Assembly (NCBI GenBank): GCA_014323865.1
Contig: JACONG010000010.1
Span: forward strand, 248,001-312,000
DNA length: 64,000 nt
Source of the DNA: Rhodospirillales bacterium
GTDB taxonomy: Bacteria; Pseudomonadota; Alphaproteobacteria; SP197
Direction: 5' to 3'
Below the pieces are notes generated by a model. That model saw only the letters and a list, made by a program, of their open reading frames with translations. It made no database searches and was not told the origin of the DNA. How positions within the stretch are numbered: position 1 is the first letter of the stretch; each line of letters starts with the position of its first letter. The position numbers and the translations under genes are program-made. This document shows, one piece after another, positions 1 through 64,000 of the stretch.

Positions 1-1
1 C

Positions 2-1717
2 GTCGCCAATGTCGACGAGGTCGTTGCCCTGATCCGCAACGCGGCCGACCCGCAGGAGGCACGCGCGGGCCTCATGGCGCGCACATGGCCGCTGGGCGAC
101 ATCCTGCCGCTCATCGCCCTGGTCGAGGGCGAGGAAATCGCGGCCAGGGTCGAGGCGGACGGGTTCTGTATGCTCTCCGAAGAGCAGGCGCGTGCGATCC
201 TCGATCTGCGCCTGCACCGCCTGACCGGTCTGGAGCGCGACAGGATTGCCGCGGAGCTTGGGGAGCTCGGCGCGCACATTGCCGACTACCTCGACATCCT
301 GCGCTCGCGCGAACGCCTGATGAGCGTGATCCGCGCGGAACTGTCCGAGCTGCGCGAGCGTTTCGCCGATGAGCGCCGCACGGAGATCAGCGACGCCGCC
401 GCCGATCAGGACGATGAGGACCTGATCCGGCCCGAGGACATGGTCGTCACCGTGAGCCACAAGGGTTATGTCAAGCGCGTGCCGCTCGCGACCTATCGCG
501 CACAGAAGCGCGGCGGCAAGGGGCGCAGCGGCATGGCGACGCGCGACGAGGATTTCGTCAGCCGCGTCTTTGTCGTCAACACCCATGCCTGGTTGCTCTT
601 CTTCTCGACCTCCGGACTGGTCTACCGCCTCAAGACCTACCGCCTGCCCATGGCGACGCCGCAGGCGCGCGGCAAGGCCTTCGTCAACCTGCTGCCGCTC
701 GACGAGGGCGAGACCATTTCCACCGTTCTGCCGATGCCGCTCGACGAGGAGAGCTGGGACAGGCTTCACATCATGTTCGCCACGGCCCACGGCTCGGTCC
801 GCCGCAACCGGCTGTCGGACTTCGCCAACATCCGTGCCAACGGCCTGATCGCCATGAAGCTCGGGCACGGCGAACGACTGATCGGCGTGGAGACCTGCCG
901 CGACGATCGGGACGTGCTGCTGTTCACCCGCCAGGGCCGCTGCATCCGTTTCCGTGTCGGCGATATCCGCCTGTTCGCGGGCCGCACCTCGTCGGGCGTG
1001 CGCGGCATCCGTCTCGCCGGGGGCGACGAGGTTCTGGGCATGACGATCCTCGACCATGTCGAGGTCGACGCTGCCACGCGCAGGGCTTTCTTCAGGCGCG
1101 TCAGCCAGGAACGGCGCGCCGACGACATGGATGAGGCCGACGACGCCAGCGAGGACGCCAGCGAGGACGTCGCCCTTGCGGATGCGGTCTACGACGATCT
1201 GAAATCCCGTGAACAGTTCCTTCTGACGATGGCCAGCGACGGCTTCGGCAAGCGCAGTTCGGCCTACGACTACCGGGTGACGGGCCGCGGCGGAAAGGGC
1301 ATCGGGAACATGAACCTCGATCGCGGCGGGGAGACGCCGCGCGCCGAGGTGGTCGCCGCATTCCCTGTCGGGCAAAGCGATCAGGTCGTTCTGGTCTCCG
1401 ATGGCGGCCAGCTCATCCGCAGCGCTGTCGATGAAATCCGCATCACCGGGCGTTGCTCCCGTGGCGTCACCGTGTTCCGGGTCGCCGGGGACGAACGGGT
1501 TGTGTCGGTCGCGCGCATCGACGACGAGGCCGACGACGAAGACAACGAGGAGGCCCCGGACGAAGACATCGACGAAAACAGCACGTCGCCGCAAGGCGCG
1601 CTGGAAACCGGGACTCCCTCCGGCCCCCCAACACCCCAAGACGAAACACCGCAAGACCGAACACCGCAAGACCGAACGCCACAAGACGAAACGCCGGGAG
1701 AGGAAACGCGGAAATGA
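2..1717 (+). CDS. gyrA: DNA gyrase subunit A, C-terminal part (5' truncated by window edge)
   Basis: This is the C-terminal 571 residues of GyrA, the DNA-breaking subunit of gyrase that introduces negative supercoils. The frame is open from base 2, so the N-terminal active-site tyrosine domain lies outside the window. A GyrA box (QKRGGKG, near base 508) marks the start of the C-terminal DNA-wrapping beta-pinwheel, and later blades repeat the pattern, for example RGGKGIGN near 1289. The acidic, low-complexity tail carries four near-copies of TPQDxTP, encoded by short tandem repeats at about 1630-1698. Tails of this length vary between species and are probably disordered. The stop codon overlaps the coaD start (ATGA), so the two genes are probably co-transcribed and translationally coupled. 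Confidence 0.97.
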   Translation, partial: VANVDEVVALIRNAADPQEARAGLMARTWPLGDILPLIALVEGEEIAARVEADGFCMLSEEQARAILDLRLHRLTGLERDRIAAELGELGAHIADYLDILRSRERLMSVIRAELSELRERFADERRTEISDAAADQDDEDLIRPEDMVVTVSHKGYVKRVPLATYRAQKRGGKGRSGMATRDEDFVSRVFVVNTHAWLLFFSTSGLVYRLKTYRLPMATPQARGKAFVNLLPLDEGETISTVLPMPLDEESWDRLHIMFATAHGSVRRNRLSDFANIRANGLIAMKLGHGERLIGVETCRDDRDVLLFTRQGRCIRFRVGDIRLFAGRTSSGVRGIRLAGGDEVLGMTILDHVEVDAATRRAFFRRVSQERRADDMDEADDASEDASEDVALADAVYDDLKSREQFLLTMASDGFGKRSSAYDYRVTGRGGKGIGNMNLDRGGETPRAEVVAAFPVGQSDQVVLVSDGGQLIRSAVDEIRITGRCSRGVTVFRVAGDERVVSVARIDDEADDEDNEEAPDEDIDENSTSPQGALETGTPSGPPTPQDETPQDRTPQDRTPQDETPGEETRK

Positions 1718-2247
1718 GCACATGGCGGACCGCTGTCTACCCGGGATCCTTCGATCCCGTCACGACCGGGCATCTCGATATTGTCACCCGTTCGCGTCGC
1801 CTGATGGACCGCCTGATCGTCGGGGTGGCGATCAACACGGGCAAGAACCCGCTGTTCAGCTTCGACGAGCGCATGGACATGCTGCGCGACGAGCTTGCCG
1901 AACTGCCCGACGGTCCGGGTCTCGCCCGGCTTGAGGTCCGTCCGATCGAAGGCCTGCTCGTGAGTTTCGCGAAGGACTGCGGAGCCTCGGTGATCGTTCG
2001 GGGCCTGCGCGCCGTCAGCGATTTCGACTATGAGTTCCAGATGGCGGGGATGAACGCCCGCATGGAGAACGATGTCGAGACGGTCTTCCTGATGGCCTCG
2101 GAACGGCACACCTTCATCGCCTCGCGCCTCGTCAAGGAAGTCGCCCTGCTCGATGGCGATTACCGCAGTTTCGTGCCCGAGCGTGTCGGGCATCGCCTTG
2201 CTGCCGCGGTGGAACGCTATCGGGAGCGCAGGGCCGGAACGGACTGA
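1714..2247 (+). CDS. coaD: Phosphopantetheine adenylyltransferase
   Basis: CoaD (177 aa) transfers AMP from ATP to 4'-phosphopantetheine, the penultimate step of coenzyme A synthesis in the cytoplasm. The N-terminus reads YPGSFDPVTTGHLDIV, the nucleotidyltransferase signature with the HxGH-like TGHL motif. RGLRAVSDFDYEFQM and SSRLVKEVA-like ASRLVKEVA are also family motifs. The length is normal for the family. I chose the ATG at 1714 because it overlaps the gyrA stop, is preceded by a purine-rich GGGAGAGGAAA site, and puts the conserved YPGSFDP at the expected position. The same frame is open further upstream, but that stretch belongs to gyrA. Confidence 0.97.
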   Translation: MSTWRTAVYPGSFDPVTTGHLDIVTRSRRLMDRLIVGVAINTGKNPLFSFDERMDMLRDELAELPDGPGLARLEVRPIEGLLVSFAKDCGASVIVRGLRAVSDFDYEFQMAGMNARMENDVETVFLMASERHTFIASRLVKEVALLDGDYRSFVPERVGHRLAAAVERYRERRAGTD

Positions 2248-2296
2248 AGCGCCGATGCGGTCCGATGCGGCCCCCGATGAAGCCCGATGAAGCCCG

Positions 2297-3424
2297 ATGA
2301 AGGTCGACGATTTCGATTTTGAACTGCCGCGCGACCTGATCGCGCAGCACCCCGTCGAGCCGCGCGATGCCGCGCGTCTTCTGGTGGCCGGGCGCGACGG
2401 TGCCATGGATCATCGCATCTTCCGCGATCTGCCGGATCTCCTGCGTCCCGGCGACCTTCTGGTCGTCAACGACACGCGCGTGATTCCCGCGCGCCTGATC
2501 GGACGCAAGGGGGAGGGCAGGATCGAGCTCACGCTTGTCTCGCCGACGGGTGACGGAGACTGGAAGGCGCTGGCCCGCCCTGCGCGCAGGCTTTCGGACG
2601 GCACCCGCATCGACATCGCACCCGGGTTCTCCGCCGTGGTGACATCGAGGGGCGACATGGGCGACATCACCCTGTCCTTCGAGACCGGCGACGATGACCT
2701 GACGACCCTGCTCGACACGCACGGGGCCATGCCTCTGCCTCCCTATATCGAACGCCGGCGCAGCCCCCCGGGGCAAGATCCAGAGCAGGACCCGGAGCAG
2801 GACCACGGGCGCGACGATCGCACGGATTACCAGACCGTCTATGCCACCGAACCGGGCGCGGTGGCAGCGCCGACCGCGGGACTTCACTTCACCGATGCGC
2901 TGTTCGGGCGGCTTGGCGATGCCGGTATCGGCTGCGCCACCGTCACGCTGCATGTGGGCCTCGGGACGTTTCAGCCGGTCCGCGTCGAGGATACCGACGA
3001 TCACGTCATGCATGCCGAATGGGGCCGGATCGACCGCCGGACGGCGGAGCGGATCAACCGTGCCCGGGCCGCGGGCGGTCGGATCGTGGCGGTCGGCACC
3101 ACCAGCACCCGTTTGCTGGAGAGCGCTGCGACCGGGGACGGCACGATCGCACCCTTCGAGGGCGAGACCGACATTTTCATCACGCCGGGCTATCGCTTTC
3201 GCGCGGTCGATCTGATGATCACCAACTTCCATCTGCCGCGCTCGACACTCGTCATGCTGGTCTCGGCCTTTGCGGGACAGGAGACGATCCGGTCGCTCTA
3301 TCGCTCGGCGGTTGCGGAGAAGTATCGCTTTTACAGCTATGGCGATGCCTGCCTGCTCACACATGCCTGCTCACACATGCCTGTGCGGCGACCGTCGCGC
3401 CGTAGATGGAGGCGCAAGTGGTGA
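2297..3424 (+). CDS. queA: S-adenosylmethionine:tRNA ribosyltransferase-isomerase
   Basis: QueA moves the ribosyl part of SAM onto 7-aminomethyl-7-deazaguanine in tRNA to make epoxyqueuosine. The 375-residue product starts [19 protein letters not shown] and contains [29 protein letters not shown] and [10 protein letters not shown], all typical of the family. It sits directly upstream of tgt, which inserts the substrate of this enzyme. Family members normally end soon after YxFYSYGDAML. Here a perfect 14-nt tandem duplication (3353-3366 and 3367-3380) shifts the frame and adds a basic tail of about 20 residues. Removing one copy would end the protein a few codons later in another frame, at 3405. 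The catalytic core is intact. Confidence 0.95.
3353..3380 (+). repeat. 14-nt tandem duplication at the end of queA
   Basis: Two perfect copies of CTGCTCACACATGC lie head to tail, followed by the start of a third (CTG). Because 14 is not a multiple of three, the duplication changes the reading frame of the last codons of queA and accounts for its unusual basic C-terminus. Confidence 0.85.
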
Positions 3425-3485
3425 TATCCTGCGGCCGGGCCCGGCTTCGCCGCCCCACATCCTCCGCCGCCCGCATCCCGCACCG

Positions 3486-4622
3486 ATGACCGGCGAGGAC
3501 ATTCACCCCTTCGCCTGGCGCGTCCTCGGGACCGAGGCCGCCGCCCGCCTCGGCGTCATCGCGACGGCGCACGGCCCGATCCGGACGCCCGCCTTCATGC
3601 CGGTCGGAACGGCCGCAACGGTGAAGGGCCTCCTGCCCGAACAGATACGCGAGGCCGGTGCCGATGCCGTGCTGGCAAACACATACCACCTGATGCTGCG
3701 TCCCGGATCCGAACGCATCGGACGTCTCGGCGGCTTGCACCGTTTCATGAACTGGCCGGGCCCGATCCTCACCGACAGCGGCGGCTTTCAGATCTTTTCG
3801 CTCCGGCAAATGAGCAGGATTGCGGAGGACGGTGCCACCTTCCGGAGCCATATCGACGGCAGCCGGCACGTGCTCACTCCGGAACGTGCCATGGCCATCC
3901 AGAACGATCTCGATGCGACCATCGCCATGGTGCTCGACGAATGCACGGAACATCCCGCAACCCATGAACGCGCCAGAGCCTCGATGGAACGCTCGATGCG
4001 CTGGGCGGCCCGCTGCAAGGCGGCGTTCGAGCCTCGTGCGGGCTATGCCCTGTTCGGCATCGTTCAGGGCGGAACCCACGAGGACCTGCGCCGGGCCTCG
4101 GCCTCGGCACTGACCGACATCGGCTTCGATGGTTATGCCGTCGGCGGCCTTGCGGTCGGCGAGGGGCAGTCCGAAATGTTCCGGATTCTGGATGCAACGG
4201 TGCCGCATCTTCCCCCCGACAGGCCGCGCTACCTCATGGGCGTGGGCCGTCCCGACGATATCCTTGGCGCGGTCGCGCGCGGCATCGACATCTTCGATTG
4301 CGTTCTGCCGACCCGCTCCGGCCGGACCGGCCAGGCCTTCACCGGTCGCGGAACGGTCAATATCCGCAACGCCCGGCATCGGGACGATCCGCGGCCGCTT
4401 GACGCGACCTTTCCGGAATCGCCCTGCTCAACCTACAGCCGCGCCTACCTGCATCATCTCTTCCGCTGCAATGAAATGCTGGGTCCGATGCTGTTGACCC
4501 TGCACAACGTGGCCTTCTATCAGAAGCTGATGGCGGACATCCGGCAGGCGCTTGCCGGGGGCACCTTCGCAACCTGGTCCGCGGCCTGTCTCAAGCGTCT
4601 TTCGAGCGGTGACATTTGTTGA
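3486..4622 (+). CDS. tgt: tRNA-guanine transglycosylase with a degenerate zinc site
   Basis: Tgt (378 aa) exchanges guanine-34 of certain tRNAs for preQ1 on the queuosine pathway. Family motifs are present: [29 protein letters not shown], and FDCVLPTR, which includes the catalytic aspartate. The structural zinc site is unusual. The family pattern is C-x-C-x2-C followed 26 residues later by H. Here the aligned positions are Phe309, Glu311, Cys314 and His340, so two of the four ligands are missing although the spacing is exact and SRAYLHHL follows normally. The ATG at 3486 was chosen by similarity to the family N-terminus; the frame is open further upstream. Whether the enzyme still folds and works cannot be told from sequence. 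Confidence 0.93.
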
Positions 4623-4734
4623 GTGATGCGAAACTTGGGGGGTGTTTTGATGGGAAACTCTTTGCGCAAAAATGACCGGATCGCGCTGGATTCAACAAGA
4701 TGTTGAAATCATCAACACCGCGTCGGGGATTGGA
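4623..4734. other. Short spacer between tgt and the phage remnant
   Basis: There is no gene here. A small inverted repeat (TGTTGA, 5-nt gap, TCAACA) lies near 4698-4714 and could help end tgt transcription, but it has no T-run. Confidence 0.3.
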
Positions 4735-5085
4735 TCAGGGTGCTGTGGTGGCGTCGTCGAGTGCTTTGAGGACGATGCGCGAGATGGCGTCCTGGTCTTC
4801 GTCGGAGAGTCCGAGAAAGGGTCTTGCGGGGATGTTGCCTTTGGTCGCGCCGAACTGGTGTGTTGCGGCGTAGACCGAGGGCGAGCCGATGGTGACCTCG
4901 TCGGCTGTGGCGCGGTAGGCGATGTTGCCGCGAAGGAAGCCTCGCCATGTGAGCACCTTGTCGCGGTTGCGCTTCTTGCGGCCCTTCGTCGTCTCGCTGA
5001 GCGGTGCCCAAGGCTGCCCGTCCGGATCGGTCTGGGTGCGGAAGCGCTCGCGGGTCGTGTTGAGCAGGTGCTCGCCGATTGATGA
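4735..5085 (-). pseudogene. Phage virion morphogenesis protein (Mu gpG type), C-terminal fragment
   Basis: This open frame on the minus strand has no proper start. It reads IGEHLLNTTRERF, then DPDGQPWAPLS, then YAATHQFGA and IPARPFLGLSDEDQDAI, the typical C-terminal two thirds of the phage virion morphogenesis family (Phage_tail_S), which completes tails or joins heads to tails. A stop codon lies just before SSIGEH, so the first roughly 35 residues are missing. A matching N-terminal piece lies at 9553-9666 on the same strand. The simplest reading is one gene split by the roughly 4.5 kb in between. Confidence 0.75.
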
Positions 5086-5091
5086 TCATCG

Positions 5092-5872
5092 TCAGAACAG
5101 CGTTGGCTCATCAACTCCGTCTAGGCGAACCACACCGTTGATCAGCCAAGTATCTGGATACAACGAATGTGTGCCCATGGCGAAGAGCATCCCTTTTTTG
5201 GGATAATCCTCGCCATAAACACGCTGAATTTTCGCCAGCGCTTCCTCGCCACCATACTCCTTGGCCCAACGATAATAGGTCGCCTCGGTCTCCCAATCTT
5301 GGCATGTACCCTCTCTTTCTCCGTCATCAGTGCGATATTTGTACTTGAATCGATATGGGCATGGCTCGTAAGGAATAATAGGCGTTGTATTGAAAAGTTC
5401 GGCCTGGCGCCGCAAAGCCTCAAACTTCTCATTCTCATTTTTGACTTCCTTGGTCGTCTTCTTCTCAATGCGGAAACCAATGATTTCCGCTTTCAGAAGC
5501 GCAAGACTTCGGCCTTTTGATCGCTCAGAATCAAGTCCGCTGACAATAGAACTCGCCAAGAATGTTCTTCGCTCTGACTTTTTTAGCGAGCCAACAATCT
5601 TAATGCTCCCTTGATCAACGCGGTGGCTTTCTATGCGTGGATCATCACTGGCGCGCCGACATTTGAAACGGATTCGCTGCCAACGACGGAACTTCTGCGT
5701 CTCGTCAAGGCTTCTGAATGAGATCGGATAGAGACGAAGCCAGCGTCCGTGAAGATCAATGACGGCGCAACAAACAGTCTCGCCGTGCTTCTGTCCAACC
5801 CGCGGTGCCGCCTTGATTATGACGACCGCCTCGGTCTCACCCGAACGAATGAGCTGATTCATTTTGTTCGCC
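5092..5872 (-). CDS. Conserved protein paired with DUF488, function unknown
   Basis: This 259-residue protein of unknown function is read from the ATG at 5872 (MANKMNQL); the frame is open to 5922, but that part lies inside the preceding DUF488 gene. Visible features are ETVCCAVIDLHGRWLRLYPISF near the N-terminus, a DDPRIESHRVD stretch, a basic charged middle, and a C-terminal GTCQDWETEATYYRW followed by GTHSLYPDTW. I recall this family as a frequent neighbour of DUF488 proteins, but I know of no assigned activity. The overlap with the upstream gene (about 36 nt) indicates a two-gene operon. Base composition is clearly more AT-rich than the flanking core genes, which suggests horizontal acquisition. 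Confidence 0.75.
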
Positions 5873-6340
5873 ATAACCCGTGTCAACGACTCCCCGTAAG
5901 ACACCAAGATGGCTGACTTCAAGAGCCTCGCCCCGCTTCACAAGCTCTTCGGCCACGATGGCCCTGTGACAGCACTTATGGTCACGTTCGAAGCAAAGAA
6001 GGCAGATCCTTGAGTTTGTGCCAAGTTTACTGACTTCTTCCAAGGCGGCCTGAGCATCTTCACCCATCAAATGCGCACGAAAGATTCGTTCAAAGACCTC
6101 TTTATAGCCTCGTTTTGCCGCATCCCGGCCCGCTTTCGGGTCGCCAAGGGCCCGGAAGTGAGCGTACTCAAGGCCGGCATCACTTACAGCTTGAGAAAGC
6201 GCGCGCTTTGAGAAGCCGCGCTTCCGTGAAACCGGGACTTCACGGATATCAACCAGTACGTCTACGCTGTGCAACTTCAACGTAGCGATGAAGTCCTCAA
6301 TCGACGACTTCTCATATCCGATAGTATGAACCGTGATCAT
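5837..6340 (-). CDS. DUF488 domain protein
   Basis: This 167-residue protein is a full-length DUF488 member. It starts with HTIGYEKSSIEDFI, followed by LVDIREVPVSRKRGFSK, then ALGDPKAGRD and the cysteine-histidine motif CLLCFERDHKCCHR. The biochemical role of DUF488 is not established. The conserved Arg/Asp pattern and the C-x-x-x-C-H-R end suggest an enzyme or a nucleic-acid-binding protein. It overlaps the next gene on the same strand, and the pair forms a self-contained low-GC cassette inside phage debris. Its ATG at 6340 lies 20 nt after the end of a phage tail-type fragment, so the pair may be cargo of the former prophage. Confidence 0.85.
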   Translation of the reverse strand: MITVHTIGYEKSSIEDFIATLKLHSVDVLVDIREVPVSRKRGFSKRALSQAVSDAGLEYAHFRALGDPKAGRDAAKRGYKEVFERIFRAHLMGEDAQAALEEVSKLGTNSRICLLCFERDHKCCHRAIVAEELVKRGEALEVSHLGVLRGVVDTGYGEQNESAHSFG

Positions 6341-6358
6341 CGATCCCTGCCCTGTTCG

Positions 6359-6440
6359 GTCAGAACAGGCCGAGGCGGAGGCTGTGGCCGTCGGTGGTGA
6401 GGGGGAGGCCGCGCGCGTCCTTTTCGCCGGTGAGGGTGAG
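6359..6440 (-). repeat. Copy 1 of a duplicated phage gene 3' end
   Basis: About 80 bp here are strongly similar to 11657-11738 on the same strand. Both encode a C-terminus of the form LTGEKDxxGLxLTTDGxSLRxGLF followed by stop. In both places an intact non-phage cassette starts within about 60 nt downstream on the minus strand. Confidence 0.75.
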
Positions 6441-6877
6441 GATAGTGCCGGGCGGGACCGGGGTCTCGCGGCCGGCCTCGTCGAGGATCGTGGCGGCGAC
6501 GTGGGATGTCTCGCCGTTGGGCCATGTGATCAGGGCACCGGCGGGGGTGAGGGGTGTGGGCTCGATGCCGTCGAACACCGGGGGGAGGGTGACGGTGATG
6601 CCGAGGTAGGGCTCTCGCCGGGCGGGTGGACGCCCTGCCAGACGAGCGTCAGCAGGCGGAGCAGGTCGGCGGGATCGTGACCGGGGTCGCGCACGTCGAT
6701 GCTGCAATCGTCGAGCATGATGCGGACGGGCTCGCCGCGCGCGGCCCGCTCGGCCTCGTCGTTGAGCCAGGGCACGGCGCTGTGCTCGCCCGAGAAGGTT
6801 CCGGCAACATCGTCCCAGACGATGGAGCGCAGGGTGTCGTCCTGCGGGGTGGGCAGCATGATGGTGTGTGTGGCCAT
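6360..6877 (-). pseudogene. Frameshifted phage structural-type gene
   Basis: Reading starts at an ATG (MATHTIMLPTPQDD) and runs in one frame through LLRLLTLVWQGVHPPGE near 6625. It then continues in a second frame as EPYLGITVTLPP to a stop at 6360. The break is at GAGAGCCC, where two extra bases (or one missing base) would explain the shift. Both halves look coding. The C-terminal end is repeated at 11658. I do not recognise the family; the position among phage remnants suggests a head-tail or tail accessory protein. Confidence 0.55.
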
Positions 6878-6879
6878 GG

Positions 6880-7190
6880 TCAGGGATCGTAGTGGAAGAG
6901 GACGCCGAGAACCAGATCGAGCATTTCGGGATCGCGGGCGGCCAGGGTGGCGATGTCGGCGGTCTCGATCTCGCCGGGTCAGCGTGGGGAGGTCGTAGAA
7001 GGTGAGCTGGATGGCGCGGGTGATGACCTCCGGCGCGGGGCGCTGGGTGTCGTAGCCCATCTCCGCGAGCTGGTCGCGCGAGTATTGCGCGCCGAAATAG
7101 GCATCCTCGCGACCGCGGGCGCGGCAGCCGCGCAGGCGGGCGGCTCGGCAGGGTTGATATGTATCCGGGCACCGTAGAGCGCGGCCAGCG
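6880..7190 (-). pseudogene. Second frameshifted phage gene remnant
   Basis: One frame reads YFGAQYSRDQLAEMGYDTQ and continues to YDLPTLTR near 6980. The neighbouring frame continues as GEIETADIATLAARDPEM and LVLGVLFHYDP to a TGA at 6880-6882, just before the ATG of the next remnant. A one-base slip in CCCGGCGAG would join them. The upstream end degrades into unrelated sequence near 7190. The protein is probably a phage connector or neck component, but I cannot name the family. Confidence 0.45.
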
Positions 7191-7359
7191 TCCCGCCCCT
7201 GCGATCCTTGTCAGGCCGAAACGGATCGCACCTGGCTGGAAATCGTCTGCGATTCCAGCCAGGTGCGCCAAGTGCGTAAACCCACTCCGCATCGGGAGAA
7301 ACAAGAAGTTTCAGGGGAAGTTTCAGGCGGCCATGCCGCCTGAACTCTTCCTTCGGTAC

Positions 7360-9399
7360 TCAGTTCTGGACAGCGTAAAACGCCCCGCCTGCGATATCGG
7401 TGGCTGATCCGTCTGTCGTAAAGGATCCTGTAAGTCCTCCGTGTACCAGCAACGACCCATCGTTATCGTACACGTTACCGTCCATCGACCCTCCGACCAA
7501 TGTGGTGGTGGTTGTACCATCATCATCAAGAGTGATGACACCATTCAGGGTGCTGTCAATCTCGGTTGCAGTGATCGTTCCGGAACCTGCAAGCTGCCCC
7601 GACAAGTCACCGCGCCTGAACTGCCTGAAATCGCTTGCAGATGTCGTGACCGTACCTGCACCGAAATCGGCCTCGATTGTGAGATTGCCGATGACACGAC
7701 GATCCGAGAAGAGATTGTCAGCCTTGACATATCCCGTCAGGGTACCTGTCCCAACGGGAAGAGTATCCGGGGCTTCAAGACGCCCATTCTCGACAGCTGC
7801 ATTGATGAAAGCGAGGTTGTCGATTCGCTGGAGATGTTGGAACGGTCTGATTGTTGCACCTTGACCGGCACCGCGCGGGGTTCCGAGACGCTCCAGACCG
7901 GATGCGATGTCTTTACTCCTCTCGATGGCGAAAAACTTGCCGTTGTTGATAGCAAGACTGCCTGGCGATGATCCATCGGTGATTCTGGCGACTTGTTTGG
8001 CCCCTCTTTTTTTGCCTTTAAGGCTGTTCTCGCTTGCAGGCGTATAGGTTCCTGTAACCGCTCCGAGCAACACCAGTTTGTCGCCGTTGCCGTTCCTGTG
8101 AAGCTGGCCTGTCATGTCGGCATCGACGTCTATGTCACCGATTCTACCGTCACTGAGCTTGCCATTCAGGCTGCTTGTAAATCCACCGGGGCCCGCAGCG
8201 ATCGTTCCATCACCGGAAAGGGTCCCGTAAATCCTGCCACGACCATCCCAGCCATTCGTCGGCTCACCTCTGCCCGACCACACGGATTGCTGCCAGTGCT
8301 CCCCGGTAGTGTCAACGCCATTTGCAAAGAAGTAGTTGTCAAGCCCATCGCCGGGGCGTCCGGCGGCGAACTCCCTGAAATTGCCCGCGGTTGTCGTGAC
8401 CGTACCGCTATCGAAATCCGCGTCGACTGCGAGACGGCCAAGGATATAGTTTCTGCTGCCATAGATATACTCAGACGATGTGAAGTAGTCCGTCTTTATA
8501 TATCCCGTCAAGACGCCTCTCCCGGCCGGGAGAGTCCTCGGGGCCTCAAGACGGCCAGCTTCGACAGCTGTATCGAACAGACTGAAAGCATCGACTTGCC
8601 TGAGATAAGTGGCCCGGGAGATAGTTGCTCTTGCCCCAGGTCCCTTGCTGGCGATGAGGACCATACCGGGCGCGCTGTTGTCTCTCTTGTTGGTGGCGAA
8701 AAACTTGCCGCTAGTGATATCTGCAGTTCGCGAACGTGAGATAAGTTCTGTGCGATCGCGGTTGCGTTTGACTGATATATAGGTTCCTGTAACGCCGCCG
8801 TGCACCAGGGTTGCACCACCGTTATTGGAAACCCTGCCTTCGAGATCGGCATCGACGACGATGTGGTTCGGTGAATTGCCCTCAAGAGCGCCGAGCAGAT
8901 TGCTTCTGATTTCCGTTCGGCTGATGGTTCCGCTACCCGAAAGAGTCCCGTAAAACCTGCCACGACCATTCCAGCCAAATACCCGCCGGTTGTGATGGGT
9001 GTTAAACCGATAAAAATTGCCCGCAAATGTCTTGACCGTCCCTTGACCGAAATCGGCGATGACTGCGAGATGGCCAATGAGATAGTTGGTAACAACGGCA
9101 CCGAAAAAATCGGGCACATCAGTCCGTATGTATCCCGTCAAGGTGCCTTTCCCAGCCGGAAGAGCCACCGGGGCCTCAAGACGGCCACCTGCGACAGCTT
9201 GATCAATCCGATTTATACTGTCGCGTAGTGCTCGATACACGTCCCGGTTGATTGTTACATTTCGACCGGTTTCCTTACCGCTTTTACCGTGTTGGATTTG
9301 AACGGTGGGGGCCGGATCGGTTGTACCCGGAACCTGAGCCTGGGCGGACACGCCGGCAATCAGGATCATGCCTGCAACAGCGGCTGATAACTTGTTCAT
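7360..9399 (-). CDS. Secreted protein with three tandem beta-rich modules
   Basis: The 679-residue product begins with a clear Sec signal peptide (hydrophobic MILIAGVSAQAQ, likely cut after AQA). It then contains three related modules starting at about residues 72, 282 and 539. Each opens with GRLEAPxxLPxGxGxLTGYI or a variant, followed by a DADF/EADF strand, a GRxYGTLSGxGTI turn, LVHGGVTGTY and GKFFA. This strand-and-glycine pattern resembles beta-barrel domains of TbpB/lipocalin-like surface proteins, but I cannot assign a family. There is no lipobox and no membrane anchor, so it is probably periplasmic or extracellular. It lies inside phage debris yet is intact, and has its own likely promoter (9437-9466). 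Confidence 0.8.
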   Translation of the reverse strand: MNKLSAAVAGMILIAGVSAQAQVPGTTDPAPTVQIQHGKSGKETGRNVTINRDVYRALRDSINRIDQAVAGGRLEAPVALPAGKGTLTGYIRTDVPDFFGAVVTNYLIGHLAVIADFGQGTVKTFAGNFYRFNTHHNRRVFGWNGRGRFYGTLSGSGTISRTEIRSNLLGALEGNSPNHIVVDADLEGRVSNNGGATLVHGGVTGTYISVKRNRDRTELISRSRTADITSGKFFATNKRDNSAPGMVLIASKGPGARATISRATYLRQVDAFSLFDTAVEAGRLEAPRTLPAGRGVLTGYIKTDYFTSSEYIYGSRNYILGRLAVDADFDSGTVTTTAGNFREFAAGRPGDGLDNYFFANGVDTTGEHWQQSVWSGRGEPTNGWDGRGRIYGTLSGDGTIAAGPGGFTSSLNGKLSDGRIGDIDVDADMTGQLHRNGNGDKLVLLGAVTGTYTPASENSLKGKKRGAKQVARITDGSSPGSLAINNGKFFAIERSKDIASGLERLGTPRGAGQGATIRPFQHLQRIDNLAFINAAVENGRLEAPDTLPVGTGTLTGYVKADNLFSDRRVIGNLTIEADFGAGTVTTSASDFRQFRRGDLSGQLAGSGTITATEIDSTLNGVITLDDDGTTTTTLVGGSMDGNVYDNDGSLLVHGGLTGSFTTDGSATDIAGGAFYAVQN

Positions 9400-9436
9400 G
9401 GTCTATCCCCTCCATGGGTTGTTCCAAGACGGCCAC

Positions 9437-9466
9437 TGACTAGCCGATCAAGGCGATGGGCGTCAA
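9437..9466 (-). promoter_or_regulatory. Putative sigma70-type promoter of the repeat-protein gene
   Basis: On the minus strand TTGACG (9466-9461) is followed after 18 nt by TAGTCA (9442-9437). The ATG at 9399 is about 30 nt beyond the expected transcription start and is preceded by a GGAGGGGA ribosome binding site. Confidence 0.45.
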
Positions 9467-9551
9467 TCTCTTTCTGCAGCACTTATCCACAGCAAAATGC
9501 CGATTCCGACATTCACATCCCGCTGCCCGAAGAGCTCGGGAGATGAAATGA

Positions 9552-9568
9552 CTCAGCCCTCGGCGATC
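9552..9568. repeat. 17-bp direct repeat, left copy
   Basis: CTCAGCCCTCGGCGATC occurs here and again, in the same orientation, at 11980-11996, where it covers the end of the amidohydrolase gene. The two copies bracket a segment with the XRE-ImmA pair and phage fragments. It may be an attachment-site duplication. Confidence 0.6.
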
Positions 9569-9666
9569 GAGGTCATGACAGGCTGCGGGTCGGCGACGGT
9601 CTGGCTGAGCTTCTGAAGCGCCTTGCGCAGGGCGTCGTCGTCGATGGTGACCTCGATGCGTGTCCT
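9553..9666 (-). pseudogene. Phage virion morphogenesis protein, N-terminal fragment
   Basis: The minus-strand frame reads RIEVTIDDDALRKALQKL, then ADPQPVMTSIAEG and stop. This matches the N-terminal 35 residues of the virion morphogenesis (gpG) family, which normally continue as IGExLLxxTRxRF. That continuation is found at 4735-5085. No proper start codon remains: the frame is open upstream to 9735 but overlaps the preceding peptidase gene. Confidence 0.65.
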
Positions 9667-9694
9667 TCCGAGAGTGTCGCCGACTGTCCTGGGG

Positions 9695-10888
9695 CTAATC
9701 CCGATTAAACGACACGACGGAACCGCCACCAACATTTGAGCTGTCCGGCCGTTTCAGCTTCGGCAAGGCCACCACGTCCGCCGCTTTGGTTGTCATATAT
9801 CCCCGAGGCAACCCGCAAAGCGCCTCCACATCAGATCCATGGAGCCGGAAATCGTTCAACAGCGCTTCGCGACTTCGCACCTGTTCCTCGACCAACAGCC
9901 GCACCGAGCGGCTCAGCAGGCGTGGATATTCGCGGGCAAGTTCGTCGTCCATTGGCTCACTCTTTCGCCATCCCCGAGCGCTGTAATGTTTCCAGAGCCG
10001 CCGTTGATGTTCCTCGCTCAGCATGCCGAGCCTGGCGCAGCGTATGATCATTGCGCCCACAGACGTCTTCCAGTGCTCCTTGAGAGCAACAAAGGCATTG
10101 AGCGAGGGAGACCAGATTTCCGGTGAGAAACTCTCCGCGGGCATGAGGAAGGCCGCGGCAAAATCGAAGGCCTGCCGCTCGATTTCCTTGAAGTCCGCGC
10201 TGTTGTTCAGAGGCCTCGGCTTGAGACTGTGGTGCAGCACCAGGTGCCCCAACTCATGTGCTGCGTCCATGCGCGACCGGACACAGGTATCCTTGTCGCG
10301 CGCGATGAGCACGTAGGGCCGACCGTCTGCCGCCGACCAGTTCGACAGCCCGTCCATTTTGACGGTGCCCACTTCTTCCTTGACGACGACGATCCCGGCG
10401 TTCTCAAGAACAAGCAACACGTCGGCAATGGGGCCTGCGCCCAGATTCCACGTCGCCCGGCACGCGCTCGCCATGTGTTCGATATCTTCGTTTCGGATCT
10501 CCCCGTGGTTGCTCACGTCGAGGCGCGGCACATTGACCTCGGGCAGATCCACCCATTCCTGGAGGCTCAGCGCGATATCCTGTGCCCATCGCATCCGCGC
10601 TTGTGTCCGCTTGCGCACGGACTGCGTGGTGCTCGCCATCGAGCGGAAGAACATCGGGGCCGGACCATGATCCGGCAGTGGCCGCAGAAAGAATGCGACG
10701 GGCACGTTGAGCGTGCGCGCCAACGCCTCCACCGCTTCCGGTTCGGGTGATTGTCCTCCGCCCTCCCAGCGCGAAATGCTGGAGCTTGTTCGGGTGATCA
10801 ACTCAGCGAGCGCCACCTGTGTAAGGCCCCGGGCATCCCGGGCCTCCACCAGTCGCTCTGCTCTGAACCCCGGTGTGCCATTGCGCAT
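9695..10888 (-). CDS. XRE-family regulator fused to an ImmA/IrrE zinc metallopeptidase
   Basis: This 397-residue protein has an N-terminal helix-turn-helix of the XRE type (residues about 8-65, GLTQVALAELITRTSSSISRW). A gluzincin-like peptidase domain follows, with the zinc motif AAHELGHLVLHH near residues 215-227 (His, Glu and His all present). In this family the peptidase cleaves a repressor or antitoxin in response to a signal, and the HTH part represses the operon. It lies 31 nt downstream of its partner gene and is read from an ATG with a good GGGGAGAAAG site. Two-gene units of this shape are known as toxin-antitoxin or phage-defence modules, RosmerTA being one I recall. Assignment to a named system is not possible here. 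Confidence 0.88.
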   Translation of the reverse strand: MRNGTPGFRAERLVEARDARGLTQVALAELITRTSSSISRWEGGGQSPEPEAVEALARTLNVPVAFFLRPLPDHGPAPMFFRSMASTTQSVRKRTQARMRWAQDIALSLQEWVDLPEVNVPRLDVSNHGEIRNEDIEHMASACRATWNLGAGPIADVLLVLENAGIVVVKEEVGTVKMDGLSNWSAADGRPYVLIARDKDTCVRSRMDAAHELGHLVLHHSLKPRPLNNSADFKEIERQAFDFAAAFLMPAESFSPEIWSPSLNAFVALKEHWKTSVGAMIIRCARLGMLSEEHQRRLWKHYSARGWRKSEPMDDELAREYPRLLSRSVRLLVEEQVRSREALLNDFRLHGSDVEALCGLPRGYMTTKAADVVALPKLKRPDSSNVGGGSVVSFNRD

Positions 10889-10919
10889 GGTCTTTCTCCC
10901 CGCGCCCCGATGCCGGGGT

Positions 10920-11603
10920 CTAAGCTGTTGGATCGCCGGGCAGTGTCTTCTTGAGACGCGGCACGGCCCTGTCCTTTACGTCGACCGAGGCTTCGGGCGG
11001 CGTGTGGGTCTTCGTCTCGACATCATGGTAACGGGCCAGCAGCTTCTGGATCGGTTCCAGAACCACCCATTCCGCCAAGTCGCTGCGCGGAATCCCAAGT
11101 CCCACGAAGGCCGGGATGCTCGCGTCGCCGTTCTGCCGATACGCCGTCACCACAATCATCCCGCAAAGCTGTTCCGAGGATGGCCTGGGCTCCGTCCGAA
11201 GGAGATCGAGCTGGCACGGATCCAGCCATTCATTCAGCGCCGCCTGTTCCCTCCGGAACCGTGTCGGACGGGGCGGGCCGCAATGCACTTGCACGTTGCC
11301 CCGGATCAGATGCACGCCTTCATGGCTCACCAGGCTGTAGCGGCCACCGGCGGGCTTGGTATGCAGAGCCACCGCCGTCATTCCCGCACCCTCTGCCGCC
11401 GTCCTGAACCCTTCTTCGCAGCAAGCATGGCGCGCCTGTCCGAGCATGTTGGCCCGCTCGGGCTCGGCATAGTCCCGGCGCGTCACGCGCAGCGCCTTCG
11501 CAAAGGCTGCGTCCATCTGTTCCATGAGGCTTTGAAAGAAGGCCTTCGGGTAGTTCGTCAGGATGCGGGCAATTGGATCGGTCATTCTGCTTTCCCACGG
11601 CAT
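10920..11603 (-). CDS. Partner of the XRE-ImmA protein, function unknown
   Basis: The product is about 227 residues from the ATG at 11603 (MPWESRMTDPI). A second ATG at 11585 and an upstream TTG at 11648 are alternatives. I recognise no domain. The sequence is soluble and mixed alpha/beta, with a helical N-terminal half (ILTNYPKAFFQSLMEQMDAAF) and scattered cysteines. Being the first gene of a two-gene operon with an XRE-ImmA protein makes it the likely toxin, effector or peptidase target. The region upstream is AT-rich and promoter-like, unlike its surroundings. Confidence 0.7.
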   Translation of the reverse strand: MPWESRMTDPIARILTNYPKAFFQSLMEQMDAAFAKALRVTRRDYAEPERANMLGQARHACCEEGFRTAAEGAGMTAVALHTKPAGGRYSLVSHEGVHLIRGNVQVHCGPPRPTRFRREQAALNEWLDPCQLDLLRTEPRPSSEQLCGMIVVTAYRQNGDASIPAFVGLGIPRSDLAEWVVLEPIQKLLARYHDVETKTHTPPEASVDVKDRAVPRLKKTLPGDPTA

Positions 11604-11652
11604 ATTTGCGTTATCAGGGAAAATAGTATCATTCTTTTGTGTTAACAAGCCT
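11604..11652 (-). promoter_or_regulatory. AT-rich leader with a palindrome, likely promoter/operator of the XRE-ImmA operon
   Basis: The minus strand here reads CTTGTTAACACAAAAG and then TACTAT. It contains the perfect palindrome TGTTAACA. Its AT content is far above the local average. Autoregulation by the XRE domain encoded in the operon would fit, but this is inferred only from position. Confidence 0.35.
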
Positions 11653-11657
11653 CTAGT

Positions 11658-11979
11658 TCAGAACAGGCCGAAGCGGAGGCTGCGGCCGTCGGTCGTGAGC
11701 GATAGTCCGTCCTCGTCCTTTTCACCGGTGAGGGTGAACGCGGAGCCCGGCGGGGCATGGGTCTGCCTGCCGTTTTCGTCAGAGACCATTGTCGGTGCGT
11801 AGAACGGCTCTTCTCCGGGGAAGGTGATGCGGGCACCGCCGGGGATGACGGCCTCCATCTCGCCGGTGGCTGGGTTGAAGACCTTCTTGCGGACCCCAGG
11901 GTCGGGCGCGCGATCGGGCCCGGACTTGCCGATGCGGGCGAGGTCAATCCCCGCGCCGTGACGGCGTTGTCGCCCGCCG
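11658..11979 (-). pseudogene. C-terminal fragment of a phage tail-type protein (copy 2 of the duplicated 3' end)
   Basis: The open frame, without a start of its own, reads GIDLARIGKSGPDRAPDPG, then VRKKVFNPATGEMEAVIPGG, and ends TLTGEKDEDGLSLTTDG plus SLRFGLF and stop. The last 27 residues closely match the end of the remnant at 6360. The upstream side is cut exactly at the end of the amidohydrolase gene. It is probably the 3' end of a tail or fibre gene left by an integrated phage. Confidence 0.6.
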
Positions 11980-11996
11980 CTCAGCCCTCGGCGATC
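11980..11996. repeat. 17-bp direct repeat, right copy, at the 3' end of the amidohydrolase gene
   Basis: This is identical to 9552-9568. It encodes the last residues (IAEG, stop) of the amidohydrolase, so an element integrating here would leave that gene intact, as many site-specific phages do. Confidence 0.6.
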
Positions 11997-12817
11997 CAGC
12001 CCAGCCCGGCCCGGATCATCCGTTCGATGGCCCCGGAGACCCGGGCCGCCTGCGTCGGCAGAAAACGGAACGGCGGCTTCTCTTCCATGTAGGTCGCCTG
12101 CGACAATTCGAGCTGGATGGCATGGACGCCCTTGTCGGGCCTGCCGAAATGTCGGGTGATATGCCCCCCCTTGAACCGGCCGTTGCAGGCCGTGGTATAC
12201 CCGTTTTCCGCCTCGGCGCTCGCAACGACGCGCCCGGCAAGTTCGGCGTCTGCGGTGGTGCCGTCGCCCGTGCCCAGATTGAAATCCGGCAGCCGCCCCG
12301 CGAAGAACCGCGCCACCTCCGAGCGGATCGAATGGGCATCCCACAACAGGATGCGCCCGTGCCTGCCACAGAGCCGCGCGATCTCGGATGCGATGGCGTC
12401 GTGATAGGGCTGCCAGAAACTCTCGATGCGGCGCGCTGTCTCGGTCCCGTCGGGTTCCTGGCCGGGCAGGTAGATCGGCTCGTGATCGAAGGTCGTCAGC
12501 GGGCAGAGCTCCGTGTTGTCGGCACCGGGATAAAGCGACCTGTTGTCGGGTGCCCGGTTCAGATCGATCACGTAGCGGGAATGGGTGGCCGCAATGACGG
12601 TGGCCTCGCCTGCGGCGGCAAAACCCTCGCCTGCGGCGGCAAAGTCCTTGCCTGCGGCGGCAAAGCCATAAAGCCGGTCTGTATGCCAGTCGGTGTCGGG
12701 CACACGGCGCGCCATAGGCGTCATGCTGTCGGCAAGATCGGCCGGCAGATGGGTGCCGACATGCGGCATACTGATGATGAGCGGCGCGTCACCGCGGCGC
12801 AGATGGAAAGGATCCAA
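11981..12817 (-). CDS. hutG: N-formylglutamate amidohydrolase
   Basis: The protein (278 aa) belongs to the FGase family, which hydrolyses N-formylglutamate to formate and glutamate, the last step of one histidine-degradation route. Motifs are IISMPHVGTHLPADLADS, VPDTDWHTDRLYGF, ATHSRYVIDLNRAPDN, WDAHSIRSEV, and ACNGRFKGGHITRHFGRP. I chose a TTG start at 12817 because GAGG lies 7 nt upstream and the protein then starts (M)DPFHLRRGD as in relatives; the frame is open further upstream inside the next gene. A 21-nt unit repeated three times adds an FAAAGxx triplet after DRLYG. No other hut genes are nearby, so its pathway role here is uncertain. Confidence 0.9.
   Translation of the reverse strand: MDPFHLRRGDAPLIISMPHVGTHLPADLADSMTPMARRVPDTDWHTDRLYGFAAAGKDFAAAGEGFAAAGEATVIAATHSRYVIDLNRAPDNRSLYPGADNTELCPLTTFDHEPIYLPGQEPDGTETARRIESFWQPYHDAIASEIARLCGRHGRILLWDAHSIRSEVARFFAGRLPDFNLGTGDGTTADAELAGRVVASAEAENGYTTACNGRFKGGHITRHFGRPDKGVHAIQLELSQATYMEEKPPFRFLPTQAARVSGAIERMIRAGLGWIAEG
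12609..12667 (-). repeat. 21-nt tandem repeat inside hutG
   Basis: Two full copies and one partial copy of a 21-nt unit start at 12609, 12630 and 12651 (each beginning CCTGCGGCGGCAAA). They encode FAAAGKD-FAAAGEG-FAAAGEA in frame, so this looks like a replication-slippage expansion that the enzyme tolerates. Confidence 0.9.
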
Positions 12818-12857
12818 GCGCGTTCCTCGGGGGCTGGGGTCGTTACGGCACGCCAGG

Positions 12858-15269
12858 TTACGGCACGCCGGGTTGCAGGACGAGCCGATGCGCCGCATCG
12901 ATATGGTCGCGCCCGAGCGGAATGGCAATCGGCCTGTTGGCGAGCCACGGCTCGACCATGTTGTCATAATATGGCGAGAACGGATTGGCCGACTGCCCGG
13001 GCAGCACCGCGAAGAAGCCCGTGACCGGCTCATCGAGGTCGATCACCGCGCGCAGGACCGGCCCATGAAGCGCCGTGAAGGCCCGCTCGTCGTCGTTGAA
13101 GGCATGACTCGCGGTTGCCACGGTGAAGCGGTCGCCGCCCAGCGGGATTCGGACACCGGTCAGGTCCCGCAGCACCGGGATGAGGCCGAACAGCCTGTGG
13201 CGCAGCGTGAGGGCATGGACCTCGCCCCACAGCCATTGCCCGCTGTCCTCGCCGAAGCGCTCGTTGAGGAATCTGGCCGCATCGTCGAACGCCATGCCGG
13301 CGAGGTCCCCGCAGGTCGTCGCCGCGCCGGTCTCGCTGTTGGCGCACCAGCCATGGGGGTCGCCCTCGCCAAGCGACAGCACGAAGCTCGGGCGGAACTG
13401 CCAGGCGTCGGGGAAGAGCGTGCCGAGATCGTCCTCGTAGATCGCCCGCGTGAAGGCGCGATACCAGGCATGGAAGACGGTCGGCGCGATCAGCGCCGGA
13501 TCCATCGCGCCGTCCCAGCCGATCAGCGCCGCTTGCAGCCGCCGGCCCGCCTCGGTCTGCGGTTCGCCGGCAAGGGCGATGGGGATTGCCGCTTCGGCGA
13601 ACAGGGAGGTCGTGTCGCGCTGGATTGCGGCAAAACTCTCGACACTGTGGCTGTCGCTCCGACCGATCAGGTCGGCAATGCGTCGGGCACGATAGCCCGG
13701 CTGCCATTCGTGGCTGATGAAATAGGGATAATCGTCACCGACGAGCCGGTGGTTTGCGGTCACGATTGCGCCGGTCTCAGGGTTCAGAAGCCTCGGGAGG
13801 TCGTCATGGGGAATCTGCCCGATCCAGTCGGCCTCGCCGGTCCAGCCCGGCATCGGCACCAGGCCCTCGCCCGACTTGCGGACAGGCACGATAGCGGGCG
13901 CCAGAAGACCGATATTGCCGCGCCGGTCGCCATAGACGATGTTCTGCATCGGCCCGGCATAGCGCCGTCCCGAGGCAACGAAATCGTCCCAGTCGCGCGC
14001 CACATGAAGCGCAAGGCCCGCCTCGACCGAACGGTCGTCGTCCTGCAGCATGGTCCACGACAGGGCCAGCGCCTCGCCCTCGCCGGTCAGCCCCGTGGCT
14101 TCCCCGCGCACGCCGGTCAGGATCGGGCCGTGCCGTGTCTCCAGCATGGAGATCCTGTCGTCCCCGGCGAAACGCACAACGATGGTTTCCTCGCGCACGG
14201 CGAAGGGCTCCGAACCCTCGGGCGTCAGGTAATGCCCGGGACGTTCGGGATCGAGCCGCTCGATATAGAGGTCCTGCGTATCGGGGCCTGTATTGGTGAC
14301 GCCCCAGGCGATGCGCCCGTTGGTGCCGACGATGACGAGCGGCAGGCCCGGCAGTGTCGCACCGGCGACCGCGAGGCCCGGCGCTTCCAGGTGGGCGAGA
14401 TACCAGATTGCCGGGATCGAGAAACCGAGATGGGGATCGTTGGCCAGCAGGGGGCGGCCCGATGCGGTATGGCGACCGTCGACCACCCAGCTGTTGGAGC
14501 CGTTCAAGCCATGACTGCCCGCTGGCAGCAGGCGGTTGAGGAGCATGGCCGCCGCCTCAGGCTCGACCCCGGTCGCATCGTTAATGATAGTCGGCGCATC
14601 CGCCGGCACATCGGGAAAGAAACTCGCGGTCTTCTCCGGCCCGATCCGCGCGATCATCGCCGCCCGCAGGGCTTCCGACCGCCAGTTACCCGACAGGTGG
14701 AGCGCCATCACCTTGAGCCAGGCCACGGAGTCGGCGGCTGTCCACGGCTCCGGCCTGTCGGCCATCAGAATCGCGAACTCGGGCGCGAGCGGCCCCTTGT
14801 GGCTTGCCATATAGGCGTTCACGCCGGCAGCATAGGCGTTGAACGACTCGCGCGCAGACATGTCGAGCGCCGTGACGCTGGCCTGCGCGGCACTGTGCAG
14901 GTCAAGCAACCGCATGAACCTGTCGACCTCGGCCGTGAGCGGCCCCAGCACCTCGGAGAGCCGTCCCTGGCTCAGGCGTCGCTGCTGCTCCATCTGGAAC
15001 ATGCGGTCCTGGGCATGGGCAAAACCGAGGCCGAAATAGGCATCGTTGATGGATTGGGCATGAATATGGGGAATGCCATGGCCATCGCGCAGGATTTCGA
15101 CCTCGCCCGCCAGTCCGGCAACCCCTCCGGCAAGCACAATTGTGCCGTCGAGTTGCGGGGTCGCCTGGCGGAGCCAGAGGAACAGGGCGCCGAGGCCCAG
15201 CACCGCGAGCACGGCGAGCAGGGCGAGAACCCGCACTGTTCTCCGCACCGTTCTCCGCAGAAACGACAT
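12858..15269 (-). CDS. Penicillin acylase family (Ntn-hydrolase) protein
   Basis: This 803-residue precursor has an N-terminal membrane or signal segment (VLALLAVLAVLGLGALFLWL) after a basic stretch. An alpha-subunit region follows (DGHGIPHIHA, FAHAQDRMFQMEQQRR), and then the autoprocessing site G-SNSW near residue 258, where Ser becomes the N-terminal nucleophile of the beta subunit. DPHLGFSIPAIWY follows as expected. The family hydrolyses amides such as beta-lactam side chains or acyl-homoserine lactones; the substrate here is unknown. The ATG at 15269 is preceded by GGAGAGGG. It lies 40 nt upstream of hutG on the same strand. Confidence 0.92.
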   Translation of the reverse strand: MSFLRRTVRRTVRVLALLAVLAVLGLGALFLWLRQATPQLDGTIVLAGGVAGLAGEVEILRDGHGIPHIHAQSINDAYFGLGFAHAQDRMFQMEQQRRLSQGRLSEVLGPLTAEVDRFMRLLDLHSAAQASVTALDMSARESFNAYAAGVNAYMASHKGPLAPEFAILMADRPEPWTAADSVAWLKVMALHLSGNWRSEALRAAMIARIGPEKTASFFPDVPADAPTIINDATGVEPEAAAMLLNRLLPAGSHGLNGSNSWVVDGRHTASGRPLLANDPHLGFSIPAIWYLAHLEAPGLAVAGATLPGLPLVIVGTNGRIAWGVTNTGPDTQDLYIERLDPERPGHYLTPEGSEPFAVREETIVVRFAGDDRISMLETRHGPILTGVRGEATGLTGEGEALALSWTMLQDDDRSVEAGLALHVARDWDDFVASGRRYAGPMQNIVYGDRRGNIGLLAPAIVPVRKSGEGLVPMPGWTGEADWIGQIPHDDLPRLLNPETGAIVTANHRLVGDDYPYFISHEWQPGYRARRIADLIGRSDSHSVESFAAIQRDTTSLFAEAAIPIALAGEPQTEAGRRLQAALIGWDGAMDPALIAPTVFHAWYRAFTRAIYEDDLGTLFPDAWQFRPSFVLSLGEGDPHGWCANSETGAATTCGDLAGMAFDDAARFLNERFGEDSGQWLWGEVHALTLRHRLFGLIPVLRDLTGVRIPLGGDRFTVATASHAFNDDERAFTALHGPVLRAVIDLDEPVTGFFAVLPGQSANPFSPYYDNMVEPWLANRPIAIPLGRDHIDAAHRLVLQPGVP

Positions 15270-15300
15270 GCGTTTCCCTCTCCGTCTCCTTCTCGACACG

Positions 15301-16452
15301 TTACCCCTGCTTCCTGAACTCGTTTATGAGATTCCTGCGATGTTCGTCCAGCCTCGGCACGGGACCGCGCTCGCCCGGATCGTCAAATCCCGACAGCTTG
15401 ATCGGATTGCCGGAAAAACGCATCGTTCCGGCCTCGGGGTCTTGCGTTGTGACCACCATGTTGCGCGCAATCACCTGGGGGTCCGCCATGACCTGTGCGA
15501 CATTGTTGATCGCGCCGCAGGGCACCCCCGCCGCCTGAACGACCCTGAGCCAGTGTTCTGTCGTGTTGCCGTGAAGGATCGCCTCGATCTCGGCGTTCAG
15601 CTGCGCGGCATGGTTCGCCCGTTTGGCATTCGTCCGGTAGCGCGCGTCCTCAGCCATCGCCGGACGACCCAGGGCTTCGGCCAGGCGGGCAAAGAGCCTG
15701 TCGTTGCCCGCCGCGATGACGATATGGCCGTCCCCGGTCCCGAAGGCGGCGAAGGGCACGATGGAGGGATGCCTTGCGCCGAGCGGTCCCGGGATCTCCC
15801 CGGTCGCCGAATAACGCGCAATGGCGTTTTCGAGGATCGCAACCTGACAATCGAGCATGGCGACGTCGATCTTGCTCGCCTCGCCCGTGCTGGCCCTGTG
15901 ATAGAGCGCCGAACAGATGCCAATGGCCGTGAAGAGCGCTGCGGTGATATCGCCGACCGACGTGCCGACGCGGGCCGGTTTGCCGTCGGGCTGTCCGGTC
16001 AGGCTCATGATCCCGCCCATGGCCTGAACCACCATGTCATAGGCCGGTCGCGCGCTGTAGGGACCGGAATGACCGAAGCCCGAGACCGCCGCATGGATCA
16101 GGCCCGGATAGTCCCGATGCAGGGTTTCCCAGCCGAAGCCCAGCTTCTCCATCACGCCCGGCCTGTAGTTCTCGACCACGACATCGGCCCCCGCCAGCAG
16201 GGCACGAAACACCTCTCTGTCGTCCTCGTCCTTCAGGTTCAGGGCGATACTTTCCTTGCCCCGGTTGATCGCGGCGAAATAGCCCGACACAGACCCCATG
16301 AACGGCCCCGTGCCGCGCGCTTCGTCACCGCCCGGCGGCTCGACCTTGATGATCCGGGCACCGAGGTCCGACAGCACCATGGTGCAATAGGGACCGGCGA
16401 GCACCCGGGTCAGATCGACGACGGTGACGCCGCTCAGCGGTCCCTCAGCCAT
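15301..16452 (-). CDS. CaiB/BaiF (family III) CoA-transferase
   Basis: This 383-residue protein shows the family III pattern: LSGVTVVDLTRVLAGPYC at the N-terminus, GARIIKVEPPGGDEAR, NRGKESIALNLK, ENYRPGVMEKLG, and the catalytic aspartate in RPAYDMVVQAMGG. Such enzymes move CoA between carboxylic acids through an aspartyl-CoA thioester. Formyl-, succinyl- or mesaconyl-CoA-type substrates are all possible. The ATG at 16452 (MAEGPLSG) has a GGAGGG site 5 nt upstream and fits the family N-terminus. The gene lies between hemB and the acylase on the same strand, without overlap. Confidence 0.92.
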   Translation of the reverse strand: MAEGPLSGVTVVDLTRVLAGPYCTMVLSDLGARIIKVEPPGGDEARGTGPFMGSVSGYFAAINRGKESIALNLKDEDDREVFRALLAGADVVVENYRPGVMEKLGFGWETLHRDYPGLIHAAVSGFGHSGPYSARPAYDMVVQAMGGIMSLTGQPDGKPARVGTSVGDITAALFTAIGICSALYHRASTGEASKIDVAMLDCQVAILENAIARYSATGEIPGPLGARHPSIVPFAAFGTGDGHIVIAAGNDRLFARLAEALGRPAMAEDARYRTNAKRANHAAQLNAEIEAILHGNTTEHWLRVVQAAGVPCGAINNVAQVMADPQVIARNMVVTTQDPEAGTMRFSGNPIKLSGFDDPGERGPVPRLDEHRRNLINEFRKQG

Positions 16453-16525
16453 GCGACCCTCCCTGCAACATTCCCTGCAAGAGGCCCCCGACACGCAACC
16501 CCCCCGACACGCAACCCCGCCCCGG

Positions 16526-18884
<2,359 letters not shown>

Positions 18885-18945
18885 GTCTCGCTTCTGGTCA
18901 TGGGGTTTCAACGGGTTACGGTGCCCAAGGGGCCATGGCGACGAA

Positions 18946-18975
18946 TGGGGACGGAATCCTTCGATCCCGTCCCCA
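18946..18975 (-). other. Strong hairpin in the metY leader
   Basis: A perfect 9-bp stem (TGGGGACGG with CCGTCCCCA) with a 12-nt loop lies about 60 nt upstream of the metY start. No T-run follows on the minus strand, so it is not an intrinsic terminator. It may stabilise the mRNA or affect ribosome access. Confidence 0.5.
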
Positions 18976-19027
18976 TCGCCGACCCCGACAGGGCTGCTCC
19001 GCCGCCGTTATGGGTAGCCGCTGCCGG

Positions 19028-19070
19028 GGTGAACACAACCGGACGCACAACCGGACGCAGAACCGGACGC
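19028..19070. repeat. 12-13-nt tandem repeat in the metY leader
   Basis: Three near-copies of ACAACCGGACGC occur in a row. They are non-coding and lie between the SAM-II aptamers and the metY start. Confidence 0.7.
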
Positions 19071-19193
19071 ACACAGGCCCGCAAGCCACGGCCTTCGCGC
19101 CTGCGGCTTGTCGCCTGTCTGTCCGGTCCTGTCTTCTGTCTGATGCTGCGTTTTGCAACACGCTGAATCTCCGGTCCGCATCCTCTGGGCCCA

Positions 19194-19220
19194 CGGAGAT
19201 CGCTGGAGATCGCTCCGTGG
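19194..19220 (-). other. Hairpin directly after the second SAM-II aptamer
   Basis: CCACGGAG and CTCCGTGG form an 8-bp stem around an 11-14-nt loop immediately downstream (minus strand) of the proximal aptamer. It has no T-run, so if it is an expression platform it would not act as a classical terminator. Confidence 0.4.
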
Positions 19221-19221
19221 C

Positions 19222-19269
19222 GCTTTAGCGTTTGGTGACGCGGGTGCAAGCTGCCCGTCAAATCCCGCG
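19222..19269 (-). ncRNA. SAM-II riboswitch, proximal copy
   Basis: On the minus strand CGCGGG is followed by ATTTGACGGGCAGCTTGCA and CCCGCG, which pairs perfectly with the first segment (P1). TCACCAAACGCTAAAGCG follows, the SAM-II pseudoknot end with its GCTAAAG signature. SAM-II binds S-adenosylmethionine and is found in Alphaproteobacteria upstream of methionine-synthesis genes; metY lies downstream here. The distance to the metY start (about 340 nt) is long. A hairpin without a T-run follows at once. Confidence 0.8.
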
Positions 19270-19328
19270 GGTCCGTCAGGGTGGACCATGCCAAACGAAA
19301 GAAACTCCCAACCGGAAAGACGGCCAAC

Positions 19329-19363
19329 AAAAAAGACCGCCCCAGCCTTGTGCCGTGCGGTCT
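19329..19363 (-). terminator. Intrinsic terminator between the two SAM-II aptamers
   Basis: On the minus strand AGACCGC (19363-19357) pairs with GCGGTCT (19340-19334) across a 16-nt loop and is followed by a run of T (19334-19329). It lies 14 nt downstream of the distal SAM-II aptamer, so it is the likely expression platform for that copy. Confidence 0.75.
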
Positions 19364-19376
19364 CAGCGAACCCCGG

Positions 19377-19430
19377 GCGCTTTAGCTGGTATTTGTATCG
19401 CGCCCCGCAAGCTGTCGCTCAAATCGGCGC
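19377..19430 (-). ncRNA. SAM-II riboswitch, distal copy
   Basis: On the minus strand GCGCC, GATTTGAGCGACAGCTTGC, and a GGGGCGC segment that pairs with the first (P1), are followed by GATACAAATACCA and GCTAAAGCGC. This is the same SAM-II layout as the proximal copy (ATTTGA, AGCTTGC and GCTAAAGCG conserved), but with different P1 bases that still pair. An intrinsic terminator follows directly. Confidence 0.8.
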
Positions 19431-19470
19431 TGCCCGAACTGGTACTGCCAGAACCGGCATTCACGGGCTC

Positions 19471-19498
19471 ACTTAAGCATCGCCCCGGCGTTTGTCAA
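19471..19498 (-). promoter_or_regulatory. Putative promoter of the metY leader transcript
   Basis: On the minus strand a perfect -35 box TTGACA (19498-19493) and TTAAGT (19476-19471) are separated by 16 nt. Transcription would start near 19464 and read first into the distal SAM-II aptamer. Confidence 0.6.
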
Positions 19499-19579
19499 CC
19501 CTCTAATTTCACGTCGCCCCCTCTTTTTCATCGCCCCAATTCACGGCTATGCTGTGCCGCAGAAGAGGGGGCAAAGCCA

Positions 19580-20299
19580 TTGCGGTTTCTCGTGTTTCAG
19601 CATATCGCCGTCGAACATCCCGGCATCTTCCGCGACCTCATGCGCGAACACGGCATCGCCTGGGATGCGGTCGAACTCGATGAGGGCGAGCCGATCCCCT
19701 CGCTCGCCCCATACGACGCCCTGATTGTCATGGGCGGCCCCATGGACGTCTTCGACGAGGACGAACTGCCCTGGCTCGCCCCGGAGAAGGCGGCCATCCG
19801 CGAGGCCGTGCGCGCGCGCAACATGCCATACTTCGGCTTCTGCCTCGGCCATCAGCTCCTCGCCGATTCCCTGGGCGGCACCTGTGAGCGCATGGCCCGG
19901 CCCGAGGTCGGCATCCTGCCCGTCGAACTGACCGCGGAGGGCCGTCGCGACCCCCTCATGGCCGGCATCGCCGACAGCTTCCCCGCGCTGCAATGGCACG
20001 GGGTCGCCGTGACGACACTGCCCGAAGGCGGTGTCTCTCTGGCACAGTCGCCGGCCTGCGCCATCCAGGCGCAGCGCGTCGGGCAACATGCCTGTGGCGT
20101 GCAATATCACGTCGAGATGACCGCAACCACCGTGCGCGAATGGGCCGCCGTCCCGGCTTACGGCAAGGCGCTCGATGCGGTCATGGGCGAAGGTGCGCTG
20201 GAGCGTCTCGATACCGCCTGCGCCTCCGGCATGGCCGACTTCAACCGCGCCTCACGCCTCCTGTTCGGCAACTTTCTCCGGCTCGGCGGACTTCATTGA
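19580..20299 (+). CDS. Class I glutamine amidotransferase (GMP-synthase-like)
   Basis: This 239-residue stand-alone class I amidotransferase domain has the nucleophile elbow YFGFCLGHQLLADSLGG (Cys) and the catalytic His-Glu in GVQYHVEM. The early VMGGPMDVFDEDELPW segment is typical of GuaA-like family members of unknown substrate. No synthetase domain is encoded next to it. The frame is open further upstream, but a TTG at 19580 (MRFLVFQH) preceded by AGAGGGGG fits relatives and is my start. It is transcribed away from metY. Confidence 0.88.
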   Translation: MRFLVFQHIAVEHPGIFRDLMREHGIAWDAVELDEGEPIPSLAPYDALIVMGGPMDVFDEDELPWLAPEKAAIREAVRARNMPYFGFCLGHQLLADSLGGTCERMARPEVGILPVELTAEGRRDPLMAGIADSFPALQWHGVAVTTLPEGGVSLAQSPACAIQAQRVGQHACGVQYHVEMTATTVREWAAVPAYGKALDAVMGEGALERLDTACASGMADFNRASRLLFGNFLRLGGLH

Positions 20300-20366
20300 C
20301 CGCCCCGCACAAAACCCCATACAAAACGCCCCCCACACACACAAGACCCCCTGCAATCGACGCGAC

Positions 20367-23300
20367 ATGAGCACACTTGAGGACATCGGCAGCGGAGCGC
20401 TGGTGCGCGGCATAGCGCCCAATCGCGCCGTTCAGGTGGTGAGCGTCGATTGGATCGGTACGCAAGCCGTCAATGTCGTCTATCGCGACGGCAACGGCGC
20501 TGTCGCGGAATGCACGCTCTTCCGCGACGACGAACACCGTCTCGACATCGAGGCGAGGGGCCGCCCGTGGTCTTTCGATGCCGATGGAGCCCTCTTGCGC
20601 CTTGTCATCGAGGCCAACCGCATCGCCCTCGCGCATCATTTCGACCCCTTCCTCGCAATCCATACAAGCCTTGTCGACCCGCTGCCGCACCAGATTTCGG
20701 CAGTCTATGGCGAGATGCTGCCCCGTCAGCCCCTGCGCTTCCTGCTCGCCGACGACCCCGGCGCAGGCAAGACCGTCATGGCCGGGCTTCTCATGAAGGA
20801 GCTCATGGCCCGCAGCGACCTCGAGCGCTGCCTTGTCGTCGTCCCCGGAAGCTTGGTCGAGCAATGGCAGGACGAGCTTGGCGAAAAATTCGCTCTCGAA
20901 TTCGATATCCTGACGCGCGACATGATCGCGACCTCCCGCTCGGGCAATCCGTTCAACGACCGCAATCATCTGATCGTTCGGCTCGATGTCCTCGCGCGCA
21001 ACGAGGATCTTCAGGAAAAGCTCATGCAGGCCCGCGAATGGGACCTGGTGATCTGCGACGAGGCACACAGGATGGCGGCGACCTGTTCCGGCGGCTAGGT
21101 AAAATATACCAGGCGCTACCAGGTCGGCCAGAAGCTCGGACAGCTCTGCCGCCACCTCTTGCTGATGTCGGCAACGCCCCATAACGGCAAGGAAGCGGAC
21201 TTCCAGCTTTTCATGGCCCTTCTCGATGGCGACCGCTTCGAGGGCCGCTTCCGCGATGGCGTCCATTATGCCGATACGCAGGACATGATGCGCCGCCTCA
21301 CAAAGGAGGAACTGCTGCGTTTCGATGGCCGCCCGCTCTTCCCCGAACGCCGCGCCTACACGGTCAAATACGACCTCTCGCCGAAAGAGGCCGCCCTTTA
21401 TACGGCCGTCACCGACTATGTGCGGACAGAGATGAACCGCGTGCAGCGTTTCACCGATACAGACGGCAGGAAGCGCAACAATGTCGGCTTCGCACTCCAG
21501 ATTCTTCAGCGCCGCCTCGTTTCATCGCCTGCCGCCATCTATCGCTCTCTCGAACGCCGCCGCGAGCGCCTGGAAAACGAACTGTCCGAAGCCCGCCTTG
21601 CGGCAAGGGGAAACCCTGTGCACCGGGCCGCTGGCGCTCCCGACGATGACAGGTTGCGCCATATCGCGGGACGCGATCACAGAGAGATGTTCGCGGAACG
21701 CGATCGGGAAGACATGCTCGAGGAATTCGGCCAGGAAGAGATTGACGAGATCGAGGACCTGATCTCGACCGCTGCGACAAGTGCCGAAACGGCCGGGCAA
21801 CTGGCCATCGAGGTCGCCACCCTCAAGGGTCTTGAGGACATGGCATTGGACGTGCTTCAGGCCGGCGAGGATACGAAATGGCAACAGCTCAACCGTATCC
21901 TCGATGACGACCTGATGACCGACAGGGACGGCAACCGCCGAAAACTTGTCATTTTCACCGAACCCAAGGACACGCTGCATTATCTCGCGGACAAGGTCCG
22001 TGGCCGCCTCGGCAGGCCCGAGGCCGTGGCCGTCATCCATGGCGGCGTGGCGCGTGAGGAGAGGCGCAAGGTGATCGCCCGTTTCATGCAGGATCGCGAC
22101 CTCATCGTCCTGATCGCGAACGATGCTGCGGGCGAGGGCGTCAACCTTCAGCGCGGCCATCTCATGGTCAACTACGATCTGCCCTGGAATCCGAACAGGA
22201 TCGAGCAGCGCTTCGGTCGCATCCACCGCATCGGGCAAACCGAGGTCTGCCACCTCTGGAACATCGTCGCCGCCGATACCCGTGAGGGCGAGGTCTACGC
22301 CAGACTGCTCGAAAAGCTGGAAGACGCGCGGGAGGCTCTCGGTGGCCGCGTCTACGATGTTCTCGGCGAACTCTTCGAGGGCACCCCGCTCAGGGACCTC
22401 CTGTTCGAGGCGATCCGCTATGGCGAGCAGGATGACGTGCGCGCGCGCCTGTTCAGGCAGGTCGACGGTGCCGTCGATCGGCAGCACCTGCGCAACCTGC
22501 TTGCCCGCCGCGCCCTGACCGATGACACCATGTCGGAAGCCCGGGTCCATGAACTGGGCCTGGAAATGGAACAGGCGGAAGCGCGACGTTTGCAGCCGCA
22601 TCATGTCCAGAGCTTCTTTATCGAGGCCTTCCGGCATCTTGGCGGCAGGCTGAAAGCCCGCGAGGACGGCCGCTGGGAAATAACCCATGTCCCCGCCCGC
22701 ATTCGCGAGCGCGACCGCCAGATCGGCATGGGCGCGCCCGTGCAGAAGAAATACGAACGCATCTGTTTCGAGAAAGCCAGGATCGACCGCCAGCCCGTGG
22801 CAACCTTTGTCTGCCCCGGCCACCCCTTGCTTGAGGCCACCACAAGCATCCTCCGTGAACAATACGGCAGGCTCATGAGGCAGGGCGCGGTCATGGTCGA
22901 TGACACCGATGACGGCACCGCAATCTCTGTCATTGTCCTGATCGAGCACAGCGTTCAGGATGGCCGCCAGGCAAGCACCCCCAACGCGCAGACCCCCAAC
23001 GCGCAGACCCTCAGCCCGCAGACCCCCGGCCCGCATATCGTCTCCAGCACATTGCAATTCGCCGCAATCGACAAATCCGGCACCGCGACAAACGCCGGCA
23101 TGGCCCCCCATCTCGATCTGCGCCCCGCGACCCCCGCCGACATCGCACTCCTTGGCGACCGGCTGCAAGACGACGGATTCACCGCCGACATCGAGCAATC
23201 CGCCCTCGACTTCGCCACCGTCGAACTCGCCCGGCGTCACCTGGCGGACGTCCGGGCGCGTCGCCTGCCCGCAATCGAAAAGGCCGGGCGGGAAGTCGAG

Positions 23301-23999
23301 GCGCGCCTCACGAAAGAGATAAACTATTGGGACAGCCGCGCCTTCGAGCTTCAGGAACAGGAAAAGGCCGGCAAAAAGACCCGCCTTGGCTGGCAGAATG
23401 CCCGCCGCCGCGCCGAGGACCTCGCCGAACGCCTCAGGCTGCGCCAGGATCGGCTTGAGGAGGAAAAATGCATGACCTCCCGCCCCCCTTGCCTGCGCGG
23501 TCGCATGGTCGTCGTGCCCCGAGGCCTCCTCGATGAATGCCACAGGAATCAGGACCTCGCCAATCAAGGCCTCGATGAATCTCCCGCCCCACCGCAATTT
23601 GCCGAGGACGGCGCGGCCCGGCGCAGGATCGAGCTCGCCGCCATGGAAGCGGTCATGGCAACCGAGAAAGCCCTTGGCAATGAGCCGACCGACGTCTCCG
23701 CCCGCAAGATCGGCTACGATATCGAGTCCCTCGATCCCGCAACCCGCCATTGGCGCTTCATCGAGGTGAAGGGCCGCATCGACGGCGCGAACACCGTCAT
23801 GATCACGCGCCAGGAAGTGATCACATCCCTGAACAAGCCGGAACAATTCATCCTTGCCATCGTGAGTGTCGAAAACGGTTTCGCGGGCGAGCCCCGCTAT
23901 ATTCGCGGCGCACTCGACGAGCGCGAGCCCCGCTTCGATCAGAACGCCATCCAGTACGATCTCAAACGCCTGCTGGAGCGGGCAGCGGCCCCAACATGA
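20367..23999 (+). pseudogene. SNF2-type helicase with C-terminal DUF3883, interrupted by an in-frame amber codon
   Basis: The reading frame from ATG 20367 to TGA 23999 (1,210 codons) is broken only by TAG at 21096-21098. Before it lie Walker A (LADDPGAGKTVMAGLL) and the DEAH box (ICDEAHRM). After it the same frame continues VKYTRRYQVGQ, LMSATPHNGKEADFQLFM, and the helicase motif VI EQRFGRIHRIGQ. Relatives have Gly-Gly-Glu-Val-Lys-Tyr here, so GAG to TAG is the likely change. The C-terminus has GYDIES and FIEVKG near residues 1115-1135, the DUF3883 pattern, which looks nuclease-like. Its stop overlaps the start of the DUF1156 methyltransferase (ATGA). Such helicases are part of restriction-like phage defence. 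The protein is probably inactive unless the codon is suppressed or a sequence error. Confidence 0.85.
22976..23030 (+). repeat. Short in-frame repeat in the helicase gene
   Basis: Near-copies of a 15-nt unit (CCCAACGCGCAGACC) encode PNAQT-PNAQT-LSPQT in a linker. They look like slippage expansions. Confidence 0.7.
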
Positions 24000-26893
24000 C
24001 AGACCCCGGCATGACAGAGCCCCCACACGACAGGCCCCCCACAAAAAAGCTCATAGAGGTCGCAATCCCGCTTGAGGCCATCAACAAGGCCTCGGTGAGA
24101 GAAAAATCCATCCGGCAGGGCCATCCCTCGACCCTCCATTTGTGGTGGTCACGCAAGCCGCTGGCCGCCTGCCGTGCCGTGCTGTTTGCCCAACTCGTCG
24201 ACGATCCCTCCGGCCATGTCGATACGCTTCTTGAGGATGAGGATCTCAGGCAGCGCGCGCAAGAGGCCCTCGCCGCCCGTCGCGCCCGACACGCACGCGA
24301 CGGGGACGACGGCAAGCCGATCCCGCCAGACGACAAGCCGGTTACACTGGAAGACGTGAAAGACATGATCGTCGAACTGGAGCGCAAGCGCCTTTTCGGC
24401 ATCGTCGAAGACCTTGTGGTCTGGGAAAACAGCACAAACGAGGAGGTCCTTGAGCGCGCCCGGCACGAAATTCGCCGCTGCTTCCCCGAAGAAGAAGACA
24501 TGCCACGGGTCCACGACCCGTTTTCCGGCGGTGCATCGATCCCCCTTGAGGCCCAGCGTCTCGGGATGCCCTCCCATGCCTCGGACCTGAATCCGGTGGC
24601 CGCCCTCATCGGCAAGGCAATGATCGAACTGCCACCCAAATTTGCCGATCGCCCCCCCGTTCATCCCGGCGCGAAAGACCGGATGTCATACCGTGGTGCC
24701 GAAGGCCTTGCCGAGGACATACTGTTCTATGCGAGACTGCTGAGCGAAGCCGCGTGGCAAAAGATCGGCCACCTCTACCCCCCGGTTACACTGTCCGACC
24801 GTGACGGCGGCGGGCAGGCAACCGTTCTTGCCTGGCTCTGGGCAAGAACCGTCGCCAGCCCGAATCCCGCCGTCGGGGGCGCACACATACCCCTCGTCTC
24901 GACCTTCTGGCTCTGCAAGAAACCCAAAAAAAAGGCCTGGGTCGAACCGATCGTTTCGGGAACCGACATCGACTTTGCGGTGAGATATGGCGAACCCGAT
25001 GACGCGGAAGCCGTGGCCGCAGGCACAAAGGCGGGGCGCGGTGCCAATTTCACCTGTCTGATCACAGGCGACGCCGTTCCGCCCGCTTACGTCAAGGCCG
25101 AAGGCATGGCAGGCCGGATGGGCTGGAAACTCATGGCCATCGTCGCCGAGGGGCGCGGGGGACGACGTTATGCTTCACCCACAAAAGCCCATGAGGAAAT
25201 TGCCTTTTCGCAAACCCCGGAATGGCGACCGGACGGTCCTCTTTCTTATGACCCCCGAAATGTGATGGTGAGCAACTACGGCCTGACACAGGTATCCGAC
25301 CTTTTTATGAACCGGCAAACCATTGCGCTGAAGACATTCCTCGACTGTATCCCCGAAATCCTCTCCGGGATCGAGACATCCGATGACGATTCGGATGCCT
25401 ACAGGAACGCGCTTGCCACCTATCTGGCCATGGGTGTCAGCAGGCTTGCGAACAGACAATCGACGGGCAGTGTTTGGAACACTGGTCGCGAAACCGTTGA
25501 ACATGTGTTTGCAACACATGCTTTGCCGATGCGTTGGAACACGGCGGAAGGCAATCCCTTTTCGACATCGAGCGGCAACTTTATCGGCCAGGTGAAATAT
25601 CTGGCCAAGGCCGTCGCCGCCCTGCCGGCCTCGCAGCCCGGTGGAAGCGTAAGCCAGCGCCCCGCGCAGACCGTGGATTTCACCGGCACCGTCATGTCAA
25701 CCGACCCACCCTATTACGACAACGTGCCTTATGCGAATATCTCGGATTTTTTCTATGTCTGGCTGCGCCACGCATTGAAAAGACATTATCCCGATCTTTT
25801 CCAGACCGTACTTGTGCCCAAGGCGGAAGAACTCGTTGCCGACAATTATCGGCACGGGGATCGCGACCGGGCGGATCAATTCTTTCTTGAAGGCATGACC
25901 GAGGTGCTGCGCCACATGGCGAAGCAGGGGCGCAGCGATATCCCGGCAACCATCTGGTATGCCTTCCGGCAAAACGAGGTCGACGAGGACGGCACCGCAT
26001 CGAAGGGATGGGCGACCTTCCTGCAAGCGGTGATATCAGCCGGTTATCATGTCGGCGCAACCTGGCCCGTGCGGACCGAGCTGGTGAGCAGCCTGAAAAA
26101 GGAGCGCAATGCCCTTTCCACATCCGTGGTGCTGTCCTGTCGCCAGCGCCCCCCCGATGCCCCGACAATGACCCGTTCGGAGTTCCTGCACACCCTGAAA
26201 CGCGAACTGCCGACGGCCCTGGAAGACATGCAGCGCGCGAACATCGCCCCGGTCGATCTTCCCCAGGCCTCCATCGGTCCGGGAATCGGGATTTTCAGTC
26301 GCTGCAAGGCCGTGCTGGAGAGCGACGACAGCAAGATGCCCGTCAGGACCGCATTGCAGATCGTCAACCGGGAGCTGGACGAATTTTTCTCCGCACTGGA
26401 AGGCGAATTCGATCCCGAGACCCGCTTCGCCCTCAACTGGTTTGCCCAGCATGGCCATGACAGGGGGCCGTTCAGAGATGCCGACAGTCTGGCCCGGGCC
26501 AGAGCCATCTCGGTCGACAGTGTGGACCATGCCGGCATCGTCGAGAGCGCCGCAGGAAACGTCCGCATTCTCACCCGCGATGAACTTGCCGGGGATTGGG
26601 ACCCCGCCACCGATACGCATCTGACGGTCTGGGAATGCTGCCAGCATCTCATCCGCACACTGCAAGACGGCGGCGAACGTCAAGCGGCAATCCTTCTGAA
26701 GAAGATCGGTCCGCAGAGGGCCGACGCCGTAAAGGATTTGGCATACAGGCTTCACGACATCGCATCGAAGCAGAAGAATGCAGGGGAAGCCAATGCCTGC
26801 AACGGCCTCATTGCGGTTTGGCCGGATCTGACACAGCAAGCCGCTTCCATCCATGACATGGACAGCAACCGCCAGACAGACTTTAATCTTTAG
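23996..26893 (+). CDS. DUF1156 family DNA methyltransferase, defence-associated
   Basis: The 965-residue protein begins KKLIEVAIPLEAINKASVRE and SIRQGHPSTLHLWWSRKPLA, the DUF1156 signature. A SAM-binding region follows near residue 174 (VHDPFSGGASIPLEAQRLG, DLNPVAALIGKA), and the catalytic motif TDPPYYDNVPYANISDFFY lies near residue 568. The DPPY form indicates an N6-adenine or N4-cytosine DNA methyltransferase. I recall this family being annotated as anti-phage-associated alongside DUF499 proteins. It overlaps the helicase stop by 4 nt and is followed 12 nt later by the DUF499 gene, so the three form one operon. The likely role is self-marking of host DNA or regulation of the helicase-nuclease. 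Confidence 0.92.
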   Translation: MTDPGMTEPPHDRPPTKKLIEVAIPLEAINKASVREKSIRQGHPSTLHLWWSRKPLAACRAVLFAQLVDDPSGHVDTLLEDEDLRQRAQEALAARRARHARDGDDGKPIPPDDKPVTLEDVKDMIVELERKRLFGIVEDLVVWENSTNEEVLERARHEIRRCFPEEEDMPRVHDPFSGGASIPLEAQRLGMPSHASDLNPVAALIGKAMIELPPKFADRPPVHPGAKDRMSYRGAEGLAEDILFYARLLSEAAWQKIGHLYPPVTLSDRDGGGQATVLAWLWARTVASPNPAVGGAHIPLVSTFWLCKKPKKKAWVEPIVSGTDIDFAVRYGEPDDAEAVAAGTKAGRGANFTCLITGDAVPPAYVKAEGMAGRMGWKLMAIVAEGRGGRRYASPTKAHEEIAFSQTPEWRPDGPLSYDPRNVMVSNYGLTQVSDLFMNRQTIALKTFLDCIPEILSGIETSDDDSDAYRNALATYLAMGVSRLANRQSTGSVWNTGRETVEHVFATHALPMRWNTAEGNPFSTSSGNFIGQVKYLAKAVAALPASQPGGSVSQRPAQTVDFTGTVMSTDPPYYDNVPYANISDFFYVWLRHALKRHYPDLFQTVLVPKAEELVADNYRHGDRDRADQFFLEGMTEVLRHMAKQGRSDIPATIWYAFRQNEVDEDGTASKGWATFLQAVISAGYHVGATWPVRTELVSSLKKERNALSTSVVLSCRQRPPDAPTMTRSEFLHTLKRELPTALEDMQRANIAPVDLPQASIGPGIGIFSRCKAVLESDDSKMPVRTALQIVNRELDEFFSALEGEFDPETRFALNWFAQHGHDRGPFRDADSLARARAISVDSVDHAGIVESAAGNVRILTRDELAGDWDPATDTHLTVWECCQHLIRTLQDGGERQAAILLKKIGPQRADAVKDLAYRLHDIASKQKNAGEANACNGLIAVWPDLTQQAASIHDMDSNRQTDFNL

Positions 26894-26905
26894 GGAGTGT
26901 GACAC

Positions 26906-29900
26906 ATGGCAAAACCTGCAAGACAACACGTCTTCGAGGGCATGGAGCTTTTGCCGGGGGCTCTGATCCCCTTTGTCGAAAAGCGTCTGGAAAACGCAAT
27001 CCCGGGCCATTGGCAGCCCCAGCTTGCCAAGCGCGTGAACGGGCTGAATGTGAAAGACGGCCGGATTGTCTGGGATCAGGCAACACTGCTCAAGACAATC
27101 ATGTTCCAGTGGAAGGAAGCCTTCGCAACGGCGCTGGGACCTGCCGAACGTTCCTGGGTTTCCGAACTGCTCGATGTGCGCAACAGGCTCGCACACGACG
27201 AGCACTTCTCCTATGACGATGCCGAGCGCGCCCTCGACACCATGCGCCGCCTGATGGAGTCCATCAATGCCGCTGAACCGGCCGCGCAAATCACCGGAAT
27301 GCGCGACACAATCCTGCGCACAAAATTTGCCGAACTCCAGCGCAATGAGGAACGTCGCAAGACCCTGCGGTCGGGCATCCAGGTGGCGACCGTGAACGGC
27401 CTCCTGCCATGGCGTGAGGTCGTCCAACCCCATGGCGACGTCGCCACCGGCGACTTTCAGCAAGCCCAATTCGCCGCCGATCTCGGCAAGGTTCATGCCG
27501 GAAGCGCTCCCGACGAATACAGCAATCCCGGGGCGTTCTTCAGCCGCACCTACCTCACCGACGGCCTGCGCAATCTTCTCATCGGAGCGGCAAGACGGCT
27601 CTCGGAGCAGGGCGGCGATCCCGTCGTTGAGCTCCAGACAAATTTCGGCGGCGGCAAGACACATTCCATGCTTGCGCTCTATCACATGGCGGGCAGGACA
27701 CCTGCGCGGGACTTGCCGGGCCTCGATCAGCTTCTTGAGGAAGAGGAACTCGATGTCCCGGAGACGGTGAGCCGGGCCGTGCTTGTCGGCACATCCCGCG
27801 GCCCCCTCGACGTCCTGAACGTCGATGCTGCAAACACCGATGGGAAGGCCGATGGGAAGCGCAAAATCCGCACCACCTGGGGCGAACTCGCATGGCAACT
27901 CGGCGGTGCCGGGGCCTTCGACCTGATTGCCGAAAACGATGCGAAGGGCATCGCCCCCGGCTCCAACCTCCTTGAGAAAATCTTCAGGAACTGCGCACCC
28001 TGCCTGATCCTGATTGACGAATGGGTCGCTTACCTGCGGCATATCTACGGGGTCGAAGGCCTGCCTTCCGGGTCCTTCGATACCAATCTGTCCTTCGTGC
28101 AATCGCTGACGGAAGCGGTCAAGGCCAGCCCGGGCACACTCCTGGTCGCCTCGCTCCCGGCCTCGCAAATCGAGGTTGGCGGCGACGGCGGGCAGGAAGC
28201 GCTCACCCGCCTCAAACAGACCTTCTCCCGTGTCGAATCCTCCTGGCGTCCCGCCTCGCAGGAAGAAAGCTACGAGATCGTGCGCCGCCGTCTCTTCCAG
28301 GAGATTCCGGGTGACATGCACCCCCACAAGGACAACACGCTCAGGCAGTTCGCAAGGCTTTACCGCGACAACAGCAACGAATTCCCTCAAGGATGCGCTG
28401 ACGAGAACTATCGGCGCAAGCTGGAAAAAGCCTACCCGATCCATCCCGAGCTTTTCGATCGACTCTATGAGACCTGGGGCACTCTGGAGAAATTCCAGCG
28501 AACACGCGGCGTTCTGCGCCTGATGGCCCAGGTGATCCATGAACTCTGGATCAACGGTGATCCCTCCGCGATGATCATGCCCGGCAGCGTTGCAATCGGT
28601 TCGGAGCGTGTGGGACCCGAGCTGCTCCGCTATCTCGATACAAACTGGCAATCGATCATTGCGGGCGATATCGATGGGCAGAACGCGACACCCTACAGGA
28701 TCGACCGGGACACGCCGAATCTGAGCCGCTATTCCGCGACACGGCGCGTCGCAAGAACGATCTTCATGGGCTCGGCACCCACCAGCACGGAGCAGAATCC
28801 CGGTCTCGACGACAGGCAGATAAACCTTGGCGTCGTCCAGCCGGGTGAAAAGCCGGCCATCTTCGGCGATGCACTGCGCCGCCTCGCAAATCAGGCGACA
28901 TTCATGCACAGCGATCGCGGTCGCTCCTGGTATTCGACATCGCCGAGCCTCAACAGGATTGCAGCCGATCGCGCCGGGCAACAGGAGGATGCGTTCATCC
29001 TCCTCGAAATCGACCGCGCACTGACAACACATGTCAACGGTCTTGTGAACGGTCATGCCGGGCGCGGGCACTTCGACGCCGTGCAGGTCGCCCCGTCATC
29101 CTCGGCAGACGTGCCCGACGAACCGGGCGGAGTCCGTGCCGTGGTCCTCGGTGTCGAACATCCGCATACCGTGGCACGCAATACCGGGGCCGGGGCCGGG
29201 GCCGGGGCCGGGGGCCGCGCTACCAAAGAACCCGCTACCAAAGAACCCGCTACATCCTCGCAAGCCCTGATCGAGGCCCGGGACATCCTGACAAAACGCG
29301 GCGCAACACCCCGCGTCTGGCGCAACACCCTCGTCTTCCTCTGCGCCGACGCGCGTCGGCTCGACGATCTGAAGGACGCTGTTCGATGGAACCGCGCATG
29401 GGACTCCATCGTCAAGGACGTCCAACGGCTCGACCTCAAGCAGAGCGACGAGGCGACGGCCAAAGAAAAGCTGTTGGAAGCCGGGGAAACGATAACGACA
29501 CGGCTCCGGGAATGCTGGTGTTATCTGCTCTATCCCCGGCAGGACGATGCCCGTGCAGAGGTCGAATGGGTCGCCCGGAAAATTCCCGCACAGGATGGCT
29601 TGCTGTCCACCGCCAGCAAGAGTCTGGAGAAGGACGAGGGACTTCTGACCGAGCTTGGCCCGACGCGGCTCGACCGCGATCTTCAGCGCCACAAGATCTG
29701 GAAAGGCAAGCCCCATCTCCCCCTGAAGGACCTCTGGGACCATCTCAACCGGTATACCTGGCTGCCGCGATTGCAGCACAGATCGGTCCTCGTGAAAGCC
29801 GTTCAGGCCGCGGTTTCGCAGGTGATTCCCGGCCCCTTTGCCTATGCCGGGCGTTTTGACGAGAGCACCGGCACCTATCCCGGTCTGCTCATTGAAGCCG

Positions 29901-30334
29901 CTGCGAATGCGCCTGTTGTCATCGACAGCGAAAGCGTGATCGTCACCCCGGATGTCGCAGAGCGGCACCGCCCCGCCCCCCGGCCCACATCCGGGGGCGA
30001 GGACCCTGCCGGACAGGACACCACAAACGGCACAGGAAAAGACGGCACCGCAAAAGGCGACACGGGAAAAGGCAACACAGACAGCCCGGACCCCGAAAAA
30101 CTCCCGCCGACCCGCTTCACGGGCACCGTCTCGATCTCTGCCGAACGTCCGGCGCGCGATATGAACCGCATCGTCGACGAGATCGTCGACCATCTGAAAA
30201 CCCAGCCCTCGGCCAGAATATCCCTCAGACTTGAGATCGACGCCGACCTGCCCGACGGAATGGACCCCGCAAAAGTCCGGACCCTCAGGGAAAACGCCAC
30301 AACACTGGGCTTCATCGACCAGACAATAGAATAA
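26906..30334 (+). CDS. DUF499 ATPase with HEPN-like N-terminus, defence-associated
   Basis: The 1,142-residue protein starts with a helical domain that ends WVSELLDVRNRLAHDEHF; the RNRLAH segment near residue 92 matches the R-x4-H motif of Swt1-type HEPN domains. The DUF499 region follows, with Walker A QTNFGGGKTHSMLALYH near residue 245 and Walker B LILIDEWVAYLRHIYG. A low-complexity linker (GAGAGAG, then KEPAT twice) interrupts it near residue 765. HEPN domains are often RNases in abortive defence, but many lack activity. The gene is last in the operon and follows the methyltransferase by 12 nt with a GGGAGTG site. The exact role of DUF499 in defence is not known to me. Confidence 0.9.
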   Translation: MAKPARQHVFEGMELLPGALIPFVEKRLENAIPGHWQPQLAKRVNGLNVKDGRIVWDQATLLKTIMFQWKEAFATALGPAERSWVSELLDVRNRLAHDEHFSYDDAERALDTMRRLMESINAAEPAAQITGMRDTILRTKFAELQRNEERRKTLRSGIQVATVNGLLPWREVVQPHGDVATGDFQQAQFAADLGKVHAGSAPDEYSNPGAFFSRTYLTDGLRNLLIGAARRLSEQGGDPVVELQTNFGGGKTHSMLALYHMAGRTPARDLPGLDQLLEEEELDVPETVSRAVLVGTSRGPLDVLNVDAANTDGKADGKRKIRTTWGELAWQLGGAGAFDLIAENDAKGIAPGSNLLEKIFRNCAPCLILIDEWVAYLRHIYGVEGLPSGSFDTNLSFVQSLTEAVKASPGTLLVASLPASQIEVGGDGGQEALTRLKQTFSRVESSWRPASQEESYEIVRRRLFQEIPGDMHPHKDNTLRQFARLYRDNSNEFPQGCADENYRRKLEKAYPIHPELFDRLYETWGTLEKFQRTRGVLRLMAQVIHELWINGDPSAMIMPGSVAIGSERVGPELLRYLDTNWQSIIAGDIDGQNATPYRIDRDTPNLSRYSATRRVARTIFMGSAPTSTEQNPGLDDRQINLGVVQPGEKPAIFGDALRRLANQATFMHSDRGRSWYSTSPSLNRIAADRAGQQEDAFILLEIDRALTTHVNGLVNGHAGRGHFDAVQVAPSSSADVPDEPGGVRAVVLGVEHPHTVARNTGAGAGAGAGGRATKEPATKEPATSSQALIEARDILTKRGATPRVWRNTLVFLCADARRLDDLKDAVRWNRAWDSIVKDVQRLDLKQSDEATAKEKLLEAGETITTRLRECWCYLLYPRQDDARAEVEWVARKIPAQDGLLSTASKSLEKDEGLLTELGPTRLDRDLQRHKIWKGKPHLPLKDLWDHLNRYTWLPRLQHRSVLVKAVQAAVSQVIPGPFAYAGRFDESTGTYPGLLIEAAANAPVVIDSESVIVTPDVAERHRPAPRPTSGGEDPAGQDTTNGTGKDGTAKGDTGKGNTDSPDPEKLPPTRFTGTVSISAERPARDMNRIVDEIVDHLKTQPSARISLRLEIDADLPDGMDPAKVRTLRENATTLGFIDQTIE
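29184..29250 (+). repeat. GGGGCC and 15-nt tandem repeats in the DUF499 gene
   Basis: Four to five GGGGCC hexamers (encoding Gly-Ala repeats) are followed by two copies of a 15-nt unit encoding TKEPA. These are in-frame slippage repeats in a linker. Confidence 0.85.
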
Positions 30335-30869
30335 CCCCGGAATAACCCCGCCCCACACGCCCGCGCACGGCATTCCCACCCGTGCCCCCGTCAGTGGCCC
30401 CGGTCAGTGGCCCCCCTCGGTGCCCCCCCTCGGTGCCCCCCATCGCCGCGCTCATGTGAAGGCCTGAAGCCCTGTCTGCGCCCGCCCCGGGATCGGGGCG
30501 AGCACCCTGTTCCCCGCACTGCGCCACCTCGCCCCTGACCCCGCGCCCCGTTCCCGTGCAGCACGTGACCCCGCGCCCGGTTCCCGTGCAGCACGTCGCA
30601 CGTGCCCCCGTGCCCCCGTCAGGGACCTCCCTCGGTGCCCCCATCGCCGCGCTCATGTGAAGGCCTGAAGCCCTGTCTGCGCCCGCCCCGGGATCGGGGC
30701 GAGCACTCTGTTCCCCGCGCTGCGCCACCTCGCCCCTGACCCCGCGCCCGGTTCCCGTGCAGCACGTCGCCCATGACCCCGCGCCCGGTTCCCGTGCAGC
30801 ACGTCGCACGTGCCCCCGTGCCCCCGTGCCCCCGTCAGGGACCTCCCTCGGTGCCCCCCATCGCCGCGC
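30335..30869. repeat. Tandem repeat array that duplicates the 3' end of gcdH
   Basis: There is no gene here. A unit beginning CATCGCCGCGCTCATGTG starts at 30441, 30642 and 30859, with spacings of 201 and 217 bp. The last copy runs into the end of the glutaryl-CoA dehydrogenase gene, so the first two copies contain about 35 bp derived from its final codons and stop. Units one and two carry a hairpin, CGCCCCGGGATCGGGGCG (30483-30500 and 30684-30701), which the coding copy lacks. Shorter repeats (CCGTGCAGCACGT, GTGCCCCC) fill the rest. The hairpins may act as terminators between the convergent DUF499 and gcdH genes. Confidence 0.85.
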
Positions 30870-32072
30870 TCATGTGAAGGCCTGAAGCCCTGTCTGCGCC
30901 CGTCCCAGGATCAGGGCGTGAATGTCATGGGTCCCTTCGTAGGTGTTCACCGCCTCAAGGTTCATGACATGCCGGATGACCCCGTATTCGTCATGGACCC
31001 CGTTGCCGCCATGCATGTCCCGCGACATGCGGGCGATATCGAGCGCCTTGCCGCAGGAATTGCGCTTGATGATCGAGATGGCCTCGGGCGCGGCGCGGCC
31101 CTCGTCTTTCAGCCGACCGACGCGCAGGCAGGCTTGCAGGCCGATAGCGATCTCGGTCTGCATGTCCGCCAGCTTCTTCTGGATCAGCTGATTGGCGGCG
31201 AGCGGGCGGCCGAACTGGCTGCGCTCCAGCGTGTATGTGCGCGCGGCATGCCAGCAGAACGACGCCGCCCCGAGCGCGCCCCAGGCAATGCCGTAACGCG
31301 CACTGTTGAGACAGCCGAACGGGCCCTTGAGCCCGCGGATCTCGGGCAAGGCATTCGCCTCGGGCACGAACACATCGGCCATGACGATCTCGCCGGTCGG
31401 TCCGGCCCGCAGGCTGAACTTGCCCTCGATCCCGGGCGTCGTCAGGCCCTCCATGCCGCGCTCCAGGATGAAGCCGCGGATCTCGCCCGCATCGTCCTTC
31501 GCCCAGACGACAAACACATCGGCGATTGGCGCGTTGGAAATCCACATCTTCGCACCGTTGAGAACATGGCCGCCCTCGGCCTTGCGGGCGCGGCTCTTCA
31601 TGCTGCCGGGATCGGAACCGTGGTCGGGCTCTGTCAGGCCGAACGCGCCGATGAACGCGCCCGAAGCCAGCTTTGGCAGAAACCTCAGGCGCTGCTCTTC
31701 CGTGCCATAGGCATGGATCGGATGCATGACCAGACTCGACTGCACGGATGCCGACGAGCGATAGGCGCTGTCGATATACTCGATCTCATGGGCGATCAGG
31801 CCATAGGCGACATGGCTGACACCGGCGCAGCCGTAACCCTCGATGGTCGGGCCCAGAAGCCCCATGGCACCCATGCGCGCCATGACCTCGCGATCCGACG
31901 ATTCCTCGCGGAAGTCCTTCTTCACCCGATCCGCCAGATAGTCGCGACAGAACTGCCGCGCCGAATCCCGGATCATGCGCTCGTCTTCCGTCAACTGCTC
32001 ATCAAGCCGGAACGGATCCTCCCACTGGAACCCGACCGCACCCGACCCCGCCTGCTCCATCGCCATCGTCAT
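30870..32072 (-). CDS. gcdH: Glutaryl-CoA dehydrogenase
   Basis: This 400-residue acyl-CoA dehydrogenase has the features of the glutaryl-CoA branch: [18 protein letters not shown] near the N-terminus, [27 protein letters not shown], and the C-terminal [20 protein letters not shown] with the catalytic Glu in YEGTHD. It oxidises and decarboxylates glutaryl-CoA to crotonyl-CoA in lysine and aromatic breakdown, using FAD and ETF. The start is ATG 32072 (AGGAG 10 nt upstream) or 32081. The frame is open further upstream, without family similarity. Its 3' end is copied in the downstream repeat array. Confidence 0.93.
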
Positions 32073-32191
32073 GCCCGTCATCTCCTGTTTCCATCCCGCA
32101 AAATCCCACAAAAACCCGCCAGGTCCCACCCTAATCCCCCAATCAAACCCATTCGCCCACCCCCCTCGCCATGAAGGCCATGGCTGCCGGG

Positions 32192-32995
32192 TCACTCCCT
32201 GGGTGTCCAGGCACCCAGAAGCCTGGGCAGATCGCCAAAGCGCGCAATCAGGCTGAAGACGACCACGGCAAACAGAATGAACATGACCGCCACCGCGGCA
32301 ATGACCGGCGTGTAGCCGGACCGCAGGCTGGCCAGGATCTGGACCGGCAGTGTCAGGGTCGCGTGTTGGCCGAGGAAGAACGAGATGATGTACTCGTTCA
32401 TCGAGAGCACCAGCACGAACGCGAAGCCGGCCACCATGTAGGGCAGCACCATCGGAAAGATCACCGTGGTGAAGATGCGCCGACCGTCGGCACCCATGGT
32501 GCGGCCTGCCTCGAGGATTTCATCGTCGATCGATTCGAGCCCCAGCGAGATCATCACCAGTGGCAGGGTCACAAGGAATACGCCATGCCCGATGATGATG
32601 TTCCAGATCTGCCCGACGAAGCCCACCTGGCTCCAGAACACCAGCATGCCGAGCGCAGTGATCACAGGCGGCAGGGCGAACGGCACGAGGCCCGCAATGA
32701 ACAGGGCCCTGGCGTAGAACACCTTGTGACGCCACAGGAAACAGGCGATCGGCAAGGCGATCGAGACCGAGATCAGGCCGGCCGAAAAGGCGATGATCAC
32801 GCTGTTGCTCAGCGCCTCGAACCACTTGGCGGTCTCGAAAATTTCGGGGAACCAGCGCAACGACAAGCCGTCGGGCGGGAAGAACATGCGCTTTTTGGCA
32901 TTGAGCGACACGCCGGCCACGATGATCAGCGGCGCGGCCATCATGCCGAAGACCAGGGTGAGGAAGGTGACCTTGCCCCAGCGAACCATGGTCAT
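32192..32995 (-). CDS. ABC transporter permease, PotC type
   Basis: This 267-residue membrane protein of the binding-protein-dependent permease family has six predicted hydrophobic segments. The first follows [11 protein letters not shown], and the EAA loop reads [21 protein letters not shown]. With its partner PotB-like subunit it forms the membrane channel of an importer for polyamines or a similar solute. The ATG at 32995 overlaps the stop of the upstream permease (ATGA). No periplasmic binding protein gene is found in the cluster, so the substrate cannot be confirmed. Confidence 0.88.
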
Positions 32996-33909
32996 GCCCC
33001 GCTGGTCCGGTCGCCGCGACGGAGCCGGACGGTGAGCAGGCTCAAGGCCAGCGTGACGACCATGAAGAAGATCGAAAGTGCCGCCGCGAACGGGATGTTG
33101 CCGCGCCCCAGCGCCTGCTCGGCGATGAGCTGCGCCATCATGGTGTCCTCGGGCCGTGCGAGCCATGTCGGCGTTACGAAGGCACCCATGGTGAAGACGA
33201 AGAGCAGGATGAAGGCCGCCATGATCGTGCGGTCGAGCAGGGGCACGACAATCGTGAAGAAGGTCTTCACCGGTGAAGCGCCCATGGTCTGCGCGGCTTC
33301 GGTCAGTTCGCGGTCAAGCCGGGTGCAGGCCGGATAGAGCACCAGGACGGCGAAGGGGATGTTGAAGAAGCTGAGGCCGAACAGGTTGGCGAGGTAGCTC
33401 GGGTACCAGGATCGCGCGCGCTCGACAAAACCGAGCCACTCCGCGACGTTCGGCAGGCCGCCGCTGCGGCTCATGATGACCGACAGCGAGTAGGCGATGA
33501 TCACTTCCGAAAGCGTCAGCACGCAGAGAATGAAGACCAGTGCGACGATCTGCGGGCGCCGGCGGAAGCGGCTGATGAAAAAGGTGAAGGGCACGGCGAC
33601 GACGAGCGAGAAGAAGCTCGCCAGCGCGGCGAACTGCACCGAGACCCAGAGATGAGTGGTGAAGAGCGGCGAGAAGAAACGCGCGTAGTGTTCGAGGTCG
33701 AAACCGGGTTTGTAGAATGACTCCGTCCGGACCGCGAAACTGATGACCAGCATGATCACGAACGGGATCATGAAGAAGATGCCGATCATCAGGCTCGGAT
33801 AGATGCCGAAGGGGAACGCCTTCAGGGGGTGGACGATTCCCCTGACGACGACGCGACCGAAGAAGCCCTCGGTCGGGCCGGAATCCTGCTGCAGCGCCCG
33901 GTCGGTCAT
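32992..33909 (-). CDS. ABC transporter permease, PotB type
   Basis: This 305-residue permease has a long N-terminal cytoplasmic lead and six hydrophobic segments (for example SLMIGIFFMIPFVIMLVISF). The EAA loop is LTEAAQTMGASPVKTFFTIV. It is the first permease of a PotA-PotB-PotC type operon, and its start overlaps the stop of the ATPase gene by 4 nt. The pattern is that of spermidine/putrescine, iron or 2-aminoethylphosphonate importers; polyamine is the most likely but is unproven. Confidence 0.88.
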   Translation of the reverse strand: MTDRALQQDSGPTEGFFGRVVVRGIVHPLKAFPFGIYPSLMIGIFFMIPFVIMLVISFAVRTESFYKPGFDLEHYARFFSPLFTTHLWVSVQFAALASFFSLVVAVPFTFFISRFRRRPQIVALVFILCVLTLSEVIIAYSLSVIMSRSGGLPNVAEWLGFVERARSWYPSYLANLFGLSFFNIPFAVLVLYPACTRLDRELTEAAQTMGASPVKTFFTIVVPLLDRTIMAAFILLFVFTMGAFVTPTWLARPEDTMMAQLIAEQALGRGNIPFAAALSIFFMVVTLALSLLTVRLRRGDRTSGA

Positions 33910-34961
33910 GCCTTCAGGACCACACAGCTTTCGGCCGGCAACTCGACCTTGACCCGGTCACCCTTGTGCACGTCGGGCCGGTCCTTCGGTGTTGCCATGG
34001 CGATGACGGGGAGAGCCCCGCATTCGACGAATGTCTCCACGCTTGCTCCGACGTCGCGCACGAAGGTGACGACGCCGTCGAGCCGATTCGGGCCCGCGTT
34101 GCTTTCGGGGAAGACATGCACGTCCTCGGGCCGCACGGAGACCACCACCTCGTCGCCGTCGGCGATACCCTCCGGGCGCCCGGCCGTCGCGAATCTGTCG
34201 TCGCCGACCAGAATGGTATCGCCGGCAGCCTGATGGGCACGGATGAGATTGCTCGTGCCGATGAACTCCGCGACGAAGGCCGAGGCGGGGTTGCGATAGA
34301 TCTCGAGCGGCGGGCCCATCTGCTGGACACGCGCGGTCGACATGACCACGACCTCGTCGGACATGGTCATCGCCTCGCGCTGGTCATGGGTCACGATGAT
34401 CGTCGTGATGCCCAGACGTTCCTGCAACATGCGCAGCTCGACCTGCATCTCCTCGCGCAACTTGGCATCGAGCGCAGAAAGCGGTTCGTCGAGGAGGAAA
34501 AGCCTGGGTTCCAGCGCAAGTGCCCGAGCGATTGCGACACGTTGCCGCTGGCCGCCCGAAAGCTGGCCGATGTTGCGGTCAGCGACACCGGGAAGGCGCA
34601 CGAGTTCGAGCAGTTCGTCTGCGCGCTTGCGGCGCGAAGCACGATCGAGGCCGCGGATCTTCTGCGAGTAGGTGATGTTCTCGCCGACCGACAGATGCGG
34701 GAACAACGCCAGCGACTGGAAGACCATGCCGATGTTGCGCCGATGTGTCGGCTTTTCGGTCAGGTCCTCGCCGTCGAGCACGATGTGCCCCGTGGTCGCT
34801 CTCTCCAACCCTGCGATCAGGCGCAGCAGTGTCGTCTTGCCGCAGCCCGACGGTCCCAGAAACGAGATGAAACGCCCCTGCGGGATGTCGAGATTGACAT
34901 CGGTGACCGCCGTGACCGCGCCGAAGCGTTTGGAAATATCCTTGAGTTCAAGTCCGCTCAT
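33906..34961 (-). CDS. ABC transporter ATP-binding protein, PotA type
   Basis: This 351-residue ATPase shows Walker A (GPSGCGKTTLLRLIAG), the Q-loop, signature LSGGQRQRVAIARALA, Walker B LFLLDEPLSALD, and the H-loop VTHDQREAM. A C-terminal TOBE-type domain follows (RPEDVHVFPES, VTFVRDVGASVETFVECG). It powers import through the two downstream permeases. The start is ATG 34961 (MSGLELKDISKRFG) with GGGGAT upstream; the frame is open much further upstream but is not coding there. Confidence 0.92.
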   Translation of the reverse strand: MSGLELKDISKRFGAVTAVTDVNLDIPQGRFISFLGPSGCGKTTLLRLIAGLERATTGHIVLDGEDLTEKPTHRRNIGMVFQSLALFPHLSVGENITYSQKIRGLDRASRRKRADELLELVRLPGVADRNIGQLSGGQRQRVAIARALALEPRLFLLDEPLSALDAKLREEMQVELRMLQERLGITTIIVTHDQREAMTMSDEVVVMSTARVQQMGPPLEIYRNPASAFVAEFIGTSNLIRAHQAAGDTILVGDDRFATAGRPEGIADGDEVVVSVRPEDVHVFPESNAGPNRLDGVVTFVRDVGASVETFVECGALPVIAMATPKDRPDVHKGDRVKVELPAESCVVLKA

Positions 34962-35306
34962 ATCCCCGACTGTCTTCTGCACGCCCCAACAAAAGCCGAT
35001 GCGCAACCCTAGTGGATGGTCAGGCGTGCCGGAAGAGCAGTTTTCAGATCGGACCGGGCCGATACGTCTGCCACCGATTCGAAATCCGATCGCCCTTCTG
35101 ATGCCCCGCCCGACCGCCAACACCCGCCTGGCCATGATGCCGCTCCCGCAATCCCTGATTGTCGCCCTGCGTGAATCCGGTCTGCATAGATAAGACCCGG
35201 AGCATCTTCGCATCGTCACCCGTTCAGATGGATTCAATCCGAACGGGATATGCTCCAGGCTCCCGGACAGTTCGTTTCTCGCACAGCTCAGGGGGAGGAA
35301 GCGGAG
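34962..35306. other. Divergent intergenic region without a recognised gene
   Basis: This 345-bp stretch separates the transporter operon (minus) from the oxidoreductase remnant (plus). I see no coding pattern. It contains the long inverted repeat listed at 35199-35256. Promoters for both sides would be expected here, but none is clear. Confidence 0.4.
35199..35256. repeat. Nested palindrome (REP-like)
   Basis: GGAGCAT and ATGCTCC form an outer stem, and CCCGTTC with GAACGGG an inner one. Together they give a long hairpin of the kind seen as dispersed palindromic repeats in Alphaproteobacteria. There is only one copy in this window. Confidence 0.55.
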
Positions 35307-35948
35307 GTGACGCAGTTTCCGCATCTCATGTCGCCGCTTCGGATCGGCGCGGTGACGGTCCGCAATCGGATCGTTTCGACAGGACACGACACCGGCATGG
35401 CCGACCATGGCGGTGTCATCGGCGACCAGCTGATCGCCTATCAGGAAGCGCGTGCACGCGGTGGCGCCGGCCTGATCGTTCTGCAGGTCGCGGCGATCAG
35501 TCCCGAGGCGTGCTACACCTCGCACATTCTGCAGGCGATGAACGACGACTGTATCCCGGGCTACGCGCGCATGACCGATGCTGTCACGGCACATGGTGCG
35601 ACGATTTTCGGCCAGGTCTTCCATCCCGGCCGCGAGGTGATCGGCAGCGCCGACGGGACCCTTGGCGTCACCTGGTCATCCTCGACCGTCCCGAACGAGC
35701 GTTACCATGTCAAACCGCGCGCGATGACGCCGGAGATCATCCGGCAGACCCATATCAGCTACGCCGATGCCGCCGACCGGATGCCCCTCAAACTTCGTGT
35801 CGTCGTTGCCGAAGTCGATGCGGATCCTGTTGAACGGCGCGTCAAAGGTGATGTCCCGGACGGGCTCAAGGTCTGCATCGCCGGGGCGTGCAGCCTTTGG
35901 GCGGAGAGGGATGGGGCAGGGATGGGATTATTGTGCATCGGCGGATAG
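35307..35948 (+). pseudogene. Old-yellow-enzyme-family flavin oxidoreductase, truncated
   Basis: From a GTG at 35307 (GGAGG site just upstream) the protein reads MTQFPHLMSPLRIGAVTVRN, RIVSTGHDTGMADHGGVIG and GGAGLIVLQVAAISPEA, the N-terminal half of an FMN TIM-barrel of the OYE/trimethylamine-dehydrogenase family. Similarity stops near 35775 at ISYADAADRM, just before the conserved GxDGVEIHxAHGYL part. The remaining roughly 55 residues do not look like the family. At 213 residues it lacks the second half of the barrel and any Fe-S or FAD domain, so it is very likely inactive. Confidence 0.7.
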
Positions 35949-35981
35949 TCTTCGCCTTGCCGCCCGATTTCCGGAGTTGCC

Positions 35982-37142
35982 ATGCCGCTCGACCGCGCCA
36001 TGCTCGATCAGTTTCTTGAGACCGTTACCGGATTTGTCGACGAACGCCTGATCCCGGCCGAGGCCGAGGTCGATGCGACCGACAAGGTGCCCGATGCCAT
36101 CGTCGACGAGATGAAGGCGCTCGGCCTCTTCGGCCTGACGATCCCCGAGGAGTACGGTGGGCTCGGCCTGGCACCGTCCGAGCAAGTCGAGGTCGCCTGG
36201 GCCATCACGCACGCGGCGCCGGCCTTCCGTTCGGCCTTCGGAACCAATGTGGCGATCGGCTCGCAGGGTCTCGTGATCGACGGCACCGGGGAGCAGAAGC
36301 AGAAATATCTGCCGGGCATGGCGTCCGGCGAGATCGTCGCCGCGTTCGCCTTGACCGAACCCGATATCGGCTCGGACGCCGGATCGGTGAAAACCCGTGC
36401 CGATCGCGACGGCAACGGTTACGTGCTCAACGGCACGAAGCGCTACATCACGAACGCGCCGATTGCGGACACCTTCACCGTCATGGCGCGCACCGACCAG
36501 AAGGAGAAGGGCTCGCGCGGCGTTTCGGCCTTCATCGTCGAGGCCAACACACCCGGCATCCGTCTCGGCACGCCCGAGAACAAGATGGGCCAGAAGGGCG
36601 CCCACATCTGCGATGTCATCTTCGAGGACTGCCACATTCCCGGCGATGCCCTGATCGGCGGCGTCGAAGGCCAGGGTTTCAAGACCGCCATGAAGGTTCT
36701 GGATCGCGGCCGCCTGCATGTCGCGGCCACCTGCTGCGGCGTCGCCGACCGGCTGATCAGGGAGTCGGTCGCTTTTGCCCTGGACCGCGAACAGTTCGGC
36801 CAGCCGATTGCCGACTTCCAGCTTGTCCAGGCCATGCTGGCCGACAGCCAGACCGAACACGATGTCGCCTGGGCGCTGGTGCGCGATACCGCCCGGCGTT
36901 TCGAGGCCGGCGAGCCGATCACCCGGCTGGGCGCGGAAGCCAAGTACTACGCCAGCGAGATGGTGGGGCGCGTGGCCGACCGCGCCGTGCAGATTCACGG
37001 CGGCGCGGGCTATATCAACGATTATCCCGCCGCGCGGCTCTATCGGGATGTCAGAATATACAGGCTCTATGAGGGCACGTCGCAGATCCAGCAGCTCGTG
37101 ATCGCGCGCGACATGCTTAAGGAGGCGAGGGCGCAACGATGA
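35982..37142 (+). CDS. Acyl-CoA dehydrogenase
   Basis: This 386-residue flavoprotein oxidises a fatty or branched acyl-CoA to the enoyl-CoA and passes electrons to ETF. Motifs are LTIPEEYGGLGL, ALTEPDIGSDAGSVKTRA, GTKRYITNAPIAD, MGQKGAHICDVIFEDC, AQFGQPI-like EQFGQPIADFQLVQ, QIHGGAGYINDYPAARLYRD and the C-terminal catalytic YEGTSQIQQLVIAR. It is the first intact gene of a run with glutathione transferase and a phosphatase-family gene; its stop overlaps the next start (ATGA). Chain-length preference cannot be read from sequence. Confidence 0.93.
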   Translation: MPLDRAMLDQFLETVTGFVDERLIPAEAEVDATDKVPDAIVDEMKALGLFGLTIPEEYGGLGLAPSEQVEVAWAITHAAPAFRSAFGTNVAIGSQGLVIDGTGEQKQKYLPGMASGEIVAAFALTEPDIGSDAGSVKTRADRDGNGYVLNGTKRYITNAPIADTFTVMARTDQKEKGSRGVSAFIVEANTPGIRLGTPENKMGQKGAHICDVIFEDCHIPGDALIGGVEGQGFKTAMKVLDRGRLHVAATCCGVADRLIRESVAFALDREQFGQPIADFQLVQAMLADSQTEHDVAWALVRDTARRFEAGEPITRLGAEAKYYASEMVGRVADRAVQIHGGAGYINDYPAARLYRDVRIYRLYEGTSQIQQLVIARDMLKEARAQR

Positions 37143-37774
37143 CCTGCACACTTTATGGACGCCCCTGGTCGGGCTCGCTTTGTGTCGAGTTCCTGCTTGA
37201 GGAGATGGGCCTGCCCTATGAACGCGCCCTGGTGACAGGCTACCGCGAGAACATCCGGCCGCCGGAGTTCGCGGAGATCAATCCGCTGCGCGCCGTGCCC
37301 GCGCTCAAGCTCGGGGACGGTTCGGTCCTGACAGAATCCGCTGCCATCCTGATGTTCCTTGCCGAGACCCACGGCTCGGGCATCTGGTCGCCCGCCATCG
37401 GCGATCCTGCACGTGCGCCATACCTGCGCTGGTTCCTGTATCTCTCGGCCTCGCTTTATCCCTCGGCGATGCAGGTCTTCCATCCCGAGAACTACACCGA
37501 CATCAAGGAGCACGAGGCAGGCGTTGCGGCGCGTGGACAGCATGTCACGAACCGGCAGTGGGCCGTGGTGCGCGAAGCGCTCGGCGGTCGCGAGCAGCTT
37601 GTCGGGACGCACATGACCGCGCTCGACATCTACCTCGCCATGTTCGCCAGGTGGTTCGACGGCATGGAGGGGATCGACGACGACGAGTCGATGGCGGCCT
37701 TCCGTCAGAACATGCTGACCCGCCCCGCGATCAAGGGTGTGATCTCCAGACACGAGAGCGGCATCTGGGCGTGA
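37139..37774 (+). CDS. Glutathione S-transferase family protein
   Basis: This 211-residue protein has an N-terminal thioredoxin-like domain (TLYGRPWSGSLCVEFLLEEM, INPLRAVPALKLGDGSVLTESAAILMFL) and a helical C-terminal domain with TALDIYLAMFARWFDG. The S in WSGS or the nearby Cys could activate glutathione. Substrate is unknown. It is translationally coupled to the acyl-CoA dehydrogenase upstream (ATGA) and to the phosphatase downstream (GTGA), so it may detoxify a product of the same pathway. Confidence 0.9.
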   Translation: MTCTLYGRPWSGSLCVEFLLEEMGLPYERALVTGYRENIRPPEFAEINPLRAVPALKLGDGSVLTESAAILMFLAETHGSGIWSPAIGDPARAPYLRWFLYLSASLYPSAMQVFHPENYTDIKEHEAGVAARGQHVTNRQWAVVREALGGREQLVGTHMTALDIYLAMFARWFDGMEGIDDDESMAAFRQNMLTRPAIKGVISRHESGIWA

Positions 37775-38604
37775 CAGGGATCGATCTCGAACGGGCCGCG
37801 GAGATCGCCCGGCGGGCCGCCGAAGCCCCCTCGGCCATGATCGCAAAGGCCGCGCGCGAGCGGAGTTTCAACATCGAACTCAACGTCGAACTCAAGGCCG
37901 ACGGCAGCGTCCTGACCGAAACGGACGCCGAGGCCGAACGGCTCGTCCGATCGGTGCTGCGCGACGCGCGCTATCCGGAGGGTGCCGCCATCATCGGGGA
38001 AGAGGAGGGCGAAGAGGCGGGCGATGCACCCTGGCGCTGGGTGATCGACCCGATCGACGGTACATCGCCGTTCTCCCGCGATATTCCGACGTACAGCACG
38101 CTCGTTGCGCTGCAGGATCTCAGAAGCAGGGCGGTCGTGGCGGGTGCGGCACACCTTCCGGGTCTGGCTGAAACGACCTGGGCTGCGCGCGGACTCGGCG
38201 CGTTTCGTGACGGCTATCCCGTGCGCGTCTCCGGCCGCACCGACCTCTCCGAGGCGATGATTTCGACCGGCACGCCCTACCAGTACCGCCGCAGCGGCGC
38301 CGAACATCTCTACGGTCGCCTGTTCGAAGCAACCGGGGAGCTACGCGCCTTCGGGGACGTCTATCCCCATGTCGCCGCCGCTCGTGGTGCTGTCGATGCG
38401 GTGTTCGATCCCGATCTCTCGCTGTGGGACTTCGCGCCCAGCAAGGTCATCATCGAGGAAGCGGGCGGCGTCTGCCTGGTGCGCGAGACCGGACGGGGCA
38501 GGGGCCATGACGTCCTGCTCGGTACGCCAGCTATCGTCGAACAGCTTGCGGTGATCCTGGACTTCCAGGTTTCAGAGCCCGTCCCGCCGTCCGGTATGTT
38601 CTGA
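37771..38604 (+). CDS. Inositol monophosphatase family protein (HisN-like)
   Basis: The 277-residue protein carries the metal-binding motifs of the family: GEEEGEE, WVIDPIDGTSPFSRDIPTYS, and the C-terminal WDFAPSKVIIEEAGG. These enzymes hydrolyse sugar or inositol phosphates, or histidinol phosphate, in a Mg-dependent way. The GTG at 37771 overlaps the stop of the glutathione transferase gene (GTGA), which decides the start; the frame is open further upstream inside that gene. HisN-type histidinol phosphatase is one possibility, but there is no his gene nearby. Confidence 0.9.
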   Translation: MTGIDLERAAEIARRAAEAPSAMIAKAARERSFNIELNVELKADGSVLTETDAEAERLVRSVLRDARYPEGAAIIGEEEGEEAGDAPWRWVIDPIDGTSPFSRDIPTYSTLVALQDLRSRAVVAGAAHLPGLAETTWAARGLGAFRDGYPVRVSGRTDLSEAMISTGTPYQYRRSGAEHLYGRLFEATGELRAFGDVYPHVAAARGAVDAVFDPDLSLWDFAPSKVIIEEAGGVCLVRETGRGRGHDVLLGTPAIVEQLAVILDFQVSEPVPPSGMF

Positions 38605-38835
38605 CTCGTGACGGCTGTCGCCGCCTCGGCCGCTCGCCCTCTTCGCGAGCCTGGGCTTGAATCAGGGCTTCAGGCGATCGGGAACGTGGGGCGGCATCGC
38701 GTAAGCCAGCACATTGAAGCTCATCGACACGACCAGCCCGCGACAAGGGTGTCTCACGGGCTTGATTGCGTGTACGGTCGAGGTCGCCGCCGTGAGCAAC
38801 AACCTCTGTTTCGCCTCGATTGCCGAACCCGACAC
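38605..38835. other. Stretch without a recognised gene before the amidase remnant
   Basis: No convincing coding sequence is seen. A minus-strand frame ending SMSFNVLAYAMPPHVPDRLKP has a somewhat protein-like look but no family match that I can name. Confidence 0.3.
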
Positions 38836-39164
38836 AGTGCGATGGACGTCAAGCACGCCAAGCTGGAACAGCGCCGCGGCGGCGCGCAGATGGCGCAGTT
38901 CTTTGAGGATTTCGACATCATGCCGACGGCAACCACGGCGGTGACCGCATTTGATATGGCCATGACCATCCTGATGGCGGCGTGCGTGCCGACCTGCTCT
39001 GGACCGGCACGCTCTACGCCACCGACTTTGCGCGCCAGCCCGGATTCAGTGTTCCTTGCGGCCTGCACGTCGTCGGGGCACGCCACAACGATGCGCTCGT
39101 CCTGCGCGCAGCACGCGCCTGCAAAGCCCGGGTTCAGGACATCGGTCGCCCGCCGCTCGCCTGA
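38836..39164 (+). pseudogene. Amidase C-terminal remnant, frameshifted
   Basis: One frame reads AQMAQFFEDFDIMPTATTAV, the typical end-of-core amidase segment (MxxFFxxxDVLLxPTxxV). After a frame change near 38980 it continues TGTLYATDFARQPGFSVPCG and GARHNDALVLRAARACKA, the amidase C-terminus. The catalytic Ser-Ser-Lys part is absent. It is the debris of an amidase gene on the plus strand. Confidence 0.6.
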
Positions 39165-39191
39165 TCGCTGTCATTTTGATGGGTTGTTGAT

Positions 39192-39881
39192 GTGAACCAT
39201 AACTTCCTTACTCCCCTTACTCCGCTCACCCGATCGTCGATGGACGATGCGGCCAACCGCCGCGCCGAATGGCATCGCTATTATTCGGAAAAACGCATCG
39301 GTCAGCAGTGGATGCAGGTCAATCTGCTCGCGGGACTTGACATCACTTCGGTGCTCGAGGTGGGGCCGTATCTCGGGTTGGTCACGGCCATGCTCGACAA
39401 CGCAGGGTACGACGTCACCACGCTCGACCTGTTCGCGCCGCCCTTCGAACGTCCCAGGCGACCAAGCATCGAAGCCGATCTCACCAGCGTCACCGCCGAT
39501 CTCACCAGCGGCTTCGATGCCATAATCTGCTGCGAAACCCTTGAGCATCTCAGCTGGGACGATGCCCTGCCGATCCTCAGGACGTTCCACGAAAGCGGCG
39601 CGTACCATCTCGTGCTGTCGGTTCCCTATGAAGGTTTCCAGCTCGGATGGTCGCTTTACCTCAACCCTTTCACCTGGCGTCATGCCTTCTCGCTGAAGAA
39701 GCTACGCAGCCGGAAGGCCTTCAAGGTTCACGACGATCCCTGGGGCCACAAATGGGAGCTGGGCTACAAGGGTTACACCATTGAGCGCTGGGAAGCGCTG
39801 ATTCGTGAGGCCGGCTGGACCATCCAGCAGCGGACGTTTACCCATCCCTGCCGCAGCGTCTTCCACCTCTGCGAACGCTGA
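39192..39881 (+). CDS. Class I SAM-dependent methyltransferase
   Basis: The protein (229 aa from the GTG at 39192, or 213 aa from the ATG at 39240, MDDAANRRAEWHRYY) contains motif I SVLEVGPYLGLVTAMLDNAG, an acidic post-I end (VTTLDLF), and the motif IV-like FDAIICCETLEHLSWDDALP. This is the Rossmann methyltransferase fold. The C-terminal half (NPFTWRHAFSLKKLRSRK) is family-specific. The substrate is unknown. A short slippage-like repeat (ITSV/LTSVTADLTSG) occurs near residue 95. It stands between two decayed regions and seems intact. Confidence 0.82.
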   Translation: MNHNFLTPLTPLTRSSMDDAANRRAEWHRYYSEKRIGQQWMQVNLLAGLDITSVLEVGPYLGLVTAMLDNAGYDVTTLDLFAPPFERPRRPSIEADLTSVTADLTSGFDAIICCETLEHLSWDDALPILRTFHESGAYHLVLSVPYEGFQLGWSLYLNPFTWRHAFSLKKLRSRKAFKVHDDPWGHKWELGYKGYTIERWEALIREAGWTIQQRTFTHPCRSVFHLCER

Positions 39882-40190
39882 GGCCATGGCACACCCGGGT
39901 TTCGGCGACGGCATCAGGCGCGACCTGTCACGAGTCGTCACCCGCGTCATCGGGGATGACGCAGGTCGGCGCCGGGATGTGGCGGTGCCCGCCAGATACG
40001 CACAGGCCGGGCGTTGTGACGCTCGAACCGGGCTGCATGAACCAGGCGGAGGCCCTGGAGGGCAAAAGCCGCAGCGTCGTCGCATGGCCCGCGCCGGGCT
40101 GGCGCTCCGGTGGCGTCTGTGCCATTGCCATCGGCGAAGAGAACGGCGACCGCATTGCGGGTACCGATCCCCGACGGGAGTGCACGGCCC
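39882..40190. other. Intergenic stretch, nothing certain
   Basis: Several overlapping frames are open in this 309-bp stretch, but none shows a family motif, and their composition is that of GC-rich non-coding DNA. I see no RNA gene. Confidence 0.3.
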
Positions 40191-40910
40191 TTGCCCGGTG
40201 ACGACGACAAGCGGAACGAGATCAGACGCGCGGTCGACAAGGCGTTCGCAGAGGAACGGGCACGCCGTTCGCCGCGCCAGACACTGATCTGGATCGTGGG
40301 CGCACTGGCGGTGGTGTTTGTCCTCGCCCAGACCGGTTTCTTCGGCCAGAGCCGGGACGTCACGGCTCTGGTCGACGTCGATACGGCCGAGGTCGATCGC
40401 CTGCTGCAGGAGTCACCCATCCTGCCGGTGATCGGCAATGCGAGCCGCGACGGCGTCCGGATGATCGCGTTCTTCGACTACGCCTGCAGCCATTGCCGGC
40501 ATATGGCGCCCGTTGTCGACGAGGCCGTCGCGCTCACCGAAGACCTTCACGTCGTGCTGCTTGAATATCCTGTCCTGGGACCGGAATCGGTCCTGGCGGC
40601 ACGATATGCACTGGCCGCGAAGCTACAGGGCAGCTATGGCCCTTATCATCGCGCGTTGATGTTCTCGATTGTGCCCTACACCGACGAGGGGCTGACCGAT
40701 CTCGGGGCAAATCTCGGCCTCGATCCCGACCGTCTGCGCGAGGACGCCCATGGTGATCCTGTTGCCGAGACACTGGCGCACAACCGGGTCATCGGCTCGG
40801 CGCTTCAGGTCGACGGAACGCCGACATTCGTCGTCGGCGACCTGCTCTTCGTCGGCACCATCGACGAAAGCACGCTCTTCGGCCTGATCTCCTCCCAGCG
40901 CGCGCCATAG
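40191..40910 (+). CDS. Membrane-anchored DsbA/thioredoxin-like protein
   Basis: This protein of 239 residues starts at TTG 40191 (GGGAG about 10 nt upstream). It has a basic cytoplasmic N-terminus, one transmembrane segment (TLIWIVGALAVVFVLAQTGFF) and a periplasmic thioredoxin-fold domain with the redox motif FFDYACSHCRHMAP (C-S-H-C). The cis-proline region is DGTPTFVVGDLLFVG. It resembles the DsbA family of the Com1/BdbD type that oxidises or isomerises disulfides in exported proteins. The start is uncertain; an ATG at 40110 is in frame but the extra residues look non-coding. Confidence 0.85.
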   Translation: MPGDDDKRNEIRRAVDKAFAEERARRSPRQTLIWIVGALAVVFVLAQTGFFGQSRDVTALVDVDTAEVDRLLQESPILPVIGNASRDGVRMIAFFDYACSHCRHMAPVVDEAVALTEDLHVVLLEYPVLGPESVLAARYALAAKLQGSYGPYHRALMFSIVPYTDEGLTDLGANLGLDPDRLREDAHGDPVAETLAHNRVIGSALQVDGTPTFVVGDLLFVGTIDESTLFGLISSQRAP

Positions 40911-40993
40911 GGCGTTCGCCACAGTGTTTTCGCCACGGTGTTATTTCACCGCCCGCGCCGGTGACGGTGGCCACGCATGCCGCACGGTCGACA

Positions 40994-41607
40994 TCAGGCA
41001 GGCAACATCGCCTCCAGAGTTTCGATGACATCCGCCTCCGCCGCCGGCTTGTCCCAGCGTATCCGCGAGATTCGGGGAAACCGCATCGCGATGCCGGATT
41101 TGTGCCGCGTGGATCGCTGCAGACCCTCGAAGGCGATCTCCAGAACAAGCTGCTGCCCGACGGCACGCACGGGGCCGTAGCGGTCAACCGTGTGGCTGCG
41201 CACCCATTTGTCGAGATGCCGGAGTTCCTCGTCGGTGAAATGAATTTCGTCCACTACCACCGATCGCACCGAATGCAGACGTTCCGGGTGCCTAAGCTGC
41301 AGGGAGTCGAGCGCCTCCGGGGTCACCACGACGCAGAAGGCTCCTTCTGCGCGTGAGTACTCGTGGCGGTCGCCAGTGTAGCGAGCGATCGTCCCAGGGT
41401 GCTTGATGCCCAAATAGGCGACCAGGCGCTCGTAGAGGTCATTTACGAGTGCCTTGGTCGGTGCCACGTAGATCGTGGACAAAGCCCTGCGTCGGAAACT
41501 GACATGCCGCTGATAGAGCGGCGCGACGGCCGCTTCCGTCTTGCTCGAAGCTATCGGCGCAAGGCGTCCGGTATCATACGCGCCAGGTCGGCTCGGCTGT
41601 TACTCAT
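40994..41607 (-). pseudogene. Chimeric remnant: DEAD-box helicase N-part joined to ATP-dependent DNA ligase C-part
   Basis: The gene begins at ATG 41607 (overlapping the stop of the ATPase gene by 8 nt) as MSNSRADLARMIPDALRR and stops at once. In another frame, ASSKTEAAVAPLYQRH, TIYVAPTKALVNDLYERL, VVTPEALDSLQLRH and VVVDEIH follow: helicase motifs I (with its Gly missing), Ia, Ib and II. Directly after DEIH the frame becomes FTDEELRHLDKWVRSHTVD, then VLEIAFEGLQRSTRHKSGIA and MRFPRISRIRWDKPAAEAD, the C-terminus of a LigB-type DNA ligase. At least two deletions are needed to explain this. Neither part can be functional. Confidence 0.8.
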
Positions 41608-43063
41608 CCCAGGGCATCACCTCCCCTGAAATCTGTTTGACCGCGTCATCAATAATCGCAAGTAGCTCATTGCGATCTACAGCCGCCGGCCGGCTCAGCA
41701 GCACCGCCGCCGGAAGACCGGCCATCTTCGTCCAGTTCCGAAGCAACTTCTCAGTGTCTGGTATCTGCTCAAAATGCTCCCGCAGGACAGCAGTAATTTG
41801 CTTGCACAAGTCCGGATCCGAAAGCAGGTTCACTTTCGGTCCGAGATGGCTTGAGGCCTCGGTCAAGAACCGGATTGCCCATGCCTCGTAATCTGCAGCA
41901 CGCGGTGGCTTAAGGTAAACGACCTCATCCGGCGAGTGAATGAGCACGCTCATCTCGCCAGCCTTTATCTTGAGGTCCTGCGTGTCTTCACCCTCCGTCA
42001 AGCCCACGAACAAACCGAAATGCGGGCCTTCTCGCCAGAACGGCGGAACTCCCGTCATCTCGTAATCACAATTCGGATCCTGAAGATCCTTGCGAGGGGG
42101 ATGAGCACATCGCGCTAGCACATCGAAGAAATTGTTCGCCCTGAGGTACCGATTGATTGAATAGGTCCTGACATGCTCGGCTTCGTCGATGATCAAGGCC
42201 AATCCCTTATATCCCAGAGCCTTCAACACTTCGTGCAGAACCACCAGATGAAAAGCATAGATAAGTCCGGTGTCTTTGGTCTGTGGCATCTTCGGAATCT
42301 TCCCTCGGTAGCCCTTGCGCCACGTGACCTTGCGAATTGCACTAATGAGTTTGACCTGCCCTGCCAGCCAGTTGACCGCTGAGACATAATCAGGATCGTC
42401 GCGACGATGCGTAAGAAACTGTAGCGCTTCGATACCGTTCCCAAACCACTGCGATGCCTTCAGGTACTTGAGCGATCGCACAGTCATCCAGTTCTCTCGA
42501 ATCTCCTTGATGAGATCGAAGAAGTCCTCGTTCCGGCTGCCATCGCTGCGCATCGGGAACTCCAGGCCTGTGATCAGTTCCTGGTAGACTGAGAACGGCT
42601 TGGCCGGATCGGCAGCTTTAGGGTCAAGCTCGATCAATGCCGTTACCCAGCCCTCACACAGCGCGATAGCTCGAACAAGCCTCAGATGGTGGGATTTGCC
42701 TGAGCCATAGTAACCCATGAAGATACGAGACGCTCCGCTGCGAGGAGCATCGTCAAGGATCCTACGCATATCGGCCGAGATCTGGTCCCCACCTATCGTC
42801 AGCTTGATCAACTGGTCGGGGTTCGATGGCACCACGCCCAGATTGACCGCTTCGAACGATTGTCTGAAGGCTAAATCGGTGCCTTCTCGCACTGGCGCCT
42901 GTTTCAGGACCGGACTACTGCCGTTCGGACGAGGCAGCAGTTCTCCGACTTCAACATCGAACGTCTCCCCGAAGAACTCAACGGTAGCCGTCTCGCCGAG
43001 CAGAGCGAGAACCTGGCCGATGCCAAACTCCTCGTGCTCAACTTGATCGCCAGCCTTGATCAC
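41600..43063 (-). CDS. BrxD/DUF2791-like ATPase with N-terminal small barrel-like domain
   Basis: This 487-residue P-loop protein starts with a short beta-rich region (IKAGDQVEHEEFGIGQVLALLG, similar to CarD/Tudor-type modules). It continues with Walker A IFMGYYGSGKSHHLRLVRA near residue 117 and Walker B GLALIIDEAEHVRTYSINRYL. This resembles the BREX ATP-binding (BrxD, DUF2791) group, usually found next to large DEAD helicases. The start overlaps the stop of the preceding ATPase gene (ATGA), and its stop overlaps the start of the wrecked helicase. The GC content is lower than in flanking core genes. Confidence 0.75.
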   Translation of the reverse strand: MIKAGDQVEHEEFGIGQVLALLGETATVEFFGETFDVEVGELLPRPNGSSPVLKQAPVREGTDLAFRQSFEAVNLGVVPSNPDQLIKLTIGGDQISADMRRILDDAPRSGASRIFMGYYGSGKSHHLRLVRAIALCEGWVTALIELDPKAADPAKPFSVYQELITGLEFPMRSDGSRNEDFFDLIKEIRENWMTVRSLKYLKASQWFGNGIEALQFLTHRRDDPDYVSAVNWLAGQVKLISAIRKVTWRKGYRGKIPKMPQTKDTGLIYAFHLVVLHEVLKALGYKGLALIIDEAEHVRTYSINRYLRANNFFDVLARCAHPPRKDLQDPNCDYEMTGVPPFWREGPHFGLFVGLTEGEDTQDLKIKAGEMSVLIHSPDEVVYLKPPRAADYEAWAIRFLTEASSHLGPKVNLLSDPDLCKQITAVLREHFEQIPDTEKLLRNWTKMAGLPAAVLLSRPAAVDRNELLAIIDDAVKQISGEVMPWDE

Positions 43064-44352
43064 GCTGCCTCACCCTCCAGAGGAGGTTCGTTGTCGTTCA
43101 CGAAGTCGTTGGCTTGCTCATTGCTGATTGCGCGCTGGGCCTCGCGCTGGCCGTTCAAGAAGCGACAGTACTGGTAAACAAAGAAACGCGGCTTTGGGGT
43201 CTCGAATAGGCGGTCTTTCTGCGCCTCGACGATCGCCTTCATATTCGCTCTCTGGAGACTTTGGTCCCACTCAACATCATACGCCTTGGCGAAGACTGTT
43301 AGAAGTCGATCACCGATCTGAAAAATTACATCTTCAGAGTTCGCTTCTTCGATGTTGATCAATGGTACCTGCGGGCTCCCACGCGAAAACGCTACCGTCC
43401 CGATGCGATCCTGCAACGCTCGATATGTACTGATCACCTCTGACCGAAAATCGGGTGTGGCAGCGTATAAGAACATCACGCCACCAAACTCGCCTTCCGC
43501 GTTCTGGTTGATCATCGTGAGGAGGTTCTCAATTGCCTGCTTTTGCTTGACAGACCCTCTCCTAAAGGAAGACGTGCGAGTTCCCTCATCGAACGCGATC
43601 AGGAAGCCGCGATAAGCCATCCGAGTCCGAAGGAAAGTGATGACCGTCTTTAGCCGACGAAAGGCATTGTCATCTCGTGCCGGTTCGAAGAGGCCCATCG
43701 CCTTCAGCCCCGTCGAGCGAACATTATCGCCCCTGACCCATGAAATGAGTTCGCTATCGGCCACCGCCTCCGTTGCACCGCAGTTTGTCTTCAGGAGACG
43801 CTTGCTGAGCTCCTTCAACGCCGAGGCCATCTGCGTATCCGGCGCCCCCTTCCACAGACCCCCGAGCTGGTCCTCAATCCGGCGCTGGACAAGGTCAGGA
43901 ACGTCGGACCCCGGCTCTGCGCCATGCTGGCGAATGCGCGTGCTGATCCAGCTGTCAATCAGCACCTCGATTCCCTTCGCATCTGCAGTGTCCGCGTCGG
44001 CAGGAGAAGGAGGCTGGAAGGATTGCATGATGGCCCGGAAGATGGCCGCCGGGGAGTTGAACGGACATTCAGTGCCAACGGTCACAAGAGCAGTTACGAC
44101 ATCGTTACTGGCCGCGCGCTGAGCGAGACTGTTGATGAACTGCGTCTTTCCGCTGCCATAGTCCCCTTCCAGGTACTTGAAGCATCCGATGCCATCGGCG
44201 AGATAGCCGCAGAAATAGTTCTCACCGAGCGCATCAATGATGTCCTCTGTCCCGACGTTGATAAAGTGGGAATAGCGTCCTGGTGCGATAGGAGAGTTCA
44301 GAAGGATACTTATGAGACGGCGTGCGTCCACTTTTGAAATAGCGACTGTCAT
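43060..44352 (-). CDS. Second BrxD/DUF2791-like ATPase
   Basis: This 430-residue protein begins ISKVDARRLISILLNSPIAP. It has Walker A FKYLEGDYGSGKTQFINSLA near residue 60, Walker B FLIAFDEGTR, and a central FRSEVISTYRALQDRIG segment. It belongs with the same broad P-loop group as the next gene but is not a close copy, so the two may form a hetero-oligomer. The overlaps on both sides are 4 nt (ATGA), giving a tightly coupled operon. Family members in known systems sense or load helicases onto invading DNA; the role here is inferred. Confidence 0.75.
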   Translation of the reverse strand: MTVAISKVDARRLISILLNSPIAPGRYSHFINVGTEDIIDALGENYFCGYLADGIGCFKYLEGDYGSGKTQFINSLAQRAASNDVVTALVTVGTECPFNSPAAIFRAIMQSFQPPSPADADTADAKGIEVLIDSWISTRIRQHGAEPGSDVPDLVQRRIEDQLGGLWKGAPDTQMASALKELSKRLLKTNCGATEAVADSELISWVRGDNVRSTGLKAMGLFEPARDDNAFRRLKTVITFLRTRMAYRGFLIAFDEGTRTSSFRRGSVKQKQAIENLLTMINQNAEGEFGGVMFLYAATPDFRSEVISTYRALQDRIGTVAFSRGSPQVPLINIEEANSEDVIFQIGDRLLTVFAKAYDVEWDQSLQRANMKAIVEAQKDRLFETPKPRFFVYQYCRFLNGQREAQRAISNEQANDFVNDNEPPLEGEAA

Positions 44353-45254
44353 TTCTTCCTCCCGATCACTTTACTAGTACGCCGAATGTAGATCATCGGC
44401 CTGACAACGGTGCCCTCTGCATTTCCAGGCACAAAAAATGCCCGCGACTTCGATCCGTGCGCTTGATTGAGAGTTGCGGGTACGAGCTCGAAGTTTGGTC
44501 CAGATGAGGTTTTTTGGTGCTGACGCCAATTAATCAGATTGATAATAAAGACAGCATCGGGAACATCTCCGAAGTTTCTTCGCGCAGGACTTTTCCAGAA
44601 GCGATCGTCCTGAACGGCAATCTTGAAGAGGCGCGCGACATCCGTGATCAAGACATTCTCGTCTTCGCTAAAGTGCCGCGCCATGCTCCAAGCGAGCGAC
44701 AGCCTGCCCAGGAACTGATCAACAGGCATCGTCGACTTTTTGGCAACCCTCTCGGAAGCTTCGTATGCTCTTACGACATAGTCGACGTCCGCCGGAATCT
44801 TCGAAATCATGGCGTAGTGTGGTGTCATCGACCACGACCAGCTCAAGCCGCTCTTGTCCGGCACCAAAATGAAGCGTCCAGCAAAGAAGTGATTATTCTT
44901 GTTGCCGGTATTCACCCCATCGAGTTGGCGAAGCACCTGCAAAGCAAAGCGCCGTTGGTTCTCAGGGTGACGCATCTGGTCTGCATGGGCGTCGACGGCC
45001 CTCTGGGCTGCCTCCTTCTCATGGCGGATCGCGGGTTCCCTGGTTGCCTCCTCAGGAAGCGAGAGGGCAAGAAACTCCTGCTGACGCTCTATTGTAGCAG
45101 GTGGGAGATCAAGGCCCTCGGCGCGGGTCTTGCCTTGACCGAGTATTCGGGGGAGGCGAGCCGCAAGTTTTCCCTTCGCATTCGCGAGCAGACCAGTCTT
45201 ATCGACGTATCTTTCGAACTCAGGGAAGAGCTGTGCATCGGCTGTTTCTGTCAT
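44349..45254 (-). CDS. Unrecognised 301-residue protein of the ATPase/helicase operon
   Basis: I do not recognise this family. From ATG 45254 (MTETADAQLFPEFERYVDKT, AGAAG-rich site upstream) the protein has a charged, helical N-terminal third (QQEFLALSLPEEATREPAI, then EKEAAQRAVDAHADQMRH). A middle segment, NKNNHFFAGRFILVPDKSG then SWSMTPHYAMI, and a C-terminal FVPGNAEGTVVRPMIYIRRT follow. There are no membrane segments and few cysteines. It lies between the helicase (14-nt gap) and the first ATPase (4-nt overlap), and so probably works with both. Confidence 0.75.
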   Translation of the reverse strand: MTETADAQLFPEFERYVDKTGLLANAKGKLAARLPRILGQGKTRAEGLDLPPATIERQQEFLALSLPEEATREPAIRHEKEAAQRAVDAHADQMRHPENQRRFALQVLRQLDGVNTGNKNNHFFAGRFILVPDKSGLSWSWSMTPHYAMISKIPADVDYVVRAYEASERVAKKSTMPVDQFLGRLSLAWSMARHFSEDENVLITDVARLFKIAVQDDRFWKSPARRNFGDVPDAVFIINLINWRQHQKTSSGPNFELVPATLNQAHGSKSRAFFVPGNAEGTVVRPMIYIRRTSKVIGRKK

Positions 45255-45268
45255 TTTTCTTCTTTCTG

Positions 45269-47560
45269 TTAGGACTGGATCACATCGAATAGTGACTTGT
45301 CCAATTTGCGGAGCAGTGGGGGGTACTCGCTGCAGATCAGAGCCAAGCGACGCGCAGGGCGGGAAAGCGCAACGTATGCCCGGTTCAGCGTGAAATTCAG
45401 TGCGGCGCTCTCGACGTCTTCCAGGCCCAGCACGATGCATGCATCAAACTCGAGGCCCTTGATTCGCTCCACCGAGGACGTCAGCAGACCGTCGCCGGAT
45501 GCGGCCCAAATCGGCGCAAGAGGAGTATCGATTGCCGCCAGTTCCTCGCGAAGGACATTCAGCGCCTGCTGGTCCTCGTTGATCTGCAGAAGTGCGATAC
45601 TCGAGACCACATCAGATCGGCGTAGAACCGCGACAAGCTGCTTGATACGTCGTGCATGATCCTGGTGCGGCGCCACAATAAGCTGAGGCTCTTTGTCCTC
45701 CAGCATGCTGTTCACGTCAAAATCTGGCTTTTCTCGAAAGGCTACCTCGTAGAACCCCTTCAGGAAGCAACCAATCTGCTTGCTCTGCCTCATGTTCTGA
45801 GCAAATGGATAGTACTGCTCAGCATCCTTGCGTCGCAAGGAGCGCCCGATGCGAAGCGCTTTGGCGTTACGCATGCCCTGCACGGGACTCACGATTTGCC
45901 GAAAATCTGCGGAAACGGTCAGTGCGCCGTCGGGGTCCACGAGCGAGCCGAGAAGGGACGCCTCCGCCACCGTGAGATCCTGAGCCTCGTCAATGGCGAC
46001 GTGCGTCCATCGATCACCGTCAACTCTGACCGGGCTCAGTGCCGAAGGCATCTCTCTGAACCGCCCTTGAGGCTCCAACTCTACCGGCAGAGCAAAGCGA
46101 AGAAGCCAGGCGATCCACGGAACATCCTCGGGGCCGTAGGTCCGCTCATTCCATTCACGTTGAGCGTTGGCGAGGATCTCAGCTTCGTTCACACGGCCTC
46201 CGGTGCCGCGCTGCATCCGGTCTGCGGCTTCTGACTCTCTTGTTCCGAAGTAGCCCGCGATGGCGCTCAGCGGGTCGTACACCCAGTAAAGCCATTGCTG
46301 GAATGTTTCATCAAACTGCCGACGCTCGGCTGGGTTCATGCGGTCGCGCGCACCAGCGTATGGCTGCGTCACCTTTGAGAATACTGCTGCCATGGAAAGA
46401 GCCGACGAGGCCGGATCACGCCCCATATTGGCGGTCTCTGCCGAGCGTCGGAGTACGGACGCCAGCGTTGCGAGCTGAGTCGCTGCACCTGGTGTTAGGC
46501 TTGCCCATTTGGCATTCGCTCCATGCTGAAGACGTTCTGCCACTTGACGCTCGTAGAGTTCCCAGAGTCCAACGAGGTCGTGCCACTCAGAAAGCCCCGG
46601 GATGGCGCTTCTCGCCGCTATCTCCAGTTGGGAAAGCCTTTTCTGCCGTGGGCGCGCGTCGTGCTTATACAGCCAGACCTGATCGACATAGTTACTGATA
46701 AAATCGGTTACGCCTTCAACGACGGATGCAGGGATCGCCAGCTGCTTGCTCAGGAGAGTCTTTGTCTGACCAGCCAGATTTTCGTTCGCCAGGAAAACGC
46801 GCGTGAGATTTGGCGCGTACTTCACCAGGCGACCAGCGTCGTCGCGCTGGTCCTGCTGATCAAAGAGAAAGCGGATCCGCTGAAACGCGACGGTCGTCTT
46901 TCCTGATCCCGGTGCACCAGTCACGATCATGAGGCCGCTCATCCGCGATACGAAGGCCTGCACCTGATCCTTCGTCATCTCTAGCTTGACGGCCTTCAAG
47001 CCGGTCTTCGGCTGTACAGCCCGACGAGGACGCACTGCACCGCCAGGCTGATAGACCGCCGATATCTGTGGCAGCGAAGTGTCGAAGCGCGCCTTCGACA
47101 GCGGTTCGACACCACGAAGCTTAAGGCCACTTGCCTTCACATCTCCGAAGTCGCCGAGGTCCGTGGACAGAGCCAACTGGAGGCCCGGATGCGTCCAGGA
47201 CAGAACGGCAATGCTGGACGGTCCATCCTGAAATTCTTCATTCACCGAGGAGTCGACGTTCGCATACCAAAGCTGTTCTTTCTCAATGATCTCTCCACGC
47301 TTGTCTACAACCTCAGTGTTGACTTCGACCATGGCCTGGAACGGATCCAACTCGATCGCTTGTAGGGATTCGCGACGCTTATCCGCGTAGTCCTCGCGAT
47401 TCCGATCGTGTTCGTTGGGACCATGCAGCCTACTTCCATAGGGCGCAGGCGGTCGAAACCGGGCCAGCTCATGTCGCGCGCATCGAACCGCGGCTTGCGC
47501 GTTCGCTTGGTCGCGTGAAATCCGCTTGTCCAAGTCGCCGTGCTCAATTGGTTCGTTCAT
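45269..47560 (-). CDS. UvrD/Rep-like superfamily 1 helicase
   Basis: This 763-residue protein starts at ATG 47560 (GAGGG 6 nt upstream) with a charged coiled region of about 200 residues. SF1 helicase motifs follow: Walker A MIVTGAPGSGKTTVAFQRI near residue 212, motif II THVAIDEAQDLTVAEASLLG, and the C-terminal LNRAYVALSRPARRLALIC (motif VI). It lacks the typical nuclease end of AddA and resembles HelD/UvrD-type enzymes of accessory regions. It is the first gene of the operon and would provide motor activity on DNA or displace proteins from it. Confidence 0.85.
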   Translation of the reverse strand: MNEPIEHGDLDKRISRDQANAQAAVRCARHELARFRPPAPYGSRLHGPNEHDRNREDYADKRRESLQAIELDPFQAMVEVNTEVVDKRGEIIEKEQLWYANVDSSVNEEFQDGPSSIAVLSWTHPGLQLALSTDLGDFGDVKASGLKLRGVEPLSKARFDTSLPQISAVYQPGGAVRPRRAVQPKTGLKAVKLEMTKDQVQAFVSRMSGLMIVTGAPGSGKTTVAFQRIRFLFDQQDQRDDAGRLVKYAPNLTRVFLANENLAGQTKTLLSKQLAIPASVVEGVTDFISNYVDQVWLYKHDARPRQKRLSQLEIAARSAIPGLSEWHDLVGLWELYERQVAERLQHGANAKWASLTPGAATQLATLASVLRRSAETANMGRDPASSALSMAAVFSKVTQPYAGARDRMNPAERRQFDETFQQWLYWVYDPLSAIAGYFGTRESEAADRMQRGTGGRVNEAEILANAQREWNERTYGPEDVPWIAWLLRFALPVELEPQGRFREMPSALSPVRVDGDRWTHVAIDEAQDLTVAEASLLGSLVDPDGALTVSADFRQIVSPVQGMRNAKALRIGRSLRRKDAEQYYPFAQNMRQSKQIGCFLKGFYEVAFREKPDFDVNSMLEDKEPQLIVAPHQDHARRIKQLVAVLRRSDVVSSIALLQINEDQQALNVLREELAAIDTPLAPIWAASGDGLLTSSVERIKGLEFDACIVLGLEDVESAALNFTLNRAYVALSRPARRLALICSEYPPLLRKLDKSLFDVIQS

Positions 47561-47654
47561 GGCTGCCCTCATCACTACTCGTGAGGTTACGCAATCCGCA
47601 TATCTCTTGTCAAGCGGACCTGATAATGATTGTTTGGGGCCTACGCGCGCGTGA

Positions 47655-48290
47655 CTGATCCTCATTCTCGGCCAGGCTGTCCTCCTCGGCGAGGCCACTG
47701 GTGCGCACGATTGCAGGGCACCAGCGAGGTCTTGTTCATGCGCTTCTGCTTCGCGAGCAATTCCAGCGCCCGGAACCGCTGCCCGCGGGGATCGTGTATA
47801 TGCCGGTCTCTGCGCCGCTCGCGTCCAGCACCGGCCGCACGGTGATGGAACTCAAGAGCGTCCGCCGCGCGATGTCCTCGGCCAGTTCCTCGATCGACAC
47901 GCCCGCCTTGACGTGGCGCACGTTCGACTGGCTGAGCATCAGCTTGTTGTCGAAGACACTCTCGGGTGGGCGGCCTTCCATGGCCAGAACCGTCTCGACG
48001 ATCCGCCCCGTCTCCGCCTTCGAGAATCCGCGCTTGCGCAGGACGTCCTGACGGTCGTCGTCTGACCGTGCGCAGGTAGAAGTTGCGATGCCGAGCGTCT
48101 TGGCGCCCACCTCCGGGTTCCAGCAATAGAATCCCCGGAAATGGAGGTCGGGCGGTTCATCGGTCGGCAGCCCTGCATCGATCGGGTTGAGGTCGTCGAC
48201 GAGGAACAGGAAGACGTCGCGGTCCGAGGCGTAGAGCGTCGTTGTCTCCTTCGTCACGTCCACGCGTGGGTTGTTGATGCCGGGAGCACA
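47655..48290 (-). pseudogene. Plasmid-type DUF932 and ParB-like gene remnants
   Basis: Reading on the minus strand, NNPRVDVTKETTTLYASDRD, FLFLVDDLNPIDAG and FRGFYCWNPEVGAKTLGIA match the DUF932 family of plasmid and phage proteins. A deletion then joins its C-terminus (LRKRGFSKAETGRIVETVLA, EGRPPESVFD). Next comes a ParB-family N-terminus (NKLMLSQSNVRHVKAGVSIE, ELAEDIARRTLLSSITVRPV), which changes frame near 47775 (FRALELLAKQKRMNKTSLVPC) and ends. DUF932 next to a ParB-like gene is common on alphaproteobacterial plasmids, so this is an inserted plasmid fragment. Confidence 0.7.
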
Positions 48291-48301
48291 TCGGGGACCT
48301 T

Positions 48302-48577
48302 TCAGCACGTGTCGCCAATGCCGTTGCCGGCAATGCGCTGCACGACATGCGACGGTGGGCACTCACTGATCTCGAACTGCTCGATCACGGCAGCCGTGTC
48401 GGACAGCGCGTTGAGACTGCGGTCGGGATTCGAGAGGAGGAAACCCGTGCCAGAGGCCTCGATGTCTCCGACACGGGCGCCCTTTCGGAGAATGAAGTCC
48501 GGTGCCGCATTGAGCGCCCTCGTGTCTTGCTGTTGCCCCGGAGCAGGTTCATAACGCTGCAACACTCCGCATCGCAC
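48302..48577 (-). CDS. Hypothetical small protein (91 aa)
   Basis: The frame encodes a mixed-composition protein (GDIEASGTGFLLSNPDRSLN, ALSDTAAVIEQFEISE). I know no family for it. It lies upstream of the plasmid-type remnants on the same strand and may be a further piece of them. Confidence 0.35.
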   Translation of the reverse strand: MRCGVLQRYEPAPGQQQDTRALNAAPDFILRKGARVGDIEASGTGFLLSNPDRSLNALSDTAAVIEQFEISECPPSHVVQRIAGNGIGDTC

Positions 48578-48596
48578 GTTCGTCCGGGAGACGTCG

Positions 48597-49298
48597 ATGG
48601 ATCAAGGCAGCGAATCGCACGACCGACCGAGGCGCAGCTTCTGGGCGCGCCTCAGGAACTACTTCATCACCGGCATCATCGTCGTCGCGCCGATCGCGCT
48701 GACGATCTACCTTGTGACGCTGGTCGTCGGCTTCATTGACGAGAGCATCCTCCCGTTGCTCGGCGAGCGGTACAACCCGGAGACCTACCTGCCGTTCGCG
48801 GTGCCCGGTATCGGGGTCCTGATCTTCGTCATCGCGATCACGCTGATCGGCTGGATTGCCACAGGCCTGGTGGGGCGCACGGTTGTGCGCGTGGGCGAAA
48901 ACCTGCTCGACCGCATGCCGGTCATCCGTTCGGTCTACTCGGCGCTCAAGCAGATCTTCGAGACCGTCCTTGCGCAGAACTCCCGGGCGTTTCGCGATGT
49001 CGTCCTGATCCCCTATCCGCGCCAGGGATGCTGGGCGATCGGGTTTGTGACCGGCACCACCAGGGGCGAGGTAAAGGACACCATCCAGGACGAGGTGGTC
49101 AATGTCTTCCTGCCGACCACGCCGAATCCCACGTCGGGTTACCTGCTGTTTCTGCCGAAGAAGGACGTGATATTTCTCAGGATGAACGTCGAGCAGGGGA
49201 TCAAGCTGGTAATTTCCGGCGGCGTGGTGACACCCGATGTTGCCTCCGACAGGCCCGACGGTGACGTCACGCCGGCCCCCGGAGGCCGGGCAGGGTAA
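48597..49298 (+). CDS. DUF502 family membrane protein
   Basis: This 233-residue protein has two transmembrane segments near the N-terminus (YFITGIIVVAPIALTIYLVT and GIGVLIFVIAITLIGWIATG). The conserved DUF502 region follows: RMPVIRSVYSALKQIFETVL, PYPRQGCWAIGFVTG, VFLPTTPNPTSGYLLFLPK. The function of DUF502 is not settled. It is commonly found beside recG in Alphaproteobacteria, as here, where recG is on the opposite strand and ends 10 nt away. Confidence 0.9.
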   Translation: MDQGSESHDRPRRSFWARLRNYFITGIIVVAPIALTIYLVTLVVGFIDESILPLLGERYNPETYLPFAVPGIGVLIFVIAITLIGWIATGLVGRTVVRVGENLLDRMPVIRSVYSALKQIFETVLAQNSRAFRDVVLIPYPRQGCWAIGFVTGTTRGEVKDTIQDEVVNVFLPTTPNPTSGYLLFLPKKDVIFLRMNVEQGIKLVISGGVVTPDVASDRPDGDVTPAPGGRAG

Positions 49299-49307
49299 CG
49301 CTCGGCG

Positions 49308-51389
49308 TCAGCCCGAGCGCAACAGTCTGACGGCCGCATCCCGTTCGAAGAGATAAAGCAGCACCCGCAGGGCCTTGCCACGTTCGTCCGACAATTCGGG
49401 ATCGCGCGCCAGGATCAGCCGTGCATCGTCCCGCGCGGCGGCCAGCAGATCGGCCTGCGCGATCACATCGGAGATTCGGAACTGCGGAAACCCGCTCTGA
49501 CGCGTGCCCAGGAGCTCGCCGGCACCGCGCAGACGCAGATCTTCTTCGGCGATCTCGAAGCCGTCCTCGCTCTGGCGCAGAATGTTGATACGCGAGCGCG
49601 CCATCTCGCCGAGCGGCTGGGCGTAGAGCAGAAGACAGCTCGACGGTCGGTCTCCACGTCCCACGCGCCCGCGCAGCTGATGGAGCTGGGCCAGACCGAA
49701 ACGTTCGGCATGCTCGATCACCATGATGGTCGCATCGGGCACGTCGACGCCGACCTCGATCACCGTTGTGGCTACGAGGATGTCGAGGTCGCCGGCAACG
49801 AACCTCTCCATCACGGCATCCTTTTCGCGCCCCTTCATGCGGCCGTGAATGAGCCCGACGCGATCCCCGAAGGTGATCGAGAGCGCCTTGTGTCGTTCCT
49901 CGGCGGTGGCGAGGTCGCCGACCTCGCTCTCCTCGACAAGGGGGCAGAGCCAGTAAACGCGGTCGCCGCGCCCGATGGCGCGCGCTACGCCCTGGATGAC
50001 CTCACCCAGGCGATCGAGCGGCATGGCGCGAGTTTCGACAGGCTTCCGGCCTGCCGGCTTCTCTGTAAGCCTGGAGACGTCGAGATCGCCATAGGCAGTC
50101 ATCTGCAGCGTGCGCGGGATCGGCGTGGCGGTCATGACCAGCACGTGGACGCCCTGTCCCTTGCCGGTCAGAGCCAGTCTCTGGTGGACACCGAAACGGT
50201 GCTGTTCGTCGATCACCACCAGCGCAAGATCGTGGAAGGCGACATCACCCTGAATCAGCGCATGGGTGCCCACGGTGATCTGCGCGCGCCCGGCGGCAAG
50301 CCGCTCCAGCTTTTCGGCGCGGGCCTTGCCCTTGTCGCGACCGGTCAGCAGAACGACCTCGACACCCGCGGCCTTGACCATCCTGCTGAGAGTCGCATGG
50401 TGCTGCCGCGCCAGGAGCTCCGTCGGCGCGAGCAGAGCTGCCTGGCACCCGGTCTCGACCGCATTGAGCATGGCCATCAGCGCGACCAGTGTCTTGCCGC
50501 TTCCGACATCGCCCTGGAGAAGGCGCAGCATGCGTTCGTCCGTGGCCATATCACCGAGGATCTCGGCCACTGCCATGCGCTGCGATCCGGTCATCGAGAA
50601 GGGCAGGGCACGTTCAACCCGTTCGAGCAGGGCACCGTTGCCCTTCACGGGCCGGCCGCGTGCCTTCTTCTGTGAAGCCCTTACCAGGGCCAGGGCAAGC
50701 TGGTTGGCCAGAAGCTCGTCGAAGGCCAGGCGTGCACGCGGCAGGGCGTTGCGCTCCAGATCGAGCCTGTCACGCGGCGCGTGGGCCTGGCGCACGGCCT
50801 CGTCCCACGGGCTCCAGCCCTGTTTCTCGAGCCAGGCGCGATCGATCCACTCCGGCAGTTTGATCAACCGGCTGAGCGTGCCGGCAACGGCTTTGCGCAG
50901 GACCTTCAGCGTCAGGCCTTCGGTCAACGGGTAGACCGGTTCGATCTGCGGCAGATCACGGACCTTGTCGGGCGTCACGACATGGTCGGGATGGACCATC
51001 TGAAGATCGTCGCCGTAACGCTCCAGCTTGCCGCTGACGATCTGTACCGTGCCGACGGGGAGGAGCCTGGTGAGGTAGTCCTCACGGGCGTGGAAGAACA
51101 CCAGGGTCAGAAGGCTGGTGTCGTCGTGGCAGGCGATGCGATAGGGTTGGCGTCTGTTGTGCGGTTTGCGATGCTCGCCGACCGTCACCGATACCGTCAC
51201 GATGCCATCCGGTATGGCGCTTCCGAGGTCAGGCACCATGGTTCGCTCGATGATGCCGGTGGGCAGATGCCACAGCAGATCGACGATCCTGGGACCGGCG
51301 ACCTTTTCGACCAGCCTGGCGAGACGCGGCCCGACCCCGTCGAGCCCGGTCACAGGCGTAAAGAGCGGAAAGAGAATCTCGGGCCGCAT
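49308..51389 (-). CDS. recG: ATP-dependent DNA helicase RecG
   Basis: RecG (693 aa) remodels stalled replication forks and Holliday junctions. Motifs: N-terminal wedge region ending DLLWHLPTGIIER, Walker A LLQGDVGSGKTLVALMAM, motif II LVVIDEQHRFGVHQRLAL, MTATPIPRTLQMTAYGDL, and QLRGRVGRGDRPSSCLLLY (motif VI). The ATG at 51389 (MRPEILFPLFTPV) matches the family N-terminus; the frame is open upstream over sdhE, which is coded on the other strand. sdhE and mfd run divergently from it, a common arrangement in this class. Confidence 0.95.
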   Translation of the reverse strand: MRPEILFPLFTPVTGLDGVGPRLARLVEKVAGPRIVDLLWHLPTGIIERTMVPDLGSAIPDGIVTVSVTVGEHRKPHNRRQPYRIACHDDTSLLTLVFFHAREDYLTRLLPVGTVQIVSGKLERYGDDLQMVHPDHVVTPDKVRDLPQIEPVYPLTEGLTLKVLRKAVAGTLSRLIKLPEWIDRAWLEKQGWSPWDEAVRQAHAPRDRLDLERNALPRARLAFDELLANQLALALVRASQKKARGRPVKGNGALLERVERALPFSMTGSQRMAVAEILGDMATDERMLRLLQGDVGSGKTLVALMAMLNAVETGCQAALLAPTELLARQHHATLSRMVKAAGVEVVLLTGRDKGKARAEKLERLAAGRAQITVGTHALIQGDVAFHDLALVVIDEQHRFGVHQRLALTGKGQGVHVLVMTATPIPRTLQMTAYGDLDVSRLTEKPAGRKPVETRAMPLDRLGEVIQGVARAIGRGDRVYWLCPLVEESEVGDLATAEERHKALSITFGDRVGLIHGRMKGREKDAVMERFVAGDLDILVATTVIEVGVDVPDATIMVIEHAERFGLAQLHQLRGRVGRGDRPSSCLLLYAQPLGEMARSRINILRQSEDGFEIAEEDLRLRGAGELLGTRQSGFPQFRISDVIAQADLLAAARDDARLILARDPELSDERGKALRVLLYLFERDAAVRLLRSG

Positions 51390-51476
51390 GGGTCCAGCAT
51401 AGAGCCGCGCCGGCAGGTGACATACCGGGAAGCTCAGGCTACAGGGTGACTTTCCACAACCTGCGACCAGGAACGG

Positions 51477-51740
51477 ATGATTCTCGAGATCAGGCACCGG
51501 ACGATCAAGCGCCTGCGCTACCGCGCCTGGCATCGCGGTACGCGGGAGCTCGACCTTCTGATCGGGCGTTTCGCCGATGCGCACCTGGAGGCGCTCGACG
51601 ACGGCCAGCTTCACCGTTTCGAGCTCTTGCTCAATCAGTCCGATCCCGACATGTACGACTGGATTCTCGAGCGGCGCATTGCGCCACCGGTGCAGCAGTG
51701 TGACGTTCTTTCGCTCCTGATTGCGTTTAACAAGACGTGA
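51477..51740 (+). CDS. sdhE: Succinate dehydrogenase assembly factor SdhE
   Basis: This 87-residue protein belongs to the SdhE/DUF339 family, which helps attach FAD covalently to the flavoprotein subunit of succinate dehydrogenase. It has the key motif AWHRGTRELDLLIG (RGxxE) and FELLLNQSDPDMYDWI. The short length is normal. It is followed by mfd, whose start overlaps or lies just after the sdhE stop. Confidence 0.93.
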   Translation: MILEIRHRTIKRLRYRAWHRGTRELDLLIGRFADAHLEALDDGQLHRFELLLNQSDPDMYDWILERRIAPPVQQCDVLSLLIAFNKT

Positions 51741-51747
51741 TAATGAT

Positions 51748-54700
51748 GTGAAAACTATCGGACAACGCCTCTCATCCTCGGCAAGGAATGTGATTTGCGG
51801 TGCCCCGGAGGGTGTCGACGTGACAGTGCTCGCGACCCTGGTTCGCGAGAGCCCGGAACGCGACATCGTGGTGGTCCTGCGCACCGCCGAGCGCGCCCAG
51901 AGGCTGGCGGATGCTCTCGGGTTCTTTGCGCCGGAGACACCGGTCGTCTCGTTCCCGGCCTGGGATTGCCTGCCCTACGACCGAGTCTCGCCGCACCCAA
52001 CGATCGCAGGCGAACGTCTCGCGGTGATGGGCGATCTCTGCGAGCGCCCGGCTGGCGAAGGCACCCTGGTACTGACCACGGCAGGTGCCATGGTTCAGCG
52101 CGTTCCGCCGCCCGATGCCATCGGGCCGCTGCGCAAACGCCTGAACGTCAGCGAAGAAACCGATACGCAGGACCTCGTGCGTCGCCTTGTCGCCATGGGC
52201 TACCACCGGGTGAGCACAGTGATGGAGCCGGGCGACGTCTCGCTGCGCGGCGACATCATGGACATCTACCCGCCGGGCGCTGCCGAACCCGCTAGGATCG
52301 AGTTCTTCGGCGATGAGATCGAGCGGATCCGGAACTTCGATCCCCTGAGCCAGCGCTCGTCGGGGAAACGCGACAGCGTCGTTCTCGATCCGGCCAGCGA
52401 AGCGTTGCTGGACGAGGATTCGATCAACCGCTTCCGCGCAGGCTGGCGCGAGCTTTTCGGCATTGGCACGACCGACGATCCTGTCTACGAAGCCGTCGCG
52501 GCCGGGGCACGCCATCCCGGCATGGAGCACTGGCTGGGACTTTTTCACAGCCGCCTGGAGCCCTTTCTCGCCTATCTCGACGACCCGCTCGTGGTTCTCG
52601 ACCATCGCGTCATCGAGGCCAGAGACACCCGTCTGGAAACGGTCCGGGATCACTTCGGGCACCGTCGGGAAGATGTGGGTGTCGGCATGGCCGACGGGGC
52701 ACCGACCTATCACGCGGTCGAGCCCGAACGGCTCTATCTCACCGAGCTGGCCTGGGACAACATGCTGGCAGACAAGACGGTCGTTGAACTCTCGCCGTTT
52801 TCGGAACCGCCGTCCGGTGAAGTCAACGTGCTGGAGGCGGGCGGTCGGCAGGGCCACGAGTTCAGCGCCGAGCGCCAGCAGAGCAATGTCAATCTGTTCG
52901 ATGCCGTTGTCGGCCATGTCCGCGAGCATCACGCCGACAACCGCCGTGTCGTCGTCTCCGGCCTCTCGGTCGGCAGTCGCAACCGGCTTGCGCGCTTGCT
53001 GAACGAACACGGCATCGATCATGTTGAGCAGATCGCGACCGTGGAGGGGCTCGAGGGGCTGGATCGCAGCAAGGTTGCAGCGGCCGTGACCGGCCTGGAG
53101 CGGGGGTTCGTCAGCCACGACCTGGCGCTCATCACCGAACAGGACATTCTGGGCGACCGGATCGCCCGCACATCGCGGCGGCGCACACGTCGCGACACCG
53201 AGCGTTTCCTTGAAGAGGCATCGCAACTCTCCGAGGGCGACATCATCGTCCATGTCGAACATGGCATCGGACGTTTCGACGGCCTCCAGACCCTCAGGCT
53301 CGGCGAGGCGCCGCACGACTGCCTGCGTCTGGTCTACGACGGCGACGACAAGCTCTTCGTACCGGTCGAGAATGTCGATGTGCTGTCGCGCTATGGCTCT
53401 CACGACACCGTCGTGCAGCTCGACAGGCTGGGCGGTGCGAGCTGGCAGTCGCGCCGCGCCCGCCTGAAGGAGCGCATCACGGAAATGGCGGGCGAACTCC
53501 TGAAAGTCGCCGCCGAACGCAAGACCCGGCCCGGCCCGGCCATGCGTGCAACCCATGGCCTCTATCAGGAATTCGCGGCGCGCTTCCCGTTCCAGGAGAC
53601 CGACGATCAGGAGAAGGCGATTGAGGAGGTGATCGACGATCTCGGGTCCGGACGCGCCATGGATCGGCTGATCTGCGGCGACGTCGGTTTCGGCAAGACC
53701 GAGGTCGCCCTGCGCGCGGCCTTCGTTGCGGTCATGGAGGGCTTCCAGGTTGCCGTCGTGGTGCCGACGACCCTGTTGGCGCGACAACATCACGCGACCT
53801 TCGCCGGGCGCTTCGAGGGGCTGCCGGTAGAGCTTCGCCAGCTGTCGCGCTTCGTCACGACGAAGGAAGCGCACGAGACCAGGAACCTCCTGGAAAGCGG
53901 CAAGGTCGACATCGTTGTCGGAACCCACGCGCTGCTCGCCAGGGATGTCTCGTTCAGGAACATGGGGCTCCTGATCATCGACGAGGAGCAGCACTTCGGC
54001 GTGGCGCACAAGGAACGCCTGAAGCAGATGAAGGCGAATGTGCATGTCCTGACCCTGACAGCGACGCCGATCCCGCGCACCCTTCAGATGTCGCTGATCG
54101 GCGTGAAGGACCTCAGCCTGATCGCCACGGCCCCGGTCGACCGGCTGGCTGTGCGCACCTTTGTCGGGCCCTTCGATTCGGTCACCGTGCGCGAAGCCAT
54201 CCGTCGCGAGCAGTTGCGGGGTGGCCAGGCCTATTTCGTCTGTCCACGCATCGCGGATCTCCAGAGGGTCCACAAACAGCTTGAGGAGCTGATCCCCGAG
54301 GCGCGTTTCGCCGTGGCCCACGGCCAGATGGCCAGCACCGAACTCGAGAAGATCATGGGTGCCTTCTACGACGGCGAGGTCGACGTGCTGATCTCGACCA
54401 CGATCGTGGAGTCGGGCCTCGACATTCCCAACGTCAACACCATGGTTGTCTATCGTGCCGACATGTTCGGCCTGGCCCAGCTCTATCAGCTGCGCGGCCG
54501 AATCGGACGGTCCAGGACACGGGCCTATGCCTATCTCACGCTTCCCCCGGGCAAGCGCGTGACCCAGACGGCGCATCGGCGGCTGGAGGTTCTGTCGCGC
54601 CTCGACACGCTGGGTGCCGGCTTCAGCCTCGCCAGTCATGATCTCGACATCCGTGGCGCGGGCAACCTCCTGGGAACCGAGCAATCGGGCCATATCAGGG

Positions 54701-55260
54701 AGGTCGGCATCGAGCTCTACCAGCAGATGCTGGAGGAGGCCGTGCAGGCGTTGCGCGCCGAGCGGGAAGGGGTGGCACCGCATGCCGCCCATACCTGGTC
54801 ACCGGAGGTGGCCGTCGGATCGGCCGTGCTCATACCGGACAACTACGTCCGCGATCTTGATGTCCGGCTTGGCCTCTACCGGCGCATCGCGGCCCTGCAA
54901 GAGCGCGAAGACATCGACAACCTGCGCATGGAACTGGACGACCGCTTCGGTGAGCCGACCATCGAGGTCGACAACCTGCTGGAGATCGTCGTGATCAAGG
55001 CATTGTGCCGCAAGGCGGGCATAGTCAAACTCGATGCCGGGCCGCGCGGCGCGATCGTCAGCTTCCGCGGCGACAGCTTCGTCAATCCGGCCGGCCTCGT
55101 CGACTGGATCGCGAGCCAGGCCGGTACGGTCAAACTGCGTCCCGACCACAAGGTTGTAGTCATGCGGAGCTGGGAGAAGGTCGACGTACGGCTTGCCGGT
55201 TCGCGGGACCTGGCGCAGGCCATCGCCGGCATCGCCGAGGCCACCGCGCAGGCCGCCTGA
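51748..55260 (+). CDS. mfd: Transcription-repair coupling factor
   Basis: Mfd (about 1,170 aa) removes stalled RNA polymerase and recruits UvrA to the lesion. Features in order: UvrB-homology module (FPAWDCLPYDRVSPHPTIAG, RLVAMGYHRVSTVMEPGDVS), RNA-polymerase-interacting domain (VHVEHGIGRFDGLQTL), then the RecG-like motor with GDVGFGKTEVALRAAFVAVM, IDEEQHFGVAHKERLKQM, TATPIPRTLQMSLIGVKDLS and RGRIGRSRTRAYAYL, and the C-terminal domain. The start is either GTG 51748 (MKTIGQRLSSSARN) or TTG 51721, which would overlap sdhE; I prefer the GTG. Confidence 0.95.
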   Translation: MKTIGQRLSSSARNVICGAPEGVDVTVLATLVRESPERDIVVVLRTAERAQRLADALGFFAPETPVVSFPAWDCLPYDRVSPHPTIAGERLAVMGDLCERPAGEGTLVLTTAGAMVQRVPPPDAIGPLRKRLNVSEETDTQDLVRRLVAMGYHRVSTVMEPGDVSLRGDIMDIYPPGAAEPARIEFFGDEIERIRNFDPLSQRSSGKRDSVVLDPASEALLDEDSINRFRAGWRELFGIGTTDDPVYEAVAAGARHPGMEHWLGLFHSRLEPFLAYLDDPLVVLDHRVIEARDTRLETVRDHFGHRREDVGVGMADGAPTYHAVEPERLYLTELAWDNMLADKTVVELSPFSEPPSGEVNVLEAGGRQGHEFSAERQQSNVNLFDAVVGHVREHHADNRRVVVSGLSVGSRNRLARLLNEHGIDHVEQIATVEGLEGLDRSKVAAAVTGLERGFVSHDLALITEQDILGDRIARTSRRRTRRDTERFLEEASQLSEGDIIVHVEHGIGRFDGLQTLRLGEAPHDCLRLVYDGDDKLFVPVENVDVLSRYGSHDTVVQLDRLGGASWQSRRARLKERITEMAGELLKVAAERKTRPGPAMRATHGLYQEFAARFPFQETDDQEKAIEEVIDDLGSGRAMDRLICGDVGFGKTEVALRAAFVAVMEGFQVAVVVPTTLLARQHHATFAGRFEGLPVELRQLSRFVTTKEAHETRNLLESGKVDIVVGTHALLARDVSFRNMGLLIIDEEQHFGVAHKERLKQMKANVHVLTLTATPIPRTLQMSLIGVKDLSLIATAPVDRLAVRTFVGPFDSVTVREAIRREQLRGGQAYFVCPRIADLQRVHKQLEELIPEARFAVAHGQMASTELEKIMGAFYDGEVDVLISTTIVESGLDIPNVNTMVVYRADMFGLAQLYQLRGRIGRSRTRAYAYLTLPPGKRVTQTAHRRLEVLSRLDTLGAGFSLASHDLDIRGAGNLLGTEQSGHIREVGIELYQQMLEEAVQALRAEREGVAPHAAHTWSPEVAVGSAVLIPDNYVRDLDVRLGLYRRIAALQEREDIDNLRMELDDRFGEPTIEVDNLLEIVVIKALCRKAGIVKLDAGPRGAIVSFRGDSFVNPAGLVDWIASQAGTVKLRPDHKVVVMRSWEKVDVRLAGSRDLAQAIAGIAEATAQAA

Positions 55261-55270
55261 GCGAGCGGGA

Positions 55271-55909
55271 TCAGGCCGCCGCGGTCTCGTGGGCGGTATC
55301 GATCATGCGCTGCAACACCTCCGGTGACTGTGCGCCGGACACGGCATAACGACCGTCGAGAACGAAGCAGGGCACGCCGTTGATCCCGATGCGCTGCGCC
55401 AGGTTATGCTCGGCAAGCACCGTGTCGGCGCACTGGTCACTCTCCAGGAACACCTCGGCGTCGTCGCGGTCGAGCCCAATAGCTTCGGCCAGTGCCACCA
55501 GATTGCCGATCTCGCCGATGTCGATGCCCTTGAGAAAATAGGCCGCAAACATGTCCTCGACCAGGCGCGTCTGCACGCCGCGCTCGCCAGCCCAGCCGAT
55601 CAGGCGGTGGGCGGCAATAGTCGAGGGTGTCCGGTAGATGTCCCCGAAGGCAAAGAGAATGCCTTCGTCATGGCCCGCCCGGGAGATCGTGCCGTAGAGC
55701 TCCATGGCGTGCTGGGAGCTGCCGAACTTGAGCGCCAGATAGGCGTTCCGCTCCATGCCGTCGGCCGGCATGTCGGGGTTCAGCATGAAGGCACGCCAGC
55801 GGATCTGTGGCCTGCGTCGCTTCGGCACAAGGTCGAGGGCACGCTCAAGACGGCGCTTGCCGATATAACACCAGGGACAGACGGGGTCGGAAAAGATGTC
55901 AAGGATCAT
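55271..55909 (-). CDS. FrnE/DsbA-family oxidoreductase
   Basis: This 212-residue cytoplasmic thioredoxin-fold protein has the redox site FSDPVCPWCYIGKRRLERAL (CPWC) and the cis-Pro region GINGVPCFVLDGRYAVSGAQ, as in FrnE and 2-hydroxychromene-2-carboxylate isomerase-like proteins. No signal peptide is seen. It may act as a disulfide isomerase or oxidoreductase; the specific substrate is unknown. It converges with mfd, whose stop is 10 nt away. Confidence 0.9.
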   Translation of the reverse strand: MILDIFSDPVCPWCYIGKRRLERALDLVPKRRRPQIRWRAFMLNPDMPADGMERNAYLALKFGSSQHAMELYGTISRAGHDEGILFAFGDIYRTPSTIAAHRLIGWAGERGVQTRLVEDMFAAYFLKGIDIGEIGNLVALAEAIGLDRDDAEVFLESDQCADTVLAEHNLAQRIGINGVPCFVLDGRYAVSGAQSPEVLQRMIDTAHETAAA

Positions 55910-55971
55910 GGCAGCATTCTAACGACCGACGTTCTGCTCCGGAAGAGGCAGACCAGACCGGGGGCATCACG

Positions 55972-56118
55972 ATGCTGCGCGCCATTCGCCAACTGCTTTC
56001 GTCAGAGGACGTCGCCACCGTCAGGCAGGCGGCCGAAACCGGCGCTTTCGTCGACGGTCTGCGCACGGCCGGTTTCCCCGTCGCGGACGCATGTGGGGGA
56101 ACAAACAGCTCCAGGTGA
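55972..56118 (+). CDS. Small hypothetical protein (48 aa)
   Basis: ATG 55972 starts MLRAIRQLLSSEDVATVRQA and continues AFVDGLRTAGFPVADACGG. I see no known family. It may be the first half of a gene continued in another frame by the next entry. Confidence 0.35.
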   Translation: MLRAIRQLLSSEDVATVRQAAETGAFVDGLRTAGFPVADACGGTNSSR

Positions 56119-56267
56119 TCTGCCGCCCGCGCCGCAGCCGCTGCGAGATTCTGTTCGATCTCGCCGTCGCTGCCGAACACGTTCACAAGCTGGAACCCAA
56201 CGGCGGCACCTTCATGGCCCCGGAGAAGACCCGCTTCAACCTGCTCAGGATATGGGCGGATACCTAG
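56091..56267 (+). CDS. Small hypothetical protein (58 aa)
   Basis: This frame reads MWGNKQLQVICRPRRSRCEI, LFDLAVAAEHVHKLEPNGGT and FMAPEKTRFNLLRIWADT, which has a coding look. It overlaps the preceding small ORF by 28 nt in a different frame. The two may be parts of one frameshifted gene or a coupled pair. Confidence 0.35.
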   Translation: MWGNKQLQVICRPRRSRCEILFDLAVAAEHVHKLEPNGGTFMAPEKTRFNLLRIWADT

Positions 56268-57028
56268 CCGGGCTGTGACGCCCTCGCTGTCAACCCCCCA
56301 TCGCAGATCATGAGCTGGCCGGTGGTGAAGGCGCTTTCGTCGCTGGCGAGCCAGAGGGCGAGATTGGCGATGTCCCGGGGTGCGCCGATGCGGCCGATGG
56401 GCTGGTTGGCGTCGAGCGCCCTGGCCGCTTCATCGGGATCGGGGACGCTGGCGAGATAGGCGTCCATCATGTCGGTCTTGATCCAGCCCGGGCAGATCAC
56501 ATTGCAGCGGATGTCCTCGGAGCCATGGTCGACTGCGATCGCACGGCTCAGCGCGTGGACTGCACCTTTGGTGGCGCAATAGGCCGCGAGGCCCGGATCG
56601 GCCACGAAGCCGTCGTAACTTCCGACATTGACGATCGAGCCGCCGCCGCCCGAAGCCATGACGGGTATTGCGGCACGGCATGTGGCGAACACACCCTTCA
56701 CGTTGATGCCGAAGATCAGGTCCCAGTCCTCGTCGGTTGTCTCGACGATGGTCTTCTCGATCTGAATGGCCGCGTTGTTGACCAGCACATCGATCCCGCC
56801 GAACGCATCCCGGGCGGTTTCGATGAGCGTGTCGGCCTGTGCGGTCGAGGCCGTGTCCCCGGGAACGAAGATCGTGGAGCCGTCGTCAGGGAACGGGGCC
56901 GGGGGGGCCGAACGCGCGGTGACGACGACGCGCGCGCCTTCCGCCACGAAGCGGTCGACGATGGCGCGACCGATGCCCCTTGATCCGCCGGTGACCACGC
57001 AACGCTTGCCGTCGAGCCGTCTCGTCAT
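56264..57028 (-). CDS. Short-chain dehydrogenase/reductase
   Basis: This 254-residue classical SDR has the NAD(P)-binding CVVTGGSRGIGRAIVDRF, NNAAIQ (NNAG-like), the catalytic YxxxK in AYCATKGAVHALSRAIAVDH with Ser upstream in VNVGSYDGF, and the C-terminal GRIGAPRDIANLALWLASDE. The cofactor-binding pattern (TARS after strand 2) allows NADP. The substrate is unknown. The ATG at 57028 is preceded by GGGGAACAGG; the frame is open upstream but does not match the family. Confidence 0.92.
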   Translation of the reverse strand: MTRRLDGKRCVVTGGSRGIGRAIVDRFVAEGARVVVTARSAPPAPFPDDGSTIFVPGDTASTAQADTLIETARDAFGGIDVLVNNAAIQIEKTIVETTDEDWDLIFGINVKGVFATCRAAIPVMASGGGGSIVNVGSYDGFVADPGLAAYCATKGAVHALSRAIAVDHGSEDIRCNVICPGWIKTDMMDAYLASVPDPDEAARALDANQPIGRIGAPRDIANLALWLASDESAFTTGQLMICDGGLTARASQPG

Positions 57029-57502
57029 GCCTGTTCCCCTCCTGTCCGCTACTGTCCGCCTAAGGAAATTGAATGAGCATTCAACATCCGTCAATCGCAT
57101 GGTGAACGCTGGTATCCGCGGACCATGCGTGGGTTCTTCCACAGGTTCCCGACACGGGAAGGCGTGCCCTGACCCATATGTCCTGGCCCATATGTGTTTC
57201 CACGTCGGACCCTGGTCGGGCTCGTCGTCGATGGTCTCTGCCGTCATGCCGAAGACGCTCGCAAGGGTTTCGTCAACGCTTTCATCAGCGATCACGACCG
57301 TGCGGTCTTCGACCGTCTCGTCATCGCGCCAGTAGGCACAGGTCACCGAGCCGTCACCGGCGCGTTCGTTGTTGCCGGCTTGCCTGAAGACACCGGAGAC
57401 CGTGGCGATAGCCGCCGTCCCAACATTCAGCTAGGTTGACACGCATCGGGCCCCTTATTGCCTATGCTTGGCCCGACACCCACGATCGATCGAGAGGTAA
57501 GG
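57029..57502. other. Divergent intergenic region
   Basis: This 474-bp stretch lies between the SDR gene and the aldehyde oxidoreductase gene. A minus-strand frame (GSVTCAYWRDDETVEDRTVV and following) looks somewhat protein-like but has no start signal or recognisable family. A possible plus-strand promoter is listed separately. Confidence 0.35.
57436..57464 (+). promoter_or_regulatory. Possible promoter of the aldehyde oxidoreductase operon
   Basis: A perfect TTGACA (57436-57441) is followed after 17 nt by TGCCTA, a weak -10 box. The ATG of the downstream gene is about 40 nt further on. Confidence 0.35.
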
Positions 57503-59329
57503 ATGGGCTGGACCGGCAAGATTCTGCGCGTGAACCTGACAGAGCGCCGCTGCGAGAGCGAACCGCTGAACAAGGGCTGGGCGGAGCAGTTTCTGGGCCA
57601 ACGCGGCCTGGCATCGAAGTACCTGATGGAGTCCATGGACCCGGCTGTCGACGCACTCGATCCCGCCAATGTGCTGATCTTCGCCACCGGACCCCTGACC
57701 TCGACCATGGCGCCCACGGCAGGTCGCTACTCCGTAATCACCAAGGGGGCGTTGACCAACGCCATCGCGTGCTCGAACTCGGGCGGCAAGGTCGGTGCCG
57801 AGATCAAACTCGCCGGATGGGACATGGTCATCCTCGAAGGCAAATCGCCCAGGCCGGTCTATCTCTGGATTGATGACGATCACGTCGAGCTGCGCGACGC
57901 CGATCACCTCTGGGGCCGTTCGGTCTGGGAGATTGAACCCGGGATCAAGGCCGAGCTCGGCGACCCCGCGATCAAGGTCGCCTCGATCGGTCGTGCCGGC
58001 GAGAAGATGGTACGTTTTGCCTGTGTCGTGAACGACCTCCACCGTGCTGCCGGCCGTTCCGGTGTCGGCGCGGTCATGGGATCGAAGAACCTGAAGGCCG
58101 TGGCCGCGCGCGGATCCGGCGGCGTCACGGTGCATGACCCCCGGAAGTTCATGGCGGCCGTCGCGCACGCCAGGAGCACGCTGCAGCCGAGCCCGGTTCG
58201 CCAGCGCTTCATCAAGCTCGGTACCCACGCCATGCTTGATGTCACGCACAACTACGGCAGCCTTCCCACCCGCAACGAGCGCGACGTCCGGTTCGAGGGC
58301 GTCAACAAGCTCAATGCGGCAGCCTCACAGCGTCCGCACGGTCCGAACGACACCGTCAATCTTGTCACGAACAAGGCGTGTTTCGCCTGCACGATCGCCT
58401 GCGGGCGCATCGCCCAGATCGATCCCGACCATTTCTCGATCAAGGACAAGCCGCAGTATCACACGGCCTCGGGCGGCCTGGAGTACGAGAACGTCTTCGC
58501 GCTCGGTGCCATGGTCGGTGTCGACGATATCGATGCTGTGACCTTCGCCAACTTCCTCTGCAACGAAGACGGCATGGACACGATCTCCTTCGGCGGTGCC
58601 CTGGCCGCAGCCATGGAACTCTACGAAGAGGGTGTCATCACGATTGAGCAGACCGGCGTCGATCTCTCGTTCGGCTCGACCGAGGGGCTTGTGAAGATGG
58701 CGGAAGACTGCGCCAGGGGCGAAGGGTTCGGTGTCGAGGTCGGTCTCGGCGCGGCCCGTCTGACCGCGAAGTACGGAAGGCCCGAATTCTCGATGACCGT
58801 GAAGGGGCAGGAGTTCCCCGGCTACGACCCGCGTGCGATGCAGGGCATGGCTCTGGCCTATGCCACGTCCAACCGCGGTGCCTGCCACTTGCGCGCCAGC
58901 CCGTTCGCCTCGGATTTCCAGACCACCGAACTTGAGGGCAAGGCCGAGATTGTCAAGACGAGCCAGGACGAACGCGCCGCGATGTTCGATTCGGCGGGCA
59001 TCTGCGCCTTCGTCGCCGCTGCCATCAACATCGACCAGATCGCCGCCATGCTCGACGGTGCGCTTGAGAGCGCGTGGACAGCCGAGCGCATCCGCGAGAC
59101 GGGCGAGCGCATCTGGAACCTCGAGCGGCTCTTCAACAACGCCGCGGGCATGGGCCGCAAGGACGACACCTTGCCGCACCGGATGCTGCATACTCCGGCC
59201 CCGTCCGGCACCGCCAAGGGCCTTACTGCCCAGCTCGATCAGATGCTTCCCGAGTACTACGAGATTCGTGGCTGGGACGAAGAGGGGCAGCCGCGTGGCC
59301 AGACGCTGACCCGCCTCGGGCTCTCGTGA
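57503..59329 (+). CDS. Aldehyde:ferredoxin oxidoreductase family tungsten/molybdenum enzyme
   Basis: This 608-residue protein has the AOR family layout: N-terminal MGWTGKILRVNLTERRCESE, GPLTSTMAPTAGRYSVITK, CSNSGGKVGAEIKLAGWD, RSGVGAVMGSKNLKAVAARG. The Fe-S cysteines are in NKACFACTIACGR (C-x2-C-x3-C), with a further Cys in DSAGICAFVAAAI. AOR enzymes hold a W (or Mo) bis-pterin and one 4Fe-4S cluster, and oxidise aldehydes or reduce acids. The ATG at 57503 has a GAGAGGTAAGG site. The coupled downstream carrier protein fits a role in pterin cofactor supply. The enzyme is unusual outside anaerobes; the natural substrate is unknown. Confidence 0.92.
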   Translation: MGWTGKILRVNLTERRCESEPLNKGWAEQFLGQRGLASKYLMESMDPAVDALDPANVLIFATGPLTSTMAPTAGRYSVITKGALTNAIACSNSGGKVGAEIKLAGWDMVILEGKSPRPVYLWIDDDHVELRDADHLWGRSVWEIEPGIKAELGDPAIKVASIGRAGEKMVRFACVVNDLHRAAGRSGVGAVMGSKNLKAVAARGSGGVTVHDPRKFMAAVAHARSTLQPSPVRQRFIKLGTHAMLDVTHNYGSLPTRNERDVRFEGVNKLNAAASQRPHGPNDTVNLVTNKACFACTIACGRIAQIDPDHFSIKDKPQYHTASGGLEYENVFALGAMVGVDDIDAVTFANFLCNEDGMDTISFGGALAAAMELYEEGVITIEQTGVDLSFGSTEGLVKMAEDCARGEGFGVEVGLGAARLTAKYGRPEFSMTVKGQEFPGYDPRAMQGMALAYATSNRGACHLRASPFASDFQTTELEGKAEIVKTSQDERAAMFDSAGICAFVAAAINIDQIAAMLDGALESAWTAERIRETGERIWNLERLFNNAAGMGRKDDTLPHRMLHTPAPSGTAKGLTAQLDQMLPEYYEIRGWDEEGQPRGQTLTRLGLS

Positions 59330-59577
59330 AGATTCGTATCAAGCTCGTCTCGCATGCCGGCAGGCCCATTCCCGGCCTCGATGCAGACGGGGAAGGCGAG
59401 TGGGATATGGCCGAAGACACCACAGTGGCCGAGGCTCTGGCAAGGCTCGACGTCGCCAGGGAAACGCTGACCATGACCCTGGTCAACGAGGAGGTCATTC
59501 GACCCGCGTTGCAGGCCGGGCACAGGCTGAAGGCCGGCGATCTCCTGACGGTGTTTCCTCCGATCGAAGGCGGGTGA
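59326..59577 (+). CDS. MoaD/ThiS-family sulfur-carrier protein
   Basis: The GTG at 59326 overlaps the AOR stop (GTGA). The 83-residue product has the ubiquitin-like fold pattern and ends VFPPIEGG, with the di-glycine that is thiocarboxylated in this family. The middle reads TTVAEALARLDVARETLTMT and LVNEEVIRPALQAGHRLKAG. MoaD-like carriers give sulfur to the pterin dithiolene. Tight coupling to an AOR gene suggests a dedicated carrier for tungstopterin synthesis. Confidence 0.88.
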   Translation: MKIRIKLVSHAGRPIPGLDADGEGEWDMAEDTTVAEALARLDVARETLTMTLVNEEVIRPALQAGHRLKAGDLLTVFPPIEGG

Positions 59578-59715
59578 CCGTGCCGGGGCTTCACGACATC
59601 ACGCATTTCACGATCGGCCTTTTCGCGGCCTCGCCATCGTCTTGATGGTCATCGTCCTGATGGTGATGCGCGGCGCGTATTCCAGCATCGAAGGTTTCGG
59701 CATCGTCTCCAGACC

Positions 59716-60471
59716 ATGACGAAGACCGCGCCAAACGTCGTGCAGCGCCTGGAAGAGGCGAATTTCCGCGCTTGGCCGGCATTGCGCACCGAACGGCTCG
59801 GCGGCTGGCTGCTGCGCTACGCGGACGGCCATACCAAACGCGCCAACTCGGTGAACGTATTGGAGCGAAGCGGGGACCCCCTGCCTGAGCGGATTGAGGC
59901 GGCCGAAGCACGCTACGCGTCGCTTGGCCAGCCCGCGATCTTCCGTCTTTCCCCCCTGGCCGAACCAGCGCTCGACGGTCTGCTGACCGGGCGTGGCTAT
60001 CGGAAGCTCGACATAACGAATGTCCGCACCACCCGTGTTCCCGCGTCTCTCCAGGCTCATCCCGACGTCACACTGTCGGACAGCGTCGAGGAAGACTGGT
60101 TCAGAGGATATTGCCGCCACAACCCGGTGGCGCGAACCGATCAGGGCACGCTGGCCGCCATGCTGGAACGGATCGAGGGTCGCCGATGTTTCGCGTCGAT
60201 CAGGGAGGAGAGGACCCTCAAGGCCTTCGGTATGGCCGTCGCCGACCCGCCGCTGTGCGGGTTCCTCGGGATTCTTGTGGCACTCGACTGTCGAGGCAAG
60301 GGCTGGGGACGGGCGATTATGAACAGCCTGATCGCCTGGGCGCGCGATGAGGCCGGCGCCCATGAGCTCTGGCTCCAGGTCGTCGCCGACAACGAGCCCG
60401 CGGTCTCGCTCTATCGTTCCCTTGGTTTCGAACAGGTCTACGACTACCACTACCGTGTCCGGGTGCGCTAA
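59716..60471 (+). CDS. GNAT family N-acetyltransferase
   Basis: This 251-residue protein has a single GNAT domain in its C-terminal half: FLGILVALDCRGKGWGRAIM (acetyl-CoA-binding R/Q-x2-G-x-G/A pattern) and LQVVADNEPAVSLYRSLGFE. The N-terminal half (ERLGGWLLRYADGHTKRANS) is typical of a GNAT subgroup of unknown substrate. It starts with a plain ATG 138 nt after the sulfur-carrier gene and may be transcribed separately. Confidence 0.88.
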   Translation: MTKTAPNVVQRLEEANFRAWPALRTERLGGWLLRYADGHTKRANSVNVLERSGDPLPERIEAAEARYASLGQPAIFRLSPLAEPALDGLLTGRGYRKLDITNVRTTRVPASLQAHPDVTLSDSVEEDWFRGYCRHNPVARTDQGTLAAMLERIEGRRCFASIREERTLKAFGMAVADPPLCGFLGILVALDCRGKGWGRAIMNSLIAWARDEAGAHELWLQVVADNEPAVSLYRSLGFEQVYDYHYRVRVR

Positions 60472-60733
60472 CTCAAATCACCAGCCTGAGACCTCAGCGA
60501 CAACACCGCTGAAATCCTGAAGCAGTTCGGTTTTCCTTACGATTCGAACCTGATGGGTGACGATGACACGCCCTGCCACATGCGCTCGGGCGATCAGGCA
60601 CCTGCCGACGCTCCCTTTCGTCGTCCCCGTTTCCTTCCACTGTCTTCTTGCCTAGATTGCCCGCCACGCCAAATAAGCAAGAACGGGCTGCGCCTGGCCC
60701 GCAGGCAACACACATGATGACAGGGGACCGCCC

Positions 60734-62191
60734 ATGAATATCTCCGACATGAGCCTTTTCCGCCAGCAGTGCTACATCGACGGCGTCTGGTGTGATGCCG
60801 ACAGCGGCGAAACCGTCGACGTACGCGATCCGGCGACGGGCGCGACTCTGGGCACGATCCCGCGCATGGGTGCGGCCGAGACCCGCCGGGCGATCGAGGC
60901 GGCGAATGTCGCACTGCCAGCCTGGAAGGCGATGACCGCCAGGCAGCGCGCCGCGATCCTGCGCAAGTGGTTCGATCTGATGCTCGAGAACCAGGACGAC
61001 CTCGCGGTCCTCATGACCATGGAGCAGGGCAAGCCGCTGGCCGAGGCCAGGGGCGAGATTGTCTATGCCGCCAGCTTCATTGAGTGGTTCGCCGAGGAGG
61101 GCAAGCGTATCTATGGCGAGACCGTGCCCCAGCACATGGCCGACCGCCGCATCGTCGTGCTCAAGGAGGCGATCGGTGTCGTCGGCGCGATCACGCCGTG
61201 GAACTTCCCGAGCGCCATGATCACCCGCAAGGCCGCACCGGCGCTGGCCGCCGGCTGCACCTTCGTCTGCAAGCCCGCGACTGAGACGCCGTATTCGGCC
61301 TTCGCGCTGTGCGAGCTCGCCGAACGTGCCGGCATCCCGAAGGGCGTGATCAGCATCCTCTCGGGCAAGTCGTCGGAGATCGGTGAGGAGCTCACCAGGA
61401 ACCCGATCGTGCGCAAGATCACGTTCACGGGCTCGACCGAAATCGGCAAGAAGCTCATGGAGCAGTCCGCTTCCACGGTGAAGAAGGTTACCATGGAGCT
61501 CGGCGGCAACGCACCCTTCCTGGTGTTTGGTGACGCCGACCTTGATGCGGCCGTCGAAGGCGCGATGCAGTCGAAGTTCCGCAACATGGGCCAGACCTGC
61601 GTCTGCGCAAACCGCATCTACGTCCAGTCCGACGTCTACGACGCCTTCGCCGAGAAGTTCGCCGCCAAGGTCGCCGAGATGAAGGTCGGCAACGGCCTTG
61701 AGGATGGTGTTGTCCAGGGCCCTCTCATCAACCAGGCCGCCATCAGGAAGGTCGAGGAGCATATCGCGGATGCCACCGCGAAGGGCGGCCGCGTGATGAC
61801 CGGCGGCAGCCGCCACGAGCTCGGCGGTACCTACTTCCAGCCGACCGTCATGGCCGACATCAACCCGCAGATGATGGTCGCGCGCGACGAGACCTTCGGC
61901 CCTCTGGCTCCGCTGTTCCGCTTCGACGAAGAGGACGAGGCCATCCGGCTCGCCAACGACACCGAGTTCGGCTTGGCGAGCTACTTCTACAGCCGCGACA
62001 TCGGCCGCATCTGGCGCGTCAGCGAGGGCCTCGAGTACGGCATCGTCGGCGTCAACACCGGCATCATCTCGACCGAGGTCGCCCCCTTCGGCGGCGTCAA
62101 GGAGTCGGGCATCGGCCGCGAGGGCAGCCACATGGGCATTGATGAGTATGTCGAAGCCAAGTACGTCTGCATTGCTGGCGTCGACAAGTGA
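60734..62191 (+). CDS. gabD: Succinate-semialdehyde dehydrogenase (NAD(P)+)
   Basis: This 485-residue aldehyde dehydrogenase is of the GabD type. Motifs: VGAITPWNFPSAMITRKAAP, FTGSTEIGKKLMEQSASTVK, the general base in VTMELGGNAPFLVFGDADLD, the nucleophile Cys in RNMGQTCVCANRIYVQ, and AVNTG-like VGVNTGIISTEVAPFGGVKE. It oxidises succinate semialdehyde to succinate at the end of GABA and polyamine breakdown, which would fit the PotABC-type transporter elsewhere in the window. The start is ATG 60734 (GGGGA upstream) or 60749. A stable hairpin follows the gene. Confidence 0.93.
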   Translation: MNISDMSLFRQQCYIDGVWCDADSGETVDVRDPATGATLGTIPRMGAAETRRAIEAANVALPAWKAMTARQRAAILRKWFDLMLENQDDLAVLMTMEQGKPLAEARGEIVYAASFIEWFAEEGKRIYGETVPQHMADRRIVVLKEAIGVVGAITPWNFPSAMITRKAAPALAAGCTFVCKPATETPYSAFALCELAERAGIPKGVISILSGKSSEIGEELTRNPIVRKITFTGSTEIGKKLMEQSASTVKKVTMELGGNAPFLVFGDADLDAAVEGAMQSKFRNMGQTCVCANRIYVQSDVYDAFAEKFAAKVAEMKVGNGLEDGVVQGPLINQAAIRKVEEHIADATAKGGRVMTGGSRHELGGTYFQPTVMADINPQMMVARDETFGPLAPLFRFDEEDEAIRLANDTEFGLASYFYSRDIGRIWRVSEGLEYGIVGVNTGIISTEVAPFGGVKESGIGREGSHMGIDEYVEAKYVCIAGVDK

Positions 62192-62236
62192 CACAGCCGC
62201 CGATATGTCATCGCGGCCATGTGAGCTTGCGAACAC

Positions 62237-62284
62237 GAGCCGGGATCTCGAAAGGCCTATGCCGATCTCTCGAGGTCCCGGCTC
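62237..62284. terminator. Long hairpin after gabD
   Basis: GAGCCGGGATCTCGA pairs with TCGAGGTCCCGGCTC (15 bp with one G-T pair) across an 18-nt loop, 46 nt after the gabD stop. There is no clear T-run, so it is a terminator-like or mRNA-stabilising hairpin. Confidence 0.6.
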
Positions 62285-62327
62285 TCCGCCCTTTGGGTTG
62301 CGGCCGGGATGACACGGTGTTTCTGGC

Positions 62328-63284
62328 ATGAGCGATACCTCATCCACGACCTCCGTCATTGACGTCGAGAATCTGGTTTTCGATTACCCGACGACGCGGG
62401 CGCTGTGTGACGTCTCCTTCAAGGTTGCGCGCGGTTCGGTCACAGCACTGGTCGGGCCGAATGGTGCGGGCAAGACGACGCTGCTGCGCTGCATGGCGGC
62501 TCTCGATACGCCCTACAGCGGACGCGTCCTGATTGACGGTACGGATGGGCATGAGGACCCGCGCACCATTCATCGCAAGATCGGCTATCTCTCGGATTCC
62601 TTTGGGCTTTATGACGAGCTCACGGTGCGCCAATGTCTGCGGCATGCGGTCGCGTTACACGGGATCGGGGGAGCGGACGAGACTTCGGCCGTCGCGCGCG
62701 TGGTCGGCCAACTCGATCTCGGAGAGCTCACGGAGAAGCGTGCCGGTGAGCTGTCCCGTGGGCAGCGCCAGCGGCTTGCCATCGCACAGTCGATCGTTCA
62801 CAAGCCGGAGCTTGTCCTGCTCGACGAACCGGCCTCCGGCCTCGACCCCTTGGCCCGCATGGCGCTCTCGGAACTGCTTCTCGGCTTGCGCGCCGACGGC
62901 ATGACGCTGATCGTGAGTTCCCACATCCTCGCCGAACTCGAAGACTACTGCACCGACGTCTTGGTGATCGACCGGGGCAGGGTGGTCGAGCATCGCGCGA
63001 TCGAATTGGCCGACGGCACGCGCTTTGTTGTCTATGCGATCGAACTGGCCGAGGCGACCGACGGCATGATCCAGCGTCTGATGGACGACAAGCGCGTCAG
63101 CGAGGTGGTGGCGACCGACGATCTCAGTATCACGTTCCGGGCGCCGCGCGATGCCGTGTTTCGCCGCGATCTCCTGCGCCGACTCGTCGGTGAGGGCATG
63201 CCGGTCACGGGCCTCTCCGAGAAGAAGCTCGGTCTGACCGACATCTATCGCGAGGTCGCCAAGAGCGACGAGGGCCAGTCATGA
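62328..63284 (+). CDS. ABC transporter ATP-binding protein (ABC-2 type export)
   Basis: This 318-residue ATPase has Walker A ALVGPNGAGKTTLLRCMAAL, signature LSRGQRQRLAIAQSIVHKPE, Walker B LVLLDEPASGLDPLAR and the H-loop VSSHILAELEDYCTDVLVID. The C-terminal extension fits CcmA/NatA-like exporters. The stop overlaps the start of the permease (ATGA), so the two form an export unit. Substrate unknown. Confidence 0.93.
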   Translation: MSDTSSTTSVIDVENLVFDYPTTRALCDVSFKVARGSVTALVGPNGAGKTTLLRCMAALDTPYSGRVLIDGTDGHEDPRTIHRKIGYLSDSFGLYDELTVRQCLRHAVALHGIGGADETSAVARVVGQLDLGELTEKRAGELSRGQRQRLAIAQSIVHKPELVLLDEPASGLDPLARMALSELLLGLRADGMTLIVSSHILAELEDYCTDVLVIDRGRVVEHRAIELADGTRFVVYAIELAEATDGMIQRLMDDKRVSEVVATDDLSITFRAPRDAVFRRDLLRRLVGEGMPVTGLSEKKLGLTDIYREVAKSDEGQS

Positions 63285-64000
63285 GGCTCAATCCCGAACT
63301 CAGGCGTTACCTGTGGCTCGAACTGTCGCTCGGGCGTCTGCTCTTCATGCCGCTGGTCATCGGCCTCCTCGCGGCGCTGATCGGGGTCACGATCTACGAT
63401 AACGAGCTTGCCTTCGGTGGGCCGGATTTCCTCGGCACGATCGTTTGGGCCGGATTGGCCATCTACATCGTGCTCCTGCTGTTCTGGGGTGCCCGCGTCG
63501 CGGCGAGCGCCCTGGTGCGCGAGATCGCTGAACGGACATGGGACCAGCAAAGACTATCGTCCATGGACGCCTGGTCGATGACCTGGGGCAAGCTGTTCGG
63601 CAGCACGGTCTATGTCTGGTATGCGCTGGGGATCGTTCTGGCCATCGTCCTTGGCGCGACCGCGCTGCTCGAGATCTACTTCGGCGACGTCTCCGAAGAG
63701 GTCGGCGGTTCACTCAGCTCGATCTTGGCCCGCATGGCGATCGGCCTTGTTGCGCTGACCGTTCTGGTTGAGGCCACCGTGATGTTGGCAGCGATGACGG
63801 CCGTCAGCCAGCGCGAGACCGCCCGCCAGCTCGATGTCTCGATCGCCCAGATCATCGTCATCCTCTCGGCACTCTTCGCCTATATCGGTCTGCAGGATCT
63901 GGAACAGGCCAACACGATGCCTTGGTACGGCGAGACCTGGAACTCGCTAAGCTTCGTTGTCGGCTCCACCGTGATCTTCGCACTCTGGGCGGTGGTTGGG
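63281..64000 (+). CDS. ABC-2 type transporter permease (cut by window end)
   Basis: The frame opens with MRLNPELRRYLWLELSLGR and runs off the window after 240 codons. Hydrophobic segments include LFMPLVIGLLAALIGVTIY, IVWAGLAIYIVLLLFW, VWYALGIVLAIVLGATALLE, and MAIGLVALTVLVEATVMLAA. The RTWDQQRLSSMDAWSMTWGK loop is typical of ABC-2 permeases. It overlaps the ATPase gene by 4 nt. Confidence 0.88.
   Translation, partial: MRLNPELRRYLWLELSLGRLLFMPLVIGLLAALIGVTIYDNELAFGGPDFLGTIVWAGLAIYIVLLLFWGARVAASALVREIAERTWDQQRLSSMDAWSMTWGKLFGSTVYVWYALGIVLAIVLGATALLEIYFGDVSEEVGGSLSSILARMAIGLVALTVLVEATVMLAAMTAVSQRETARQLDVSIAQIIVILSALFAYIGLQDLEQANTMPWYGETWNSLSFVVGSTVIFALWAVVG

Follow-up and report, generated by a model that had tools for sequence, protein, structure and literature searches.

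Single SAM-II riboswitches (RF00521, the metA element; PMC1273637) have a P1 stem, a pseudoknot P2 and conserved core motifs, are found with methionine genes, and can act through a terminator platform. Tandem leaders are also on record, 44 of them for SAM-II, some with a terminator first and a switch at the ribosome-binding site (RBS) second (PMC9481103). In these tandems, described as pseudo-cooperative or bi-mechanism, two aptamers share one leader, a terminator follows the first, and the platform of the second controls access to the ribosome site. The tandem SAM-II/SAM-V leader of Ca. Pelagibacter (PMC11508383, PMC9481103) likewise has a terminator first and a translation switch second, both for the same ligand. 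In the S. meliloti metA SAM-II, the Shine-Dalgarno (SD) sequence lies inside the riboswitch platform, not adjacent to the gene start (PMC9373788).

The 64-kb stretch of DNA analysed here (the window) has two SAM-II (SAM_alpha) aptamers on its minus strand, which is the strand of every feature described below unless stated otherwise: a distal copy (19430-19376) and a proximal copy (19269-19219), with about 110 nt from the end of the first to the start of the second. The element shares P1, P2 (two of three pairs in the distal copy), the core motifs, the methionine genes and the terminator platform with single SAM-II, but is present twice and scores below the Rfam cut-off. As in the bi-mechanism tandems, one leader carries both aptamers and an intrinsic terminator comes after the first, here with an antiterminator; since tandems with the terminator first and the RBS switch second have been published (PMC9481103), the arrangement is not new. 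It differs from them in that osmC, the gene originally behind the second SD, was deleted, which leaves this SD to a leader ORF and the methionine gene about 285 nt downstream. The second aptamer is SAM-II rather than the SAM-V of Ca. Pelagibacter, and S. meliloti metA has a single aptamer and a spacing of 74 nt, compared with two aptamers, a leader ORF and about 285 nt in the window. The initial annotation held that SAM-II normally occurs singly, which needs qualifying in view of the 44 published tandems and the sites sampled here: of the 95 proximal-type sites for which 400 nt upstream could be read, 21 have a second SAM-II just upstream, and the linker has a T-run in 20 of these 21. The locus is probably a two-mechanism tandem SAM-II leader, descended from that of an osmC-metY-hemB operon, whose proximal switch now acts on the leader ORF. 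The tandem itself is a well-anchored case of a known architecture, and both its expression platforms are supported by covariation.

A composite pattern (ATTTGA-N3..8-AGCTTGC-N12..30-GCTAAAGCGCC) has exactly two matches in the window, 19424-19376 and 19263-19219, and none in 100 dinucleotide-preserving shuffles. In a cmscan search of 601 nt against 4227 families, RF00521 matched 19440-19361 and 19278-19205 at 29.6 bits each (E about 1e-4); the gathering score is 36 bits, which neither copy reaches, and no family gave a gathering-level match in the window. The two above-threshold Rfam matches that the initial annotation had named as confirmation therefore formally failed to appear, while its two aptamers were found where it had placed them. 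That cut-off is set by curation and does not define a structural feature, and the distal copy is taken as a divergent SAM-II member because the core motifs (ATTTGA, GCTTGC and GCTAAAG, in order), P1, the platform and the context hold; the proximal copy likewise has the core motifs and P1. The P1 stems pair with different bases, as had been noticed (GCGCC/GGCGC in the distal copy, CGCGGG/CCCGCG in the proximal). That both copies are real although below the cut-off is further indicated by the distal ortholog in the relative L013, which scores 38.0 bits and so exceeds it, by a pseudoknot register (16-50, 15-51, 14-52) that covaries over 32 non-redundant SAM-II sites, and by the conserved positions of both copies in relatives, which are mostly metagenome assemblies of uncertain accuracy. 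Genus orthologs of the proximal copy all score 25.7-30.1 bits. The proximal pseudoknot has all three pairs (C16-G50, G15-C51, G14-C52); the distal one, read from its sequence, has two (16-50 and 14-52) and an A.C mismatch at 15-51. The observation of two aptamers is confirmed at the level of sequence, and SAM is presumably the ligand of both. Elsewhere in the same genome, a SAM_alpha scoring 73 bits precedes a metZ-like gene, and a weak one lies near a cysG-like gene. Other known families in the long leader (6S, SRP, cobalamin and similar) were considered and rejected, as Rfam gave only SAM_alpha and noise.

The distal aptamer (19376-19430; P1, ATTTGA, AGCTTGC, GCTAAAGCGCC) lies downstream of a putative leader promoter (19470-19498) with TTGACA at 19498-19493 and a poor -10 at about 19475-19470. 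The distal copies of L013, L022 and L024 likewise have a TTGACA upstream, but a sigma-70 consensus scan found no promoter, and this one is therefore regarded as weak. The stem and T-run that had been seen after the distal copy form an intrinsic terminator, T1 (19329-19364; GAGACCGC ... GCGGTCTT, then the T-run), with 8 bp plus an inner stem followed by T6 and a fold of -18.6 kcal/mol. T1 is one of two matches in a terminator consensus scan and is conserved in L013, L022, L024 and L038-L041. A predicted antiterminator helix (19342-19389) pairs CCAGC (19389-19385), which contains the start of the conserved GCUAAA of the distal aptamer, with GCUGG (19346-19342), just before the terminator 3' arm; because this helix crosses the terminator stem, only one of the two can form at a time. 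Across 25 non-redundant SAM-II sites with terminators, the strands paired at -9.5 kcal/mol with their own partners and at -7.4 kcal/mol with swapped partners, and none of 5000 permutations was as good, a preference that supports the antiterminator by covariation. The pairs range over UGCGGCU/AGCCGCG, UUCAGCU/AGCUGAG and CCAGC/GCUGG.

The proximal aptamer (19219-19269; P1, ATTTGA, GGGCAGCTTGC, GCTAAAGCGCC) is preceded directly 5' of P1 by a hairpin, P0 (19270-19287; GGTCC/GGACC), for which alignment A1 gives modest support, with 84% of cells paired and no two-sided changes. It is followed, as had been described, by a hairpin without a T-run. This hairpin, H1 (19191-19220; CCACGGAG/CTCCGTGG), overlaps the end of P2, and its 3' arm bears an anti-SD CUCC that could pair instead with a GGAG about 20 nt downstream. 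The alternative hairpin, H2 (19166-19201), joins the anti-SD GATCTCCG (19201-19194) to the SD region CGGAGATT (19173-19166). H1 and H2 are mutually exclusive and would free or sequester the SD. An H1-type hairpin follows many proximal-type SAM-II sites, and a model of the proximal copy with its platform (R1) matches 15 of the 16 family genomes, with one strong locus in each; an order-level search returned the same 16 genomes. Covariation of H2 within the genus was not clearly above shuffles (47/500), which is indecisive because most H2 pairs never vary there. With too few varying pairs in the genus, the swap test was extended to 57 sites sharing this kind of platform, where anti-SD and SD paired at -11.6 kcal/mol with their own partners and -9.7 kcal/mol when swapped, with 0 of 10000 permutations as good. 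The proximal platform is, judging by these predicted helices, a ribosome-site platform, and in most genomes that have it the ATG after the SD opens a gene, often of sulfur or methionine metabolism. In the window only, the H1 loop contains a 10-nt duplication (GCGATCTCCA), so that the anti-SD CTCC is present twice.

Two steps of control can be proposed. In the first, which is well supported, the GCUAAA strand of the distal aptamer would pair before the terminator 3' arm when SAM is absent, forming the antiterminator and allowing transcription to continue; with SAM bound, the strand would be locked in the pseudoknot, T1 would form and the leader transcript would end early. In the second, well supported as a fold, H1 would hide the anti-SD and leave the SD free when SAM is absent, whereas with SAM bound the proximal pseudoknot would take the base of H1, and the released anti-SD would pair with the SD in H2 and block initiation. 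The initial annotation had suggested two checkpoints of different type. The difference in type stands, the first being transcriptional and the second at a ribosome site; the part that does not stand is the implied target, since the second SD is about 285 nt from metY and was ancestrally that of osmC.

The proximal SD, GGAG at 19172-19169, is about 285 nt upstream of the ATG of metY (18884). The metY gene (17541-18884), for O-acetylhomoserine aminocarboxypropyltransferase, matches TIGR01326 at 598.8 bits (cut-off 495) and PF01053, and is followed by hemB (16526-17434), for delta-aminolevulinic acid dehydratase (PF00490, 421 bits, and synteny), the next gene of the ancestral operon. In the sister genera g2 and g3, where the two-aptamer leader is conserved, the order is tandem-osmC-metY-hemB and the proximal SD is at the start of osmC (PF02566); the anti-SD/SD helix covaries, and the same ribosome site belongs to the leader ORF in the window. 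No osmC ortholog at 66% or more was found in any of the 10 genus genomes, although osmC end readings ('...ASITAAE*' and '...ASIMAAE*') are still visible in L013 and L024. On this gene order, the proximal switch is evidently not metY's own ribosome-site checkpoint and served osmC ancestrally. With osmC deleted behind the proximal SD, it most likely now gates a short leader ORF in this genus. In the window this ORF (18916-19161) has 81 codons, starts at a GTG (19161) 7 nt after the SD and stops 31 nt before the metY ATG. A start codon 6-8 nt after the SD is present as ATG, GTG or TTG in eight of nine genus members, the exception being L013 with ATA; its retention through these changes is taken as selection for initiation there, though the peptide is not conserved. 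A conserved leader peptide was ruled out, as frames and sequences differ among relatives, and in L022 the ORF has only 5 codons. In the window, three tandem 12-nt repeats (TGCGTCCGGTTx) at about 19070-19030, absent from relatives, read CVRFCVRLCVRLC in the leader-ORF frame. L013 (G002) has one in-frame TAA in metY, and the genome search likewise gave one TAA; with the ATA leader start, this may be early decay or assembly error.

Between the SD and metY is a 3' module (18940-19034; alignment A2, model R2), consisting of a stem-loop, CCCCGGCAG.GGC ... GGCGGCGGAG..GCCCUGUCGGGG, and a hairpin, T2 (18974-18950). The module originated in the 3' end of osmC and the spacer between osmC and metY; it overlaps the osmC stop codon in g2 and g3 and was retained after osmC was lost. 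It is present in 13 of the 16 family genomes, the loop GGCGGCGGAG is invariant, and none of 500 shuffles was as good in stem covariation. Rfam has no match to it. It is possibly a third control element before metY.

In five of the ten genus genomes (G001, G004, G005, G006 and G009), the metY ortholog is missing too, and each of the five retains the proximal copy, which there precedes hemB. Identity of the proximal aptamer and platform between lineages is 0.87-0.98, against 0.43-0.81 at the fourfold sites of hemB there. G009 has an intact proximal copy but only a remnant of the distal one, mutated in all three core motifs. It is tentatively proposed, as a reading with a real but somewhat less than even chance of being right, that the translational SAM-II outlived osmC, and in five genomes metY also, under strong selection as gatekeeper of a non-conserved leader ORF that precedes metY or hemB, coupling the SAM level to the downstream gene through leader translation and not through that gene's own start site. 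We infer translation of the leader ORF and an effect of that translation on metY here and on hemB where metY was lost; the route could be polarity or Rho, coupling (given the 31 nt between the leader stop and metY), or ribosome recruitment at a distance. Other genomes, too, have SAM-II of the proximal platform type that gate tiny ORFs instead of genes. No description of an orphaned but still selected proximal switch was found in the open-access literature searched. The deletion series, with osmC lost, metY lost, the distal copy decayed and the proximal copy intact, offers a direct test of riboswitch upkeep without the original gene, and allows SAM regulation of hemB to be tested in these bacteria.

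Other explanations are less probable. With the 3' module it could form a separate transcript, either a riboswitch sRNA of about 300 nt or a hemB leader, from its own promoter; a TTGACA-N16/17-TAGATA-like promoter is found just upstream in L017, L019, L020 and L021, in L022 and L024 a terminator-like hairpin followed by a T-run closes the 3' module, and S. meliloti has riboswitch sRNAs with proposed trans roles (PMC9373788). This is unlikely for the window, where no such promoter is seen and T2 is without a T-run, as it is in the hemB-only clade; a stand-alone non-coding RNA is disfavoured because the g2 and g3 element is the ribosome-site switch of osmC and the 3' module overlaps the osmC stop. 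Somewhat less probable still is a digital pair acting on metY, in which the distal copy terminates and the proximal SD recruits 30S subunits for the remote start. The SD of the S. meliloti metA SAM-II is reported to act on a start 74 nt away (PMC9373788), and helices between SD and metY (the 3' module and T2) could shorten the path, but the start of metY is about 285 nt away here, several relatives have SD-like sequences that belong to metY itself, and the proximal copy persists where metY is gone. That the proximal copy is a functionless relic of the osmC riboswitch is improbable: none of the ten genus genomes retains its target gene, the leader peptide lacks conservation and the start codon is lost in L013, but neutral decay would sit poorly with the excess of proximal identity over the hemB fourfold sites, with an intact copy in lineages lacking both osmC and metY while the distal copy of G009 decayed, and with valid start codons kept through substitutions. 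A chance likeness, or a non-SAM RNA resembling SAM-II, would agree with two scores under the Rfam cut-off but is highly improbable given the shuffles, helices (pseudoknot, antiterminator and anti-SD) that covary over many genomes, and neighbours such as metY, metZ, metX-like, cysG-like and MetN genes.

Tiny cysteine-rich ORFs follow the same SAM-II ribosome-site platform at L076, L082, L084, L087, L089, L098, L110, L117, L118, L120, L123, L126, L132 and L145, in Ferrovibrio, Ancylobacter, Magnetovibrio and relatives; examples are MTATRKTRLCCCR, MTMCCRRPKRA, MSASCCCRPRP and MTKMCCPCCV. In most cases the next gene lies a few hundred nt downstream, and in L082, L117 and L118 it encodes a MetN-type ABC ATPase. 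These sites look like a SAM riboswitch gating a leader peptide of cysteine codons. In the genus, a further single SAM-II with a terminator is found beside a siroheme-synthase (CysG N-terminal-like) gene (L014, L015, L016, L023, L025 and L028), under the Rfam cut-off in several members. On the plus strand of the window, 20364-26893 encodes an HmaA/HmaB defence pair, an SNF2 helicase and an adenine methylase identified by PADLOC; HmaA is split over two reading frames, with the break near 21040-21159, and looks broken or misassembled.
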